A DNA stretch of 64,000 nt from an uncultured Clostridia bacterium (lineage in GTDB: Bacteria > Bacillota > Clostridia > UBA1381), in assembly GCA_944391225.1 (NCBI GenBank), contig CALXSS010000005.1:1-64000 (forward strand). Reading direction: 5' to 3'. A program made the position numbers and the translations under genes. This document shows, in pieces, positions 1 through 64,000 of the stretch. The stretch's first letter is position 1, and every line of letters starts with the position of its first letter. The notes beneath the pieces are model-generated. The model did no database searches, had not been told where the DNA came from, and saw only the letters and a program-made list of their open reading frames with translations.

Positions 1-1550
1 GGTATGCTTACGCTTTCATCTGCCGTTATAGGTGATATAAGGTCCTCGCCGTATATTTCAAGCCATGTATAGCCGCCCGGTCCAATATTCAACGAATCAT
101 GCGGATTCGTTTTGTCGAGCCCCATTTTATCCTCCCATACATCCGGGATCCCGTCTCCATCGGTATCAAAATCCGCCGGACGTGTTTCGCTTACCCATAT
201 AGGATAACCAAACTCGTCATAAAGCGCCTCGTCGCCCTCCGGCACTGCATCGATCGGCTCGTCTATAAGATACTGACTTCCATGCGAGCCTTCGACAGGC
301 GCAGTTCTGGTTTCAACATTTTCTATTATGCGCGCGTCTACAAGATCAGTTTTCGGCAGATTTGCGCCGCAGTCCGCCATAACGTCGGCATATGCGTCCT
401 GCGCCGTTTCTACAGCCTTACCGAACAGATATGAATCATCAGGCAGTCTTTCAAGACGCGTATACTTATCCGTCACCTGATCGTTCAGATACACTCCTGT
501 CTTTCTCTCTATCTGCCAGTTCTCCGCGTTTACAGCTGCCGCTTCCTCTGTGTCATCATCTATATAATTCCCGTCGGCATATATGTCGCCTGACCAGTTC
601 TCCTGATATTTGTTTCCCGGGCTCAGCTCAAATATCCTTGAACGCTTACCCTCAGGCGTTGCCGGACCCGGCTTATAATAGTTGTTTACCAAATTAACAT
701 TTGAGCCGTTTTCAGCTCCGTATCCCGACTTATCGCCCCAGTTATAGATAATATTGTTCCACATATCTATGACTGTTTCATCGTCATTATAACCAGGCGT
801 CATCGAAACCGTTTCGCTTGTTCCGACCTTAGGGTTCCTGCTCTTATGGCTGGCTATTATGTTGTGATGGAACGAAATATTTACACCGCCCCATATTCCC
901 GCATAGCTGTGCTCTCCCTTTGCATGTATTGAACTGTTCAATGCCTCTGATACGATACAGCGCTGTATGGTAACATCCTTTGCAGCAACTACTGAAAGAT
1001 TCTCGTCCGTTCCCCAGCTGATGCTGCAATGATCCAGTATAACTCCCTCTGCACCTATTGGGATACCAAATCCATCTTGGGTTTCTGTTTCGCTTCCGTC
1101 AGTCATATGCGATCCGACACGGCAGCGTAAATATCTCAGGATTATATTTTTACCGTTTACCTTAAGGCTGTTGCCTCTGAAACATATACCGTCTCCGGGA
1201 GCTGTCTGACCAAGAACTGTTATATTGCTATGGCTTATAGACACCCTTGTTTTAAGCTCTATCATACCGGAAACATCGAAAACCACTATTCTGTTCCCCT
1301 GTGAGACCGCGTCGCGGAACGAGCCTGCTCCGGAGTCGTTAAGATTAGTTACATGATATACCTCAATATCTGCTCCGTCATTAAAAGCTCCTCGCGCTCC
1401 TGTGGTGTACATTCCACCGCCCTCAGCTCCGGGAAATGCTGCTATCCTTGTATCTGCCGCTCCATTATTTCCGCTTCCGCCTGCCGCCAACGCGCTCGGC
1501 GCGGCTGCCGCAACAGCAAGAGTGAGCAATGCCGCTATTGTCTTTTTCAT
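1..1550 (-). CDS. Secreted pectate lyase, polysaccharide lyase family 1 (3' end outside window)
   Basis: Reading back from ATG at 1550 gives an open frame of about 516 codons with no stop before the window edge, so the C-terminus is missing. A Sec signal peptide (MKKTIAALLTLAVAAA, cut near Ala-Leu-Ala) precedes the PL1 opening motif AFPGAEGGG. The parallel beta-helix segments then include GQTAPGDGICFRG, LDHCSISWGTDEN and HHNIIASHKSRNP; in PL1 the Arg of the last motif is the catalytic base. Near residue 460 a calcium-binding thrombospondin type-3-like motif (DTDGDGIPD) starts a second region. The enzyme should cleave polygalacturonate outside the cell by beta-elimination, giving unsaturated oligogalacturonides. 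The RBS GAAAGGAAGG (1561-1570) fixes the start. It lies downstream of uxaC on the same strand, which links extracellular pectin cleavage with uronate catabolism. Family assignment is strong; exact substrate preference is not known. Confidence 0.9.
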   Translation of the reverse strand, partial: MKKTIAALLTLAVAAAAPSALAAGGSGNNGAADTRIAAFPGAEGGGMYTTGARGAFNDGADIEVYHVTNLNDSGAGSFRDAVSQGNRIVVFDVSGMIELKTRVSISHSNITVLGQTAPGDGICFRGNSLKVNGKNIILRYLRCRVGSHMTDGSETETQDGFGIPIGAEGVILDHCSISWGTDENLSVVAAKDVTIQRCIVSEALNSSIHAKGEHSYAGIWGGVNISFHHNIIASHKSRNPKVGTSETVSMTPGYNDDETVIDMWNNIIYNWGDKSGYGAENGSNVNLVNNYYKPGPATPEGKRSRIFELSPGNKYQENWSGDIYADGNYIDDDTEEAAAVNAENWQIERKTGVYLNDQVTDKYTRLERLPDDSYLFGKAVETAQDAYADVMADCGANLPKTDLVDARIIENVETRTAPVEGSHGSQYLIDEPIDAVPEGDEALYDEFGYPIWVSETRPADFDTDGDGIPDVWEDKMGLDKTNPHDSLNIGPGGYTWLEIYGEDLISPITADESVSI

Positions 1551-1580
1551 ATCAGCCAACCCTTCCTTTCCGTATTTGCA

Positions 1581-1618
1581 GGCAGCTGCCGCAAACCGTA
1601 GGTTTTTCAGCAGCTGCC
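1581..1618 (-). terminator. Two-step hairpin between uxaC and pectate lyase
   Basis: The arms GGCAGCTGC and GCAGCTGCC enclose a second stem, AAACC/GGTTT. It sits 34 bases after the uxaC stop and just upstream of the pectate lyase RBS. There is no good U-tract, so it may be an mRNA processing or attenuation hairpin rather than a full terminator. Confidence 0.4.
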
Positions 1619-1651
1619 CGCATTTTATACGCCTGTTACCTCAACCAATAA

Positions 1652-3052
1652 TCAAACGTTAAAATATTCTACCGCATTATTATAACAAATATCTTCCACT
1701 ATTTTACCCAGTGTTTCCATATCGTCCGGGAACTCGCCGTTTTCTACCCATGTTCCGATCATGCTGCAAAGAATCCTTCTGAAATACTCGTGACGAGTGT
1801 ATGAAAGAAAGCTTCTTGAATCAGTCAGCATTCCGACGAACTTGCAGAGCGCACCAAGGTTCGCAAGCGCCTTTATCTGCTCTGTCATACCGTCGCGCTG
1901 ATCGTTGAACCACCAACCGGAACCGAACTGTATCTTGCCCGGTATCCCTCCGCCCTGGAAATTGCCAAGCATTGTTCCGAGCACATAGTTGTCCTTTGGA
2001 TTCAGCGTATAAAGAATAGTCTTAGGCAGCTTATCCTCGCTGTCAAGCGCGTTCAGCAGTCTTGAAAGCGGGTATGCGATACAGTAATCGCTTATCGAAT
2101 CAAAGCCTGTGTCCGCTCCGAGCTTTGCAAACATTCTTGAGTTATTGTTTCTCAACGCTCCTATATGCAGCTGCATCGTCCAGCCAAGCTCGCTGTACTT
2201 TTCGCCCAGCTTTATCAGTATGTGAGATTTGTATGTATCTGTTTCTTTTTGCGTAAGCTTTGCTCCTGTCATCGCCTTTCTGAACGCTGCGGCAGCCTCC
2301 GCCTCCGGAGCCTCCTCAAACGGCACGCTGTCAAGCGCATGGTCGCTTATGCGGCAGCCGTTTTCATGGAAGAAATCTATTCTCTTGTATATTGCCGAAA
2401 TAAGGTCATCATATGAATCAATCGCCATACCGACAGCAGCCGAAAGCTTTTCAATATAACCCTTGAATGTGTCCTTATCGATATTTATCATAAAATCAGG
2501 ACGGAACGCCGGGAGGACCTTGGCTTTCACATGACCTTTTTCAGCTATAGCCCTGTGTGTTTCAAGCGAGTCTGCCGGATCGTCCGTGGTACAGATGACC
2601 GCTACATTTGACGCGTTGATAAGCGACGCGGGGCTCATCTTTGTTTCCTTTATCACCTTATTTGCCTTTTCCCATATCTCATCGGCAGTATCGGCTCTTA
2701 CCACAGTGTCGATACCAAAATAACGGTTCAATTCAAGATGCGTCCAGTGATAAAGCGGATTGCCTATTGCATACTGTAAGCATCCGCAGAATGCGCGGAA
2801 CTTTTCATGGTCTGACGCTCCGCCTGTGATCAATTCCTCGTCTACGCCGCAGGAACGCATATAGCGCCACTTATAATGATCTCCGCCCAGGAATATCTGC
2901 GTGATATTCTCAAACGGCTTATCCTCATAGATCATCTCCGGGCTGAGATGACAATGATAATCAAAAATCGGCATTTTCTTTGCATGTTGTTCATAAAGGG
3001 TCTTTGCTGTGGAATTACTCAGCATAAAATCCTCGTCCATAAATTTTTTCAT
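1652..3052 (-). CDS. uxaC: Glucuronate/galacturonate isomerase UxaC
   Basis: The protein has 466 residues, the usual length of UxaC, a cytoplasmic amidohydrolase-fold enzyme. It converts D-galacturonate to D-tagaturonate and D-glucuronate to D-fructuronate, the first step of uronate catabolism after pectin cleavage. Near the N-terminus is the metal-binding motif DYHCHLSPEMIYED; further on are MQLHIGALRNNN and a conserved SGWWFNDQ block. The open frame continues upstream to 3115, but an AAAGGAA RBS precedes ATG 3052 and the sigma-A promoter at 3130-3158 would place the longer start almost at the transcription start. The downstream neighbour is pectate lyase, and an AraC regulator is divergent. 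UxuA at 30869-31933 provides the later dehydratase step for the glucuronate branch. Confidence 0.95.
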   Translation of the reverse strand: MKKFMDEDFMLSNSTAKTLYEQHAKKMPIFDYHCHLSPEMIYEDKPFENITQIFLGGDHYKWRYMRSCGVDEELITGGASDHEKFRAFCGCLQYAIGNPLYHWTHLELNRYFGIDTVVRADTADEIWEKANKVIKETKMSPASLINASNVAVICTTDDPADSLETHRAIAEKGHVKAKVLPAFRPDFMINIDKDTFKGYIEKLSAAVGMAIDSYDDLISAIYKRIDFFHENGCRISDHALDSVPFEEAPEAEAAAAFRKAMTGAKLTQKETDTYKSHILIKLGEKYSELGWTMQLHIGALRNNNSRMFAKLGADTGFDSISDYCIAYPLSRLLNALDSEDKLPKTILYTLNPKDNYVLGTMLGNFQGGGIPGKIQFGSGWWFNDQRDGMTEQIKALANLGALCKFVGMLTDSRSFLSYTRHEYFRRILCSMIGTWVENGEFPDDMETLGKIVEDICYNNAVEYFNV

Positions 3053-3129
3053 AGCTATGATTCCTTTCTTTGATTTTGCCGCATGCACGGCAGACGAATA
3101 CTCGTCCACTATCATTATATCATATAAAT

Positions 3130-3158
3130 ATTATACATCACAGCATTGATGTTGACAA
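3130..3158 (-). promoter_or_regulatory. Sigma-A promoter of uxaC
   Basis: On the minus strand TTGTCA (3153-3158) and TATAAT (3130-3135) are separated by 17 bp. The 425-bp region 3053-3478 between uxaC and the divergent AraC gene holds this promoter, the AraC promoter at 3413-3441 and AT-rich sequence; no gene was seen in it. Confidence 0.8.
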
Positions 3159-3412
3159 TCGAGATTTTTGTTCACAATTAAGGATAATTTGTCCTTTTTA
3201 CAGGTACGGCATGTATATTTTGTCTAATATAAATCCTGTAAAAACATATCCGCTTTCATTTTCACAAGATCCACAGCGATATGCTCACAAATTATGATCT
3301 GCACGGTAGTCCATTAATGATACAAAACCACATTTTTGTGTTGTGTTTTTTTACCTTTTTATGCATAAACAACTGAATTTTTATTTTTTTTTATGTTTTA
3401 TAGTGAAAACCG

Positions 3413-3441
3413 TTGAAATTTTGCCAAAGTTATGATATACT
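3413..3441 (+). promoter_or_regulatory. Sigma-A promoter of the first AraC gene
   Basis: TTGAAA (3413-3418) and TATACT (3436-3441) are 17 bp apart. It overlaps the first part of the long open frame, which shows that translation starts further down at 3479. Confidence 0.8.
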
Positions 3442-3478
3442 GAATATGTTACAGAAAATGCAAAGGAGTGAGAAGTAT

Positions 3479-4315
3479 ATGGGACTGCCGGACGGTAAAA
3501 AATTTTGGATCGAAAATGTGTCGGAGGTAGAATCACAGGGAATGCCGCATTCGCATTTCCACAATTATTATGAAATATACTATCTTGTTGACGGAAAAAG
3601 GCGTTTTTTTGTCAATCACAGCTTATATGATGTGCTGCCAAACGATATCATGCTGATCAATAAGGGCGACATACATCAGACTATGACCGCTAAGGACGAT
3701 AAACGCCATGTCCGGTATCTGATAACTTTTTCCGATCAGTTTCTTGACGGTCTTGGCGAAGAATTTGACAAGGGATTTTTGCTGAGCATATTCAACAACA
3801 AAAAAGCTCATCTTCATGAATCTGCACAGCACTCATTCCACACGCTTCTTCATAAAATAGAATCCAAGATCCATCAAGAGGACATACACTCACAATATAT
3901 TGCTAAGCTCTGCGTTATTGAACTGCTCGTTCACATTAACAAGCTTGTCGATAAAAACGCATCGCCGCTTCTTGACAATCTTACCGCATATGAGGACAGG
4001 ATACAGAATGCCTGCCGCTACATATGCAATTATTACAATCAGCCTATCTCGCTTAATCAAATGGCTAAAATAGCTTATATGAGCCCAACTTATTTTTCCA
4101 AGAAATTCAAGCGTGTTACCGGTATAGGCTTCAACGAATATCTCAACAATGTGCGCGTGAAAATGGCTGCAAACATGCTTGTCGAAACAAAGGATTCGAT
4201 AACCGAAATAGCCACATACTGCGGCTATCAGGACAGCAACTATTTTGGCGATGTGTTCAAGAAGATAATCGGCGTTTCACCTAACAAGTACAGAAAAGAA
4301 CACTTTCTTGTATAG
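3479..4315 (+). CDS. AraC-family regulator, divergent to uxaC
   Basis: A protein of 278 residues with an N-terminal cupin-like sensor domain (HSHFHNYYEIYYLVDG, about residues 25-110). The C-terminal double helix-turn-helix domain of about 100 residues starts near ACRYICNYYNQPISLNQMA and contains SPTYFSKKFKRVTGIGFNEY and YFGDVFKKIIGVSPNKYRK, the AraC signature. RBS AAGGAG (3463-3468) supports ATG 3479. It is transcribed away from uxaC and probably controls uxaC and pectate lyase in response to a pectin-derived sugar; the ligand is not visible in the sequence. It ends in dispersed repeat copy A, convergent with the GH3 gene. Confidence 0.9.
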   Translation: MGLPDGKKFWIENVSEVESQGMPHSHFHNYYEIYYLVDGKRRFFVNHSLYDVLPNDIMLINKGDIHQTMTAKDDKRHVRYLITFSDQFLDGLGEEFDKGFLLSIFNNKKAHLHESAQHSFHTLLHKIESKIHQEDIHSQYIAKLCVIELLVHINKLVDKNASPLLDNLTAYEDRIQNACRYICNYYNQPISLNQMAKIAYMSPTYFSKKFKRVTGIGFNEYLNNVRVKMAANMLVETKDSITEIATYCGYQDSNYFGDVFKKIIGVSPNKYRKEHFLV

Positions 4316-4331
4316 AATATAGTTTTTACAA

Positions 4332-4441
4332 GCCGGGGGCAGCAGCAAGAGGGCTGCGCCCCTTATTTTCGTCCGTTCCGCACTATTTTTCTAAAGCCCT
4401 CAAGGCTGCTGCAAACTCGTTGAGCTTTGCAGCAGCCTCTT
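4332..4441 (+). repeat. Dispersed terminator repeat, copy A
   Basis: In the plus direction, just after the AraC stop, comes a GC hairpin (GGGGGCAGC...GCTGCGCCCC), then the conserved core (CGTCCGTTC, CACTATTTTTCTAAAGCCC), then a long hairpin with arms AGGCTGCTGC and GCAGCAGCCT around a CTCGTTGAG loop (4403-4438), then CTTTAAT. Related copies lie at 13417, 20224, 28910, 52082 and 58074. It probably ends transcription from both converging genes. Confidence 0.8.
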
Positions 4442-4462
4442 TAATATACGCTCAATTGTATT

Positions 4463-7400
4463 TTACATCAGACTTTCAAACGAACCAAGGTTGAATACCC
4501 TTTCAAACCCCTGCGCTCTCGCGATCCGCACAGCTTCAGCCGCCCTTGTTCCTCCAGCGCACATGAATATCAAGGCAGTATTTTTGTCAAAGCCGTCCAG
4601 CTCTGCCTCAAGAACATCAAGAGGTATATTCACAGTATCCGGCGCGCAGACCGACGCGTATTCCTCAGCGCTGCGCACGTCTATTGCAATTGCTCCGGCT
4701 GCTATCATTACCGACGCTTCTTCAGCTGCGACCGCGTCCGCGCCCACGTCTGAAAGAGCATAGCTCAGCTCTGTATCTGCTCCGCGCAATATCAATCTGT
4801 CGTTTTCGATACTCAGCTCTTTTATGTCATGATCGCTAAGCTTGATAAGGCGGCTGCATTTTTCGCACTCGGTGAATATCATTACATATCCGCCGTCACA
4901 GCCCGCGTATAATCTGCCGTTATATTCAGCGATGGAGTTTACTACAAGTTCTTCTCCGCTGTAGCTTTTATCCCTTTCCGCAAAGACAGCCGTGTCAAGA
5001 CTTACTCCCGTGTCGTCCGCCGCCGCTCTCTTTATGCTTGTGCTGCCGTCAGCTCCGCGTACAAGATATGTATCAACGCCCAGCCATTCTGTTTCCTGCA
5101 ATATTACAGGCTCTGCAGCAGGATCAGCCTGTCCATAATATTCCACTATTATTGCATAGAGATTTTTATTGCTGCTGCCTCCATACACATATACCGGCTG
5201 TGAAACATCATCAGTTTCGGCTGAAAATGATACATCCGCACCTGAACCGTAGCCGATAGCGAGCTTTTTGCCGCCCTGCACTATGTACATATCGCGTCCT
5301 TCCGCGCCGTTGAACACTACAGTCACGCGGCAGCGCCCCTCAGGTGTAAAATAAAGGCTTCTCTTTGCTTCACCGCCCGTTCCTGCCTGCCATGACGCTG
5401 TGAACTCATATTCATACACATTGTCGTTAACATCTGTATACTCGTATTTTGTACCCTTGTTCGCTATGACCCAGCCGCCGTAGCCTGAAAGACCGTTCAC
5501 TTCAGTATATGCGTCGCCGTCATTTCCGCCGCTGAGCACAGTGTAGTCGTATTCTCCGCTGTTGAGCGAATATACAACCATCCTGCTCGGCTCAGGCGTC
5601 TTAAAGCTGTATTCATACGCTGCGCCAAGCGGCAGCATGCTCCGGGTATCGTTCCATATGAATATCTTTATTTTCTCGCCTTCCTGAGCTTCAGTCAGAA
5701 TATCGTATGCTCCCGCGCCGCTCACATCTGTCATATACATACGTTTTACAGAGCTGTCATCATCGTATACTGCCGCTGTCATAACAGCCTGAGACGCCTC
5801 CGCGCTGCCGCGCCAGCCAAGCTGAACATTTATGCTCCCATCGACCGTGCCGCTCACCTTTTCTATAACATACGGCTGTTCATCATCATTTTCATAATAG
5901 TTGAGACGGAAATAATCAAGATTTATACCGTTGGTCTGTATATACACATCAGTGCAGCCGTATTCATCAAGCGCGCCGCTCTCGGAAAGCGTATAAATAT
6001 TGTCACGGTAAAGCTCAGTTTCTGTTTCCTCCCATGTGCTCCAGCCGCCGGTGGACGGAACGCTTACAGATGCTATAAGCTTATCCTTATCGCTGCTCTT
6101 GTCAGCGCTGATGTATATGCTGCCCGCATTCTTTCCCGCGTATCTTACAATAAGGTTTTCAAGCTCCGTAAGCTTTACAGACCTGTACAGCATCCATGAG
6201 CTCGACGTGCTTCCGGCGTTGCCGCCGCTTGCTCCGCTCTGCTTATCAGTCAGATCCGCGCCTCCGCCGTCATCAGCATATTCAGCCTCGATCTGCATAT
6301 TTATATATATTATCTGACGTCCGCATATACCGGCGTCTGTATTTGCCGCAATTATCTCTACAATGCCGTTTCCGTATACTGTTAGCTCGCCTGTATCCGG
6401 GTCTATTTCGGCTGCCTGTCTTGACGAGCTGTCAAGCTTTTTCAGCTGCCAGCTTATGCCGCTGACCTCCGCGCCGCCCTCGTCATAAGCCTTAAGCTGT
6501 ATCCCTGTATACGGCGCGTCGGTCCTGACCGTGCCTGACGCGCCCGAAAACGGCTCTATTCCGCCCTCGCGGTAATCAATAACTCCGTTATACAGATATT
6601 CCTTATTTTCCGAGCCTATGCTGTATCCGACCTCAAGAGCGTCCATCTCCACAGCCTTAAGCTCTGCTATATAGCTTTTTAGAAGCTGCTCAAGCTCCGT
6701 TTTTGTCATCGCTGCGTCTATCGCCGAAACTCCCTCATTGTATATGCCGCTAAGCTTGTTCCTGTTTTCCTCTGAATACGCATTCGCCGGCAAAGAATTA
6801 TAAACCGCCTCAAGCTCCGCTTTTGCCGCGCTTACCTCGTCAGCTCCCGGCTTTATTTCAAGCACAGTTACTACAGGGAACGAGTCAGTCTTTTTAACTC
6901 CGTCAACAGTGACCTCGGCAGTTATAACAGCCGTGCCCTCCTTTACAGACGGTGTTACAACACCGTTCTCGTCCACTATCGCCACTGATGCGTCCGAGCT
7001 GCTGTATCTTACCGCTGCATTTTTCAGATCAACGAGCCGCTCATCAGACATCACCGCCGAAAGTCCCGCGTCTATTGAGTTCAGCGCTGTCAGGTCAGTA
7101 CCGTCCTCGCAGATATATCCTTTAAGCGTTATGCCGTCGGGAATGGCTCTTACTGTTTTAAGCTCCGAGCTTAGTGTTCCGCTCACCTTCACTTTACCTG
7201 TGAAAGCAGTGTCAGCAGCGTTTTTGCCTATGCTTATTATATACTCGCCCTCCGGCACAACAAGCTTCTGCTCCGCCTCATCAAACAGGCTCATATCGCT
7301 TATATCCAGCTCAAATCCAACCGTTTTTGTCTCGCCCGGCTCAAGTGATATCTTTTCAAATCCTTTGAGTTGTTTTTTAGGTATATTGCCCTCTCCTGCG

Positions 7401-10270
7401 CCGGGGTGCGATACATACAGCTGCACTACCTCCATGCCCGCAGCTTCGCCCGCATTCTTCACATTAACGGACGCTTTTACAGTTCCGTTCGCCTCAGCCT
7501 GATCTGTTGATACGGTAAAATCAGAATATTCAAAATCAGTATAGCTCAGACCATAGCCGAAAGGATATACCGGCTCTCCCGTATAATACTGATATGTTCT
7601 GCCGGGGCTTGCCGCTGTGCTTTGCAGGTCATAATCAGTATAATAACCGGTTATTCCCTCAACCGTTTTCTTTGATGTGTTTGCAAGCTCCAGCTTTGAA
7701 AGGTCGTCGGCTTTATACCATGTTGTAGATAATCTGCCCGAAGGATTGACCTGACCGGTAAGCGTCTTTCCGAACGCTGTTCCCTGTGTTTGACCGTTGT
7801 AAGATGTCCAAAGTATAGCCTTGACCTTATCCGCGAACGGCTCTACATCTATCTGACCTACCGTTTGCATCGCAACAACAGTCTTTTCCGGATAAGCGTC
7901 GGCTATAGCCTGAACATGCGACTGGTGTTCCGGCAGAGCTATGGAGGCTCTGTCATTCGATTCCTTGGAATCCGCTGTGGTCGTTCCCGCATAAGCAATT
8001 ATGATATCTGCCGAATCAAGCTGCTGCCGATAGTTTTCTACTGAAAACTCCTTTTCTATCGGCATTATTGAAATATATATATCAGCAATGCCGCCATATC
8101 CGCCGTCCGCGCCTGTGTACGCGCCTGTAAAGGTTTCAAAGCTGTCGGCGCCGCCTGTGGCGTCCCCCTCAATTATAGCCACTGACGGACCGTTGGCGCT
8201 GCCGTAATTCATAACTATATCCCCGCCGAGAGAGCCGGACGGTGTTGATACCTCCGCTTCCACCGACACAACATCAGTAAGCTCTACATTTCTGATCACA
8301 GCTGACGCTGTTGGCGTAACGCCGCAGAGCGTGCCGTTTTCCAAACTCATTCCCGAAACATTTTCTGCCTTGCTAATATCTATTGTCTTTTTTGAACCGT
8401 CTGATCTCACAAGAACTATGCTCTTGATATTCATTATCTCCGCGTCATCTGCGACAGAGCCGAGATAACTGAGGACCGCTGACGGATTTGTTTTTGAAAG
8501 CTCCTCTTTAAGCCCCTCGTACGGCGTCACTGTTTTTTCAGGCTCGCCCGAGTAATCACCGAGCACGACCTCTCCTGCATACGGTCCGACAATAACTATA
8601 TCCTGAGCCGTTTGCGAAAGCGGTAATATATCATCCTCGTTTTTGAGCAGCACCCATGATTCTTCCGCTGCCGCCTCTGCCGCCGCGACATGCTCGTCAG
8701 TTTCAAGCTGATCCTTGGTTATCTCCGAATAGCTTACCCCCTCGTCAAACTCGCCTGTTCTGAACCTCTGCAAGAACAGATTATAAACATTCGTTTCAAG
8801 CTCCTGCTCAGAGATATAGCCCTGCTTTACCATTTCAACGCCGTTTGTTGTAGCCGCGCAGCCTCCGCCAAGATAACATTCTATATCCATTCCCGCCAAA
8901 AACGGCTGAGCTATTGCCTGCGCGTCAGGCACGTCAGCAGAGCCGAGCATTCCCTGCTTGTACGCACTGTTCTTTATCATATCCTCGCCAGCTCCGCAGT
9001 CACTTGTAACATAACCGTCAAAGCCCCAGTTCCGTCTTAACAGATCTGTGAGCAGATAACTGTTGGCAGATGAAGGCAGATAATTATACAGCAGCTCGCC
9101 GTTCCTGTAAAGCGTTGTCGCATTATAGGACGACATGACCGATGCCGGATGCGCCTTTTCCACTACGTTCTGGAACACCTTTGCATAGTAATTTCTCATA
9201 TTAAACTCGCTGAGCACAGATGTTCCCCCGCGGCGGTTTTTCTCGTTATTATTAGCTGCGAAATGCTTCAATGTAGATATTGTTTTAATATATTTCTCGT
9301 CATCTCCCTGCATTCCGTTGACAAACTCCGACGCCAGCTCGCCCGTGAGATACGGATCCTCGCCGAACGTCTCCTCATTTCTTCCCCAGCGCGGATCCCT
9401 TGCCATATTTATTGTCGGGCTCCAGTATGAAAGATCCGTGACTGGATTCTTTGCCCTTGCCTCTGTCGAGGTTATGTCCGCTATATTATAGATAAGCTCG
9501 CTATTCCACGTGTTAGACATTGAAAGAGGCGCGGGAAAGCTTGTCGCCTTGCCCTGTCTTGCAACGCCGTGCAGAGCCTCGCGCCAGTAATTGTACTCCG
9601 ATACGCCGAGCCTCTCTATTGCAGCCGCTCTGTATCCTATCTGAGATACCTTTTCTTCAAGCGTCATTCTTGAGACAAGATCGGCAGCGCGCTCCTCAAA
9701 CGTGCGCGATGTATCAAGATACACCGGCAGTTCAGCTCCGCCTCCATCTGTATAGAACCGTACATAAACATAATTGCCGCAGTATGCGTTTCCGCCCTCC
9801 GTTTTTATATTAAGCGTTATGTTTCCCGCCGCCTTATTAGTTATGAGCTCCGTGCTGAAAACACTGTAGTTTGTCCAGCCTCCGGTATATACCGAATCAA
9901 ATACCGCTATATCTGTATCCCCCGCCTTTATACTGATCGACGAATTATTCTCATTTGCGGCGTATATTTCTATACGGTCATAATCGGTATTGTTGAGCTC
10001 CATGTACGAAAGAGTCAGCACAGCGATCCCCTCATCGCTTGTTCTCAGGTTATCCGGGCGCAGTACACCGCCGTTTTCGTCATCAGTTATGATCTCGCCC
10101 TTATTCCCTTTTACAGTTATGGAATCCGCGCCGAAATTCAAAATACTTGAACCGTCGCTCATAACATTTATAGTTCCGTAATCAGCTCCGTCTTGCGCGA
10201 GCGCCTGAGGGAACGTTCCTAATACCACAGCGGCAGCTGCTGCAAATGATACTATTTTTTCTAATTTCAT
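4463..10270 (-). CDS. Giant secreted GH3 glycosidase with C-terminal rhodanese domain
   Basis: This 1935-residue protein has a signal peptide (MKLEKIVSFAAAAAVVLG, cut near residue 25) and an N-terminal CBM6-like region (about 45-175). The GH3 catalytic barrel (about 185-510) has the nucleophile Asp424 in GYVTSDCGAG, a form typical of beta-xylosidase or arabinofuranosidase-like GH3. The GH3 C-domain (about 535-910) is interrupted near 615-740 by a beta-sandwich insert. A fibronectin-like domain, Big-like domains, a helical linker (about 1140-1200) and a CBM6-like domain follow. The last about 105 residues are a rhodanese domain with active-site loop CAGGTR (Cys1904). It should act on xylose- or arabinose-containing side chains outside the cell; the role of a secreted rhodanese is unknown. 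RBS AAGGAGG supports the start. An AraC gene is divergent. Confidence 0.9.
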   Translation of the reverse strand: MKLEKIVSFAAAAAVVLGTFPQALAQDGADYGTINVMSDGSSILNFGADSITVKGNKGEIITDDENGGVLRPDNLRTSDEGIAVLTLSYMELNNTDYDRIEIYAANENNSSISIKAGDTDIAVFDSVYTGGWTNYSVFSTELITNKAAGNITLNIKTEGGNAYCGNYVYVRFYTDGGGAELPVYLDTSRTFEERAADLVSRMTLEEKVSQIGYRAAAIERLGVSEYNYWREALHGVARQGKATSFPAPLSMSNTWNSELIYNIADITSTEARAKNPVTDLSYWSPTINMARDPRWGRNEETFGEDPYLTGELASEFVNGMQGDDEKYIKTISTLKHFAANNNEKNRRGGTSVLSEFNMRNYYAKVFQNVVEKAHPASVMSSYNATTLYRNGELLYNYLPSSANSYLLTDLLRRNWGFDGYVTSDCGAGEDMIKNSAYKQGMLGSADVPDAQAIAQPFLAGMDIECYLGGGCAATTNGVEMVKQGYISEQELETNVYNLFLQRFRTGEFDEGVSYSEITKDQLETDEHVAAAEAAAEESWVLLKNEDDILPLSQTAQDIVIVGPYAGEVVLGDYSGEPEKTVTPYEGLKEELSKTNPSAVLSYLGSVADDAEIMNIKSIVLVRSDGSKKTIDISKAENVSGMSLENGTLCGVTPTASAVIRNVELTDVVSVEAEVSTPSGSLGGDIVMNYGSANGPSVAIIEGDATGGADSFETFTGAYTGADGGYGGIADIYISIMPIEKEFSVENYRQQLDSADIIIAYAGTTTADSKESNDRASIALPEHQSHVQAIADAYPEKTVVAMQTVGQIDVEPFADKVKAILWTSYNGQTQGTAFGKTLTGQVNPSGRLSTTWYKADDLSKLELANTSKKTVEGITGYYTDYDLQSTAASPGRTYQYYTGEPVYPFGYGLSYTDFEYSDFTVSTDQAEANGTVKASVNVKNAGEAAGMEVVQLYVSHPGAGEGNIPKKQLKGFEKISLEPGETKTVGFELDISDMSLFDEAEQKLVVPEGEYIISIGKNAADTAFTGKVKVSGTLSSELKTVRAIPDGITLKGYICEDGTDLTALNSIDAGLSAVMSDERLVDLKNAAVRYSSSDASVAIVDENGVVTPSVKEGTAVITAEVTVDGVKKTDSFPVVTVLEIKPGADEVSAAKAELEAVYNSLPANAYSEENRNKLSGIYNEGVSAIDAAMTKTELEQLLKSYIAELKAVEMDALEVGYSIGSENKEYLYNGVIDYREGGIEPFSGASGTVRTDAPYTGIQLKAYDEGGAEVSGISWQLKKLDSSSRQAAEIDPDTGELTVYGNGIVEIIAANTDAGICGRQIIYINMQIEAEYADDGGGADLTDKQSGASGGNAGSTSSSWMLYRSVKLTELENLIVRYAGKNAGSIYISADKSSDKDKLIASVSVPSTGGWSTWEETETELYRDNIYTLSESGALDEYGCTDVYIQTNGINLDYFRLNYYENDDEQPYVIEKVSGTVDGSINVQLGWRGSAEASQAVMTAAVYDDDSSVKRMYMTDVSGAGAYDILTEAQEGEKIKIFIWNDTRSMLPLGAAYEYSFKTPEPSRMVVYSLNSGEYDYTVLSGGNDGDAYTEVNGLSGYGGWVIANKGTKYEYTDVNDNVYEYEFTASWQAGTGGEAKRSLYFTPEGRCRVTVVFNGAEGRDMYIVQGGKKLAIGYGSGADVSFSAETDDVSQPVYVYGGSSNKNLYAIIVEYYGQADPAAEPVILQETEWLGVDTYLVRGADGSTSIKRAAADDTGVSLDTAVFAERDKSYSGEELVVNSIAEYNGRLYAGCDGGYVMIFTECEKCSRLIKLSDHDIKELSIENDRLILRGADTELSYALSDVGADAVAAEEASVMIAAGAIAIDVRSAEEYASVCAPDTVNIPLDVLEAELDGFDKNTALIFMCAGGTRAAEAVRIARAQGFERVFNLGSFESLM

Positions 10271-10480
10271 TATTGTCCTCCTTATCCTATTATGCAGAAA
10301 ACCGTTACACTATCTGAATATACTGCTTATTTCATAAGCGCGTGCCGGCTGCGCTATTTTTCTTATACTTGCATTTTACCACGATATGTGTTAGAATTAA
10401 AGAAATAAAAGAAAAGCAATTAGCCAAAAATTGCACAAATGATATTCTGTTTAAATTTGTAAAGTTAAAGGAGTGATAGC

Positions 10481-11287
10481 ATGATACCTTTTTATGAGCT
10501 CCAGCCATCTGATCTGAATATAATATACAATAAGCGCGAGCTGAATTTCAGACCGCATATACATAAATATGTTGAAATACTATATGTTTTTAAAGGCGGA
10601 CAGCATCTTGAAATAAACAGCAAAAAGTTTCTGCTTGACGAGGGCGACGCCGCTATAATTTTTCCCGATCACCTGCACAGCTTTTCAAGACCGGTACAGC
10701 GAGAAGCGGCAGTTATATTCCTTATATGCACGCCGGAAATTTTCGGCTCACTCTTTACAAGCCTAAATGAGTGCACGGCAGATGTGCCAATTGTAAAAAA
10801 AGAAGACATACCGGAAAGAGCCGTGTATGCCTTCAATAATCTCGACAAAACAAACAGCTTTGCCGAAAACCTTGGATGGGCGTTGATAATAATGTCGTCA
10901 TTGCTTGAGCATATAAAGCTGCGCAAAACACATCGCATGCCTGTCAATGACATTATGCCTAAGCTTATTAAATTTATTGATGAGAATTTTACGCGTCCGC
11001 TGAGCCTTGACATGCTTGCAAATGAATTTCATGTCAGCAAATACTATATATCCCATATATTTTCAAACAGGATAAACATGAATTTCAGGAATTATATAGG
11101 CACACTGCGCGCCGAATACGCCGCCACCCTGATACGCACGACAGGCGATAACATGACAGCGATAAGCGATAAAGCAGGCTTTGAAAGCCAGCGAACCTTT
11201 AATCGTATTTTTAAAGCTATATACGGTATTTCCCCGCTTGAATACAAATCAAACATCAACGCGTATCTCAAATCACAAAATCAATAA
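10481..11287 (+). CDS. AraC-family regulator, divergent to the GH3 gene
   Basis: A 268-residue protein with an N-terminal cupin sensor domain (RPHIHKYVEILYVFKGG) and a C-terminal AraC DNA-binding domain (LSLDMLANEFHVSKYYISH; RTFNRIFKAIYGISPLEYK). The RBS AAAGGAG directly precedes ATG 10481. The gene is 210 bp from the GH3 start on the opposite strand and is likely its local regulator. It shares domain layout but only modest sequence with the AraC proteins at 3479 and 26854. Its 3' end overlaps the last codons of a decayed gene on the minus strand. Confidence 0.9.
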   Translation: MIPFYELQPSDLNIIYNKRELNFRPHIHKYVEILYVFKGGQHLEINSKKFLLDEGDAAIIFPDHLHSFSRPVQREAAVIFLICTPEIFGSLFTSLNECTADVPIVKKEDIPERAVYAFNNLDKTNSFAENLGWALIIMSSLLEHIKLRKTHRMPVNDIMPKLIKFIDENFTRPLSLDMLANEFHVSKYYISHIFSNRINMNFRNYIGTLRAEYAATLIRTTGDNMTAISDKAGFESQRTFNRIFKAIYGISPLEYKSNINAYLKSQNQ

Positions 11288-11441
11288 TATGTGATGCTCG
11301 CGTATATATCGTTTACATATCCGTCATACAGATCGAACTGCGCTGACGGAAAGTGCATTTCAAATCCGCGTATAAGCCCGTTTGTCAGCTTACATCATCA
11401 GCATGAAGCTCAGTTCCGCAATTGCTGCATTTTCTGCTCAT
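11281..11441 (-). pseudogene. Remnant of a zinc-ribbon protein gene
   Basis: After the stop of the next upstream gene, an RBS (GGAGGG) precedes ATG 11441. Eighteen codons follow (MSRKCSNCGTELHADDVS), a complete zinc-ribbon start, then TGA. In another frame the sequence continues as a protein-like tail (about 35 codons, containing GFEMHFPSAQFDLYDGY) ending at 11281-11283. This fits a zinc-ribbon gene that lost its middle and its reading frame. It could also be a genuine 18-residue peptide, but that is less likely. Confidence 0.4.
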
Positions 11442-11457
11442 GACAATATCCCTCCGG

Positions 11458-12096
11458 TCATAAAATATCGTTTTCCTGCTCGTAATCCACGCCGTAAATA
11501 TACCATGCGCCGCCGCTTTTGACAAGTATGAAATCATACTCCAGCGCCATAATGCGTCCGTTTTCACCTGTCAGTCTGCACGTTACCTCAACATCGCGCA
11601 TATCTGATATTTTGAGGCTGTATCTGCTGCTAAGCTCCGTTTTCATTTCTCTCAGCTCATCACGGTCGGCGCGCTCGCTGTCAGTGATCTTATACTTATA
11701 ATCCTTTACGCCGCCCAGCGTATCGGTCATATCATCTTTCATATTTTTCAGCATTTTTCCAGCCGCATTATACATGCTTTCCCTGTCGCCATAGTTGACG
11801 CCGAGTATCTCCTCAGGAAAGAGCGAAACATATGTCTTGCCGTCCTGAGTCTCAATAGTGCATTTCATATAATCCTTTACAATTTTTTTATAGCTCTGTC
11901 CGCTGAACACAGCTATTGCGGCTGCCGCGATCAGAAGTACAACTATTGCCACGGCTGCTATACCAATTATCTTATTCTTTCCGCTGGTTTCCGCGCTGTA
12001 CACCACAGGAAGCTGCGCTTGAGGCAGCTCATTTCCGCATTTAGGACAAAACCTCACGTCATCGCCGACAGACGCTCCGCATTTATTGCAATACAT
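11458..12096 (-). CDS. Zinc-ribbon single-pass membrane protein
   Basis: A 212-residue protein. A rubredoxin-type zinc ribbon (CNKCG...FCPKCG) covers residues 3-21, one transmembrane helix rich in Ala, Ile and Val lies near 45-65, and an extracytoplasmic alpha/beta domain follows (about 70-212) ending in GGAWYIYGVDYEQE, which resembles NTF2-like or DUF4878-like lipoprotein domains. The zinc ribbon faces the cytoplasm if the topology is as usual. No enzymatic motif is visible. It is the third gene of a run of zinc-ribbon genes (13243 to 11281), probably one operon. Confidence 0.75.
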   Translation of the reverse strand: MYCNKCGASVGDDVRFCPKCGNELPQAQLPVVYSAETSGKNKIIGIAAVAIVVLLIAAAAIAVFSGQSYKKIVKDYMKCTIETQDGKTYVSLFPEEILGVNYGDRESMYNAAGKMLKNMKDDMTDTLGGVKDYKYKITDSERADRDELREMKTELSSRYSLKISDMRDVEVTCRLTGENGRIMALEYDFILVKSGGAWYIYGVDYEQENDIL

Positions 12097-12119
12097 ATAT
12101 TATCCTCCGTCAGTTCTTT

Positions 12120-12536
12120 TTAGCTAAGAACACTTACAAAACCAATTCCCGCCGCCATCATGATAAAGAATACCAACAGACCTATACCCAGCATTATAAG
12201 GAAAACAACTATCTGAGCCTTAGCCCAGTTTCTGAATGTCTGTTCCTTTGAAACATCGCCTGACCATATCACAAGCAATACTATGTACGCGATAGTTCCC
12301 AGTATCGGTATGCACGCTATAATATTCAGCACAAGCGACCTGCCTATCCAGCCGCCTACAGAAACAGGACAGCCGCCGTTTTGAGGCGCTGCATAGGTCG
12401 CGTAATTATTGGGCATTCCCTGCGCGTATCCGCCGCCGTTGCCGGGATCCTGAGCGGGTTCGCATCTGCATCCGCATCTGCGGCAGAATTTAGCAGAATC
12501 ATCAAGCGTCTCTCCACATCTCGCACATCTTTTCAT
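12120..12536 (-). CDS. Zinc-ribbon protein with two membrane helices
   Basis: A 138-residue protein. The N-terminal double-Cys motifs CARCG and CRRCGCRC form a zinc ribbon, a Gly/Pro/Asn-rich linker follows, and then two hydrophobic segments (SLVLNIIACIPILGTIAYIV and IVVFLIMLGIGLLVFFIMM). A strong RBS (GGAGGTG) precedes ATG 12536, so the longer frame into the previous gene is not used. It is similar to zinc-ribbon membrane proteins of unknown function common in Clostridia. The 15-bp gap from the upstream gene suggests co-translation. Confidence 0.75.
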   Translation of the reverse strand: MKRCARCGETLDDSAKFCRRCGCRCEPAQDPGNGGGYAQGMPNNYATYAAPQNGGCPVSVGGWIGRSLVLNIIACIPILGTIAYIVLLVIWSGDVSKEQTFRNWAKAQIVVFLIMLGIGLLVFFIMMAAGIGFVSVLS

Positions 12537-12550
12537 GATAACACCTCCGT

Positions 12551-13243
12551 TTACTCTGCAAGTTTTTTGCCGCAGACCGTGCAAAACAGAGCGCCTTGCT
12601 CTGCCTTTGCTCCGCAGGCTTTACAAAATACAGCTGACGCCTCTCCGCTTTCCGGCTTTGTGTCATCATCTGTTATCGTCTTGTCCTGCTCTGCCGCGCT
12701 CTCGGGTACTTCCACATTCTCAGGTTCTGCCGCGCTCTCCGGCTCTGCCGCCGCAGACGGCTGTGCTTCAGGCTCTGCCGGATCCTGTTTTACCTCTTTC
12801 TGCTCAAAGCCGCAGTAGTTACAAAATACAGTTCCCTCAGATATCATCCTGCCGCAGTTTGTGCAGAACACCTGTGCCGGCCGCTCCTCAGCCTCAAGCC
12901 TTGCGCCGCAGACGGTGCAAAACAGCGAGCCTTCAGGATTCATAGCGCCGCACCTTGCACAGCCACAAGTGTCGTTCATGCTGCTGAGCTGTTTTTTCAG
13001 CTCCTCAATACGCTTGTTCGTCTCTTTTACCGAATACACCAGCTCTTTTAATCTTTCATCAGGCTCTGAGCCGTGAATTGAAAAATACGCTCTGCCTATC
13101 TGATTATATAGATTATTCACCGCTCTTTCCTGATCGGAAATATCTGCATTTATCCTGACTGTATCAGCCACATTCCTTGTTTTTTTTATTGCACCCTGTC
13201 CCGCCTGACTGATGCGTCGTCCCAGATCATCAAAAAATGCCAT
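12551..13243 (-). CDS. Coiled-coil protein with three zinc ribbons
   Basis: A 230-residue soluble protein. Residues 1-90 form a helical region of coiled-coil type (ISDQERAVNNLYNQIGRAYF, VKETNKRIEELKKQLSS). Three zinc ribbons follow: CARCG...FCTVCG, FCTNCG...FCNYCG, and after a Glu/Pro/Ala-rich linker, FCKACG...FCTVCG. The first gene of the zinc-ribbon group, it has a promoter at 13359-13387. The repeated Cys pairs suggest a scaffold or nucleic-acid or protein binding role, but nothing specific can be named. Confidence 0.75.
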   Translation of the reverse strand: MAFFDDLGRRISQAGQGAIKKTRNVADTVRINADISDQERAVNNLYNQIGRAYFSIHGSEPDERLKELVYSVKETNKRIEELKKQLSSMNDTCGCARCGAMNPEGSLFCTVCGARLEAEERPAQVFCTNCGRMISEGTVFCNYCGFEQKEVKQDPAEPEAQPSAAAEPESAAEPENVEVPESAAEQDKTITDDDTKPESGEASAVFCKACGAKAEQGALFCTVCGKKLAE

Positions 13244-13358
13244 CTTTTTTCCCTCCTGTACATAATCGATTTATCTGCGCTGTATAGCTTTTATTTTCTC
13301 ATTTCATAATGGGCAGCATACGCTCACTGCGTTTAACAGCCGCCTGTTCTTCGTTATT

Positions 13359-13387
13359 ATTCTATCATATGCACAATAAAAAGTCAA
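13359..13387 (-). promoter_or_regulatory. Sigma-A promoter of the zinc-ribbon operon
   Basis: On the minus strand TTGACT (13382-13387) and TAGAAT (13359-13364) are separated by 17 bp. It lies directly after dispersed repeat copy B, which isolates it from the upstream CLC gene. Confidence 0.75.
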
Positions 13388-13416
13388 CAAAGTTATGACA
13401 TTTTATACAAAAACGC

Positions 13417-13505
13417 GAGGCTGCCGCAAAACTCAACGAGTTTGCAGCAGCCTCACAGAAGCCGAAAAATAGTGTGGAACGACTGAAACGAACGGCTCAG
13501 CCACG
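13417..13505 (-). repeat. Dispersed terminator repeat, copy B
   Basis: The long hairpin (13417-13454, arms GAGGCTGCCGC and GCAGCAGCCTC) plus a diverged core (GAAAAATAGTGTGGAACGAC) up to the CLC stop codon. The C/A mismatch seen on the plus strand becomes a G-U wobble in RNA of the minus strand, which is the direction of the CLC gene it follows; a TTTTT run comes after the hairpin. Confidence 0.75.
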
Positions 13506-13511
13506 GTACAG

Positions 13512-14774
13512 TTATTTTTTCAATACGCTGTACATCGATCTTATAACATGTCTTTGCGACGAGTATATCGAGTTATTGCCGTTCACCGCAAAGGCTATCG
13601 CGCAGGCAACAGCATAGTACAGCGCGCCCCCGCCGCCGAACAGCTCTATGCCTATAAAAATAGGCGCAAGCAGTGTGTTTGTTGCCGAGCCGTATACTGC
13701 CACGCAGCCCATCGCGGTGCAAAGCCCTATAGGCATGCCGGTCAGCTGAGAAAAAGCCGCTCCTGCCGCTGCGCCTATAGCAATAAGCGGCGTCATCTCG
13801 CCGCCCGAATAGCCGACACATATACATATCACAGTAAATACAAATTTCAATGCAAAGTCATATATGTAGAATGAGCCATGCTCAAATATCCCCTCTATAA
13901 GCAGCTCGCCTGTGCCGCAGTATCTGCCGCCATGGATAAACATCAGGAATCCTGCCATTATGCAGCCAGCCGCAAAAATGCCGAAATAGGGATTATCTAC
14001 CTTTTTCTTATAGATCTCCCTCGATTTTGTAAGTGCAATAGCGAACAGCCTGCCTATTATGCCGAAAGCCACCGCGGCTATTATCAAAAGAAACACATTC
14101 CGCGGCGTAGTCGCCAATGACGCGTCTATGCTGAAATGGAACGGCTCATAGCCGCAAAGCCCGGCAACCATACAAGCTGTATACGCGCTTATGAACGAGG
14201 GCACAAGAGCCTCATAAAAGAGTATGCCTGTAGCGACAAACTCAAGCGAAAAGAACATTCCGCCGAGCGGAGTGCCGAAAAGTCCGCCTAAAGCCGCGCT
14301 GACGCCGGCAAGCATAAGTATCTGCGAATACTTTCTACTCCTGAAAATGCGCGAGGCGTAATCGCCGACAGCCGCGCCGCACTGAGCCACTGTTCCCTCC
14401 TTGCCGGTGCTCGCTCCAAAGCTTAGCATGATGAGATTTGCCGCGAGCTTCAACGCTACATAGGCATTCGGGAACTTTCCTATCTTTCGAGCTCTGCCGA
14501 AGTCCTTTATCTCGCCCTTTTCGTTCACCTCGCCCATCTGGTAGGCTATAGCCAGATCAAGTCCCTGCCGAGAGCGGGGACTGAATTTTCTGTAAAGAAA
14601 AACTATAGCTATACCGGCTGCGCCTAAAAACGGCGTCAAATACAAATAATACTCTCTGTGCACCTCTGTTACAAAACCGAGAGCCAGTCCGAACAGACCT
14701 GATATAACGCCCATCACCGCGCCTATAACAAGCGCGATGAGCGAGCATATAAGCGTATCCTTAGTTTTCCTCAT
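13512..14774 (-). CDS. CLC-family antiporter, probable CLC-F fluoride/proton antiporter
   Basis: A 420-residue polytopic membrane protein of the CLC family. The motif GKEGT (residues 124-128, with the gating Glu126) replaces the GREGP of ordinary chloride CLCs; GREGT is the hallmark of the fluoride-exporting CLC-F branch. A later block, [15 protein letters not shown], also fits that branch. Its job would be to expel fluoride in exchange for protons. No fluoride riboswitch was found upstream; the start codon overlaps the end of uvrA by 14 bp, so it appears to be translated from the uvrB-uvrA transcript. Assignment to the CLC family is firm; the fluoride specificity is inferred from the motif. 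Confidence 0.8.
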
Positions 14775-17622
14775 ATGCCCCTCCCGTTCTGACTTCCTGC
14801 GATAATATCCGCTTCAAATAAAAGCCTGTGTATGAGTTCTCAGTCTCCGCTACCTGCTCAGGCGTGCCCTTTGCTATCACCGTTCCGCCGCCGTCGCCGC
14901 CCTCAGGTCCTAAATCGATTATATAATCGGCTGTTTTTATTACGTCAAGATTATGCTCAATAACTATTACCGTATTTCCGCCCTCCACAAGCTTATTTAG
15001 CACATATACAAGCTTTTTGACATCGGCGGAGTGAAGCCCTGTCGTAGGCTCGTCAAGAATATAGACTGTTTTTCCGGTAGACCGCTTTGAAAGCTCTGTA
15101 GCGAGCTTTACTCTCTGCGCCTCGCCGCCCGAAAGCGTTGTGGAGCTTTGCCCGAGCTTTACATAGCCCAGACCCACCTCCTGAAGCGTTTCAAGTCGCT
15201 TTTTGATCTTAGGTATATTCTCGAAAAACTCCACGCCCTCGTCAACTGTCATCTCGAGCACCTCGTATATATTCTTGCCCTTGTATTTTACCTCGAGCGT
15301 TTCGCGGTTATAGCGCTTGCCCTTGCAGACCTCGCAGGGTACATAAACGTCTGAAAGGAAGTTCATTTCTATCTTTACTATGCCGTCGCCCGAGCACGCC
15401 TCACAGCGTCCGCCCTTTACGTTAAAGCTGAATCTGCTTGACTTGTAGCCGCGCATCTTTGATTCGTTCGTCGCTGCGAACACCTCTCGTATATCATTGA
15501 AAAGGTTGGTATACGTAGCAGGATTTGAACGCGGCGTTCTGCCTATAGGGCTTTGGTTGATATCTATGACCTTATCAAGAGCCTCTATGCCCGTTATGCT
15601 CCTATGCGCTCCGGCATGGGTATTGGCGCGGTTAAGCTCGTGCGCGAGCTTTTTATATAATATCTCGTTTACAAGCGAGCTTTTGCCTGAGCCTGAAACG
15701 CCCGTCACACAAGTGAGCACGCCAAGCGGAAACTTTACGTTTATATTCTTAAGATTATTTTCCCTCGCGCCCGAAACGGTCAGCCAGCCTGTAGGCTTCC
15801 TGCGCTCTGCAGGCACGTCTATGTGGAGCTCGCCGCTGAGATATTTTCCGGTTATTGAGCGCGGGCAATTCATAAGCTCGCTTGCCGTTCCCGTGCCCAC
15901 GACCTCGCCGCCGTGTATGCCCGCCTCAGGTCCTATGTCAACTATATAGTCAGCCGCGAACATCGTATCTGTATCATGCTCCACAACTATTACTGTATTG
16001 CCTATATCACGCAGATTTTTCAGAGTGCCTATGAGCCTGTCGTTGTCGCGCTGGTGCAGTCCTATGCTCGGCTCGTCAAGGATATAGAGCACGCCCGTAA
16101 GACCGGAACCTATCTGTGTGGCAAGCCTTATCCTCTGCGCCTCGCCGCCCGAAAGCGTGCCTGAGGATCTTGACAGGGTAAGATAATCAAGCCCTACATC
16201 AAGCAGGAATTTAAGACGCGAGCGTATTTCCTTTACTATCTGGTCAGCTATCACAAGCTCCCTCTCCGTCAGCTCCAGACTGTTTATAAAGTGCATTTCT
16301 TCTCTAACCGGCATGCAGGTGAACTCATAGATATTCTTGCCTCCTACAGTCACAGCAAGTATCTCATCGTTAAGACGCGCGCCATGACACTTGGGGCACT
16401 TTATATTATTTATATATCTGCCTATGTCGCTGCGCGCATACTCTGAGTTAGGCTTGTCATAGCGGCGCTGCAGATTTGTTATTACGCCCTCAAACGGCAT
16501 TTCATATGTTCCGCTGCCGTATGTCCTCTCATAGCTCAGCTTAAATTTTTTATCACCTGAGCCAAAGAGTATCACCTGCTTTGCCTCCTCCGGAATATCC
16601 TTATACTGAGTGTTTATATCAAAACCGTACTCGCGCGCAATGGCGTTATAATACATATACGCTATGCTTGTGGGATCATCGTAGCTGTTCCAGCCGCTGC
16701 ATCTAATAGCGCCCTCAATAAGGCTCAGGTTCTCGTCAGCTATAACAAGCTGAGGATCTATCTTCTGCAGCACTCCAAGACCGTCGCAGAACGAACATGC
16801 TCCGTATGGATTGTTGAACGAGAACAGACGCGGCGAAAGCTCCTGCAGACTTATGCCGCAGACGTCACAGGCAAAATTCTGTGAAAACTGCATTGGCTCT
16901 CCGCCTATAACGTCCACCATCACTATATCTCCGGTAAGCCTCAGCGCCGTTTCTACAGAATCCGCAATACGCTTTTCTATTCCCGGCTTTATCGCTATAC
17001 GGTCAATAACTATCTCTATATTGTGCTTTACTGTTTTTTTCAGCTCCGGCGGCTCTGCAACGTCATACATCTCGCCGTCAACTCTTATTCGCACATATCC
17101 GCTCTTTTTCGCTGACTCGAACACGCTCTTATGCTCGCCCTTTTTCCCCTTGATCACGGGCGCAAGTATCTGTATCCTTGTGCGCTCAGGCAGCTCTGCA
17201 ATCCTGTCTACTATCTGATCTACCGTTTGGCGCTTTACCTCCCTGCCGCATTTAGGACAGTGCGGTATGCCTATACGCGCATACAAAAGACGCAGATAAT
17301 CGAATATCTCCGTTACCGTTCCGACTGTGGAGCGCGGATTTTTTGATGTGGTTTTCTGGTCTATGCTTATAGCCGGAGATAGTCCCTCTATATAATCCAC
17401 ATCCGGCTTGTCCATCTGACCCAGAAACTGACGCGCGTATGAAGAAAGCGATTCAACATACCTGCGCTGACCCTCAGCATATATAGTGTCGAACGCGAGC
17501 GAGCTTTTACCCGAGCCTGAGAGACCTGTGAGCACCACAAGCTTATCACGCGGTATCTCGACCGAAATATTTTTCAGATTGTGCACTCTCGCGCCGCGAA
17601 TTTTAATTTTATCGTTTATCAT
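14761..17622 (-). CDS. uvrA: Excinuclease ABC subunit A
   Basis: A 953-residue UvrA, normal length. It has two ABC ATPase modules with Walker A motifs GLSGSGKSS (near residue 32) and GVSGSGKSS (near 640), two LSGGEAQR signature motifs, and zinc fingers (CPKCG; CDVCG...[16 protein letters not shown]...CEVCKG). UvrA recognises bulky DNA lesions and loads UvrB in nucleotide excision repair. The RBS GGAGG directly before ATG 17622 fixes the start; the open frame extends 14 codons further. It is the third gene of uvrB-orf-uvrA-clc. Confidence 0.97.
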
Positions 17623-17736
17623 AAATAATCCTCCGTTCGCCGCTTGCGGCGGCATAAAAAGCATTGTGAAAAAGCGGGCGGCGACGCCCTAACCGCGCCG
17701 GTTCAATTATATATCCGGTATCAGCTGAGCATACTG

Positions 17737-18114
17737 TCAATTCGCATAATATGTTCCCGTTTCATCATATCTTTTGAGTATCTCGTTCCTGATATTCGTC
17801 CTTTTTTCAAGATCGGCAAGCATAGCCTGCTCAAATGCCATTTTTATAAGCTCGTTCGCGGCGTATACAAGCCTCGAGCTTACGATTATATCCCATCTGT
17901 CGCTCTCGTCAAATTCGCGGATATCAAGTATCTCCACATTGACCCCAAGCTCTGTATATACGGCGCGCTCTGTTTCCCTCAGCTCCTCGATGCTGATGTT
18001 TGTGTCGCAGAAGCATATAAACTCCACCGCCTCATCTTCGTACATATACAGCACAGGCGTAAGAATACGCTCCGTTATTATATCTATAGCCTTTATAAGC
18101 ATATTTTCATCCAT
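17737..18114 (-). CDS. Small protein between uvrB and uvrA, possibly nucleotidyltransferase-like
   Basis: A 125-residue acidic protein starting at ATG 18114, preceded by AAAGGAAT and 16 bp after the uvrB stop. The longer frame into uvrB is not used. The order of strands and helices (AVEFICFCDTNISIEELRE, NVEILDIREFDESDRWDII, then a helical tail) is reminiscent of MNT-type minimal nucleotidyltransferases, but the GS...DxD catalytic signature is missing. I cannot name a function. Placement between two SOS repair genes suggests co-expression with them. Confidence 0.6.
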   Translation of the reverse strand: MDENMLIKAIDIITERILTPVLYMYEDEAVEFICFCDTNISIEELRETERAVYTELGVNVEILDIREFDESDRWDIIVSSRLVYAANELIKMAFEQAMLADLEKRTNIRNEILKRYDETGTYYAN

Positions 18115-18130
18115 TTGTATCATTCCTTTT

Positions 18131-20086
18131 TTAAGATTCAAGCTCCTTTTCCAATCTGCGTATACGGTCGCGGTATTCCGCCGCCTGCTCAAATTCAAGC
18201 TTTTCGGCAGCCTCGAGCATGAGCACCTCAAGCGCTGCTATCTCGTCGCGCACATCTGTGAGCCGCGGACTCTGCTTTGTATCCGCCGCCTCCATAGGCT
18301 GTATAATATCGCGTATATCCTTGCGTATGGTTTTAGGAACTATTCCGTGTTCCTCATTGAATTTTATCTGCAGTCCGCGTCTTCTTTCTGTTTCATCTAT
18401 CGCCTTCTGCATAGATTTTGTGATGGTATCACCGTACATTATAACTCTGCCCTCAGCATTTCGCGCCGCTCTGCCTATAGTCTGTATAAGCGACATCTCA
18501 GAGCGCAGGAATCCCTCCTTGTCGGCGTCAAGTATAGCCACAAGAGCTACCTCGGGTATGTCAAGACCCTCTCGCAGCAGGTTGATCCCCACAAGCACGT
18601 CATACACGCCGAGGCGCAGATCCTTTATTATCTGCGTTCTTTCAATAGTCTTTATATCTGAGTGCATATATGTCACCTTGACGCCTATCTGCTTCAGATA
18701 ATCGGTGAGATCCTCAGCCATTTTCTTTGTAAGAGTGGTAACAAGCGTTCTGTATCCCGCCTCTGTGATCTTATTTATTTCATTAATAAGATCGTCTATC
18801 TGATGCTCCGTAGGACGAACCGATATTTCCGGATCTATAAGTCCTGTAGGGCGTATTACCTGCTCCGCCACCACAGTTGAATGCTCCTTTTCATAATCGC
18901 CCGGAGTTGCGCTCGTAAATATGACCTGTGAGAGGCGTTCCTCAAACTCAGGGAATTTGAGAGGTCTGTTGTCAGCCGCGCTCGGCAGACGGAACCCATA
19001 TCTTATAAGCGTTTCCTTTCTCGCCCTGTCGCCGTTATACATTCCGCGCACCTGCGGCAGAGTCACATGCGACTCGTCGATTATCATCAGATAATCCTCA
19101 GGGAAATAATCCAGCAGAGTATATGGCGCGGAGCCTGCCGCCCTGCCGCTGATATGCCTTGAATAGTTCTCTATGCCCTGACAGAAGCCTATCTCCTGCA
19201 TCATTTCCAGATCATATCTCGTGCGCTGCTCTATGCGCTGCGCCTCAATAAGCATATCGCGCTCCTTGAAGTACCTGACCTGCTCCTCCATCTCCTCCTC
19301 AATAGCAGCCATAGCCATAGCCATCTTTTCAGAGGTCGTTACATAGTGCGAGGCAGGCATTATAACGGCATGCTTATATATCCCTATCACCTCGCCGGTG
19401 AGCACGTTTATCTCACAAATGCGCTCGATCTCATCGCCGAAAAACTCAACGCGAATAGCGTTCTCACCATTATTGGACGGGAATATCTCCACCACATCGC
19501 CGCGCACGCGGAATTTATTTCTGACAAAATTAATATCATTTCTCTCATACTGCATCTCGACAAGCTTTTTCAATATCTCGTCGCGGTCACGCTCCATGCC
19601 CACTCGCAGCGACAGCATAAGATTTTTATAATCCTCCGGATCACCCAAACCATATATACACGAAACACTCGATACTATAAGCACATCCTTTCTTTCAAGC
19701 AGCGCAAACGTTGCGCTGTGGCGCAGCTTATCAAGATTTTCATTCGTCATGGCGTCCTTTTCTATATACGTATCCGTCTGCGGCAGATATGCCTCAGGCT
19801 GATAATAGTCGTAATAGCTTACGAAAAATTCCACGCAGTTATTAGGGAAAAACTCCTTGAACTCGCTGCACAGCTGAGCCGCGAGCGTTTTATTGTGCGC
19901 AAGCACAATTGTCGGCTTGTTCACCGCCGCTATGATGTTCGCCATTGTAAATGTCTTTCCAGAACCTGTAACACCAAGCAGTGTCTGGAACTTTTCGCCC
20001 CTGTTAAGCCCCTCAACGAGCTTTTCTATCGCCTGAGGCTGGTCGCCGGCAGGCTTATATTCCGATACAAGCTCAAATTTTTCCAT
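18131..20086 (-). CDS. uvrB: Excinuclease ABC subunit B
   Basis: A 651-residue UvrB. The helicase motif [14 protein letters not shown], the beta-hairpin region [13 protein letters not shown], the motif DESHVTLPQ, motif [19 protein letters not shown] and the C-terminal UVR domain ([20 protein letters not shown]) are all present. It acts with UvrA and UvrC in nucleotide excision repair. GGAG lies 6 bp from ATG 20086, while the upstream ATG 20092 touches it, so the former is the start. The promoter contains a LexA-like box. Confidence 0.97.
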
Positions 20087-20144
20087 ACACATCTCCGTTC
20101 CGCCGTATATACAGCTTATTATATGATCTGTCTATATCCTAATC

Positions 20145-20173
20145 ATTATACCACACGAACATCTGTTTTGCAA
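20145..20173 (-). promoter_or_regulatory. uvrB promoter with LexA (DinR) box
   Basis: On the minus strand TTGCAA (20168-20173) and TATAAT (20145-20150) have a 17-bp spacer. Inside the spacer and touching the -35 is CGAACATCTGTTTT (20156-20169, plus strand), close to the Gram-positive LexA/DinR consensus CGAAC-N4-GTTCG. The position would let LexA block RNA polymerase, as known for uvrB in Bacillus. Confidence 0.7.
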
Positions 20174-20223
20174 TAGCTGATATAAATTTAATAAAACGCC
20201 TTATTTTGGGTGCAAAAAAACAA

Positions 20224-20333
20224 GAGGCTGTTGCAAAACTCAACGAGTTTGCAACAGCCTCGCGGGGCTTTAGAAAAATAGTGCAGAACGGACGAAACGA
20301 AGGGGCGCAGCCCCCTTGTGCTACAGCCCCTCG
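20224..20333 (-). repeat. Dispersed terminator repeat, copy C
   Basis: Best copy. In minus-strand RNA, after the GH2 stop, it reads: GGGGGCTGCGCCCC hairpin, core TTCGTTTCGTCCGTTCTGC and ACTATTTTTCTAAAGCCCC, then the long hairpin (arms GAGGCTGTTGCAAACTC and GAGTTTTGCAACAGCCTC), then TTGTTTTTTT. This is a strong intrinsic terminator. Confidence 0.85.
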
Positions 20334-20344
20334 TTTCTTATAGA

Positions 20345-23300
20345 TCAGTTTGAGGCAACTGCCGTCTTAACGGTGTGTACACCGTTTATCTTTCCTGATA
20401 CTCTTACTGTATAATCACCGTCAAACTGCTGTGACCATGACGCTTCATAGCCGTTTGCAATATCGCGTGACATATCAAAGCAGAGTATATCACTGTCGCT
20501 GATATTTGTAACATCCGCCTCAGCCTTTGTCACAAGCACCGCTATCTCAGAGCCATTGTCAAACTCAGGAATAGCTGTTAGCTTTACGCCGCTTGCCGTC
20601 TTTTCAGCCGAAAGAGCGCCGTCCGGTTCTGCCGCCGTGTCCGCAGAAAGCTTTGTAACAGCGTATATCTTCAAGGTATCCGTTGTCTTGTCAAAGCCTT
20701 CCGGCAGCGCGAATCCGAGCGATATCTCGTTTTCGCCCATTCTGATAGCCGAGCCGTTGACCTGCTTAGTTGATACTGATGTGATCGCTCCGTTTTCATC
20801 AAACGTTTCCGCTACAAATGTCAGCTCATTTGCATAGTAGAAGTTCTTTGTTACAAAGAGCTTTACAAGCCTTGATCCATCCTCGCTCACACCAAGCTTA
20901 TCTATAGTGATAATATCTGATGATGTGATTGTAAACTTAGCGCTTGCATATTTACCTGATTTTGGCGAAATCGCTCTAACATATACATCCTGAGGTTCTG
21001 CAGCATTATCTATAGTTATCAGTCCTGTGCTGTCAATAGCTATAAGAGAATCTTCGAGCGGCTCGTTATCCTCAGAATCATAGAGCATAAATTCAAGCAT
21101 ATCAGATGCCGGTTTTTTCATTTCAAGAGAATTCCAGTATAGAGTCGCCGATGCCTGCACCTTTCCTCCCGGGAATACTGTTGCCACATCTGTGCTTACG
21201 CTTATATCAGTAGGAACAGGGCTGAGTATCCTCAGATTGTCAAAGCTCGTTCCGGCATTGATATTTACAAAAGCCGTAGGCTCGTCATTTCTCTGATTGA
21301 CGTCCTTTATGAGCTTTCTGTTTATGCGGTTTCCATTATCGTCATATTCCTCAAATATGATATGAGCATATGACTCCATCTTTCTTATTATAGTGATATG
21401 ATACCACTTATTCGGGCTTATCTCACCATAATTAGTGTAGCTGCTGCTGCCTGTCTGAACTGCAAGCTGTCCGTTATGATAAACCACGCAGGTGTTGAGC
21501 TTACCGTTCTTTGCCGGCTGGAAGCCCGCTCCCTCCTGATTGAACTTAATATCCATCTCTATAACAAGATCTGAAGCTGTTTCAGTAATGTTTCCTGTAG
21601 TGAGACCTGATTCTGCTCTGAATGCGCTTGTTCCGTCAGGCGCTCCCGACTCGCGGACTGCATTTGTAAGCTCGCCCTCACAGTTGTCCGCATAGAGAAG
21701 CTTATCCTTATCACCGTCCTCATTTCCCTCAAGAGCATCGCTTGACTTGATGTGAACCGCTACAGAACCTCTTACCGCATCTGTAGGATCAGCCGCACGA
21801 ACCGTTATATCCTGCGATATAGCCTTTGTATCTACGCTGAGAACTCCATTTTCAACCTTGATCCAATTAAGCTCATCTCCAAGGCTGCGCATATTGTCCT
21901 TGTCGCATACGTACCAGATAAGGTCGTTCTCTGAAAGTGATACTGGTTCTCCGTTCTTTGACGCCGCCGCGCTTATTGTGAGCGGCTCGTCGGCGCTTAC
22001 ATATTCGCGCGCCGCACTTAGTGTCAGTGTATCAAACTTAACGCCGGAAATATCAACAGCCTTAACGCTTATCTTCTTTGACGCGCTTATTCCGCTCTCA
22101 GCTGTCGCGCGTACATATATGTTCTGCTCTGCCGCGTCTATTCCCACGCTTAGAACTCCTGCTGAGTCTATTGTTATAGAAGCATCGTTTAGCGGCGCGC
22201 TGTTATCGGAGTTGTATACCTCCCATGTAACAGCCGGCTTTGTTATATACGCTCCCTGCCTTGTAGCGTCATATGTAAACTGCATTACATTTCCTGCTGT
22301 AATCTCACTGCTGTTGGAGCTTACGCTCAAAGCATCCGCGCCAAGCATTGTTATCTTGAGATTGTCAACGCTCGTTCCCATATGCACATTCCAATGGCTT
22401 GCGCCGTTATTTGTATTGGCTGAAAGGTTTCTCTGATTTACGTTCTCGAATGTTCCGAGATGCTTCATCTCAGAACCCTCATAGCCGTAGACTATCATAT
22501 TCGTAGCCGCGTCAGGAGCGCTGAAACGTCCTATAAGCACAATATGATACCACTTGTCAGGATCTATCTCAAGATAATTTTCAAATTTATCACCGCCGGT
22601 CTGTATTGAGAGCATCGGTTTTCCGTCAACATCGTGGCGTCTTACGCAAGTACCGAGTTTCTTGTCTCCGTTATCGTAAGGAGTTATGCCGGAGCCGTCA
22701 GTATTGAACCTTACGTCAGCCTCCCACATGATGTCCGCCTTTGAATTTTCTGAAAGTCCGCCGAAGCAGCAGCCCGCTGCGGATTTTCCTTCATAGCTCT
22801 CATTTGTAAGATATTTTGTTCCGTCAGGCGATGTGTCCTCGCTGAGCACAAGATTTGCTGCCGCTGTGTCACAGCTGTCGAAAAATGCCACTGTATCATA
22901 GTTATCGCTGCCGGGTTCCGGAGTAGTTTCCGGTTCCTGTGTTTCCTGCGGTTCATTTTCTTCAAGCTTTATTGCCTCACAAAGAGCATATTTCATATCT
23001 GAACTCCAAAGCATCGCTTTTGCGGTAGAAGATGAGAGTATCTCATCACTCACATCCACAGATGTCTTTGCTCCCGCTTCAATATTTACTTCTGTGAGTA
23101 CAACTTTCGCTAACTCTCCGTTCTCGCTGTATCCAGCCATTATGAGATTAGCGCTTTCAAGCTTGCTGCCGCTTGATACCGTAACCTTATTATCACTAAA
23201 TTCGAGCGCCGGAGTTTCTTCACTCATAAGCGATATAGCTTCATCATTGACAGTTATTGCTAATGTTTTTGACTCAGCATCAGTGCTGAACGATACACCA

Positions 23301-26300
23301 GGAAGCTGTCCAAGCACTGCTGAAAGCTCTGCCATAAGAGCTGTTCCGTCCGAGTTAGGAGCCACTCCGAAGTTTGTAAGGTTTCTTTCTCCGTTAATGA
23401 ATATATCCGTTGCTACATTTACTATATCAACCGTATTTTCATCAGTGTTTATTGTGATGTACGGAAGCTCGCCGTATGCGTATGACGGTATACTTCCCTC
23501 CGTGTTATATGAATATGTAAAGTCGCCGCCTGCCGCTTTTACAGCGTCAAGTATAGGATTGACCTCGCCTACCACACCTGTGTTGCTGTCGGGCTTGTAA
23601 GCCTTATCTGTAAAGCTTACCTCCTTGCCGTTTACAGTTACAGTATAGTAATCCTTTTCATCCTCGTTTACCTTTACAACATTGCCTGTTTCCTCGTTCC
23701 AGTCAGCTGTGAATACGCTGCCAAGGCTCTTAAGCTCCGGAGCAGTCTCCTGTGCCGGAGGATCCGGAACCTCGCCCTGCTCAAACGAACGCTGCAGCTG
23801 TGTTGTAAGACCGCCGTCAAGCTCAAGCGGAGTTGTTTCTAAGGTAATATCTACCGGCTGCATACCCTCTGCCGATGCTGTAAGAGTTATCGTTCCCGAG
23901 GTCTGAGTTGAGCGTATAAACACTCTGTTCACGCCGCATTCAGCATAAACATAATCCTTGTGATTTACTATTCTCTCATCTACACCGCTGTTGTAGCCGC
24001 CGAGGAATACGCCGTTTCCGTTAAGAGTAAAGTTGATCTTTCTCTCATCAAGCGGACAAACGTTTCCGTCCTCATCCACTATCTCCACATCAACATATGC
24101 TATATCCGAACCATCCGCGATAAGTCCGTCTGGTCCTGTTACAGGCGTAAGCTTTATTCTTGCCGGTTCGCCTGCTGTTACGATCTCGTCATTCGCTATG
24201 ACCTCATCAAGCTCATTATAAGCCTTTGCGCTGACACTGCCCGACTGGGTAACGTCTATATTGTCAAACGCATAGATATAATTATCGTCCGCCTTTGTAT
24301 CCGTTCCAACAAGCTCGCCGTTAACGTAAAGCTCTACCTTTGCAACATCCTCCGAGCCTATTACATAAACAGTTTTCTTTGTCGGATCTCTCTGGAGCAT
24401 TGTGCCGTTAGGCTCCCAATATGTTCCGTTAAACGTCTTATCCTCATACCAGTAGTTACCGTTTTCGGTATCACCCTCTATATATTCAGGATAGTTCCAG
24501 TGTCCGAGTATATGCAAAGCCGGAGTATCCGACTGCGCTGCCTGTATTGCATAGAATGATTCCTTCTTTATTCTGACCGGATCTACTCTTCCTGATGTTC
24601 TCGCATTCTCCACGCCGCAGTTACGCACATGCATGTTAGAATCGGACCATACCATCATAGCCGCGCCTGAATAATAATTCTTGCCTGTACCGCCTACACG
24701 GTTGTTATAATAATATGAATATCCGTCACCGGAGTTGAACATGGTGCGCGAGAAATCCTCCTGAGTCTGATCCCATATATCGTATCCGTCTGTTTTTGAA
24801 CCGTCTGCTCCAAGCCACTTGTTCACATAATCATAGTATGGCGGTGAATAGTCATCCCATACTCTTCGCGGAGCCTCGTTTCTGTGATACTCCGTTTCAA
24901 GCATCGGTATATAGTTGCCTGTAGACTGCATAGCAGCATATGCGTTCTCATCGTGGCGGAAAATCATAGTGCCTGCCCATTCAGCCTCTTTTATCTGATC
25001 TGGACTGTTGATGGTACGGCAGCCCATAAATCTGTATCCGTTCGGATCAAGATTATTTTTCAGCGTTGTCATCTCACGCATATGGTCAGCTGTGATCTGA
25101 TTGTTTCCTGCCTCATAGAATATTACCGACGGGCTGTTTCTGTAATATATAATAACGTCGCGCATAGCCTCTACACGCTGATCCCACTGTCTGCCTGAAA
25201 CATCGCCTTCTTTATCTCCTGCCGGCGCTACTGATATAACACCGTACTTATCGCCTGAACGTATAGCGTTCGGCTTAGGCGCAACGTGCATCCAGCGGAT
25301 AAAGTTCGCGTTTGATTCCTTTATGAGCTGCATGTCAACATCTTCAAGCCAATCATTTGCAACTCCTATTGCAGCCCATTCATTAGTTGAACGCTGCGCG
25401 TAACCCTTGAGATATGTCGGAGTTCCGTTTATCTGCAAGCCCTTATCCTTGTCATATACTACCTCGCGGAAGCCTGTAACAGTTTCCTGAACGTCTATTA
25501 CTTCCTCGCCGTCCTTGAGGACTGTGTATACAGTATAAAGATACGGCGATACGTCGCTCCAGAAATGAAGCTCTGAAACGTTCGCGCTTGCATTTATCTT
25601 TGTTACCTCTACAGTGTCAAGCGATACGCTGTTGTTTTCCTGACCCTCGCCTGCTTCATTATAAGCATTTTCAGGTACTGTTGTGAGGAACTGATCTGTT
25701 TCTGTATCCATTGCCGGAAACACTGTTTCAGTCTTTGAGAAGGTCGATACAAGTATTCCGTCGCTGTCTACAACGTTTACCTCAAGCGTTATATCGCGCT
25801 CTTCATCTGTTTCGTTTCTTACCTCAGCCTCAACATTTATATCAGCAGAATTTTCTCTGAAATCAAAGTTGCTGCCGTATATGTAATTACCGGTTGTTTT
25901 AAGGTTATTATACAGCGGAAGCGTCTGATATATCTTGTTCTTAGCATAAAGTATAACATTTCCCGTCAGTCCGCCCTGAACCTCGTTAAAGTCCTTTGTG
26001 TTCCACTGATAAAAAGATCCGGACAGGTCTCCCGGCTCGTGTCCCGGTATCGTTTCTTGTGTTTCAAACGAGCTTCCTCTTGACGAAGCGTTATCTGTAG
26101 CAACAGCTATAACATTATCGCCGCCGTAATTGACGAAATCGGTAATATCAAAGCCTATAGGCGCAATGCCTGCCTCATAGTATCCTACCATCTCGCCGTT
26201 TACATACAGATACAGCGACTGACGCACAGCCTCAAACTCAAGTATGAGCTTTTTGCCGTTATCGCTCTCAGGTATTGAGATGTGCTTACGGTAGAACATA

Positions 26301-26653
26301 AAGCCCCTGTACAGGCTCGCCTCGCCCGCATCGCTACCGGCTCCGTCAAACGAGTCCTCCGCGTTGACCGCATGAGGAACGCTGACTGTTTCCCAATCCG
26401 TATCGTCATAATCCACATCATAGAACTGCTTTCCGTTCTTAGCTATTGCAGCCGAGGCGGCAGCAAGAGGGAATGTAGCAGAATCGTCGGCACGCTTGTA
26501 TTTCCAGTCGATGTTCATGTTGTATGTAACTGCCGGACTGTTGGGTACGACATATTCTGTCCCCTCCTCAGCAGCGTTGACCGTCACAACACATGATAGC
26601 AACAACTGCAAAACAATCATAATCGACAATAACATGCAGCCTTTACGTTTCAT
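20345..26653 (-). CDS. Giant secreted GH2-family glycosidase-like protein
   Basis: A 2102-residue secreted protein starting at ATG 26653 (RBS GAGAGG); the signal peptide is MKRKGCMLLSIMIVLQLLLS. GH2 sugar-binding, immunoglobulin-like and TIM-barrel domains fill about residues 30-680. The barrel has IFYEAGNNQI where family members have GNE: Asn518 stands at the acid/base position, while ETEYH (Glu588) fits the nucleophile. Then come a GH2 C-terminal Ig-like domain, a copper-amine-oxidase-N-like domain (about 990-1125), and two tandem units of a laminin-G-like plus Ig-like domain (about 1250-1540 and 1640-1930). Expected substrate is a beta-linked sugar in pectin side chains, but activity is uncertain because of Asn518. 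It is divergent to an AraC regulator and ends at repeat copy C. Confidence 0.85.
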   Translation of the reverse strand: MKRKGCMLLSIMIVLQLLLSCVVTVNAAEEGTEYVVPNSPAVTYNMNIDWKYKRADDSATFPLAAASAAIAKNGKQFYDVDYDDTDWETVSVPHAVNAEDSFDGAGSDAGEASLYRGFMFYRKHISIPESDNGKKLILEFEAVRQSLYLYVNGEMVGYYEAGIAPIGFDITDFVNYGGDNVIAVATDNASSRGSSFETQETIPGHEPGDLSGSFYQWNTKDFNEVQGGLTGNVILYAKNKIYQTLPLYNNLKTTGNYIYGSNFDFRENSADINVEAEVRNETDEERDITLEVNVVDSDGILVSTFSKTETVFPAMDTETDQFLTTVPENAYNEAGEGQENNSVSLDTVEVTKINASANVSELHFWSDVSPYLYTVYTVLKDGEEVIDVQETVTGFREVVYDKDKGLQINGTPTYLKGYAQRSTNEWAAIGVANDWLEDVDMQLIKESNANFIRWMHVAPKPNAIRSGDKYGVISVAPAGDKEGDVSGRQWDQRVEAMRDVIIYYRNSPSVIFYEAGNNQITADHMREMTTLKNNLDPNGYRFMGCRTINSPDQIKEAEWAGTMIFRHDENAYAAMQSTGNYIPMLETEYHRNEAPRRVWDDYSPPYYDYVNKWLGADGSKTDGYDIWDQTQEDFSRTMFNSGDGYSYYYNNRVGGTGKNYYSGAAMMVWSDSNMHVRNCGVENARTSGRVDPVRIKKESFYAIQAAQSDTPALHILGHWNYPEYIEGDTENGNYWYEDKTFNGTYWEPNGTMLQRDPTKKTVYVIGSEDVAKVELYVNGELVGTDTKADDNYIYAFDNIDVTQSGSVSAKAYNELDEVIANDEIVTAGEPARIKLTPVTGPDGLIADGSDIAYVDVEIVDEDGNVCPLDERKINFTLNGNGVFLGGYNSGVDERIVNHKDYVYAECGVNRVFIRSTQTSGTITLTASAEGMQPVDITLETTPLELDGGLTTQLQRSFEQGEVPDPPAQETAPELKSLGSVFTADWNEETGNVVKVNEDEKDYYTVTVNGKEVSFTDKAYKPDSNTGVVGEVNPILDAVKAAGGDFTYSYNTEGSIPSYAYGELPYITINTDENTVDIVNVATDIFINGERNLTNFGVAPNSDGTALMAELSAVLGQLPGVSFSTDAESKTLAITVNDEAISLMSEETPALEFSDNKVTVSSGSKLESANLIMAGYSENGELAKVVLTEVNIEAGAKTSVDVSDEILSSSTAKAMLWSSDMKYALCEAIKLEENEPQETQEPETTPEPGSDNYDTVAFFDSCDTAAANLVLSEDTSPDGTKYLTNESYEGKSAAGCCFGGLSENSKADIMWEADVRFNTDGSGITPYDNGDKKLGTCVRRHDVDGKPMLSIQTGGDKFENYLEIDPDKWYHIVLIGRFSAPDAATNMIVYGYEGSEMKHLGTFENVNQRNLSANTNNGASHWNVHMGTSVDNLKITMLGADALSVSSNSSEITAGNVMQFTYDATRQGAYITKPAVTWEVYNSDNSAPLNDASITIDSAGVLSVGIDAAEQNIYVRATAESGISASKKISVKAVDISGVKFDTLTLSAAREYVSADEPLTISAAASKNGEPVSLSENDLIWYVCDKDNMRSLGDELNWIKVENGVLSVDTKAISQDITVRAADPTDAVRGSVAVHIKSSDALEGNEDGDKDKLLYADNCEGELTNAVRESGAPDGTSAFRAESGLTTGNITETASDLVIEMDIKFNQEGAGFQPAKNGKLNTCVVYHNGQLAVQTGSSSYTNYGEISPNKWYHITIIRKMESYAHIIFEEYDDNGNRINRKLIKDVNQRNDEPTAFVNINAGTSFDNLRILSPVPTDISVSTDVATVFPGGKVQASATLYWNSLEMKKPASDMLEFMLYDSEDNEPLEDSLIAIDSTGLITIDNAAEPQDVYVRAISPKSGKYASAKFTITSSDIITIDKLGVSEDGSRLVKLFVTKNFYYANELTFVAETFDENGAITSVSTKQVNGSAIRMGENEISLGFALPEGFDKTTDTLKIYAVTKLSADTAAEPDGALSAEKTASGVKLTAIPEFDNGSEIAVLVTKAEADVTNISDSDILCFDMSRDIANGYEASWSQQFDGDYTVRVSGKINGVHTVKTAVASN

Positions 26654-26761
26654 AGTATTTACCTCTCTTTCTTTGACCTTTTTAATAAATTGATCTCTAT
26701 TCAACATAATAATCTTAACATAATTCCACAAAAAAATAAATTGTCATTATTGTTATTTGTA

Positions 26762-26790
26762 TTGCAAATATTGCGGAAGTGTGTTAAAAT
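26762..26790 (+). promoter_or_regulatory. Sigma-A promoter of the third AraC gene
   Basis: TTGCAA (26762-26767) and TAAAAT (26785-26790), spacer 17 bp. The 200-bp gap to the GH2 gene must also hold the GH2 promoter; only weak candidates were seen for it. Confidence 0.7.
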
Positions 26791-26853
26791 ATAAACAATC
26801 AAAAAAATAATTATGCAGTTTTCATGCAAATCTTATTATAAAAGGTGATATAT

Positions 26854-27666
26854 ATGGGCGTATCATTTAATTCAAAAAACTTTATGCTCAGCTCCTCGGA
26901 GGCTGTACCGACAAAGCTGAACACACATATACATAAATACTATGAATTTCTGATGTTTGAAAAGGGAGATGCCTCCTACATAATCGGAAGCAGTATATAT
27001 AAGCTAAATCCGGGAGATATAACCGTTACGAAACCAAATGTAATGCATACAATTTCATTCTCAAGTGATGCACTGTACAAAAGAACATTCATCCAGCTTT
27101 CGCCGCGTCTTTTAACGCGCATACCGCGCAGTCTTATAGACCATCTGCTTGATAAGCGTGACGGAGAATATGACGTTATCACCAACGAAGCTGCAAGGAA
27201 ACGTCATCTTCACAACTATTTCAGGCGCGGAACATCACTTCTTGAAGATCTCTGCGACCAGAACATATTTTTTGCGGAGCTGCTGTTTCAAAAGTTTGCA
27301 GTATGCATAAACGAGGTATTAAAAACACTTCCGGGCACAGTTTACACAAAGGTTGAAAATCCTGCTATACGCAGCATGAAAGAATATCTGGACCAAAATT
27401 ACCGAAAAGACTTTTCACTTGAGAAGATGGCAGCGGACTTCTACGTAAGCAAATATCACATATGCCACCTTTTCAAGGAAGAAACGGGTATAACTGTAAA
27501 CGATTATCTTGCACTGCGGCGCATTTCCGGAGTACGCGAGCTTGTGAGAGAAAACGTATCCATAACCGAGGCATTCAAGCAATGCGGTTTCAACGACTAT
27601 TCAAACTTTTACAGGACAGTAAAAAAATATACCGGTGAAAAGCCGTCTGATTTTTATGGTGAATAA
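26854..27666 (+). CDS. AraC-family regulator, divergent to the GH2 gene
   Basis: A 270-residue protein with an N-terminal cupin domain (LNTHIHKYYEFLMFEKGDAS, about residues 18-100) and a C-terminal AraC helix-turn-helix domain (FSLEKMAADFYVSKYHICHL; YSNFYRTVKKYTGEKPSDFY). AAAGG (26841-26845) is correctly spaced from ATG 26854; a GTG three codons earlier lies within the RBS. It is divergently paired with the GH2 gene and is its likely local activator. Confidence 0.9.
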   Translation: MGVSFNSKNFMLSSSEAVPTKLNTHIHKYYEFLMFEKGDASYIIGSSIYKLNPGDITVTKPNVMHTISFSSDALYKRTFIQLSPRLLTRIPRSLIDHLLDKRDGEYDVITNEAARKRHLHNYFRRGTSLLEDLCDQNIFFAELLFQKFAVCINEVLKTLPGTVYTKVENPAIRSMKEYLDQNYRKDFSLEKMAADFYVSKYHICHLFKEETGITVNDYLALRRISGVRELVRENVSITEAFKQCGFNDYSNFYRTVKKYTGEKPSDFYGE

Positions 27667-27780
27667 AATAATTACACATTACTAAATTTAGTTTTATATA
27701 TCATAGCAAACAATTAGCTTTATACACATAACAAGAAGCCAGATGAATTGCCTAAATTCCGAACCAGCGTTACTGAACGC

Positions 27781-27809
27781 TTGATTCTAATCAGCATATA
27801 TGTTATAAT
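27781..27809 (+). promoter_or_regulatory. Sigma-A promoter of tam
   Basis: TTGATT (27781-27786) and TATAAT (27804-27809), spacer 17 bp, 43 bp before the tam start codon. Confidence 0.75.
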
Positions 27810-27852
27810 TAAATTGTATAAATAGTCAATAAAAAATGAAAGGGCGATTATT

Positions 27853-28626
27853 ATGTCACAATGGAATTCAGAGCAATATTTAAAATTCAAAAAACAGCGA
27901 ACTCAGCCTGCTATAGATTTAGCAAAAAGAATACCTATTGAGCATCCCAAAAATATACTTGATATTGGATGCGGTCCCGGAAACAGTACATCTGTCTTAA
28001 AGAAAATGTTTCCCAATGCAAATATTTTAGGCGTAGACAGTTCAGAAAATATGATAAAACGCGCGAAAGAATCATATTCTGACATAGACTTCCGACTTTG
28101 TGATGTAACAACTGAATTAGATACTCTCGATGAGTATGATATAATATTTTCAAATGCCTGTTTACAGTGGATACCAAACCACAAAGAATTTATACCCCGT
28201 CTTTTTACCAAGTTAAACAAAAATGGAGTATTAGCTGTGCAAATGCCAATGAACGGACAAGAAACACTGTTTAAAATAATCAGTGATGTAACATCTGATC
28301 CTAAATGGAATTTTTCTTCAATGAAGCTGGAAACAAATGAAACATTATTACCTGATGAATATTTTGATATACTTTCTTGTTGCAGCAATAATTATGATAT
28401 ATGGGAAACCATATATTATCACAATATGCCTTCTGTCGAAGCAATGGTTGAATGGGTAAAGGGAACGAGATTAAGACCGTATCTTAATGCTGTGGATAAA
28501 GAAACAGCAGAAAGCATAGAAAAAGAAATAACTGAGCGCGCAATAAGAACATACAACAAGCAAAGTAATGGTGAGTATATATTCAAATTCAGAAGATTTT
28601 TCTTCATTGCCATCAAATCTAATTAA
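27853..28626 (+). CDS. tam: Trans-aconitate methyltransferase-like SAM enzyme
   Basis: A 257-residue class I methyltransferase. Motif I is ILDIGCGPGNSTSVL, the acidic SAM-ribose residue is in ILGVDSSENMI, and NACLQWIPNHKEF matches the NANLQW-type motif of Tam. Tam methylates trans-aconitate, which forms from the aconitase intermediate and inhibits aconitase; an aconitase gene lies 3.4 kb away. The gene is visibly richer in A and T than its neighbours, with AAA/AAT/ATA codons dominating, so it may have been acquired recently. RBS AAAGGG is present. It is a lone gene with its own promoter. Confidence 0.75.
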   Translation: MSQWNSEQYLKFKKQRTQPAIDLAKRIPIEHPKNILDIGCGPGNSTSVLKKMFPNANILGVDSSENMIKRAKESYSDIDFRLCDVTTELDTLDEYDIIFSNACLQWIPNHKEFIPRLFTKLNKNGVLAVQMPMNGQETLFKIISDVTSDPKWNFSSMKLETNETLLPDEYFDILSCCSNNYDIWETIYYHNMPSVEAMVEWVKGTRLRPYLNAVDKETAESIEKEITERAIRTYNKQSNGEYIFKFRRFFFIAIKSN

Positions 28627-28784
28627 GCAAAAAAAACAGCATGTAATTATGATCGCAAATACTTCGCCTAATACATATGCAAGCGTATTTATGTTGGTTT
28701 TAGGCTGATTCTTCACTCTTATATACAGGATTTTTTGAATACTAATTTTGTTATTTTTACTCAAAAAGAACAGAAACTCTTTAT

Positions 28785-28904
28785 CCTATAAAGCGTTTTT
28801 TGCCGGACGATTCTGTACGGACTGCATATAGGTCTATCGGCGTCCAAGACCTGCGCGAGCGTATAAAAAGCGCGGTAAAGAATATAAAAAATATTATTAA
28901 ATGA
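28785..28904 (+). pseudogene. Possible 3' remnant of a lost gene
   Basis: The region 28627-28962 has no complete gene. In one plus-strand frame the last 35 codons before TGA 28902-28904 read like a normal charged C-terminus (DDSVRTAYRSIGVQDLRERI followed by a lysine-rich helix), and repeat copy D follows directly, as if it had been the terminator of that gene. No start or RBS is present. The reading could be accidental. Confidence 0.3.
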
Positions 28905-28909
28905 GCAAA

Positions 28910-28946
28910 GAGGCTGTTGCAAACTCGTTGAGCTTGCAACAGCCTC
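28910..28946 (-). repeat. Dispersed terminator repeat, copy D (hairpin only)
   Basis: Only the long hairpin remains (arms GAGGCTGTTGCAA and TTGCAACAGCCTC); the core is absent. It lies 17 bp past the stop of the SPFH gene. In minus-strand RNA the single mismatch becomes a G-U pair and CTCTTTGCTC follows. Confidence 0.7.
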
Positions 28947-28962
28947 TGTTAATCAGTTCTAT

Positions 28963-29847
28963 TTATTCTTTAATTATCTCTTTTATAGATGTTGCAAGAC
29001 CTGCAAGTCCCTGTATATCTGAGGGAACTATTATCTTTGTCGCCTTGCCCTCAGCAAGAGCGTTAAGGCTCTCAAGTGACTTAATAGTCAGGTATCCCTG
29101 CTTAGGCTCTGACTCGTTTATAAGCCTTATGCCCTCTGCAACCGCCTGCTGAACTCTTATTATCGCCTGAGCCTTACCCTCAGCCTCGCGTATTGCCGCC
29201 TCTTTCTTAGCCTCAGCGCGGAGGATCGCCGATTCCTTGTCGCCCTCTGCCTGGAGAATGGACGATTTCTTTTCACCCTCAGCCTTAAGAATTGCCTCGC
29301 GTCTTTCACGCTCCGCTTTCATCTGACGCTCCATAGCATCCTGTATCTCAGCCGGCGGCATGATGTTCTTAAGCTCCACACGGTTTATTTTTATTCCCCA
29401 TGGATCGGTAGCCTCGTCAAGGATAGCGCGCATTTTTGTATTTACCGTATCGCGCGATGTCAGCGTTTCATCCAGCTCCAGATCGCCTATGATGTTACGC
29501 AGTGTGGTAGCTGTGAGATTCTCAATAGCCATCATCGGACGCTCAACTCCGTATGTGTACAGCTTAGGATCGGTTATCTGATAATATACAACAGTGTCTA
29601 TCTGCATTGTAACATTATCCTTTGTTATTACCGGCTGCGGCGGAAAATCCACCACATGCTCCTTAAGGCTGACCTTTGACGCTATCCTGTCAAAGAACGG
29701 TATCTTAAGATGCAGTCCTACTGTCCATGTAGCGTTATAGCCTCCCAGACGCTCTATAATGAACGCATGCGCCTGAGGCACGATCTTAATATTTGCGATC
29801 GCAATGATAATAAGTATTATAAGTAAAATAACAAGAAAAATCCCCAT
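28963..29847 (-). CDS. SPFH/stomatin-like membrane protein
   Basis: A 294-residue protein: an N-terminal transmembrane helix (MGIFLVILLIILIIIAIANI), the SPFH/band-7 domain (VPQAHAFIIERLGGYNATW to about residue 190), and a long helical region rich in Glu, Ala and Lys with repeated AEGxKxSAIL-type segments (about 190-255). Such proteins make large oligomeric rings on the membrane and organise microdomains; they are usually encoded beside NfeD, as here. RBS GGAAAGGAT supports ATG 29847. The gene ends at repeat copy D. Confidence 0.9.
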   Translation of the reverse strand: MGIFLVILLIILIIIAIANIKIVPQAHAFIIERLGGYNATWTVGLHLKIPFFDRIASKVSLKEHVVDFPPQPVITKDNVTMQIDTVVYYQITDPKLYTYGVERPMMAIENLTATTLRNIIGDLELDETLTSRDTVNTKMRAILDEATDPWGIKINRVELKNIMPPAEIQDAMERQMKAERERREAILKAEGEKKSSILQAEGDKESAILRAEAKKEAAIREAEGKAQAIIRVQQAVAEGIRLINESEPKQGYLTIKSLESLNALAEGKATKIIVPSDIQGLAGLATSIKEIIKE

Positions 29848-29875
29848 AATTTTATCCTTTCCGCGCAAAGCGCTG

Positions 29876-30316
29876 TTATACCTCCTGCTTGACAGCAGCC
29901 TTTTTCACTATCAGGGTAACGCCGCGTATTTCCCTGATCTCAGCCGTCTCGCCCTTTTCAATAACGGAATCATCCTCGCTCTTAAGCTTCCATGTAAGCC
30001 CGTTCACCTTTCCGGCTCCCTCATTTTTTATATTATCCACAGTCTCATCAACAACTATGATCCTGCCTATGAGAGAATCGGCATTTGTTTTTGTTCCTTT
30101 CGGCTTAAGGCATTTCATAACAAATCCGCGCAGCGGCAGCAGCGTCACTATCGATATAGCTACGGCTATGATTATCTGTGTCTGCAATGACGCTCCGGCA
30201 ATTGCCGCTATAAGTCCGCCTATTGAGCCTATCGCAAACCAGATAGTGACCAGCTGAAATGTCAGTCCCTCTATCAGCGCGAATACCGCAACAAGCGCAA
30301 GCCATAAAAAAGCCAT
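29876..30316 (-). CDS. NfeD-family membrane protein
   Basis: A 146-residue protein with about three N-terminal membrane segments (LWLALVAVFALIEGLTF, TIWFAIGSIGGLIAAIAGA, IIIAVAISIVTLLPL) and a C-terminal OB-fold NfeD domain (LIGRIIVVDETVDN ... EIREIRGVTLIVKK). It lacks the N-terminal protease domain, so it is the short NfeD1b type. It is paired with the SPFH gene 28 bp downstream, the conserved NfeD-stomatin operon. RBS GGGAGG. Confidence 0.85.
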   Translation of the reverse strand: MAFLWLALVAVFALIEGLTFQLVTIWFAIGSIGGLIAAIAGASLQTQIIIAVAISIVTLLPLRGFVMKCLKPKGTKTNADSLIGRIIVVDETVDNIKNEGAGKVNGLTWKLKSEDDSVIEKGETAEIREIRGVTLIVKKAAVKQEV

Positions 30317-30538
30317 ATTTACCTCCCTTCATTTGATTAGCCGTTACGATGAATGATATTGTAGATTATTTACAATTTTTACACACATCACTTCAGTCTC
30401 TTTAGACCATTTTATCATAAGTATGAGTTTTTGTCAACTAAATAACACAATAAATTTACTGTAACATCTTATATGTATAATACATATTATATTATAAATA
30501 CGCGGCAGATAATACCGCGTTATCCACGGAGGTTCAAA

Positions 30539-30703
30539 ATGGTCAATTTCTGTATGCGCGGCGCGGCAAAGGCTATTGGGCTGAGCATACTCGCATTCTG
30601 CGTTGGGATTATGGTAGGCTTGTTCTGCCCTCTGCCCGTTCTTGCCGTGATAGAGATGGTTATGCTTACTGTATTTGGTTATCTGTGCCTGTTCAAATGG
30701 TAA
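30539..30703 (+). CDS. Small membrane protein upstream of spoVM
   Basis: A 54-residue protein with a good RBS (CGGAGG). Two hydrophobic segments follow a short polar start: AIGLSILAFCVGIMVGLF and VLAVIEMVMLTVFGYLCLF. No family is recognised. The stop codon TAA is joined to the RBS of spoVM (TAAAGGAG), so the two genes are co-translated and this one may also act in the spore coat or forespore membrane. A small GC hairpin (ACGCGG/CCGCGT) and TATAAT (30476-30481) lie upstream. Confidence 0.6.
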   Translation: MVNFCMRGAAKAIGLSILAFCVGIMVGLFCPLPVLAVIEMVMLTVFGYLCLFKW

Positions 30704-30716
30704 AGGAGTGGTTTTA

Positions 30717-30785
30717 ATGAGAATAGTCGTAAAAAAGCTTCCTAAGGGTCTTGCCGGAATAGTAAGGTTTCTGTTCAGGATCTGA
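30717..30785 (+). CDS. spoVM: SpoVM-like spore-coat anchoring peptide
   Basis: A 22-codon gene: MRIVVKKLPKGLAGIVRFLF plus two residues. It matches the Bacillus subtilis SpoVM peptide of 26 residues, which has the core KLPKFLGGIVRAML, at K-L-P-K, G-I-V-R and the amphipathic spacing. SpoVM senses the curvature of the forespore membrane and anchors the coat ATPase SpoIVA. AAAGGAG lies 9 bp before ATG 30717. A bidirectional hairpin terminator follows at once. Confidence 0.85.
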   Translation: MRIVVKKLPKGLAGIVRFLFRI

Positions 30786-30803
30786 ACTGTATAACAGAAC
30801 AGC

Positions 30804-30854
30804 AAAAGGGACAGTATTGTATAGGTAATTCCCATACGAATACTGTCCCTTTTG
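30804..30854. terminator. Bidirectional terminator between spoVM and uxuA
   Basis: Perfect 15-bp arms AAAAGGGACAGTATT and AATACTGTCCCTTTT with a 20-base loop. It serves spoVM on the plus strand and uxuA on the minus strand. Confidence 0.85.
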
Positions 30855-30868
30855 ATTTGTCGCGCCTC

Positions 30869-31933
30869 TTACTTACTCATGCTCTCGAGCATATCCCAGC
30901 AGCCGAGCAGATACATTATGCCCAGAGCGCGGTCGTAAAGACCGTATCCGGGTCGGCATTTTTCGCCCCAGATGTGTCTGCCGTGATCGGGACGCATATA
31001 TCCGTCAAAGCCGCATTCATGGTACGCTTTCATTATCTCTATTATGCCTGTATCTCCGTCACAGTCGCGGTGAGATGCCTCGCTGAAATCTCCGTTTTCA
31101 AAATGCTTTACGTTCCTAACGTGAGCGAACGCGATCCTGTCGCAATGCTTTCTTATTATTTCGGCAACGTTGTTTTTCGGATCAGCACTGAGCGAGCCTG
31201 AGCAGAGCGTAAGGCAGTTGTACGGATCGTCCACCATATCAAGGAATCTGTCTATCGATGCCGAATCCACCAAAAGACGCGGCAGTCCGAAAATATCCCA
31301 CGGCGGATCATCCGGATGTATTGCCATCTTTATCCCGCATTCATGGCATACCGGCATTATTGCCTCGAGAAAATATTTCAGATTATCCCAAAGCATCTCT
31401 TTAGTTACAGGCTTATACGCCTCAAACAGCTGCTTTAAACGAGCCATTCTTTCCGGCTCCCAGCCGGGCATTGTATAGTCGCCGCATTTTTCAAGTATGT
31501 ACTCTGCCATTTTTTCGGGATCATCAATGATCCTGTTCTTTTCATAGTAAAGAGCGGTGGAGCCGTCGCCTACAGGATGAAACAGATCTGTTCTTGTCCA
31601 GTCAAACACAGGCATAAAATTATAGCACACTACCTTTACGCCAAACTCGGAAAGATTGCGCAGCGTCTGCTTGTAATTCTCTATATACATATCTCTTGAC
31701 GGCAGACCTATTTTGATATCGTCGTGAACATTTACCGATTCAACAACGTCCATATTAAAGCCGTACTTATCAAGACTTTTCTTTACCTCGGCTATCTCAT
31801 CCTTTTCCCAGACCTCGCCGGCATTTTTATGGTGCAAAGCCCATACTATTCCCTCTACGCCCGGTATCTGGCGTATCATATCGAGCGTAACGCTGTCGTT
31901 CCCCTCGCCGTACCACCGGAATGTCATCTGCAT
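30869..31933 (-). CDS. uxuA: Mannonate dehydratase
   Basis: A 354-residue UxuA. It dehydrates D-mannonate to 2-keto-3-deoxy-D-gluconate in the glucuronate branch downstream of UxaC. Typical motifs are MTFRWYGEGND at the start, YNFMPVFDWTRTD, MAIHPDDPPWDIFGLPR, CSGSL and the metal site in HRDCDGD, and DGYMRPDHGRHIWGE near the end. RBS AAGGAGG precedes ATG 31933. The reductase UxuB and the KDG kinase and aldolase are not in this window. It is a single gene next to aconitase. Confidence 0.95.
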   Translation of the reverse strand: MQMTFRWYGEGNDSVTLDMIRQIPGVEGIVWALHHKNAGEVWEKDEIAEVKKSLDKYGFNMDVVESVNVHDDIKIGLPSRDMYIENYKQTLRNLSEFGVKVVCYNFMPVFDWTRTDLFHPVGDGSTALYYEKNRIIDDPEKMAEYILEKCGDYTMPGWEPERMARLKQLFEAYKPVTKEMLWDNLKYFLEAIMPVCHECGIKMAIHPDDPPWDIFGLPRLLVDSASIDRFLDMVDDPYNCLTLCSGSLSADPKNNVAEIIRKHCDRIAFAHVRNVKHFENGDFSEASHRDCDGDTGIIEIMKAYHECGFDGYMRPDHGRHIWGEKCRPGYGLYDRALGIMYLLGCWDMLESMSK

Positions 31934-32015
31934 TGACTAAACCTCCTTAATAAAACAACAGGGACGAGTCTCATTGCTGAACAAGAAATCCGCCCCTTCT
32001 TTTCTTTATATGCTG

Positions 32016-33947
32016 TTATGAATTATTCTTTGTATAATTGAGCAGACCGCCCGCATAGAGCATCTCTTTCTGTCTGTCAGAGAAATTCACTGCGCACTCA
32101 AAATCAAAGCCCTTTGTAACATTTGTTACCTTAATATTTCCGCCGTCAGCGATCTGAGCGGCAATATTCTCGATTTTGAGCTCGTCAGCCTGGTCGATCC
32201 TGTCATAGTCAGCCTCATTTGCGAACGTCATAGGAACAATGCCTGCATTTATCAGGTTTGCCATGTGTATACGCGCAAATGACTTTGTTATTACCGCCTT
32301 TACTCCAAGATAGAGCGGAGCAAGCGCGGCATGTTCTCTTGATGAGCCCTGACCATAATTTGAACCGCCGATTATTATGCTTTTGCCCATCTCAAGCGCT
32401 CTGTCATGGAAGCTCTCATCGCATACAGCAAAGCAATACTTTGAGATCTCCGGTATATTTGAACGCAGCGGCAGTATCTTTGCTCCTGCCGGCATGATAT
32501 GGTCTGTTGTTATATTGTCTCCTACCTTGAGGCTCACTCCTGCCTCTATGCTCTTTGGCATAGGCTCTGAGGTCGGGAACGGCTTTATGTTAGGTCCGCG
32601 CAGTACCTCAACGCTGTCCATATCAGCCTCGTCTACAGGAGGAACCACCATATTGTCGTTTACAAGGAACTTTTCAGGCATTGTAAACTCAGGCATCTCG
32701 CCGAGTGTTCTCGGGTCTGTTAGAACTCCGGTAAGAGCCGATACGGCAGCCAGCTCAGGTGATACAAGATATATCTGACCATCTGCTGTGCCTGAGCGTC
32801 CCTCAAAGTTTCTGTTGAACGTTCTCAGTGAGATACCGCCCGAATTAGGCGACTGTCCCATACCTATGCACGGACCGCATGCGCTCTCAAGCACTCTCGC
32901 GCCTGCCTCGAGCATATCTGCGAGCGCACCGTTCTCTGCAAGCATGGAAAGCACCTGCTTTGATCCCGGAGCTATTGAAAGCGACACATCAGGATGAACA
33001 GTCTTTCCCTTAAGTATATGAGCCACCTTCATCATATCCATAAGCGATGAGTTTGTGCATGAGCCGATGCAGACCTGATCTATCTTCATAGGTCCTATTT
33101 CCTCGACCGTCTTTACATTGTCAGGAGAATGTGGACATGCTGCCATAGGAACAAGCTCGCTGAGGTTAATCTCTACGATCTCATCATATACGGCATCCTC
33201 ATCAGCTGAGAGCGGAGTATATACGTCCTCTCTGCCCTGAGCCTTCAAAAACTCATATGTTATCTCATCTGACGGGAATATCGATGTAGTAGCTCCGAGC
33301 TCTGCGCCCATATTGGTTATCGTAGCACGCTCCGGCACTGAAAGCGTTTTAACGCCCTCGCCGCAGTATTCGATGACCTTGCCTACACCGCCCTTAACCG
33401 AAAGACGTCTTAATACCTCAAGGATAACGTCCTTTGCGGCTACCCATGGCTGAAGCTTACCGGTAAGCTCTATCTTTACTACCTTTGGACATGTGATATA
33501 ATATGTTCCGCCGCCCATAGCTACAGCAACATCCATACCGCCCGCGCCGATAGCTATCATGCCGATACCGCCGCCTGTAGGAGTATGCGAATCTGAGCCG
33601 ATAAGCGTCTTGCCCGGCACACCGAATCTTTCAAGATGCACCTGATGACAAATACCATTTCCCGGACGCGAGAAGTATATCCCATGCTTTTTAGCGACCG
33701 AACCTATAAAACGGTGGTCATCCATATTCATAAATCCGTTCTGGAGCGTGTTATGGTCGATATATGCGACCGAACGCTCTGTTTTAACGCGCGGAACACC
33801 CATAGCCTCAAACTCAAGATATGCCATTGTACCTGTTGCATCCTGAGTGAGAGTCTGGTCAATTCTTATACCTATCTCGGTACCCTTTACCATCTCGCCC
33901 TCAACAAGATGAGCAGACAGGATTTTTTCAGTTAAAGTTAATCCCAT
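32016..33947 (-). CDS. Aconitate hydratase
   Basis: A 643-residue aconitase of the shorter Aquifex/mitochondrial-like type, with fusion of the large [4Fe-4S] part and the swivel domain. Cluster cysteines are in IGSCTNSSLMDM and SACGPCIGMGQSPNSGG; substrate motifs include DSHTPTGGGIGM and the C-terminal GGSNYGQGSSREHAAL. It interconverts citrate and isocitrate through cis-aconitate. ATG 33947 has an AGGAGG RBS, and the promoter at 33998-34026 excludes the longer frame. Confidence 0.95.
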   Translation of the reverse strand: MGLTLTEKILSAHLVEGEMVKGTEIGIRIDQTLTQDATGTMAYLEFEAMGVPRVKTERSVAYIDHNTLQNGFMNMDDHRFIGSVAKKHGIYFSRPGNGICHQVHLERFGVPGKTLIGSDSHTPTGGGIGMIAIGAGGMDVAVAMGGGTYYITCPKVVKIELTGKLQPWVAAKDVILEVLRRLSVKGGVGKVIEYCGEGVKTLSVPERATITNMGAELGATTSIFPSDEITYEFLKAQGREDVYTPLSADEDAVYDEIVEINLSELVPMAACPHSPDNVKTVEEIGPMKIDQVCIGSCTNSSLMDMMKVAHILKGKTVHPDVSLSIAPGSKQVLSMLAENGALADMLEAGARVLESACGPCIGMGQSPNSGGISLRTFNRNFEGRSGTADGQIYLVSPELAAVSALTGVLTDPRTLGEMPEFTMPEKFLVNDNMVVPPVDEADMDSVEVLRGPNIKPFPTSEPMPKSIEAGVSLKVGDNITTDHIMPAGAKILPLRSNIPEISKYCFAVCDESFHDRALEMGKSIIIGGSNYGQGSSREHAALAPLYLGVKAVITKSFARIHMANLINAGIVPMTFANEADYDRIDQADELKIENIAAQIADGGNIKVTNVTKGFDFECAVNFSDRQKEMLYAGGLLNYTKNNS

Positions 33948-33997
33948 GATGTTTCCTCCTAATATAATTTCCTTATCCTTTCGGATACACACTATCC

Positions 33998-34026
33998 ATT
34001 TTACCCTTTTTTTCACTGTTTGTCAA
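33998..34026 (-). promoter_or_regulatory. Sigma-A promoter of aconitase
   Basis: Minus strand: TTGACA (34021-34026), 17-bp spacer, TAAAAT (33998-34003). Confidence 0.85.
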
Positions 34027-34134
34027 GGCTTTTATGCAGACATCTGGCTGTTTTCACAAAACATCAGCGCCTGGCATATTATAAACAGTATAATATGATT
34101 TAATATCACAGCATTTTTGAAAGGATGTGTCTTT

Positions 34135-34389
34135 ATGGATATTTGTCTGGTATTAATAACAGTGCTCTGCGGTCTTTATCACGCCGCAAGGCTGATAGCT
34201 GCCGAGCTAAAGCGCGGCAAAGCGGCTGTGATATATTGCCCTGCGCTTTCAGAAAACGACGCTGAATATACTCTGCGCTCGCTGCTGTTCTCACACCCTC
34301 ATGCTGAGATAGTTGTTCCTGCCGGCTGCGGCGGCGAAATGATCGCAAGAATACTTTCGCGCAAGGAAAGCAGGATATCCGTAATATAA
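34135..34389 (+). CDS. Small protein of unknown function
   Basis: An 84-residue protein starting at ATG 34135, preceded by AAAGGATG. It starts with a hydrophobic helix (ICLVLITVLCGLYHAARLIA) and continues as a small soluble alpha/beta segment (AAVIYCPALSENDAEYTLRS, AEIVVPAGCGG). It is not recognised. The segment resembles the first half of a glycosyltransferase-like fold, but it is too short to judge. It ends in a strong terminator. Confidence 0.55.
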   Translation: MDICLVLITVLCGLYHAARLIAAELKRGKAAVIYCPALSENDAEYTLRSLLFSHPHAEIVVPAGCGGEMIARILSRKESRISVI

Positions 34390-34427
34390 AAAATGTGTAT
34401 CAGAACCGCTCTGATACACATTTTTTT
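34390..34427. terminator. Bidirectional terminator
   Basis: Arms AAAATGTGTATCAGA and TCTGATACACATTTT with runs of T and A at each side, between the small plus-strand gene and the YeiH-type gene. Confidence 0.9.
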
Positions 34428-34430
34428 ATA

Positions 34431-35483
34431 TTAAAGAAGTCCGAGGATATGCTGCATGAATATGCTTACCGCCGTGATCATAACCCAGCAGCAAAGTCCC
34501 ATAAAAATAGGTTTTCCGCCTGTTTTTACAAGCTTAACTATATCCGTATTTAATCCGATAGCTCCCATCGCCAACACTATAAAGAACTTACTCAAAGTCT
34601 TAAGGAATGAAAAAACCGCGTTTGCTCCATCAAGAGCTGCTCCGCTCAGCGCCGCATTCAGTATTGTTGTAATTACAGACGCTGCCACAAACCAGAGAAT
34701 AAACATCGGGAATACCTTTTTAAGGCTTACACCCTCTGCATTACCTCCGTTCTTTTTAGCCTTGTTGATCCTATAAAAGGCTAAAACAAGAGTTATTGGT
34801 ATGATCGCGAGCGTTCTTGTGAGCTTTACTATAACCGCGCTGTCAAGCACTCCGCTCACCTTGTGTATTGCCTCCCAGGTAGACGCTGCCGCTGTAACTG
34901 ACGACGTATCGTTCACGGCTGTTCCGGCAAACAGCGCGAAGCCAGGATCACTCATATTAATAAGCCCGCCGAAGGTCGGGAAAATAAGCGCCGCTAACAC
35001 ATTGAACAGAAATACGACCGATATTGCCTGCGCTATCTCCTCATCATCAGCGTCTATCACCGGCGCAGTTGCCGCAATGGCGCTTCCGCCGCAGATAGAT
35101 GACCCGACGCCTATTAGCGTAGATATTTTTGACGGCATCTTCATCAGCTTATAAAGCACAAATGAAACTATAAGAGATGTGGCTATGGTTGAAACAATTA
35201 TAGGAAGTGATTGCGCTCCAACCTGAGCTATTGTGGATAGGTTCAAACCAAAACCAAGCAGGATAACTGCATACTGCAATATCTTTTTTGAGGTATACGC
35301 TATTCCATCAGCGGTTTTCACCTTTTTCTTGTAAAATAAGGTTATCACCATACCTGCAAGTATAGCTATTACCGGAGCTCCTATTACCTCCAGGGTCGGC
35401 AAAAGCTGAACTATTATCCATGATGGGACCGCTATAGCAAGACAAAGCAGCAGACCAGGTATAATTTTTTTGATTTTTTGCAT
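34431..35483 (-). CDS. YeiH/UPF0324-family putative sulfate exporter
   Basis: A 350-residue polytopic membrane protein of the YeiH family (UPF0324), with motifs [37 protein letters not shown] and [17 protein letters not shown]. The family is annotated as putative sulfate exporter; direct proof of substrate is limited. It stands alone with its own promoter and a leader of about 90 bases whose structure is not recognised. RBS AAAGGAG. Confidence 0.85.
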
Positions 35484-35576
35484 TTGTGTACTCCTTTCAG
35501 CGCTCAGCGCTAATGATCTGATATCAGCGTAAGCCTGCCGATATTCCGTTGAACAGCGTCCAGACCAGCTTATTAT

Positions 35577-35605
35577 ATTTTATCATATCACTGACGTTGT
35601 TTCAA
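35577..35605 (-). promoter_or_regulatory. Sigma-A promoter of the YeiH-type gene
   Basis: Minus strand: TTGAAA (35600-35605), 17-bp spacer, TAAAAT (35577-35582). Confidence 0.75.
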
Positions 35606-35682
35606 GAAATATATACAATAAAAATCTAAAATAACCATAATGAAAATTCATTTATTATCAACAAACAAAAAAACAAATTCCC

Positions 35683-36039
35683 TTATTCTGTAGGCTTTGA
35701 TTTGAAAATAAGCGCAACAAGAAAGCCAAATAACAGCGCGGCGCTTATCCCCGCCGCCGCGGCTGTCATACCGCCCGTAATTATCCCAATAAAGCCCTGT
35801 TCATTAACAGCCTTTATTACGCCGCGGCAAAGCGCAGCCCCGAAGCCCGTCAGCGGAACAGACGCGCCCGCGCCTCCAAATGACTGGATATATCCATATA
35901 TTCCAAAAAACTCCAGAAACACGCCTGCCACCACATACGAGACAAGTATCCGCGCCGGAGTGAGCGAAGTCTTATCCACCAGCAGCTGTCCTATCACACA
36001 AAGCGCGCCGCCTGTAATAAACGCCTTGACAAAATCCAT
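35683..36039 (-). CDS. spoVAE: Stage V sporulation protein AE
   Basis: A 118-residue membrane protein of the SpoVAE family: FVKAFITGGALCVIGQLLVD at the start and four membrane segments, with FGAALCRGVIKAVNEQG in the middle. SpoVA proteins form the channel that moves dipicolinic acid into spores and releases it during germination. The start ATG 36039 has a better distance to AGGAGGTG than the ATG at 36042. It follows spoVAD by 11 bp. Confidence 0.9.
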   Translation of the reverse strand: MDFVKAFITGGALCVIGQLLVDKTSLTPARILVSYVVAGVFLEFFGIYGYIQSFGGAGASVPLTGFGAALCRGVIKAVNEQGFIGIITGGMTAAAAGISAALLFGFLVALIFKSKPTE

Positions 36040-36050
36040 CATTGCACCTC

Positions 36051-37052
36051 CTATATCTCTATCGCAACCGCATGAGCTATTGCCGGTATGCTCTCACCCT
36101 GACCAAGAGCTACTGTATTCATCAGCGCGCCTGTTGCAGTCACAAGAACTCGCTTATATTTTCCGCCGCAAAGCCCATTATATATGCTGCCGCAAAGCAC
36201 AGAGGCACAGCAGCCGCAGCCGCTGCCACCGGCGTGAACATCCTGTTCGTCTATATTAAATATCATTTTTCCGCAGTCATTGTGCACAGCTGAAATATCA
36301 AAGCCCTCCTCCATTATCAGCTCGCACAGTATCGCTGAACCAACTATTCCAAGATCACCTGTGAGTATCAAATCATAGTATTCCGGTCTCAGTCCAGTAT
36401 CACGGAAGTGAGCGGCTATAGTATCTATTGCGGCAGGAGCCATAGCCGCGCCCATATTGTTAGCATCAGTCACACCGCGGTCTATTATCCTGCCGGTAGT
36501 GACACTCGTTATACGCGGTCCGTTCCCCCGCGGAGCGAGCAAAGCCGCGCCCGACGCTGTGACTGTCCACTGCGAGGACGGCGTGCGCTGTCCGCCGTAA
36601 TTAAGCGGCGTTCTGAACTGCTTTTCGGCAGTGCAGAAATGGCTTGAGGTAGCGCACAGAGTTTTTGCTGAAAAACCCGCACCCGTCACCATCGCTCCCA
36701 ATGATAATGATTCCGTCATTGTGGAACACGCTCCGTAAAGACCGAAAAAAGGTATGCCTGTATCTCTCAATCCATAATGCGCGGCAGCGCATTGATTCTG
36801 CAAATCGCCCGCAAACAGATAATTGATATCCTCCGGATCCGCCCCCGCCTTTTTCAACGCAAGCTCCACCGCTGTTTCCTGTAGCTTTGCCTCCGCCATA
36901 TCCCATGACTCCTCGCCCATTTTATCATCAGAGACTATCATATCAAAATCGTTTGCCAGCGGTCCTTCGCCCTCCATTTTTCCCGCTACCGCTGCCGCTG
37001 ATATGATCACCGGCGGCGCGTCGAACACGACTGTCTGATCGCCCTTTCTCAT
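36051..37052 (-). CDS. spoVAD: Stage V sporulation protein AD
   Basis: A 333-residue thiolase-like protein, standard length for SpoVAD, the soluble SpoVA subunit that binds dipicolinic acid. Conserved blocks: DQTVVFDAPPVIISAAAVAG, FGLYGACSTMTESLSL, SSHFCTAEKQFRTPLNYGGQ, DAGGSGCGC-like GGSGCGCCASV. RBS AGGAG-AT precedes ATG 37052; the open frame reaches further upstream but a sigma-G-like promoter lies there. spoVAC, which normally precedes it, is absent; the next gene upstream is a MATE transporter with its own terminator. Confidence 0.93.
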   Translation of the reverse strand: MRKGDQTVVFDAPPVIISAAAVAGKMEGEGPLANDFDMIVSDDKMGEESWDMAEAKLQETAVELALKKAGADPEDINYLFAGDLQNQCAAAHYGLRDTGIPFFGLYGACSTMTESLSLGAMVTGAGFSAKTLCATSSHFCTAEKQFRTPLNYGGQRTPSSQWTVTASGAALLAPRGNGPRITSVTTGRIIDRGVTDANNMGAAMAPAAIDTIAAHFRDTGLRPEYYDLILTGDLGIVGSAILCELIMEEGFDISAVHNDCGKMIFNIDEQDVHAGGSGCGCCASVLCGSIYNGLCGGKYKRVLVTATGALMNTVALGQGESIPAIAHAVAIEI

Positions 37053-37076
37053 CCTCTCATCTCCTGTTTTTATTTT

Positions 37077-37107
37077 TATAATGCGCATAATCGCAGTAAA
37101 ATATTCT
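37077..37107 (-). promoter_or_regulatory. Sigma-G-like forespore promoter of spoVAD-spoVAE
   Basis: Minus strand: AGAATA (37102-37107), spacer 18 bp, CATTATA (37077-37083). The Bacillus sigma-G consensus is TGAATA - 17/18 - CATACTA, and the spoVA operon is a classical sigma-G target. Confidence 0.7.
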
Positions 37108-37159
37108 TTCCCAAAGCTTTTGTTTATGTAGACAGCCGTTAATTCCTGAAACAAAAAAA

Positions 37160-37189
37160 CAGAGGCATTTGCAAAACGCAAGCCCCTGT
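37160..37189 (-). terminator. Terminator of the MATE gene
   Basis: Imperfect hairpin (CAGGGGC ... GCCTCTG) followed by TTTTTTT in minus-strand RNA. Confidence 0.6.
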
Positions 37190-37198
37190 CCTTTCATA

Positions 37199-38590
37199 TC
37201 AGCTCTTAACAATATTCTGTAACCATACTCCCTTTTTAACGAGCACAAAGCCGATAACGCACTTTACCCAATCCGCTATCTGCACGAGCGCGAAAATATA
37301 CACCGCATATATGCCTGTATACCGGCTGAATATATATGCCACAGGCACGCTCACGCACCATACGAAAACACTGTCGAAAAGGAATGTAACTATAGTTTTT
37401 CCGCCGGAGCGCAGCGTAAAATATGTAGCGTGCATAAACGCGCATTGCGGCATGAATATCGCCTGAGCTATAATAAACCGCTCCGCCAGCTCCCTTGCCT
37501 GATCGCTTGTATTATACAGCTTAGGGAACATAGGCGCGCATGCGAGCATGACAGCCGCAATGAATATACAGCAGAACACCGAAAATGCGATCAGCTTGTT
37601 ATCTGTATCGCGAGCCTGCTTCATCTTTCCTGCTCCAAGCAGCTGACCTACTATTATTGCTACAGCCTCGCCCATTGCTATGAATACTACATTGAACACA
37701 TTGTTGATAGTGTTGGCTATATTAAGACCGGCTATTACGCTGAGACCGCGCACTGAATAGCACTGCGTGAGCATTGCCATTCCCGCCGACCATAAAGTCT
37801 CGTTCATCAGCAGAGGAAGTCCCTTGAAAAAGTACCGTTTCGCCAACGCTGCGGGCACCTTAAAGGTTTTATATATCCCCTCGATAAATGGATTTCTGAC
37901 GCGGTGGGTGTGCGTCCATATTATAACCACTGCCGCCTCCACATAGCGCGCTGTGACCGTGGCGATCGCCGCGCCTGCCACGCCGAGAGCCGGGGCGCCG
38001 AATTTTCCGTAAATGAGAACATAGTTGAGCGACAGATTCACCGCCACCGCCGCAACTCCCGCTTTCATCGGAACCACAGTTTCGCCGCATTCCCTGAGCG
38101 TTCCGGCATATACCTGCAGCAGCATGAACGGCGGCAGTCCAAGCAGCATGACCTTCATATATGTTTTTCCATACATCAGCGCCGCCGTCGGGTCGCCGCC
38201 GTCGCCGCTGCCCTGTAAATACTTGCTTATAAGCTCTCCGCCAAATATCGAAAACGCAGCAAACGCAGCAGCAGTAAGCACAATCGCCATCCAAAGCTTG
38301 AACCTGAACGTGTGCCTGATCCCATCGTTGTTGCCCTCGCCGTAATACTGCGCCGTAAATATTCCCGCTCCCGAAACAGCCCCGAAAATACACAGATAAT
38401 ATATCATTATTAGCTGATTCACTATAGCAACGCCCGACATCTGCTCCGTTCCTATGCGTCCGACCATTATATTATCGAGCAGACTCACAAAGTTAGTAAT
38501 ACCATTCTGTACCATTATAGGCACTGCCACAGCGAGCACATGCTTATAGAATCTGCCGTCGCCTATAAATTTTTTCGCTGCCACATTCAA
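37199..38590 (-). CDS. MATE-family efflux transporter
   Basis: A 463-residue protein with twelve expected membrane helices in two homologous halves: VPIMVQNGITNFVSLLDNIM at the start and MNETLWSAGMAMLTQCYSVRG at the start of the second half. MATE transporters export cationic drugs or other toxins using a proton or sodium gradient. The best start is TTG 38590, seven bases after GGGGAGG; the longer frame with ATG 38647 lacks an RBS. It is a single gene; substrate unknown. Confidence 0.88.
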   Translation of the reverse strand: MNVAAKKFIGDGRFYKHVLAVAVPIMVQNGITNFVSLLDNIMVGRIGTEQMSGVAIVNQLIMIYYLCIFGAVSGAGIFTAQYYGEGNNDGIRHTFRFKLWMAIVLTAAAFAAFSIFGGELISKYLQGSGDGGDPTAALMYGKTYMKVMLLGLPPFMLLQVYAGTLRECGETVVPMKAGVAAVAVNLSLNYVLIYGKFGAPALGVAGAAIATVTARYVEAAVVIIWTHTHRVRNPFIEGIYKTFKVPAALAKRYFFKGLPLLMNETLWSAGMAMLTQCYSVRGLSVIAGLNIANTINNVFNVVFIAMGEAVAIIVGQLLGAGKMKQARDTDNKLIAFSVFCCIFIAAVMLACAPMFPKLYNTSDQARELAERFIIAQAIFMPQCAFMHATYFTLRSGGKTIVTFLFDSVFVWCVSVPVAYIFSRYTGIYAVYIFALVQIADWVKCVIGFVLVKKGVWLQNIVKS

Positions 38591-38802
38591 AACGATCCTC
38601 CCCTTCCCGTCTTTGACGCGGCAAAGAAAAACAGCGTGCCGGTCCACCGCCGCCAGCCGTACAGCTGACAGCAGCGCGATGCACGCTGTTCAAAGCAAGC
38701 CGCGCCTCAGTAAAAATCACAAAAAGTATTGTATCATAACTGAATGCTTATTGCAAGTATTAAATTTAACAAATCATTCACCTTTTATGGCGCGGTCTAT
38801 GT

Positions 38803-39963
38803 TCAAAGAGCGTTGCGGAAAATATTGATGACGTCATCCTTATACAGCGGAATAAATCCGTATTCCAGACCGCCTGCAGCAGCCTTTTCAGCCATAATGT
38901 CAAAATGCTCATCATCTATGCCTATCTCGCTGAGCTTAGATGGTAAACCGAGAGACGCAAAGAATTCCTTTGTTTTTTCGATAGCCGCGCGAGCTATCTC
39001 CTCATCAGTTCCATCCGTTATGCCCCAGACATTTTTGCCGTACTCAACAAACCTCCACATGGTTTCATCATTTAGCACATATTCCATCCAGTACGGAGTA
39101 AGTATCGCAAGTCCTACGCCATGTGTTATATCGTAAAACGCGCTCAGCTCGTGTTCCATCGGGTGCACTGCCCATGCCGTGTTCTCTCCGTATGAGCATA
39201 TGCCGTTTATAGCCATACTTGAAGCCCACATAAGATTTGCGCGCGCCTCATAGCTGTCCGGCTTTTCCATCGCCTCTGGAGCATAGCGTATGCACGTTTT
39301 CAGAACTCCCTCGCAGAACCTCGCCTGCAGATACGCTCCCTTTTCGCTTGTGAAGTAATTCTCAAACGTATGGCTCATTATATCAGCCGTTCCGGCAGCA
39401 GTCTGGCGCGCCGGCACGGTGAAGGTGTACTCCGGATCCATTATTGAGAACACCGGCTTTGTAAGCTCGTTGCCGCTGCCCCACTTCTCATTCTTTGAAA
39501 GATCCGATATTACCGCAAAACCGTCCATCTCCGAGCCTGTAGCGGCAAGAGTGAGCACCGCCGCTACGGGCAGAGCCTCCGTTATTTTTGAATTATCCAC
39601 TACCTGATCCCACGGATCACCATCATAGCAGCAGCCGCTTGCTATTATCTTAGCACAGTCGATAGTGCTTCCGCCGCCAACTGCCAGAACTGCCTTAAGC
39701 TCGTTCTCGCGGCAGATCCTTACTCCCTCTCTTACCGACTCAATACGCGGATTCGGCTCTACGCCTGAAAGCTCGCAATATCTTATCCCATTCTTAGCAA
39801 GCTGATCTATCACCTTATCGTACAATCCGTTCTTTTTGATGCTGCCGCCGCCGTACACGAGCAGGACGCTCTCAGACACAGCCTTCATCGCCGCTCCGAG
39901 GTTTTCTATCTGTCCCTTGCCGAAGTAGACCTTTGTAGGTATATTATAATAAAAATTCTGCAT
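38803..39963 (-). CDS. Iron-containing alcohol dehydrogenase (butanol dehydrogenase type)
   Basis: A 386-residue group III alcohol dehydrogenase. NAD(P)-binding motifs VLAVGGGSTIDCAK and LPVAAVLTLAATGSEMDGFA are present; the metal ligands lie in TADIMSHTFENYF (Asp, His) and in HPMEHELSAFYDITHGVGLA (His, His). It most resembles NADPH-dependent butanol dehydrogenases or YqhD-like aldehyde reductases and should reduce fermentation aldehydes to alcohols. It is a single gene. The exact substrate cannot be deduced. Confidence 0.88.
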   Translation of the reverse strand: MQNFYYNIPTKVYFGKGQIENLGAAMKAVSESVLLVYGGGSIKKNGLYDKVIDQLAKNGIRYCELSGVEPNPRIESVREGVRICRENELKAVLAVGGGSTIDCAKIIASGCCYDGDPWDQVVDNSKITEALPVAAVLTLAATGSEMDGFAVISDLSKNEKWGSGNELTKPVFSIMDPEYTFTVPARQTAAGTADIMSHTFENYFTSEKGAYLQARFCEGVLKTCIRYAPEAMEKPDSYEARANLMWASSMAINGICSYGENTAWAVHPMEHELSAFYDITHGVGLAILTPYWMEYVLNDETMWRFVEYGKNVWGITDGTDEEIARAAIEKTKEFFASLGLPSKLSEIGIDDEHFDIMAEKAAAGGLEYGFIPLYKDDVINIFRNAL

Positions 39964-40082
39964 GCTTTTCCCTCCTGTTCGCGCGCAGTAACGCTTGTTA
40001 TTTATTATATTTTATCACAAATTCAAGGATATTTCAATCAGTTGCAGAAAGTTATTTTATATTTTATTTCTGAGTCACTTTC

Positions 40083-40745
40083 TCATATAAGACTGCAGTC
40101 ATCAAATATTTTCTTAACACACTCATTGACTGTTATATCAGGATTATCTCTATAATACTTAAAGCCCTTTAACTCCATCAGCCTATTGCCGATATCCTCT
40201 TGATATTTTCTTACCTTTTCGGCGTTTGCTAATGCCCTTTTTACCTCCTCAAGCCCTATTTGCTCAAGCAAACGCTCAAACGTTTTTTGATTTTTATTAC
40301 TTTTCATTTTTTGAAAATTTGTATTGTAAAGCGAATTTATCTGATCGATATATCTGCTCCTGTCCTGAACCTGATGTATATTACCGCTCTTATGCAATAT
40401 CAGCCACAGCTCAAAAGCAAAATTACTGTATCCTAATGTGTAGTTATATGCTTTGTATTTCTTTCTTATTTCAGACAGCTCATCAAGCAATCCTGAAAAC
40501 TGTTTGACATGCTCAGGATCATTGCTTTCATAATCAACTATATGAAACAGCCGCAGCTTTTGACCCGAAAACACAGGCACGTTTATAGACTTCTTTCTGC
40601 TGAGCGGAGACCTGTCTATTTTTATATCAAATTGTACATTATACTTGCTTTCATCACTGTTGTTTATCAATTTCTGCAAATGCTCAAAATACCATTTTTC
40701 ATTATATCCCTCTACCGAAAAGTAATAAAGCTTATTCTGTTTCAT
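40083..40745 (-). CDS. RloB-like Toprim-type effector protein
   Basis: A 220-residue protein of the RloB family. The Toprim-like first motif is FSVEGYNEKWYFEHL (Glu12, Glu16), a second acidic motif is FHIVDYESND, and SNFAFELWLILH matches the RloB signature SNPCFELWLLLH. Toprim domains of this kind are metal-dependent nucleases in AAA-plus-Toprim defence systems. Its ATG overlaps the end of the ATPase gene by 14 bp, so the pair is co-translated. Both are clearly richer in A and T than the surrounding genes, as expected for acquired defence genes. Confidence 0.8.
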   Translation of the reverse strand: MKQNKLYYFSVEGYNEKWYFEHLQKLINNSDESKYNVQFDIKIDRSPLSRKKSINVPVFSGQKLRLFHIVDYESNDPEHVKQFSGLLDELSEIRKKYKAYNYTLGYSNFAFELWLILHKSGNIHQVQDRSRYIDQINSLYNTNFQKMKSNKNQKTFERLLEQIGLEEVKRALANAEKVRKYQEDIGNRLMELKGFKYYRDNPDITVNECVKKIFDDCSLI

Positions 40746-42051
40746 CTCTTGAACTCTCCATTTTTTCCTTAAGGATATCTGAAAAATCAATATTTCTAAT
40801 AGATCCATACTGACTTATAAAATAGTTTTTCATATAATCCTCGGTATTTCTTACGCCATTTGGACCTGATGTACCAAAATCCGATAATGAATAATGCATG
40901 CTGATCCCAGTGTCATCATCTCTGTCAACAAACTTGATTTCGTCACGTCTAAAAAGATTCCTGTTCAAAAATATCGGATTATGAGTATTAAATATCAGCT
41001 GAGCATTTTTTGTATTTATCTCATCATTATGAAACGCCCCTATAATACTCATCAGCGCCATTGGGTGGATTGATGCATCAAATTCATCCACAATAAGGGT
41101 GGAACCTGTTCTGAGCGTTTCTACTATTATTGGAAATATATTTAAAAACCTCTCTGTTCCGTATGATTCAAAAATGTTTACAGGCACCGCTTTATTATTG
41201 GGCAATATCGAGTACGGCACAAGGTTCTGATTGTCGTTCAATTTCATATATGCCACATCATTCCCATGTATTCCGAAAAGCCTGACAGCTTCATTCAATG
41301 TTTTGTCAACATATGCCATACCTTTCACATTCGATTCTATATCCGGCTCGGTAATCATCATGTTTACACGCAGATATACCTTGAATCTGCTGCTCAGCCA
41401 GTCAACTATCGTTTTTACTATTTTCGAGCTATATAATGTTTTAAACATCCCTGTGAGAAACAATTCCTTATCATTCAAATTGTTCTGCGCTATTTTATCA
41501 CTTATACTCTCAGCAAATTCAGATATAAGCTGATCTGATATAGTATTTATGTTTTTAACAGTCAGTTGACTGCCGTTTCTTTCATAAATCAGTTCTTCAT
41601 TCACCTTCAAATACTCATTGACTATTCTTCTATCATAGCCGCTGTTAAGAAACAGCCCCAGATCAGCGCTAATTGAATATTCAAACAGCATATCCTTTTC
41701 AATAAATCTGATCATAAAGCATACAGGCTCCGGAGCTTCACAATTTATATTTGGTATAAGCTCCATTTTTTTTACCGCTTCATTTGCGGAAACAAAAACA
41801 TAATCACCATTTTCTATATTTCCCCTGATAACAATACTTTTAAATACCTCCATAGCGGAAATAATATTTGTTTTTCCGGCTGCATTGGGTCCATATATAA
41901 CGGCAGCAGCTAATCCTTTATATTGTTTTTTATTGATTCCGCATCTCAAAACGCTGTAATCAAGATCTTTTATCTTTGGCGCCGGCACCATTGATAAAGT
42001 CGTTTTGTTCTTAAATGATTTAAAATTGCTAAAGCTGAATTCTAATAGCAT
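40732..42051 (-). CDS. RloA-like AAA15 ATPase (abortive infection type)
   Basis: A 439-residue ABC-like ATPase. The N-terminal LEFSFSNFKSFKNKTTLSM is typical of AAA15/RecF-like ATPases. Walker A is YGPNAAGKTNII and Walker B STLIVDEFDASIHPM, followed by the H-loop FNTHNP. Together with the RloB partner it forms an RloA-RloB (AbiL-like) pair, a candidate anti-phage system. ATG 42051 lies eight bases after GAGG. The promoter at 42102-42130 is flanked by a perfect inverted repeat (42068-42161), perhaps for autoregulation. Confidence 0.82.
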   Translation of the reverse strand: MLLEFSFSNFKSFKNKTTLSMVPAPKIKDLDYSVLRCGINKKQYKGLAAAVIYGPNAAGKTNIISAMEVFKSIVIRGNIENGDYVFVSANEAVKKMELIPNINCEAPEPVCFMIRFIEKDMLFEYSISADLGLFLNSGYDRRIVNEYLKVNEELIYERNGSQLTVKNINTISDQLISEFAESISDKIAQNNLNDKELFLTGMFKTLYSSKIVKTIVDWLSSRFKVYLRVNMMITEPDIESNVKGMAYVDKTLNEAVRLFGIHGNDVAYMKLNDNQNLVPYSILPNNKAVPVNIFESYGTERFLNIFPIIVETLRTGSTLIVDEFDASIHPMALMSIIGAFHNDEINTKNAQLIFNTHNPIFLNRNLFRRDEIKFVDRDDDTGISMHYSLSDFGTSGPNGVRNTEDYMKNYFISQYGSIRNIDFSDILKEKMESSRDETE

Positions 42052-42067
42052 ACATAACACCTCGCTA

Positions 42068-42161
42068 TTTTATTTTGCATATTTTTTGCAAAATCATACT
42101 AATTATACCTCATTATTAATGCAAAGTCAATATTTTTTTCACGTATTTATGCAAAATAAAA
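42068..42161 (-). promoter_or_regulatory. RloA promoter enclosed in a 14-bp inverted repeat
   Basis: Minus strand: TTGACT (42125-42130), 17-bp spacer, TATAAT (42102-42107). The arms TTTTATTTTGCATA (42068-42081) and TATGCAAAATAAAA (42148-42161) are perfect complements. Further TTTTGCA/TGCAAA half-sites lie between them (42083-42093, 42119-42124). The arrangement looks like paired operators around a promoter. Confidence 0.7.
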
Positions 42162-42190
42162 CAGTGAAAGACGTTGTCTCCCACTGTTTT
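42162..42190 (-). terminator. Terminator of the YitT gene
   Basis: CAGTG...GAGAC and GTCTT...CACTG arms with a short loop, followed in minus-strand RNA by TTTTATTTT. It begins six bases after the YitT stop codon. Confidence 0.75.
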
Positions 42191-42195
42191 TTCGA

Positions 42196-43077
42196 TCAGC
42201 TGTGCTTTGAATATACATCCGCAATATCGCTTATGGCGATATACGCGCCGCGGTCTATGCCTTGAACGATATTTTTCATCTTTGTAACCTGGAAACGGTT
42301 CACTACAAAATATAGCATTTCCTTTTGCTCGTTTGAATAGCCGCCGCGGGCGTCCACCCTTGTTATCCCGCTTTCAAAGACTGTAGTAAGAGCCGAACAT
42401 ATCTGCTCAGGCTTATTTGTTATTATAACGGCACACTTTTCCCTGTCTAAGCCGTCAACTATAAAATCTATAGTCTTAAGTGCAGCGGTGTATGTCACTA
42501 TCGAATACAGCGGCAGGATCCAGTTTTCGAGTACTATGCCGCAGAGTATGTACAGTATGACGTTATATATCATCACAAAGCTGCCTACCGATATTCCAAG
42601 TCTTTTAGCGAATATCACCGCCATGACCTCAATACCGTCCATAGCAGCGTCAAACCTTATAGCCAAGCCGCTGCCTATTCCCGATATAACTCCGCCGAAC
42701 AGCGCGCAAAGCAACAGGTCGTCGCCTGCCAGAGGCGAGGCTATGCTTACATCTACCGGCAGAACATCGGTTATCAGCCAGGCAGACAGCGAATAGATAA
42801 ATACCGAGTATATAGCATAGCAGGTAAACGCCGCGCCCTGTCTTTTAAGCCCGTACAAAAACAGTGGTATATTCAGTATGAGCAGGAATACCGAAAGAGA
42901 AAGCCATTCGGGGGTGACCTGCGCAAGCAGCATTGATGTGCCTGAAATGCCGCTGTCGTAAAGCTTTACAGGAGCCAGGAATATCGTTACTCCTATGGCG
43001 TTTATTATACCCGCGCAAGTGAGCACAACTATATTTTTGATACTGAGCTGTTTCAGCAGTCCGTATGCTTTTTTCAT
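42196..43077 (-). CDS. YitT-family membrane protein
   Basis: A 293-residue protein of the YitT family (DUF161 membrane part plus C-terminal DUF2179). About five membrane helices run from IKNIVVLTCAGIINAIGVTI to TYTAALKTIDFIVDGLD; the cytoplasmic domain (CAVIITNKPEQICSALTT ... TRVDARGGYSN ... AYIAISDIADVY) may bind nucleotides. The physiological role is unknown. Promoter at 43118-43146; RBS AAAGGAC. Confidence 0.88.
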   Translation of the reverse strand: MKKAYGLLKQLSIKNIVVLTCAGIINAIGVTIFLAPVKLYDSGISGTSMLLAQVTPEWLSLSVFLLILNIPLFLYGLKRQGAAFTCYAIYSVFIYSLSAWLITDVLPVDVSIASPLAGDDLLLCALFGGVISGIGSGLAIRFDAAMDGIEVMAVIFAKRLGISVGSFVMIYNVILYILCGIVLENWILPLYSIVTYTAALKTIDFIVDGLDREKCAVIITNKPEQICSALTTVFESGITRVDARGGYSNEQKEMLYFVVNRFQVTKMKNIVQGIDRGAYIAISDIADVYSKHS

Positions 43078-43117
43078 AATTAATCAGTCCTTTCTGAAAA
43101 TCGCCAAGTTATGATCT

Positions 43118-43146
43118 ATTATAGCATATATTTATCTAAATGTCCA
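43118..43146 (-). promoter_or_regulatory. Sigma-A promoter of the YitT gene
   Basis: Minus strand: TGGACA (43141-43146), 17-bp spacer, TATAAT (43118-43123). Confidence 0.7.
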
Positions 43147-43203
43147 CTTCTTTCGCCGTAAAAAACGCTTGTTTTTTTCATCATACAAAAAAGGTTCATA
43201 TTA

Positions 43204-43340
43204 AAATGTTGGGGTTGTAGGGGCGGATAGTATCCGCCGGTCATTAGCGCGGTGGGGATGCGGGCAGATAATATCTGCCCCTACAAGAAATCGGAAAGCT
43301 ATCAATTGCCTGTATAACAGATGTACAAACCCCAATATTT
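43204..43340. repeat. MITE-like nested inverted-repeat element
   Basis: The 372-bp gap 43078-43449 holds no gene but this element. Outer arms: AAATGTTGGGGTTGTA (43204-43219) and TACAAACCCCAATATTT (43324-43340). Inner arms: TTGTAGGGGCGGATA (43215-43229) and TATCTGCCCCTACAA (43272-43286). Each inner arm also forms its own hairpin (GGCGGATAGTATCCGCC and GGGCAGATAATATCTGCCC). No coding sequence lies inside. Confidence 0.7.
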
Positions 43341-43360
43341 ATTAATGAGCCGCAAAAAAA

Positions 43361-43401
43361 TGAGGCAGAAAGATCCTTCGATCCAGGATCCCCCTGCCTC
43401 A
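43361..43401 (-). terminator. Terminator of the FG-GAP/SLH-like gene
   Basis: Arms TGAGGCAG and CTGCCTCA with inner stem AGATCC/GGATC, followed by TTTTTTT in minus-strand RNA. Confidence 0.85.
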
Positions 43402-43449
43402 TATTATATTCTATGATGCTAAAGCCCTGTAACTTAGGCTTTAACACTG

Positions 43450-45078
43450 TCATATTTCAAGCAAAAGCTTTGCTGCCATACGCTTTGTAAGTGTTTCGCT
43501 GTCATTTTCAGATTTGACCTGCGCGCCCGCTCTGCGTATCATTTCGCACGCCTCAGCTGCCGTGATATCCGAATGCGGTCTCAGCTCGCCGCCCTCAGTT
43601 ATTCCGAGCTTGTATGCTATACACGCCGCGCTGCAGTAGTAGTCGCGTGTGAGAACATCTGTAAACGGATTCAGCGCGTATGCCTTAAGCTGCATATGAT
43701 TCACGAGCAGAACAATAAAATCCGCTTTCGATATAGTCTCATCACAGTCAGCCGTCTTGCCTGCGGCGCATTTTTCCGCCCATGGCTTTATCTCGTTTGT
43801 GGTAAAATCGCCTGTTATGTAGTTTACAGCATACTGATCCGGAGCCATCTCGCTGCCCCAATATCTTGTCCAGTTATATAAGCGCTTCGGCTGCGGTCTT
43901 GTGTATGGCACGACCGGCTTTGAAAGATCGATATTTCTTGCCGAATATATCTCTATCTTTTCATCATCATAAACAAGCAGCTGCGGCTGTCCGTCGCCTA
44001 TAAGATCTGTCCACATAATATGTCCCTCAAACGGGAATTCAAAAACCGCGTTCATCTTTCCGTCATACAGGGCTGACGGAAGTCCGCTGCGCTTATAAAC
44101 AGCAAGATGATCCTTTCCCGTGCCGTCAAAATTATGAACTGTAGTAGCTATAGAGCTCCAGCCCGGCACGGTCCTGTTCTCTGTGAAAAGCGTTTTAGCC
44201 TCGCAGTTTATCATAAACACGCCGTCTCTGCCGTCCTCACCTGTTCTTACAATACGGTCAAGTCCGCCCATCTCAGTACCGTGTTCCTCCGGTATAAAGT
44301 TGCCCGGCGCGATATTCTGTGATTCTACCGTTTCGGCATATCTCCAGATGAGCTTTCCGTCCCATGTGTATGCCGTCGTATCCGAGCCGCCTACCAGGAC
44401 CTGCGGACCTGTAGAAGGATCCTGATCGAGATCGCACACCCATATACAGTCGGCATGATCCTCCATATCTATTCCCCAAAGCTTGTTTCCGTCGCCGTCA
44501 AGCACGTTGTATCCGGCAATAAGCTCCTCTCTGCCGTCGCCGTCGAGGTCATACGGCCATGGGTAATGTCCTATATTCCCCTCAAAGGTCCACTTTACTC
44601 TATAATTAGTATCCAGCGCCCAAAGCCTGTGGTATCTGTTTTTCAAAATGATATTCTGCGGGTAACCGCTTCCCTCAAGATCCGCAATAACTATGCAGTC
44701 ATGCGCATGCTCGTCGGGCAGCGGGTGCTTTTCCTTAAGCGTTCCTGTCCTGCCGTTGAATATGCACAGCTCATCGTTCATACAGCAGATGAACTCATTA
44801 TAGCCATCTCTGTCTATATCATATATCTGTGCAGGAATATCTGAGCCGCTTTTCGTTACATCGGGATCAGGTGTTCCTATCTGCCAAAGCTTTTCACCCT
44901 CCAGATTGAACGCTGTAGCGCAGACTACCGAATGCGGATAAAACCTGTCGTCAAATCCGCCGTCCGGCTGGACCATAACGATCTCCATCCTGCCGTCGCC
45001 GTCAATATCGCCCAGCCACATTCTGCAGCCCTTGCCGCATATAGATGTATCTATACGCTTCAATAAATGTGTTTCCAT
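43450..45078 (-). CDS. FG-GAP beta-propeller protein, PL11-like, with SLH-like C-terminus
   Basis: A 542-residue protein. The first about 400 residues contain repeated Asp-rich calcium loops (DIDGDGRMEIV, DIDRDGYNEF, DLDGDGREELIAG, DLIGDGQPQLLVYDD) and Trp-rich blades, the pattern of FG-GAP propellers and of PL11 rhamnogalacturonan lyases such as YesW. The last about 90 residues (KADFIVLLVNHMQ ... PFTDV ... YKLGITEGG ... ITAAEACEMIRRAG) look like an S-layer-homology repeat. No signal peptide is present, and RBS GGGAGGAG fixes the start, so the protein appears to be cytoplasmic despite its SLH-like part. Possible role: cleavage of imported rhamnogalacturonan oligomers; this is inference. It has its own promoter and terminator. 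Confidence 0.6.
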   Translation of the reverse strand: METHLLKRIDTSICGKGCRMWLGDIDGDGRMEIVMVQPDGGFDDRFYPHSVVCATAFNLEGEKLWQIGTPDPDVTKSGSDIPAQIYDIDRDGYNEFICCMNDELCIFNGRTGTLKEKHPLPDEHAHDCIVIADLEGSGYPQNIILKNRYHRLWALDTNYRVKWTFEGNIGHYPWPYDLDGDGREELIAGYNVLDGDGNKLWGIDMEDHADCIWVCDLDQDPSTGPQVLVGGSDTTAYTWDGKLIWRYAETVESQNIAPGNFIPEEHGTEMGGLDRIVRTGEDGRDGVFMINCEAKTLFTENRTVPGWSSIATTVHNFDGTGKDHLAVYKRSGLPSALYDGKMNAVFEFPFEGHIMWTDLIGDGQPQLLVYDDEKIEIYSARNIDLSKPVVPYTRPQPKRLYNWTRYWGSEMAPDQYAVNYITGDFTTNEIKPWAEKCAAGKTADCDETISKADFIVLLVNHMQLKAYALNPFTDVLTRDYYCSAACIAYKLGITEGGELRPHSDITAAEACEMIRRAGAQVKSENDSETLTKRMAAKLLLEI

Positions 45079-45157
45079 TATAAAAATGCTCCTCCCTGAT
45101 ATGCCGGATATTTTCCGGTCTTTCTCTCAGCTGCGTTACCTCCGCAGTATGCTGATT

Positions 45158-45186
45158 ATTTTACCACTGTGCAGGTCAAAACACAA
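45158..45186 (-). promoter_or_regulatory. Sigma-A promoter of the FG-GAP/SLH-like gene
   Basis: Minus strand: TTGTGT (45181-45186), 17-bp spacer, TAAAAT (45158-45163). The rest of 45187-45329 shows no convincing gene. Confidence 0.6.
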
Positions 45187-45329
45187 GTATTTTATAAAAA
45201 TATGGTGAATATCTCCTTTGAAAACTGCCGTTTTATAAAGCTGTTTGTGCGAATTGCTGACAGCGCCGGAAAAGAGGCAGAACAGCCCCCTCTGCAAAAA
45301 ACTGCCGCATATTTGTCACATCAAAAAAG

Positions 45330-45363
45330 CAGGCTCAGAGCCGCGAATGCGGCGCCGAGCCTG
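45330..45363 (-). terminator. Terminator of ackA
   Basis: In minus-strand RNA, CAGGCTCGG...GCCGC pairs with GCGGC...CTGAGCCTG, followed by CTTTTTTG. Confidence 0.85.
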
Positions 45364-45376
45364 TCTATTATTCGGA

Positions 45377-46576
45377 TCATTCGCCCTCAACAAGACGCTG
45401 AGTATCGATAGCGATCATCATTTCCTCGTCAGTAGGTATTACAAGCACCTTAACCGAAGCATCATCAGCAGAAATATCAACTGTGCCTCTTGTTTCGTTC
45501 TTTGCATCATCTATCTTGATACCCATAAACTCAAGACCTGATACTATTGCCTTACGTGTAACTGCATCGTTCTCGCCAACGCCTGCTGTAAATACAACAG
45601 CGTCGATACCGCCCATAGCAGCGGCATATGAGCCGATATATTTCTTTACCTGATATGTGAACATATCAAGAGCAAGGCGCGCACGATCGTTTCCTTCCTT
45701 TGCCGCCGCGCTGAGGTCTCTGAAATCAGAGGATACGCCTGAAACTCCGGCAACACCGCTCTTCTTGTTCATAAGAGTATCTACCTCCTGAGCAGACATA
45801 CCCTTGTTGATAAGATATGTAACAACAGCCGGATCCATTGAACCAGTTCTTGTACCCATAGGAACGCCGTCAAGCGGAGTGAATCCCATTGAAGTATCGA
45901 TACACTTGCCGCAGTCGACCGCGCTTATTGATGAACCGTTGCCGAGATGACAGGTAACTATCTTAAGCTTTGAAGCATCGCCGCCAAGATACTTGACAGC
46001 CTGCTGCGATACATACTTATGGCTTGTGCCGTGGAATCCATACTTTCTTATGCCGTCGTTCTCATAATACTCATACGGCAGAGCATACATAAACGCCTTT
46101 GCCGGCATTGTCTGATGGAATGCTGTATCAAACACACCTACCATCGGAGTATTTGGCATGATCTTTTTGCATGCCTCAATACCGATTATGTTCGGCGGAT
46201 TGTGGAGCGGAGCAAGCGGAGTACATTTTTCAAGAGCCTTCATAACTGCTTCTGTGATGATACATGAATCAGTGAACTCCTCCGCGCCGTGAACTACTCT
46301 GTGACCTACAGCGCCGATCTCATCCATTGACGAGATAACGCCGTACTCCGGATCTACAAGAGCATCTATAACCATCTGAATAGCGTCTCCGTGATCCTTC
46401 ATAGGCTTTTCGATGACCTTCTTGTCAAGCCCCTTCAATACGCATGTATGCTGAAGATTTGAACCCTCAATACCTATTCTTTCGCAAAGACCCTTTGCCA
46501 TTACAGATTTGTTGATCATGTCGATAAGCTGATACTTTAATGAAGAGCTGCCGGCATTAATAACCAATATTTTCAT
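45377..46576 (-). CDS. ackA: Acetate kinase
   Basis: A 399-residue acetate kinase, standard length. Signature 1 [19 protein letters not shown] is at the N-terminus; [31 protein letters not shown] and [13 protein letters not shown] follow. It makes ATP and acetate from acetyl phosphate, the energy-yielding last step of acetate fermentation. RBS GAAGGGA. pta lies 173 bp upstream; the gap contains GC hairpins (CGCTCCG/CGGAGCG and GGCGCATTGCGCC) without U-tract, which may allow partial read-through. Confidence 0.97.
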
Positions 46577-46749
46577 AATATCAAAATCCCTTCTTAAATA
46601 ATTGATCCGAGGCTGCAGGCTCGCTGAGCCATGCCTCTGCCTGATCTGACTTAACGCTCCGTCAGCCCGGCGGAGCGTATAGGCGCAATGCGCCGTATAT
46701 AAGCGGCTGCAAGGCAGTATACGCCTTCAGCAGCGCAGAATGACTGAGC

Positions 46750-47745
46750 TTATTTATTAGCAGCCTGAACAGCTGTTATAGCAACAACGCCCGCTATATC
46801 CTCAGCTGAACAGCCTCTTGAAAGATCATTTACAGGAGCTGCTATACCCTGAAGGATAGGACCGTAAGCGTCAGCCTTTGCAAGACGCTGAACAAGCTTG
46901 TAACCGATATTGCCCGCATTAAGATCAGGGAATATGAGCACGTTTGCTTTTCCTGCAACCGGTGATGACGGTGCCTTCTGCGCGCCTACGCTCTCGACGA
47001 TAGCAGCGTCAAGCTGAAGCTCTCCGTCGAGCATAAGCTCCGGCGCTTTTTCATTAGCAAGCTTTGTAGCCTCCTGCACCTTTGTTACAAGATCATGCTT
47101 TGCTGAACCATATGTAGAATATGAAAGCATTGCCACTCTCGGCTCAGCGCCTACAAGGCTCTTGAACGAAGCGGCTGATGAGATAGCGATCTCTGAAAGC
47201 TCATCAGCTGTAGGATCCTGATTAAGACCACAATCACCGAAAATAAATGTGCCGTTTTCGCCCATATCACAATCAGGAACATTCAGGATAAAGAATGCTG
47301 ATACAAGCTTGGTGTTAGGCGCTGTTTTGAGTATCTGAAGCGATGGTCTGATAACGTTAGCCGATGAATTGACAGCTCCAGCCACCATACCGTCTACCAT
47401 ACCCGTTTTAACCATCATAACGCCGTAATAAAGCGGATCCTTTACAGTTTCTCTCGCCTGCTCTATAGATACGCCCTTTCTTTTACGCATCTCAAAGAAC
47501 AGCTCTGCAAATTCCTCATTCCCCTGTGACGGATCAATGATCTCAACGCCGTCGATATCAAGACCCTCGTCAGCGGCTATCTTGCCTATCTTCTCCGGAT
47601 TTCCCAAAAGAATGTTCTTAGCATAGCCCTCAGCCTTTACTATAGCGGCGGCACGGATCGTTCTGATCTCCTCGCCCTCAGCAAGAACGATAGTCTTCAT
47701 GTTTTCCTTTGCTTTCAGCTTTAAGCCGTCAATAAATGCACCCAT
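46750..47745 (-). CDS. pta: Phosphate acetyltransferase
   Basis: A 331-residue Pta of the short type. It begins MGAFIDGLKLKAKENMKTIV and has VLAEGEEIRTIRAA, DGMVAGAVNSSANVIRPSLQ, FIFGDCGLNQDPTADEL and NVLIFPDLNAGNIGYKLVQR. It converts acetyl-CoA to acetyl phosphate for AckA. AAGGAG is well spaced from ATG 47745; the frame upstream to 47787 lies in the leader. The promoter is at 47913-47941, giving a GC-rich structured leader of about 160 bases whose function is unknown. Confidence 0.96.
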   Translation of the reverse strand: MGAFIDGLKLKAKENMKTIVLAEGEEIRTIRAAAIVKAEGYAKNILLGNPEKIGKIAADEGLDIDGVEIIDPSQGNEEFAELFFEMRKRKGVSIEQARETVKDPLYYGVMMVKTGMVDGMVAGAVNSSANVIRPSLQILKTAPNTKLVSAFFILNVPDCDMGENGTFIFGDCGLNQDPTADELSEIAISSAASFKSLVGAEPRVAMLSYSTYGSAKHDLVTKVQEATKLANEKAPELMLDGELQLDAAIVESVGAQKAPSSPVAGKANVLIFPDLNAGNIGYKLVQRLAKADAYGPILQGIAAPVNDLSRGCSAEDIAGVVAITAVQAANK

Positions 47746-47912
47746 TGTACAAAACTCCTTCACAAAAAATTTATCAGGCATCTGCAAAACAGCGTCAGAA
47801 TGCGCATCGGTGTCCCTGCCTCTCCGCTCCTATGCGCGAGCGCCGTACAAAGGCAGCGGCGGCATCAGCAAACCGCTTATTCCGCATTTACCTAAATTAC
47901 CGTTATAGTATA

Positions 47913-47941
47913 ATTATACAACAAAATTTTCAAAATTTCAA
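47913..47941 (-). promoter_or_regulatory. Sigma-A promoter of pta
   Basis: Minus strand: TTGAAA (47936-47941), 17-bp spacer, TATAAT (47913-47918). Confidence 0.8.
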
Positions 47942-48029
47942 GGTGTTATCCAAAATTAATATGTCGAATATACAAAATTTATTATCATTGTCAGAAAAAT
48001 CAACCTGATATACGCTGTCATTCCTGCCG

Positions 48030-48596
48030 TCAGCCCTTAAACACAGCATTCACAGTGCCCAGTCCGCATTTAATAAATACCTCTGAACTGCCGTCTCCCT
48101 CTGAGCTGCTGCGCGGGAGCGGCGCGCCGTCAACGGTTATGCTGCCGATACCACGCTGAGTTCTGAGTGAACAGTCCTCTCTGTCCATAAAAAAGCTTAT
48201 ATCCATGCTGCCCATACCGCAGTTGAAGGACGCTGACTTAAGCTCCCTCACGTTTAGCTCCGCCCTGCCTTTTCCCAATTCTGCGTAAAGGCTTCGCGCA
48301 TATATCCCCTCAAAAATACAAACAGAATCAGACATACGCAGCTCAGTATCCATAACGCGAAACGGACATGAGCGAACATGCGAGCCGGCGAGCCGCAGCC
48401 GAAAAGCCGAAAGCTCAGCCCCTTTAGGCAAAGTTATCTTTATTTTTCCGCCCTTGGCTTTCAGATACCATATCCCGCATCGCGTAAACGCATTTATATC
48501 TCCCGTTCCTGCAAGATCAAACCTCTTGCCCTGTTCTATCTCGCATTCTGCGCCGCTCAAGTCCAGTCCTATCCCGGAGATACCCTTTAGTATCAC
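48030..48596 (-). CDS. DUF4097-like beta-solenoid protein
   Basis: A 188-residue protein built of short beta-strand repeats (IKITLPKGAELSAFRLRLAG, LYAELGKGRAELNVREL, SFNCGMGSMDISFF, RTQRGIGSITVDG, KCGLGTVNAVF), as in DUF4097 adhesin-like proteins. It has no signal peptide or membrane segment. The start is GTG 48596 after AGGGGGTG. It is a lone gene; function unknown. The family often sits beside anti-sigma or PspC-like genes, but none is seen here. Confidence 0.6.
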   Translation of the reverse strand: MILKGISGIGLDLSGAECEIEQGKRFDLAGTGDINAFTRCGIWYLKAKGGKIKITLPKGAELSAFRLRLAGSHVRSCPFRVMDTELRMSDSVCIFEGIYARSLYAELGKGRAELNVRELKSASFNCGMGSMDISFFMDREDCSLRTQRGIGSITVDGAPLPRSSSEGDGSSEVFIKCGLGTVNAVFKG

Positions 48597-48746
48597 AATT
48601 TCGCACCCCCTGTATCTTATTCACACTATAACTAATATAGCATTTTTTCAGATAATTGTCAATATCTGCTCATCTGTATCACTCATATTTCACAGCTTAG
48701 CGTCACGATCTCTTTTCTCCGCCGGGAAAATAATTTCAATAACCTA

Positions 48747-48775
48747 TTGCAAAAAGATAAGAAATTTGTTATAAT
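48747..48775 (+). promoter_or_regulatory. Strong sigma-A promoter of the RpiB/LacAB-family gene
   Basis: TTGCAA (48747-48752), 17-bp spacer, TATAAT (48770-48775). The downstream gene has strongly biased codons, which fits high expression. Confidence 0.8.
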
Positions 48776-48830
48776 ATAAATACAGAGGTTTTGTTTGACA
48801 AAACACAAAATAGAAAGGGGTTATTAAACA

Positions 48831-49466
48831 ATGAAAATTGCTTTGATCAATGAAAACAGCCAGGCTGCTAAAAACGGCATTATCGCCGACACTCTTAAAA
48901 AGGTCGTAGAACCGCTCGGTCACGAGGTATTCAATTACGGAATGTACACAGCTGAAGACGAGGCTCAGCTTACATATGTACAGATCGGTATCCTTGCCGC
49001 TATTCTTTTGAATTCAGGCGCTGCTGATCTTGTTATCACAGGCTGCGGCACAGGCGAAGGCGCTTGTCTTGCCTGCAACGCATTCCCGGGCGTACTTTGC
49101 GGACACGTTGTTGATCCTACAGACGCTTATCAGTTCACACAGGTAAACAACGGAAACTGTATCGCAATGCCTTTCGCTAAGGGCTGGGGCTGGGGCGCTG
49201 AGCTTAACCTCCAGTACGTATTTGAAAAGCTGTTCGTTGAAGAATGGGGCGGCGGTTATCCTAAGGAGAGAGCTGTTCCCGAGCAGAGAAACGCTAAGAT
49301 CCTCAACGAGGTCAAGAAGGTTACTCACAGAGACCTGCTCGACATTCTCCCGAATCTTGATCAGGAGCTCGTTAAGGGCGCTGTTGCAGGAGAGAAGTTC
49401 CAGGAATACTTCTTTGCTAACTGCAAATGCGATAAGATGGCTGAATACATTAAAACATTGGTTTAA
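48831..49466 (+). CDS. RpiB/LacAB-family sugar isomerase, probable DhuI-type
   Basis: A 211-residue protein of the RpiB/LacA/LacB family, longer than ribose-5-phosphate isomerase B (about 150). The N-terminal MKIALINENSQAAKNG and the loop ITGCGTGEGACLACNAFPGV (Cys72) match the family's active-site region. In streptococci a LacA/RpiB relative (DhuI) isomerises 4-deoxy-L-threo-5-hexosulose uronate, the unsaturated uronate from pectin or glycosaminoglycan lyases. With a pectate lyase in the window this role is more likely than ribose phosphate isomerisation. RBS GAAAGGGG, strong promoter and optimal codons show a highly expressed catabolic gene. Family is certain, substrate is inferred. Confidence 0.75.
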   Translation: MKIALINENSQAAKNGIIADTLKKVVEPLGHEVFNYGMYTAEDEAQLTYVQIGILAAILLNSGAADLVITGCGTGEGACLACNAFPGVLCGHVVDPTDAYQFTQVNNGNCIAMPFAKGWGWGAELNLQYVFEKLFVEEWGGGYPKERAVPEQRNAKILNEVKKVTHRDLLDILPNLDQELVKGAVAGEKFQEYFFANCKCDKMAEYIKTLV

Positions 49467-49574
49467 TTTTCAACCCGTATCAAAAAACTCTTTTATAAGC
49501 GCTCAGAGCTGTCTGTAATGCGGCGGAGAATATCCGTCCAGCCGGGCAGCGGGCATTATAAAGAGCTGTTAAAT

Positions 49575-49615
49575 AAAAGTGTGCGGCAAACTCACGTTTT
49601 TCCGCACACTTTTTT
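49575..49615. terminator. Bidirectional terminator
   Basis: Arms AAAAGTGTGCGG and CCGCACACTTTT between the converging isomerase and feoB genes, with A and T runs on both sides. Confidence 0.88.
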
Positions 49616-49619
49616 ATTG

Positions 49620-51962
49620 TCAAAACAACGATATTACAAACTTTACCGCGTATGCAGCTATCCAGGCAACAGCGCACTGCCATATTACAACGCCCACAGC
49701 CCAGCGCCAGCCCAGCTCGCGCTTGACAGACGTTATTGCCGCAACGCACGGCGTATACAGCAGACTGAACACAAGCAAAGCGGCAGCCGCGGAAGTGGAT
49801 ATGAGCTGAGTAAGCTCCGCTCCGCTGCCAAACAGCACGGAAATTGTCGAAACAACGCTTTCCTTTGCCATAAAGCCCGAAATAAGCGCCGTTGAGATCC
49901 GCCAGTCGCCAAAGCCGAGCGGGGCGAACACAGGTGATATAAATCCCGCTACAGCGGCAAGAATGCTGTCCTTTGACTCGTCCACAACATTCATATGTAT
50001 ATCGAACGTCTGCATCAGCCATATGATTATAGTTGCTATAAAGATAACCGTAAACGCTCTCTGTAAAAAATCCTTTGCCTTATCCCACAAAAGATGCGCT
50101 ACATTCTTCGCGCCCGGCATTCTGTAGTTGGGCAGCTCCATTACAAACGGAACTGCATCGCCCTTGAACATGGTCTTTTTGAACACCAGCGCGGCAAGTA
50201 TGCCGAAAACTATCCCCAACACATACAGGGCTATCATTATAAGCGCGCCGTTTCCCGGGAAAAACGCAGCTGTGAAAAAGGTGTATATTGGCAGCTTTGC
50301 CGAGCAGCTTACAAACGGAGTCAGAAGTATAGTCATTTTTCTGTCGCGCTCCGACGGCAGAGTACGGCTCGCCATTACTGCTGGGACTGTACAGCCAAAA
50401 CCTATAAGCATGGGAACGATGCTCTGTCCCGAAAGACCAAGCTTTCTTAACAGCTTATCCATCACGAACGCGACACGCGCCGTATAGCCGCTATCCTCAA
50501 GCAACGAAAGAAAAAAGAACAGCGTCACGATTATAGGCAGAAAGCTCAGAACGCTTCCCACTCCGTTAAATATACCGTCTATTATGAGCGAATGCAGTAT
50601 GTCATTTACGCCCCACGCCGTCAGCGCGCTGTCCGCCGCCGCTGAAATACCGCTAATTATAAACTCCAGCAGTCTTTGCAGCCACGCGCCTATCACATTG
50701 AACGTAAGCCAGAACACTACCCCCATCACCGCTATGAACGCTGGGATCGCTGTGTATTTGCCCGTCAGGAATTTATCTATCTTTCTGCTGCGCGCATGCT
50801 CGCGGCTCTCGCCCGGCTTTATTACAGTCTGCGCACATACTCCCTTTATAAAGCTGAACCTCATATCAGCGATAGCAGCCGCGCGGTCCAGACCGCGTTC
50901 CTCCTCCATCTGGCAGATGATATGCTCTATCATCTCCTCCTCATTTTCGTCAAGCTTAAGACTGCTCTTAATAAGCTCATCGCCCTCGATCAGCTTGCAG
51001 GCTGCAAACCTGAGCGGTATTCCCGCGCGCTCCGCATGGTCGTCGATCAGGTGCATTATTCCGTGGATACACCTGTGGACCGCTCCGCCATGTCCTGTCA
51101 CATCACAGAAATCCTGCCTGCCGGGTCTTTCCTGATACTGAGCCACATGCACTGCATGGCTAATAAGCTCGTCAATACCCTCGTTCTTTGATGCAGATAT
51201 CGGCACAACTGGTATGCCAAGCGCATCCTCAAGCTCATTTATCCTTATGCTGCCGCCGTTATCGCGAACCTCGTCCATCATATTGAGCGCCATGACCATC
51301 GGAACATCAAGCTCTATGAGCTGCATGGTCAAATATAGGTTACGCTCTATGTTTGTAGCGTCTACGATATTTATTATCCCGGCAGGATGCTCGCGCAGGA
51401 TAAATTCTCTCGTCACTATCTCCTCGCTGCTGTACGGCGACATTGAATATATTCCCGGCAGATCGGTGACGAGCGTATTCTTATAGCCGCGTATGACACC
51501 ATCCTTTCTGTCTACGGTAACGCCCGGGAAATTGCCGACACGCTGGTTAGCGCCTGTAAGCTTATTGAACAGAGTTGTTTTTCCGCTGTTCTGGTTTCCC
51601 GCGAGCGCGAAGGTTATTTTCGTTCCGCGCGGCAGCGGGTTCTCATCGGCTTTTGTATGGTATTTTCCGCCCTCGCCAAGACCGGGGTGAACAGCCTTGC
51701 TGCCGGTCCTTATGACCGACCGTTTTTTATCTGACGGAGCAGCCGGTTCTATTTCTATTTTTGCAGCATCGTCGAGTCTTAGCGTAAGCTCGTAGCCATG
51801 AATAAGCAGCTGCATCGGATCGCCCATAGGCGCGTATTTTACCAGAGTGACCCTCGCACCCGGTATAACGCCCATATCAAGAAAGTGCTGCCTTGAGGCA
51901 CCCTCTCCCCCGACCGTTTTGATCACGGCAGATCCTCCTATTTTCAAATCTTTTAAAGTCAC
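49620..51962 (-). CDS. feoB: FeoA-FeoB fusion ferrous iron transporter
   Basis: A 780-residue protein. Residues 1-72 are an SH3-like FeoA domain (LKIGGSAVIKTVGGEG ... MGVIPGARVTLVKYAPMGDP). After a linker comes the G-protein domain of FeoB with G1 GNQNSGKTTLF, VGNFPGVTVDRKDG, G3 DLPGIYS, NMMDEV and SASKNEG, then the membrane channel with the Gate motifs (GCTVPAVMASRTL; FVSCSAKLPIY). It imports Fe(II) under anaerobic conditions. The start is GTG 51962, preceded by AAGGAAA. FeoA is normally a separate small gene; the fusion exists in some Clostridia. It is a single gene. Confidence 0.95.
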   Translation of the reverse strand: MTLKDLKIGGSAVIKTVGGEGASRQHFLDMGVIPGARVTLVKYAPMGDPMQLLIHGYELTLRLDDAAKIEIEPAAPSDKKRSVIRTGSKAVHPGLGEGGKYHTKADENPLPRGTKITFALAGNQNSGKTTLFNKLTGANQRVGNFPGVTVDRKDGVIRGYKNTLVTDLPGIYSMSPYSSEEIVTREFILREHPAGIINIVDATNIERNLYLTMQLIELDVPMVMALNMMDEVRDNGGSIRINELEDALGIPVVPISASKNEGIDELISHAVHVAQYQERPGRQDFCDVTGHGGAVHRCIHGIMHLIDDHAERAGIPLRFAACKLIEGDELIKSSLKLDENEEEMIEHIICQMEEERGLDRAAAIADMRFSFIKGVCAQTVIKPGESREHARSRKIDKFLTGKYTAIPAFIAVMGVVFWLTFNVIGAWLQRLLEFIISGISAAADSALTAWGVNDILHSLIIDGIFNGVGSVLSFLPIIVTLFFFLSLLEDSGYTARVAFVMDKLLRKLGLSGQSIVPMLIGFGCTVPAVMASRTLPSERDRKMTILLTPFVSCSAKLPIYTFFTAAFFPGNGALIMIALYVLGIVFGILAALVFKKTMFKGDAVPFVMELPNYRMPGAKNVAHLLWDKAKDFLQRAFTVIFIATIIIWLMQTFDIHMNVVDESKDSILAAVAGFISPVFAPLGFGDWRISTALISGFMAKESVVSTISVLFGSGAELTQLISTSAAAALLVFSLLYTPCVAAITSVKRELGWRWAVGVVIWQCAVAWIAAYAVKFVISLF

Positions 51963-52081
51963 TTTATTTTCCTTCCCTTGAATGTATTCGCGAAATATAT
52001 CCCGCGTTATTGTAAGCCTGAGTCAATTATACAGCAAAATAACGGAAAATACAAGTGCGCAGACTATATTTATAAAAAAAA

Positions 52082-52175
52082 CACGGCTGTTGCAAAACTC
52101 AACGAGTTTGCAACAGCCGTGGGGGGCTTTAGAAAAATAGTGCAGAACGGACGAAACGAAGGGGCGCAACCCCAG
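52082..52175 (-). repeat. Dispersed terminator repeat, copy E
   Basis: The long hairpin (52082-52121) has arms CACGGCTGTTGC and GCAACAGCCGTG: compared with copy C the outer bases changed on both arms together, keeping the pairing. The core GGGCTTTAGAAAAATAGTGC and AGAACGGACGAAACGAAGG follows up to the stop of the YesU-like gene. Minus-strand RNA ends in TTTTTTTT. Confidence 0.85.
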
Positions 52176-52180
52176 CAGCA

Positions 52181-53146
52181 TCAATTCTCAATCCTGACCG
52201 CCTTATACACCTTCAGATCCGAATATTCGCCTATGAGCGGAGCCTTTTGCCTGAATCCAATGTAACCGCCGCCGAGCAGCTCGCCGTAGAGCTGAGTGTT
52301 ATCAGTAAATTCAAAAGGCATAAGCTCTATGCCCGTTACAGGATCGGTTATATAAAACCTTACTATTTCCTTATCCTTTATGACCTTTATCCTATACGGC
52401 TCCTTGACATCTTCCGCCGGCGGGAGCGGGTCCGCGCCCTGCGCTACCATCATAAAGCCCGCGCTCTTGCGCAGGTTGCATACATGGAAGCCGCTCTCCT
52501 CCTCTGTTGAATGCCTGTAATATGATACATGGAACGCGTTTATATCCCCTGAATGATACAGCTTGTACTGCCCGTCACGCTTTGCCAGCGACGGATCAAA
52601 CAGATCCTTGCCGTTCTGACCGTCCGCGCTGAAAAACATTATAGCCAGCCCGTCGTCATTGAGCGGCTTGAAATCCCATTCTATTATTACCGAATCAGGC
52701 AGCTTTTCATCACACCAGTAAACGTAATTCGACGCCTGTCCCAGAGATGGATCCAGATTGTTCTCAAGCCTCATCTTTCCCTCCGGGAAGCTGACTGTAG
52801 CGTCGCCCTCCATAACAAAGCCTTCAACATCAGCCTCTGACGCAAGAGGATTTTCATATATCAGCTCGCCATACTCATACGATATATCCTCATCGCTTAT
52901 TGTGACCGTCTGAGTTTCGCCGTTCCAGTCCACCCTTTTGCCCAGAGCCTCGCTCACCGCTCTGATAGGCAGATATGTTGTGCCGTCATCGCTCAAATAC
53001 GGCATTACAACATTTCCATCAGCATCCTTTGGAACAAGCTCCTGATCGTTAATAAATATTTTTATGCCATCAGCCGCGATCACAGCCAATGCCGCCGCTG
53101 AAATTGCCGCCGCAGCCGCTGCCGCAGCTATTATGATCCTTTTCAT
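52181..53146 (-). CDS. Secreted YesU-like (DUF1961) protein with amine-oxidase-N-like domain
   Basis: A 321-residue secreted protein with signal peptide MKRIIIAAAAAAAAISAAAL. Residues about 26-80 form a copper-amine-oxidase-N-like domain (IKIFINDQELVPKDADG ... TTYLPIRAVSEALGKRVDWN), a module common in clostridial cell-surface proteins. The rest is very similar to YesU (DUF1961) of the Bacillus rhamnogalacturonan cluster: YENPLASEADVEGFVMEG, IIEWDFKPLNDDGLAIMFF, DLFDPSLAKRDGQYKLYHSG and ADPLPPAEDV. YesU is a lectin-like beta-sandwich protein of unknown activity and is usually cytoplasmic. RBS AAAGGAGGAG supports ATG 53146. It ends at repeat copy E. Confidence 0.82.
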   Translation of the reverse strand: MKRIIIAAAAAAAAISAAALAVIAADGIKIFINDQELVPKDADGNVVMPYLSDDGTTYLPIRAVSEALGKRVDWNGETQTVTISDEDISYEYGELIYENPLASEADVEGFVMEGDATVSFPEGKMRLENNLDPSLGQASNYVYWCDEKLPDSVIIEWDFKPLNDDGLAIMFFSADGQNGKDLFDPSLAKRDGQYKLYHSGDINAFHVSYYRHSTEEESGFHVCNLRKSAGFMMVAQGADPLPPAEDVKEPYRIKVIKDKEIVRFYITDPVTGIELMPFEFTDNTQLYGELLGGGYIGFRQKAPLIGEYSDLKVYKAVRIEN

Positions 53147-53314
53147 CTGCTCCTCCTTTCTTCTTCTGCAGATCCCGTGCCCGTAAGGCGGCGATAATGC
53201 CCTTGCCCGGCAATGACCGCCGCTTGTTAATAATATTCTATCATACGGCAGGCTAAAAATCAATATAATTATATAAGATAAAGCAAGAATAAACCTCACG
53301 AAAGGAGACAATAT

Positions 53315-53491
53315 ATGCCGGAAAAAAAGCTGCCTCTATGCTCATGCTGCGGCACAGGAAAAGCCGCTCTTTCATTAGACAGACTCGCGCCGCACTGTCC
53401 GTTTTTGTACTGTCATAACGGAAAGAACTGTCCGCTTTTCTCACCCATAGCAGGCTCATCGGATAAGACACAGCAAAATGGCAGCGCCTAA
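53315..53491 (+). CDS. Small cysteine-rich protein
   Basis: A 58-residue protein with RBS AAAGGAG seven bases before ATG 53315. Six Cys and two His lie in residues 9-39: PLCSCCGTG, APHCPFLYCHNGKNCPLF. The spacing suggests one or two zinc or iron-sulfur sites. Not recognised as a known family. The gene is divergent to the YesU-like gene. A GC hairpin (about 53500-53545) follows. Confidence 0.6.
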   Translation: MPEKKLPLCSCCGTGKAALSLDRLAPHCPFLYCHNGKNCPLFSPIAGSSDKTQQNGSA

Positions 53492-53644
53492 ATCAGAACG
53501 CGCGGAACAGACAGGAGCTTCGCCTTCCTGCTGTTTGCTGCGCTCTGTATTACGCGCGCCCCTTATTGCGACACCGTGCAGCTGACCCAAATAAGACGCT
53601 CTTATTTTTTTAGTAAAAAAGTTCTTAATTTTCGTTAAAAATAA

Positions 53645-53673
53645 TTGACACACTTGTGCATTAATGATAAAAT
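53645..53673 (+). promoter_or_regulatory. Consensus sigma-A promoter of the L,D-transpeptidase gene
   Basis: TTGACA (53645-53650), 17-bp spacer, TAAAAT (53668-53673). RBS AGAAGGGAT follows before ATG 53714. Confidence 0.85.
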
Positions 53674-53713
53674 ATAAGTACACTTTGATGAAATCAAGAA
53701 AGAAGGGATCAAT

Positions 53714-55084
53714 ATGAAAAAACTAACCGCATTGCTTCTATGCTTCGCCATGCTTTGCTCCGGAACAGCAGTATTCGCAGATGATACTGACGTGGTAGTA
53801 AAAGTGGACGGAGCAGAGATCGGAGCAGAACAAACAGCTGCGCCCGCGCCGACAGCAGAGGGGGGATCAACTGAGGCTGTAACTCAGACGCCGGAGGCAG
53901 AGCCTGAACAGGTGGTCACGGTAACAGAGACCGCAGCAGATCCGGCGCTGCTTAGCTCTCAGGTAACGGTACATATCCTTATTGAACAGCAGCCATACAC
54001 AATAGACTCTGTTGCAAAGCTGGAGCTGTATTCCATAGACGGCGTTCTGCTTGACACTGCCGAGGAATGGATAGGCGGGATAACATCAGAGCTATACTGC
54101 ACGTTTGATGTGCCGGAATATGCAATGGGTGAAAGCTTCAAGCTAAAGCTTGCGGGAGGTCTTACCAGCATGACATATTACGACAGCATCATACGCGAGG
54201 GACAGGACGTAACTATTCAGACATACTCATATCTTGACGAAAACGGCACGCTTGTTACGGAGGATAATTTTGAGCTGACCGCCTTGCCGTATTACAACAA
54301 AACGGTTGAGGTAAGATATGACGGCGTAAGAGTACCTCTGTACCCTGACGCTCTGCTGCTTGACGGCACAACGATGGTACCGATAAGGGGTCTTGCAGAA
54401 TACATTGGCATGGAGGTTACATACAATGCCGATTACAATGTCGAGATAGTTTCTATAGGCGATAAAAGCATATACTTCAACGTTGACACAGCCTACACCA
54501 CCGTGTTCGGAACAGACCTTTACGCATCTCATCCTACTATAATGATAAACGGAACCGTATACGTCGCGCTGAGAACCTTTGCCGATGCGATAGGCAGCGA
54601 GCTTACCGTGACGTATTTTGACACATCTCTGCTCGTCAATATGGATCCGGCAAGCGTTATACAGGATTATTATAACAGTATACCCGTAAATGCTCGCGGC
54701 ATCATGAGCCGCACAGACTATCTTGTCTGGATCTCTCTTAGCGAATACAAGCTGAGAGTTTATACAGGCAAGCAGTACCAGTGGAAGCCGATACACGAGT
54801 GCACTTGCGCTATAGGCGCATACGGCTCGCCGACCATTACGGGTCAGTATGAATATCAGTACAGCATGTCACGCTGGGATTACGGTACATATTATGTAGG
54901 ACCGTGTCTTGTATTCTACGGCAACTATGCTATACATTCCGTATTCCTGAACCAGGACGGCACGGAATATGACGGACGAGTTGGCATGCGGCTTTCACAC
55001 GGCTGCATAAGGTTGAAAAAGCGCGATATAGACTGGCTCTACAGCGTGCTTCCTATAGGCTCAAGAATATATATAACACCGTAA
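53714..55084 (+). CDS. Secreted L,D-transpeptidase (YkuD) with amine-oxidase-N-like domain
   Basis: A 456-residue secreted protein. Signal peptide MKKLTALLLCFAMLCSGTAV; a Pro/Glu/Thr-rich spacer (about 35-80); a beta domain (about 85-190); a copper-amine-oxidase-N-like domain (about 195-315, VPIRGLAEYIGMEVTYN); and a C-terminal YkuD domain (about 335-456). The catalytic His408 and the SHGCIRL motif with Cys431 are intact. It cross-links peptidoglycan by 3-3 bonds or attaches proteins to the wall. A strong hairpin terminator follows. Confidence 0.9.
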   Translation: MKKLTALLLCFAMLCSGTAVFADDTDVVVKVDGAEIGAEQTAAPAPTAEGGSTEAVTQTPEAEPEQVVTVTETAADPALLSSQVTVHILIEQQPYTIDSVAKLELYSIDGVLLDTAEEWIGGITSELYCTFDVPEYAMGESFKLKLAGGLTSMTYYDSIIREGQDVTIQTYSYLDENGTLVTEDNFELTALPYYNKTVEVRYDGVRVPLYPDALLLDGTTMVPIRGLAEYIGMEVTYNADYNVEIVSIGDKSIYFNVDTAYTTVFGTDLYASHPTIMINGTVYVALRTFADAIGSELTVTYFDTSLLVNMDPASVIQDYYNSIPVNARGIMSRTDYLVWISLSEYKLRVYTGKQYQWKPIHECTCAIGAYGSPTITGQYEYQYSMSRWDYGTYYVGPCLVFYGNYAIHSVFLNQDGTEYDGRVGMRLSHGCIRLKKRDIDWLYSVLPIGSRIYITP

Positions 55085-55104
55085 CATTTTATAAGCGATA
55101 ATAT

Positions 55105-55151
55105 CAGGGACGTTTCTGTCAGCGCATACAGGAACGTCCCTGCGTGTTTTT
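55105..55151 (+). terminator. Terminator of the L,D-transpeptidase gene
   Basis: Arms CAGGGACGTTTCTGT and ACAGGAACGTCCCTG, then GTTTTT. Confidence 0.88.
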
Positions 55152-55183
55152 GAGGCAGGATCATAAAAAATAGGAGTATTGTA

Positions 55184-55212
55184 TTGACAAGAAAACAAAA
55201 AAAATATATTAT
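55184..55212 (+). promoter_or_regulatory. Sigma-A promoter of the larEBC operon
   Basis: TTGACA (55184-55189), 17-bp spacer of almost pure A and T, TATTAT (55207-55212). Confidence 0.8.
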
Positions 55213-55259
55213 ATAAACAGGTGATCCTATATAAGCTTGCGAAAGGACGGTGATAACAG

Positions 55260-56015
55260 ATGGAAAAGGAGGAACGGCTTAAACAGTTTTTCAATACGCA
55301 TCCGCGACCGGCAATATGTTATTCCGGCGGAGTTGACTCTGTATTTCTTCTGTATGCCGCAAAAAAATACGCGGCAGACGCAGCTGCATATCTCGCAGTC
55401 ACACCGTTTCAGCCGCGCTTTGAGATCGACGACGCAATAAGAGCGGCAGAAGAAACAGATACTGAGTTAAGGCTAATACCGCTTGACACGCTCTCTCTGC
55501 CCGATATAAGCGCGAACACAGCTGAGCGGTGTTATCACTGCAAAAAAGCGATCCTTTCAGCAGTGATACAGGCGGCAGCGGATGACGGGCGCAGTGTAAC
55601 AGCCGACGGCACGAACGCCTCGGATATATGCGAGGACAGACCTGGCATGAGGGCGCTCAGGGAGCTTGGTGTATGCTCGCCCCTGCGCGAATGCGGATTT
55701 ACGAAATCAGATATCCGCGCCCTTTCCAAAGACGCGGGGCTGTTCACTTGGAACAAGCCCTCGTATTCATGCCTTGCCACACGCATACCGCACGGAATCG
55801 GGATAAACGCCGAACTGCTAAACAGGACCGAGGCGGCAGAGACGGCGCTCAGAGAGCTTGGCTTTACCGATCTTCGCTGCCGGTATCTTAACGGCGCGGC
55901 AAGGCTTGAAATAAGTAAAAGCGAAATAGAGCGCGCATTTTCAATGCGCGACGAAATAATACAAGGTATCGGGCAATACTACGATTCGGTGCTGCTCGAC
56001 CTGAAAGGCAGATGA
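55260..56015 (+). CDS. larE: LarE sulfur transferase for the nickel-pincer cofactor
   Basis: A 251-residue PP-loop ATPase with CYSGGVDSVFLLYAA near residue 20, ERCYHCKKAIL, DGTNASD and SYSCLATRIPHG. The last motif carries the Cys that in Lactobacillus plantarum LarE gives up its sulfur. LarE inserts two sulfur atoms in the making of the nickel-pincer nucleotide cofactor of lactate racemase. It is the first gene of larE-larB-larC; larB starts five bases after its stop. Confidence 0.92.
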   Translation: MEKEERLKQFFNTHPRPAICYSGGVDSVFLLYAAKKYAADAAAYLAVTPFQPRFEIDDAIRAAEETDTELRLIPLDTLSLPDISANTAERCYHCKKAILSAVIQAAADDGRSVTADGTNASDICEDRPGMRALRELGVCSPLRECGFTKSDIRALSKDAGLFTWNKPSYSCLATRIPHGIGINAELLNRTEAAETALRELGFTDLRCRYLNGAARLEISKSEIERAFSMRDEIIQGIGQYYDSVLLDLKGR

Positions 56016-56019
56016 TATA

Positions 56020-56775
56020 ATGGACAGAAACGAGCTGCGCGAGCTGTTCCAAAAAACAGCAGACGGAGAGCTGACACCTGACGAGGCAGTTATGAAGCTC
56101 CGTCTCAAGCCCTTTGAAGAACTTGGATATGCGCGGCCTGACCATCACAGAGGGCTGCGCACAGGCATACCGGAGGTCATATACGGAGCCGGAAAGACGC
56201 CGTCACAAATAGCCGGGATAGCGGACGCGCTGCTTAACGGCGGTCAGAAAACGGTTATAATAACGCGGCTGAGCAGCGAGAACGCGCAAAGACTTTCAGA
56301 GCTGATCGAAATACAGTATCATGAGGATGCGCGAATAGCTATAGCCGGCAAGCTGCCGGAGCCTGATACGGACGGGATCATTTTGATCGCCACAGGCGGA
56401 ACGAGCGATATACCTGTAGCTGAGGAGGCGGCAGTCACGGCGGAGGCATGCGGCAACAGAGTTAAGCGTCTGTATGATGTAGGCGTGGCAGGCATACACA
56501 GGCTGCTCGCCCACGCCGACGATATTATGAAAGCCCGCGCGATAGTTGCCGTGGCAGGAATGGAGGGAGCGCTTGCGAGCGTTATAGGCGGGCTTGCGGA
56601 CTGTCCGGTGATCGCGGTGCCGACAAGCGTCGGCTACGGGGCGTCGTTTGGCGGAGTTGCCGCGCTGCTGTCGATGCTCAACTCCTGCGCAAGCGGGGTG
56701 AGTGTTGTAAACATCGATAACGGGTTCGGAGCCGGATATCTCGCAAGCATGATAAACCATATAGGCACAAATTAA
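56020..56775 (+). CDS. larB: LarB, pyridinium-dicarboxylate synthase
   Basis: A 251-residue protein with a PurE-like C-terminal half: IPEVIYGAGKTPSQI, ATGGTSDIPVAEEAAVTAE, YDVGVAGIHRLL, VAVAGMEGALASVIGGL and PTSVGYGASFGG. LarB carboxylates and hydrolyses nicotinic acid adenine dinucleotide, the first cofactor step. Translationally coupled to larE. Confidence 0.93.
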   Translation: MDRNELRELFQKTADGELTPDEAVMKLRLKPFEELGYARPDHHRGLRTGIPEVIYGAGKTPSQIAGIADALLNGGQKTVIITRLSSENAQRLSELIEIQYHEDARIAIAGKLPEPDTDGIILIATGGTSDIPVAEEAAVTAEACGNRVKRLYDVGVAGIHRLLAHADDIMKARAIVAVAGMEGALASVIGGLADCPVIAVPTSVGYGASFGGVAALLSMLNSCASGVSVVNIDNGFGAGYLASMINHIGTN

Positions 56776-56794
56776 GATACGGGGGAATAATCAT

Positions 56795-58072
56795 ATGAAA
56801 ATACTATATCTTGAATGCAATACAGGCGCGGCAGGCGATATGCTTATGGGAGCGTTGCTCGAGCTGCATCCTGACAGAGATAATTTTTTAAAGCGGCTTA
56901 ACAGCGCAGGCATACCGGGCGTACGCGTATACGCCGAGCCGTCAGAAAAATGCGGAATAATGGGCACTCATATTAGAGTAAAAATAAACGGAACGGAGGA
57001 AAGCGAGCATGCTGCTCATGAGCATGTACACACCCATGAGCATATCCATGAGAATATACATAGTCACGAACACATACATGCTCACGACGGACACTGCCAT
57101 AATCCACACGAGCTGCACAGCCATTCGCACTCGAGACTGAAAGATGCCCTGGAGCTTATCAATTCTCTTTCTGTTTCGGAAAACGTAAAGATGAACGCCG
57201 CGGCAGTATACAGGATAATAGCCGAAGCGGAGGGACACGCGCACGGCAAACCAATAGACAAGATCCATTTCCATGAGGTAGGCGAGCTGGACGCTATAGC
57301 GGACATAATAGGCGTGTGTATGCTTATAGACGAGCTTAAGCCGGATACTATATTTTCCTCGCCTGTATGCACCGGCTTTGGGAGCGTTCGCTGCGCTCAC
57401 GGCATACTGCCTGTACCCGCTCCGGCAACAGCTTATATTCTGCGCGGCATGCCTGTATACGGAGGAAATATTGAAAGCGAGCTGTGTACGCCTACAGGCG
57501 CGGCGCTGCTCAGACGCTTTGTTTCAAATTTCGGATCTCTGCCGCTTATGAGAATAGAGAAAACAGGCATAGGCACCGGAACTAAGTCACTGCCCGCTGC
57601 CAACTGTGTAAGGGCAATGTTGGGCGACAACAGCTACGACAGCTCCATGGTAACCGAGCTGCGCTGCAATATAGACGATATGACCGGCGAGGCTGCCGGC
57701 TTCGCTGCTGATACGCTCATGAGCTCCGGCGCTCTTGATGCGTTCATAACACCGATATTCATGAAAAAAAACAGACCCGGATTGCTGCTCACATGCCTAT
57801 GCCGCGAAACAGACAGGGAAAAGATGCTGACGCTTATATTCCGCCACACCTCTACCATAGGCGTGCGTGAATACAAAATATCAAGGCATACAATGCAAAG
57901 ACGTGAGGTTTTGCTCAACACAAGCCACGGAACAATACGCGGAAAGAAATCGAGCGGATTCGGAGCAGTAAAAATAAAGCCCGAATATGATGATCTGTCG
58001 CGCATTGCGAGAGAAAACGGGATAGCTATATCTGATATTAAAATAAACGGCATTTCAGACAGCTCTGAATAA
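56795..58072 (+). CDS. larC: LarC nickel insertion enzyme, single full-length form
   Basis: A 425-residue LarC starting MKILYLECNTGAAGDMLMGA, which is the family signature; FHEVGELDAIADIIG and SPVCTGFGSV follow. Residues about 71-112 form a His-rich stretch (18 His), the likely nickel store. LarC inserts nickel to complete the cofactor. In L. plantarum larC is split by a programmed frameshift; here it is a single continuous frame. The gene ends at repeat copy F, convergent with a hydroxyacid dehydrogenase gene. No larA racemase gene is present in the window. Confidence 0.93.
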   Translation: MKILYLECNTGAAGDMLMGALLELHPDRDNFLKRLNSAGIPGVRVYAEPSEKCGIMGTHIRVKINGTEESEHAAHEHVHTHEHIHENIHSHEHIHAHDGHCHNPHELHSHSHSRLKDALELINSLSVSENVKMNAAAVYRIIAEAEGHAHGKPIDKIHFHEVGELDAIADIIGVCMLIDELKPDTIFSSPVCTGFGSVRCAHGILPVPAPATAYILRGMPVYGGNIESELCTPTGAALLRRFVSNFGSLPLMRIEKTGIGTGTKSLPAANCVRAMLGDNSYDSSMVTELRCNIDDMTGEAAGFAADTLMSSGALDAFITPIFMKKNRPGLLLTCLCRETDREKMLTLIFRHTSTIGVREYKISRHTMQRREVLLNTSHGTIRGKKSSGFGAVKIKPEYDDLSRIARENGIAISDIKINGISDSSE

Positions 58073-58073
58073 G

Positions 58074-58156
58074 GCGCGCTTCACGCGGCGCGGCTTTAGA
58101 AAAACAGCGCTGAACAGACAAAACGAGACGGGGTGCATTTTGCCGCGCCCCGTCTA
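58074..58156 (-). repeat. Dispersed terminator repeat, copy F (diverged)
   Basis: The core is clear (GGCTTTAGAAAAACAGCGC, TGAACAGACAAAACGAGACG), followed by GGGGTGC...GCGCCCC. The long hairpin is replaced by a short GC-rich one (GGCGCGC...GCGCGG). It lies between the convergent larC and hydroxyacid dehydrogenase genes and touches the latter's stop codon. Confidence 0.65.
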
Positions 58157-59110
58157 CTCTACACGGTTTCTGCGCCTTCCGCGCAGAAACGCTTCTATAT
58201 TCTTTGCGATCTCATCCATGCAGCGCACGCGCGCCTCATAAGCTCCCCACGCCATATGCGGAGTAAATATTACATTCGGCATATCCATTAGCCTGATATA
58301 CGGGCTGGTTGCCCTCAACGGCTCCTCTGAATAGACGTCTATGCCCAATCCGGCTATCCTGCCCTCAGCCATCGCGTTAACGAGCGCCGCCTCGTCAGCC
58401 ACAGCTCCGCGCGCCACATTTATGACCACAGCGGACGGTTTCATACACGCTATCATCTCACTGTCTATTATATTCCTCGTCTGTGATGTGAGCGGCAGAT
58501 GTATGGATATTATATCCGATCTTCTGCACAGCTCCTCAAGCGGCACGCACTCATACAATGGATCCGGTCTGCGCTTGAACGCAAGTACCCTGCATCCGAA
58601 CGACTCGGCTATATTGGCTACCCTCTCGCCTATTCCGCCAAGCCCTACTATCCCCCATGTAAGGCTGCTCATCTCGTGAAATACAGGCTCAAGATGGTTT
58701 TCAACGCCGCTTTGAGTGTAGCTGTAATCCTTTACATATCTATCGTACCTCTGTATGTTATTTACAAGCGACAGCGCCATAGCCGCCGTTATCTGCGCGA
58801 CCGACTCTGTTGAATATCCGCGCACATTGCAGACGGCTATCCCTGCCATGCGGCAGTAGCTCAGGTCAACATTGTCATATCCGGTCGCTGTTACACAGAT
58901 GAGCTTCAGCTTTTTTGCTCCGGCAAGCGTTTTGCTGTTAAGCTTTATCTTGTTAGCTATTATGACCTCGGCATCCATTATCCTGAATCTGATCTGACGC
59001 TCGTCCGTGCGGCCGTACACCTCGACCTTGCCAAAGCGTTCAAACTCGGAAAAATCAATATCAGAGCCAAGAGTAGACGCGTCAAGCACAGCGATATTTA
59101 TCTTGTTCAT
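58154..59110 (-). CDS. D-2-hydroxyacid dehydrogenase (NAD-dependent)
   Basis: A 318-residue enzyme of the D-isomer-specific 2-hydroxyacid dehydrogenase family. NAD-binding is in WGIVGLGGIGERVANIA; the catalytic Arg lies in VINVARGAVADE, Glu in GIDVYSEEPL and His in FTPHMAWGAYE. It resembles glycerate/hydroxypyruvate reductases and also D-lactate dehydrogenases; the substrate cannot be settled. Convergent placement next to larEBC may be a hint at lactate but is not proof. Confidence 0.85.
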   Translation of the reverse strand: MNKINIAVLDASTLGSDIDFSEFERFGKVEVYGRTDERQIRFRIMDAEVIIANKIKLNSKTLAGAKKLKLICVTATGYDNVDLSYCRMAGIAVCNVRGYSTESVAQITAAMALSLVNNIQRYDRYVKDYSYTQSGVENHLEPVFHEMSSLTWGIVGLGGIGERVANIAESFGCRVLAFKRRPDPLYECVPLEELCRRSDIISIHLPLTSQTRNIIDSEMIACMKPSAVVINVARGAVADEAALVNAMAEGRIAGLGIDVYSEEPLRATSPYIRLMDMPNVIFTPHMAWGAYEARVRCMDEIAKNIEAFLRGRRRNRVE

Positions 59111-59133
59111 ACGCTCCCCCCGTCAAAAATACA

Positions 59134-59550
59134 TCATGCAAGTGAATCAAGCTTTTTCCATACATCAGGAAAGGTCTTTTTCAAATTTATCGCCTTGAAG
59201 TCCTTGTCAATAAATCCATGCTTTGTCTTTCCATAGGACATCTTCTGCATATCCGGCAGCTTGAACACCTCATAAGAAAATTCGATACGCGCCACAGTGA
59301 GCTTGTCTATCTTACAGGTTATGAGCACCTCGTCCTCATACTTAAGCCCATATAGGTATCTGCACTGTGTCTCGGTAAGCGGCAGGAGTATTCCCATCTG
59401 CTCCATCTGAGAGTATGTAATACCCGATTTCTTTATAAAATCGGTTCTCGCCTGCTCAAACCACGGGTAATATCTTGAATGATGCACAATACCCATCATA
59501 TCGGTCTCAGCGTACCTTACTGTAATTCTCGTCTCGCTTGTATAAGCCAT
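59134..59550 (-). CDS. YbgC-type acyl-CoA thioesterase (hotdog fold)
   Basis: A 138-residue 4-hydroxybenzoyl-CoA thioesterase-like protein. RYAETDMMGIVHHSRYYPWF is the catalytic loop, with the Asp typical of the YbgC/4HBT group. It hydrolyses short acyl-CoA or similar thioesters. ATG 59550 lies eight bases after AAGGAG. The hydroxyacid dehydrogenase start is close downstream (23 bp), so the two may be one operon. Confidence 0.85.
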   Translation of the reverse strand: MAYTSETRITVRYAETDMMGIVHHSRYYPWFEQARTDFIKKSGITYSQMEQMGILLPLTETQCRYLYGLKYEDEVLITCKIDKLTVARIEFSYEVFKLPDMQKMSYGKTKHGFIDKDFKAINLKKTFPDVWKKLDSLA

Positions 59551-59581
59551 AATCATCACTCCTTACACTTTATGCAAAAGC

Positions 59582-59612
59582 TGAAACCGGCACGAAATAC
59601 GAGCCGGTCTCA
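59582..59612 (-). terminator. Terminator of pyk
   Basis: GAGACCGGC and GCCGGTTTC arms followed in minus-strand RNA by AGCTTTTTG. Confidence 0.8.
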
Positions 59613-59628
59613 GCCTTATTGTTCCATA

Positions 59629-61389
59629 TTATTCAAATTCAATTTTACTGTGTCCGGCATAGACCATTCCGTTAGATGCGTCCATTGTTATAGATGTGCC
59701 GGACTTCAATATCTTTGTAGCCCCTGCCGCGCCTATTATAACAGGTATATCAAGAGCCATTGAAAGAATACGCAGATCGTCTACATGATCCGACGCCTCG
59801 ATAATAATTCCCGAAGCCGTTTTCAGCGTTGGTATCATCTCGCGCGAAAGCCTGTCGAGCACAACTATATCGCCGTCGTTGAACTTGGCGTCAAGCTCCT
59901 TTCTTCCGCGGCAGATGCACACAGTTCCTGTGGTGTGCAGGTCTGAAAGACCCTCGCCCTTTACAAGTATATGTCCTACAAGATGGACTTTCATGATATT
60001 CGTAGTTCCGGCAACGCCCATTGGCACGCCGCCTGTTATTACTACAAGATCGCCGTTCTTGACAAGGTTCATGCGCTCGGCATCGTCCACGGCGCTGTCG
60101 AACAGCTCGTCGGAATTGGCTGCCACATGGCTTATCACCGGCACAACTCCCCATGAAAGATTGAGCTGGCGTCTTGCCTTCTCGCTGAGAGTAGGTGCGA
60201 TTATAGGACAGGTCGGTCTGAATCTCGATATCTGTCTTGCCGTTCCGCCCGAATATGTGAGAGCGATTATGGCAGCGGCTCCCAGATCGTGAGCTGTTGT
60301 GCATGTAGCGTGAGATATAGCGTTGGTCACATCAAACCCGCTCTCGAAATCCATCATCTTAAGACGCTTTACATAATCTATATCACGCTCTGTGCGCTCC
60401 GCTATAGAAGCCATCGTTTTTACAGCCTCTACAGGGTATTTGCCCATAGCCGTTTCGCCGGAAAGCATTATAGCTGAGGTACCGTCATAGATAGCGTTTG
60501 CAACGTCGCTGACCTCCGCTCTTGTAGGACGCGGATTGCGTATCATGGAGTCAAGCATCTGTGTTGCGGTTATAACTCTCTTGCCCGCCTTGTACGTCTT
60601 GCTTATAAGATCCTTTTGTATAACGGGCAGATCCTGCATATCTATCTCAACACCCATATCGCCGCGCGCTACCATTATGCCGTCAACAACATTGAGTATC
60701 TCATCAATATTGTTCACGCCCTGCGCGTTCTCTATCTTTGCGATAAGATTTATGTCTCGTCCGCCGTTGCGCTCAAGCAGCTGCTTTATCTCAAGCGCGT
60801 CCTCAGCAGTGCGGCAGAACGAAGCGGCTATAAAATCAAAATCCTGCTCTATTCCGAACAGAATATCGCTGCGATCCTTGTCGCTCATATACGGCATTGA
60901 AAGCTCCACATTCGGAACGTTAACGCCCTTTGAGTCTGAAACAACTCCGCCGTTACGCACGATACAAACTATTTTATCATTTTTGACCGACGCTACCTGA
61001 AGCTCAATAAGACCGTCGTCAATAAGTATCCTTGAGCCTATAGTAACATCATTTGGAAGATCCTCATATGTTATTGAAACCATCTGCTCGTCGCCTTCAA
61101 CGTCGCTTGTACACAGAGTAAAGGTTTGGTTCTCCTTAAGGGTTACCTTTCCGTTTTTGAATTTTTTAAGACGTATCTCAGGTCCCTTTGTATCAAGCAG
61201 TATCGCTACAGGAAGATCCAGCTCAGCGCGCACCTTTTTGATTTTATCCACCATCTCCTTGGCAGCCTCGTGCGTGCCGTGCGAAAAATTGATCCTTGCC
61301 ACGTCCATTCCCGCAAGCATAAGATTTCTTAGCATAGGTTCGCTGTCTGTAGCCGGACCTATGGTACATACTATCTTTGTTTTTCTCAT
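59629..61389 (-). CDS. pyk: Pyruvate kinase with C-terminal PEP-utiliser domain
   Basis: A 586-residue enzyme. N-terminal MRKTKIVCTIGPATDSEPML, VARINFSHGTHE, the catalytic LIAKIENAQGV, MVARGDMGVEIDMQDL and the ITATQMLDSMI signature. Residues about 475-586 are the mobile PEP-utilising domain found in Bacillus-type pyruvate kinases. It makes pyruvate and ATP in the last glycolytic step. pfkA lies upstream, the usual Gram-positive order; a weak terminator between them suggests partial read-through. Confidence 0.97.
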   Translation of the reverse strand: MRKTKIVCTIGPATDSEPMLRNLMLAGMDVARINFSHGTHEAAKEMVDKIKKVRAELDLPVAILLDTKGPEIRLKKFKNGKVTLKENQTFTLCTSDVEGDEQMVSITYEDLPNDVTIGSRILIDDGLIELQVASVKNDKIVCIVRNGGVVSDSKGVNVPNVELSMPYMSDKDRSDILFGIEQDFDFIAASFCRTAEDALEIKQLLERNGGRDINLIAKIENAQGVNNIDEILNVVDGIMVARGDMGVEIDMQDLPVIQKDLISKTYKAGKRVITATQMLDSMIRNPRPTRAEVSDVANAIYDGTSAIMLSGETAMGKYPVEAVKTMASIAERTERDIDYVKRLKMMDFESGFDVTNAISHATCTTAHDLGAAAIIALTYSGGTARQISRFRPTCPIIAPTLSEKARRQLNLSWGVVPVISHVAANSDELFDSAVDDAERMNLVKNGDLVVITGGVPMGVAGTTNIMKVHLVGHILVKGEGLSDLHTTGTVCICRGRKELDAKFNDGDIVVLDRLSREMIPTLKTASGIIIEASDHVDDLRILSMALDIPVIIGAAGATKILKSGTSITMDASNGMVYAGHSKIEFE

Positions 61390-61433
61390 ATTTTACTCCT
61401 TTTTGGTTGTTGGCTGTACTTCATTATTAAACA

Positions 61434-61457
61434 AGGGGTATCGCGAACAATACCCCT
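61434..61457 (-). terminator. Hairpin between pfkA and pyk
   Basis: AGGGGTAT and ATACCCCT arms with a short U-containing tail (TGTTTAA). It may reduce rather than stop transcription into pyk. Confidence 0.65.
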
Positions 61458-61463
61458 GAATTA

Positions 61464-62441
61464 TCAAACTGAAAGCTTATGTGCAAGAGAAATAAGCTCC
61501 TCAGAGATCTCTTTTTTCATTTCGAGACCCTCGTTAATATCAACATCTGTTATTTCGCCGTGCTGCATACATACTATTCTGTTTGCTTTTCCCGCGAGCA
61601 AAAGCTCAACGCTTCTTGCTCCCATCTGGCTCGCAATAACTCTGTCTCTGACAGTAGGCGAGCCGCCGCGCTGAACATGACCAAGAATCGTGGCGCGAGA
61701 TTCGATACCCGTCTTTGCCTCTATCTCCTGAGCCATCTCTATAACTCCGCCAATGCCCTCGGCAACTATTATAATAGCATGCTTTTTGCCGCGTGATTTA
61801 GCTTCAAGAATAGGACGGAGCACATCCTCGTCAAAGCTGTATGATTTTTCCGGAATAAGGATGACCTCAGCTCCGCAAGCGATACCGGCCTCAAGAGCTA
61901 TATAACCGGCAGCCCTGCCCATTACCTCAATAACAGAGCAGCGCTCATGGCTCGATGCAGTGTCGCGTATCTTATCCACAAGATCCTTAACAGTATTAAG
62001 ACACGTGTCATATCCTATAGTATATTCCGAACAGCTTATATCATTGTCTATAGTTCCCGGCATAGCGATAGTCGGAAGTCCCGCATTTGAAAGATCACGA
62101 GCGCCTCTGAATGAGCCGTCACCGCCTATAACTATCAAACCGTCAATACCAAACACACGAGCGATATGACATGCCTTTCTCACTCCTGCTTCCTCTTTGA
62201 ATTCGAGGCAGCGCGCCGTCATAAGACATGTACCGCCTCTCTGCAAAGTTTCGGATACAGATCTCGCATTCATTTCCTCAAGCTCGCCGTTTATAAGACC
62301 GTTATAGCCACGCTTTATTCCAAACACCTTAAGTCCGTAATATGCGCCTGTTCTTACGACCGCTCTTATTGCAGCGTTCATACCCGGCGCATCGCCGCCG
62401 CTTGTTAAAACGCCGATTGTTCTGATGGTTTTATTTTCCAT
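61464..62441 (-). CDS. pfkA: ATP-dependent 6-phosphofructokinase
   Basis: A 325-residue PfkA, standard length. GVLTSGGDAPGMNAAIRAVV, IVIGGDGSFRGA, the catalytic MPGTIDNDI, and IGYDTCLNTV and GHVQRGGSPTVRDR are present. It phosphorylates fructose 6-phosphate. GGGAGG precedes ATG 62441. The gap 62442-62629 upstream holds a possible TATAAT but no clear promoter or TRAP-binding GAG/UAG run. Confidence 0.97.
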   Translation of the reverse strand: MENKTIRTIGVLTSGGDAPGMNAAIRAVVRTGAYYGLKVFGIKRGYNGLINGELEEMNARSVSETLQRGGTCLMTARCLEFKEEAGVRKACHIARVFGIDGLIVIGGDGSFRGARDLSNAGLPTIAMPGTIDNDISCSEYTIGYDTCLNTVKDLVDKIRDTASSHERCSVIEVMGRAAGYIALEAGIACGAEVILIPEKSYSFDEDVLRPILEAKSRGKKHAIIIVAEGIGGVIEMAQEIEAKTGIESRATILGHVQRGGSPTVRDRVIASQMGARSVELLLAGKANRIVCMQHGEITDVDINEGLEMKKEISEELISLAHKLSV

Positions 62442-62629
62442 AACATAGCCTCCCACACTTTATATATCTATAGGCAACCGCAAAGCCCCACTTCGCAGTT
62501 GGACTGTCTTGGTAATTATTAAATGTTTCCCACTCTGCACAATGAGCCTTGCTTTAGGCTGAGGCAGAACGCCGCATTATACTGATATCCGCGGCAAACC
62601 AATATTCTGCTCCATTAGCCGGAGTCTTA

Positions 62630-62833
62630 TCAGCCTGAAATTTCGGTATCAAATATAATATCCTGTGCCGATTCAAGCTCAGTCTGCGGAACAAGGATCT
62701 CATATGCAGTACCGCTTTCATAGTCGTCCTCCCTGCTTACCTTCAGCATTGTCATTATATTGCTGCTGTTAAGGATCTCTATGAGTCTGTCCACCTTATC
62801 CTTGTTCTGAGATAAATATACTACTGTCCACAT
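62630..62833 (-). CDS. Small DUF2007-like protein
   Basis: A 67-residue protein (MWTVVYLSQNKDKVDRLIEI ... YEILVPQTELESAQDIIF) with the beta-alpha-beta pattern of DUF2007, annotated as putative signal-transducing or prokaryotic RING-finger-associated domain. RBS GAGG lies just before ATG 62833. It follows mtrB by 10 bp and is probably co-transcribed with it. Function unknown. Confidence 0.65.
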   Translation of the reverse strand: MWTVVYLSQNKDKVDRLIEILNSSNIMTMLKVSREDDYESGTAYEILVPQTELESAQDIIFDTEISG

Positions 62834-62843
62834 AACGACCTCT

Positions 62844-63074
62844 TTATTCCCGCGATTCGGAAATTATCTTACCGTGCTTTGTGTAGACCTCGGCGCGACC
62901 GCATATTTTCATTGCCGACGTTATCTCGGTGAACTGAGCCATATACACCTCGCCTTTTTCAAGCCTTTCCGTATGATGGAATTTGGTGTCTCTGCCTCTT
63001 GTAAGCCCGATAATATTTACTCCGTTTTCGAGCGCTTTTATTACAACGTAATCGCCTGATGAATATTCCTCCAC
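62844..63074 (-). CDS. mtrB: Trp RNA-binding attenuation protein (TRAP)
   Basis: A 76-residue protein aligning without gaps to Bacillus subtilis MtrB: DYVVIKALENGVNIIGLTRG, DTKFHHTERLEKGEV and AQFTEITSAMKICG. TRAP forms an 11-subunit ring that binds tryptophan and wraps GAG/UAG-rich leader RNA. The tryptophan-contact residues (Thr25, Thr30, Thr49, Thr52, Ser53) are kept. Of the RNA-contact triad Lys37, Lys56, Arg58, only Lys56 is kept: residue 37 is Arg and 58 is Cys, with an Arg at 60. The start is GTG 63074 with GGGAGG ten bases before. It has its own promoter and precedes the DUF2007-like gene. No trp operon is in the window. Confidence 0.9.
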   Translation of the reverse strand: MEEYSSGDYVVIKALENGVNIIGLTRGRDTKFHHTERLEKGEVYMAQFTEITSAMKICGRAEVYTKHGKIISESRE

Positions 63075-63169
63075 TTCATCCGAACCTCCCGCTCATAATA
63101 ATATAACAAGATACATTGTTAAATAACTGCTTATCTTACATTTTCACAACAATATATCATACTAAATAT

Positions 63170-63198
63170 ATAATATACTATTTCCGCGAAAATTTCAA
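63170..63198 (-). promoter_or_regulatory. Sigma-A promoter of mtrB
   Basis: Minus strand: TTGAAA (63193-63198), 17-bp spacer, TATTAT (63170-63175). The AT-rich gap 63075-63346 holds no other feature that I can support. Confidence 0.75.
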
Positions 63199-63346
63199 GC
63201 GTTATTTGCTATGATATTATGACATTTTCTTATAGTGTATTTTGTGTATTTTGACAAATTTTCTAAAAATACATTTGAAAATCGTGTTTTTTTTGTAAAA
63301 TCAGTGTAAACTCTATCAGATTTATGCTAATATAAAAGCGTTGATC

Positions 63347-64000
63347 CTATTTTATCACAACATTTTCTTCTCCAAATTCATACCTGAGCTCATTGAGCGC
63401 GCCCTGCGTTCCGTTAAAAAACAGCTCGCGCGGAGCGCGGACTACCTTATGAGTATCGTTAAAATATAAACGCACTTCCATATCGCCCTGAAACGGCGCA
63501 AGGCTTTCTCTTACGCGCGACATTATATCAGCGCTGCGCTTTGCCAGCCTTATATACAGCACCCTTTCGCTCAGCTTTACCGTCGCGGCGCTTTTTTCCG
63601 AGCCGCCGTTCCGCTTTCCCGCTCCGGCGCTGTTTTGAACAAAAGCCGCGCTGCCGCGCTTTATGGCGTCCTCCAGCGGCTCTGCTGAGTTCATCAGTAT
63701 TTTGGGCTGCTCATCCTCGCGCAGGCTGAGCGTTCCGCATACAAGCAGCATTACGCCCTCAGACAGCATTCCCGTATATCTTGACAGGATCTTCGGGAAA
63801 ACTATACATTCCACTGAACCATATGCGTCCTCAAGAGTTAGGAACGCCATCTGCGCCTTATTCTTTGTCGTCTTGTTCACACGTCTTTCTATTATACAGC
63901 CGAGCACAACGCTGTCTCCGTCGTGCATACCTCTGCCCGAGCTGACGTAATAGCCCTCCTCATTCTTCGTCACACTTTCATTTATCAGGAAAGTGCTGCA
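63347..64000 (-). CDS. dnaE: DNA polymerase III alpha subunit, C-terminal part (5' end outside window)
   Basis: An open frame of 217 codons runs from the window edge to TAA at 63347. It covers the OB-fold (DGDSVVLGCIIERRVNKTTK, MAFLTLEDAYGSVECIVFP) and the following C-terminal domain (VLYIRLAKRSADIMSRVRES ... VRLYFNDTHKVV), as in DnaE. This is the replicative polymerase subunit; the catalytic palm lies outside the window. The order dnaE ... pfkA-pyk is the conserved Gram-positive arrangement. Confidence 0.9.
   Translation of the reverse strand, partial: CSTFLINESVTKNEEGYYVSSGRGMHDGDSVVLGCIIERRVNKTTKNKAQMAFLTLEDAYGSVECIVFPKILSRYTGMLSEGVMLLVCGTLSLREDEQPKILMNSAEPLEDAIKRGSAAFVQNSAGAGKRNGGSEKSAATVKLSERVLYIRLAKRSADIMSRVRESLAPFQGDMEVRLYFNDTHKVVRAPRELFFNGTQGALNELRYEFGEENVVIK

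Follow-up and report, generated by a model that had tools for sequence, protein, structure and literature searches.

A secreted family GH3 protein of an uncultured Clostridia bacterium ends in a conserved four-cysteine module of about 215–217 C-terminal residues. Judged from its sequence, this tail is probably sulfur-handling, and it looks like an extracytoplasmic partner protein of GH3 in fused form, that is, a dedicated helper and not an accident of one genome. The protein is encoded in a window of 64,000 nucleotides, the whole stretch of DNA analysed here, which lies on one contig of a genome of 2.63 Mb (81% complete). Its open reading frame of 1935 amino acids (positions 4463–10270, minus strand, as for all features of the protein given below) is unbroken and, according to the frame and Pfam, comprises GH3, Fn3-like, Big (Ig-like), CBM6, a three-blade propeller piece and rhodanese. 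A signal peptide (MKLEKIVSFAAAAAVVLGTFPQALAQ, 10193–10270) was recognised by inspection of the sequence, and residues 1849–1931 match the Pfam Rhodanese model PF00581 with 37.6 bits (cut-off 22.2). The original prediction of a secreted GH3 glycosidase with a rhodanese end and an intact Cys1904 in a CAGGTR loop was thus confirmed. The rhodanese domain itself, which had been assigned the last ~105 residues, is smaller and spans about 90 (residues ~1846–1935, 4466–4735, based on Pfam and fold match), with the active-site loop C1904-AGGTR (MCAGGTRA) at 4544–4561. The small beta domain proposed to precede it does contain the CEKC motif, C1802-E-K-C1805 (TECEKCSR), but consists of three propeller blades (residues ~1719–1845, 4736–5116) and includes a third invariant cysteine, C1791 (4898–4900). 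The codons of the CEKC motif, at 4856–4867, lie outside the span 4463–4800 given originally.

An AlphaFold model of the tail based on 11 sequences was confident (pLDDT 91.6, pTM 0.83) and shows ten strands forming three propeller-like blades, followed by the rhodanese domain. The first part matches propeller blades in Foldseek and VIA-align, and the alpha/beta fold of the rhodanese part is supported by VIA-align Z-scores of up to 15.6 (rmsd 1.6 over 93 residues), with persulfide reductase and CoA-disulfide reductase rhodanese domains among its structural neighbours. An alignment of 36 tails has no more than about 13 invariant columns out of ~217; four of them hold the cysteines C1791, C1802, C1805 and C1904 (C72, C83, C86 and C185 of the alignment). 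The C-x10-C-x2-C spacing of the propeller cysteines never varies, nor do Asp and Arg in the DVR motif, while the six-residue C-x4-R loop has its Cys in all 36 tails and its Arg in 34, the other two having Lys. A six-residue loop is typical of sulfurtransferase-type rhodaneses, whereas phosphatase-type rhodanese folds have seven residues at this place. Hence, sulfane-sulfur chemistry is likelier than phosphatase chemistry for the tail. The invariant CxxC suggests a resolving pair, even though the tail has no thioredoxin fold. Comparison of two close species gave a dN/dS of ~0.10 for the tail (GH3 part, 0.03; middle of the protein, 0.08), and, within the limits of these small counts, the tail appears to be constrained.

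With the single-domain rhodaneses GlpE, PspE and TSTD1 the tail shares the fold (Z about 13–15), the DVR motif and the six-residue C-x4-R loop, whereas in the window protein the rhodanese forms the C-terminus of an exported GH3 and follows a propeller piece with the invariant CxxC. CoA-disulfide reductase-RHD, NADH persulfide reductase and persulfide dioxygenase-rhodanese, which are among the best sequence and fold matches of the tail, also carry a C-terminal sulfur-handling rhodanese. These fusions act in sulfur redox chemistry in the cytoplasm and contain flavin or iron, whereas the window protein is a glycosidase that has no further redox domain. Alternatively, the three propeller cysteines, perhaps together with C1904, could bind a metal, with the rhodanese serving as a docking domain. 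The invariant spacing of the propeller cysteines would suit metal binding, and rhodanese folds do act as docking domains in other proteins. Nevertheless, the catalytic Cys is fully conserved here, as are Asp and Arg in the DVR motif, and since docking rhodaneses often lose this Cys, catalysis is favoured over docking. We therefore consider a metal-binding or structural role unlikely.

At least 36 sequences, which belong to several bacterial families, contain the tail, so that the objection of there being no other example anywhere falls away. Five other species of the window's genus carry it (genus search with the last 250 residues), as do 10 of the 70 genomes of the window's family, while the search did not find it in any other family of the same order, nor was a relative present in the viral contigs searched. 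In a class-wide sample, the tail is present in many genomes of a family that, judging by a contig match, is Monoglobaceae, relatives of the pectin degrader Monoglobus, usually with three such enzymes per genome. For the single-contig genome G240, Pfam confirmed three GH3 proteins that bear the tail, and contig CANRHV010000015.1 of an uncultured Monoglobus sp. carries the tail at a place that matches contig C15 of genome G323. The frame had been described as continuous, with no visible stop-loss join of two genes, and the same fusion in many independent assemblies rules out such a join as well as an assembly fault. Together with the dN/dS of the tail, this argues against chance. In the tail tree the window's family and Monoglobaceae are intermixed, and one copy of the window's family falls inside a Monoglobaceae group with strong support, which makes horizontal transfer of these genes likely. 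The window's tail forms a long branch in this tree, yet it has kept all four cysteines.

The window's genome has only a single copy of the tail, which excludes a general CAZyme tail in this genome. The expectation of a recurrent surface module on CAZymes was borne out in so far as the tail recurs as a unit, but it is tied to one GH3 lineage of the beta-xylosidase type. A GH3-domain search of the window's family (at least 60% identity) revealed this subfamily in nine genomes, each of which also carries the tail; in G014 the match covers a partial contig. Neither the tail nor this GH3 is present in 60 of the 70 genomes, and in G047, the tenth tail genome, the tail lies at a contig edge. Fisher's test for the co-occurrence gave p ~1.5e-10, which serves as a guide only, as the genomes are related. 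Four genomes contain a second GH3 paralogue without the tail. A divergent AraC-type regulator, encoded in the window at 10469–11284 on the plus strand, adjoins the tail-bearing GH3 gene in most of the loci whose flanks are long enough. In genome G005, the neighbour of the tail-bearing gene (L037:4650-10910) encodes a secreted protein of 2087 aa that has an LPNSG sorting signal at its C-terminus. Elsewhere in the window, an open frame of 2132 residues (20348–26743, minus strand), whose start resembles a signal sequence (...SIMIVLQLLLSCVVTVNAAEE), adjoins another AraC-type gene (26842–27663).

In four other, more distant families (f10, f24, f65 and f141) the module exists as a separate protein of about 430–530 residues, in which propeller repeats are followed by a CxxC and the rhodanese and which in most cases has a lipobox or signal sequence. 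According to Pfam, a giant GH3 gene lies directly beside the separate module in all five loci. In G014 a free, signal-bearing tail is encoded directly upstream of a GH3 gene and occupies the place that the end of the GH3-tail protein has in G032. Wherever the contig is long enough to tell, the module is thus fused to, or located beside, a GH3 of the beta-xylosidase type, and this pattern points to a partner of GH3. In the separate module of G114, an in-frame TGA (L125, ~4731) interrupts an otherwise intact gene; selenocysteine at a catalytic site was considered and rejected, as the codon takes an Arg position of the relatives, between propeller and rhodanese. Similar single stops occur in the otherwise intact GH3 gene of G015 (TAG at a Gln position, L036:12407-12409) and in a GH27 gene of G020 (at a Trp position, L082, ~2427). 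All three are nonsense changes or errors.

The model of the separate partner (me352334cd1d2, pLDDT 84) predicts a seven-bladed propeller with a rhodanese, which aligns to seven-bladed targets with Z-scores of 27–28 (rmsd 2.6–2.9 over ~265 residues). YCF48, itself a seven-bladed propeller, is among its best Foldseek matches; the separate partner differs from YCF48-like proteins in having the CxxC and the rhodanese and in adjoining GH3. YCF48 assists in photosystem II assembly. By analogy, the separate propeller-rhodanese protein might fold or oxidise GH3 during export as a maturation chaperone, with the fusion doing so in cis, and its position next to GH3 in the five loci would agree with this. 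However, propeller folds are widespread, equally good scores were obtained for WDR5 and virginiamycin B lyase, and the separate partner of G247 stays below the Pfam cut-off for YCF48 (PF14870; 12.9 bits versus 27). A chaperone function is accordingly quite unlikely in our opinion.

In Monoglobaceae, a signal peptide could not be recognised in some of the tail-bearing paralogues (L128:3995-9352, L131:4077-9236, L146 and L132:163-5283); in the last of these, from G340, the rhodanese part is missing. For this reason, the module is not strictly a surface module, as had been supposed, and a purely extracytoplasmic role fits poorly. The absence of a signal peptide also speaks against thiol attachment, in which mixed disulfides would tether the enzyme either to the cell surface or to partners, for instance to proteins combining S-layer homology (SLH) domains, CxxC and rhodanese. 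Such a protein is encoded in the window's genome (L080) and another one in G005, beside a glycosidase-like gene, and in the Pfam domain search the window protein itself showed neither a sortase signal nor an SLH domain. Still, attachment would not require invariance of the complete DVR and C-x4-R catalytic framework, and the majority of separate forms come with a lipobox or signal peptide of their own. The earlier suggestion of a thiol-based anchor or protein attachment module is not supported, as nothing shows anchoring, and we judge it improbable.

Other rhodanese proteins were noticed as well. L080:2185-3090 (contig C128 of the window's genome) and L042:5295-6101 encode proteins of ~270–300 aa with S-layer homology repeats, a C-terminal rhodanese and a shared CxTCVxH motif, and each gene overlaps with the end of a large gene whose product is secreted or glycosidase-like. 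In the window's family, about 20 genomes encode a GH27 alpha-galactosidase with a C-terminal rhodanese and no signal peptide (L054-L072, L077, L078 and L081, e.g. L081:743-2248, minus strand). Its loop reads C[AST]TGKR in most cases and it has no CxxC. It is a second, independent fusion of a rhodanese with a glycosidase.

The N- and C-terminal GH3 domains of the window protein (residues 231–495 at 8786–9580, and 7541–8653, the latter with an inserted beta domain and the acid/base motif ESNDR) exceed the Pfam cut-offs, and both the nucleophile Asp and the acid/base Glu are present. They are followed by the Fn3-like domain of GH3 (7220–7432) and a CBM6 (5903–6289). The nearest solved relatives are xylan 1,4-beta-xylosidases. 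GH3 membership holds, and the enzyme is putatively of the beta-xylosidase type; the NCBIfam equivalog cut-off for beta-xylosidases is missed (best score 489 bits, compared to 1250 for Xyl3A). The nucleophile D424 and the adjoining C425 (TSDCGAG, 8996–9001) align with D291-C292 of Trichoderma reesei Xyl3A (5a7m), and C465 (8876–8878) aligns with its C324, C292 and C324 presumably being the active-site disulfide pair of Xyl3A. Both cysteines were found in 11 of 11 aligned GH3s, including partners of separate modules. The solved enzymes 7vc6, 5a7m and XlnD (6q7i) share the catalytic domains, the nucleophile, the acid/base motif and the cysteine pair with the window protein; they have no tail, in contrast to the window protein, which adds CBM6 modules, propeller blades and the rhodanese. 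In GH3 beta-xylosidases, a disulfide faces the sugar at subsite −1 (PMC8913315).

This xylosidase affinity weakens the idea that the GH3 part could free cyanide from plant cyanogenic glycosides, which the rhodanese would convert to thiocyanate on site. Detoxification of cyanide is the classical function of rhodanese, the hosts appear to degrade plant fibre in the gut, and work on konzo (PMC8433213) has discussed beta-glucosidase genes of gut bacteria jointly with those for rhodanese. Yet this cyanide/thiosulfate chemistry would need neither the CxxC nor the third Cys, the −1 subsite cysteine pair of beta-xylosidases is in place, and the neighbours of the gene in the window are pectin and uronate genes. 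Cyanide detoxification hence seems a doubtful explanation.

Based on the conserved cysteines and the genetic linkage, a redox or persulfide role is the best reading, and the tail would most likely represent an extracytoplasmic thiol/sulfane-sulfur exchange module. That it is a fused GH3 partner working as a thiol/sulfur relay for the thiol state of GH3 is our tentative proposal, to which we give a little less than an even chance. The rhodanese cysteine might take up sulfane sulfur or exchange with disulfides, and the CxxC of the propeller might resolve the resulting persulfide or disulfide. Both could form a small relay through which the thiols of the GH3 enzyme stay in the proper state in a gut that is anoxic and rich in sulfide, with the propeller acting as a docking scaffold. 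As the most speculative step, the likeliest target would be the pair C425/C465 beside the nucleophile. The module might then set or repair the active-site disulfide of the xylosidase, in cis or in trans, and activity would follow the sulfide/persulfide redox state of the gut. We hold this extended version to be rather unlikely. An action on the pair is an attractive and testable proposal, but the two cysteines are also conserved where there is no tail, both in GH3 paralogues of these genomes and in ordinary GH3 beta-xylosidases, which speaks against it. Also speaking against a relay, a DsbD/CcdA homologue, which could export reducing power, was matched in only five of nine genomes checked, and the invariant cysteines could be metal ligands instead.

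Every single part of the protein belongs to an otherwise known family. A search of open-access literature turned up no paper that links a rhodanese module to a secreted glycosidase, and this absence is no proof of novelty. Annotators may recognise separate propeller-rhodanese proteins as partners of GH3 enzymes, and the fused-or-adjacent pattern renders control by thiols or sulfur directly testable. If the proposed chemistry is right, thiol/sulfane-sulfur control would constitute a new layer in the breakdown of plant fibre by gut Clostridia.
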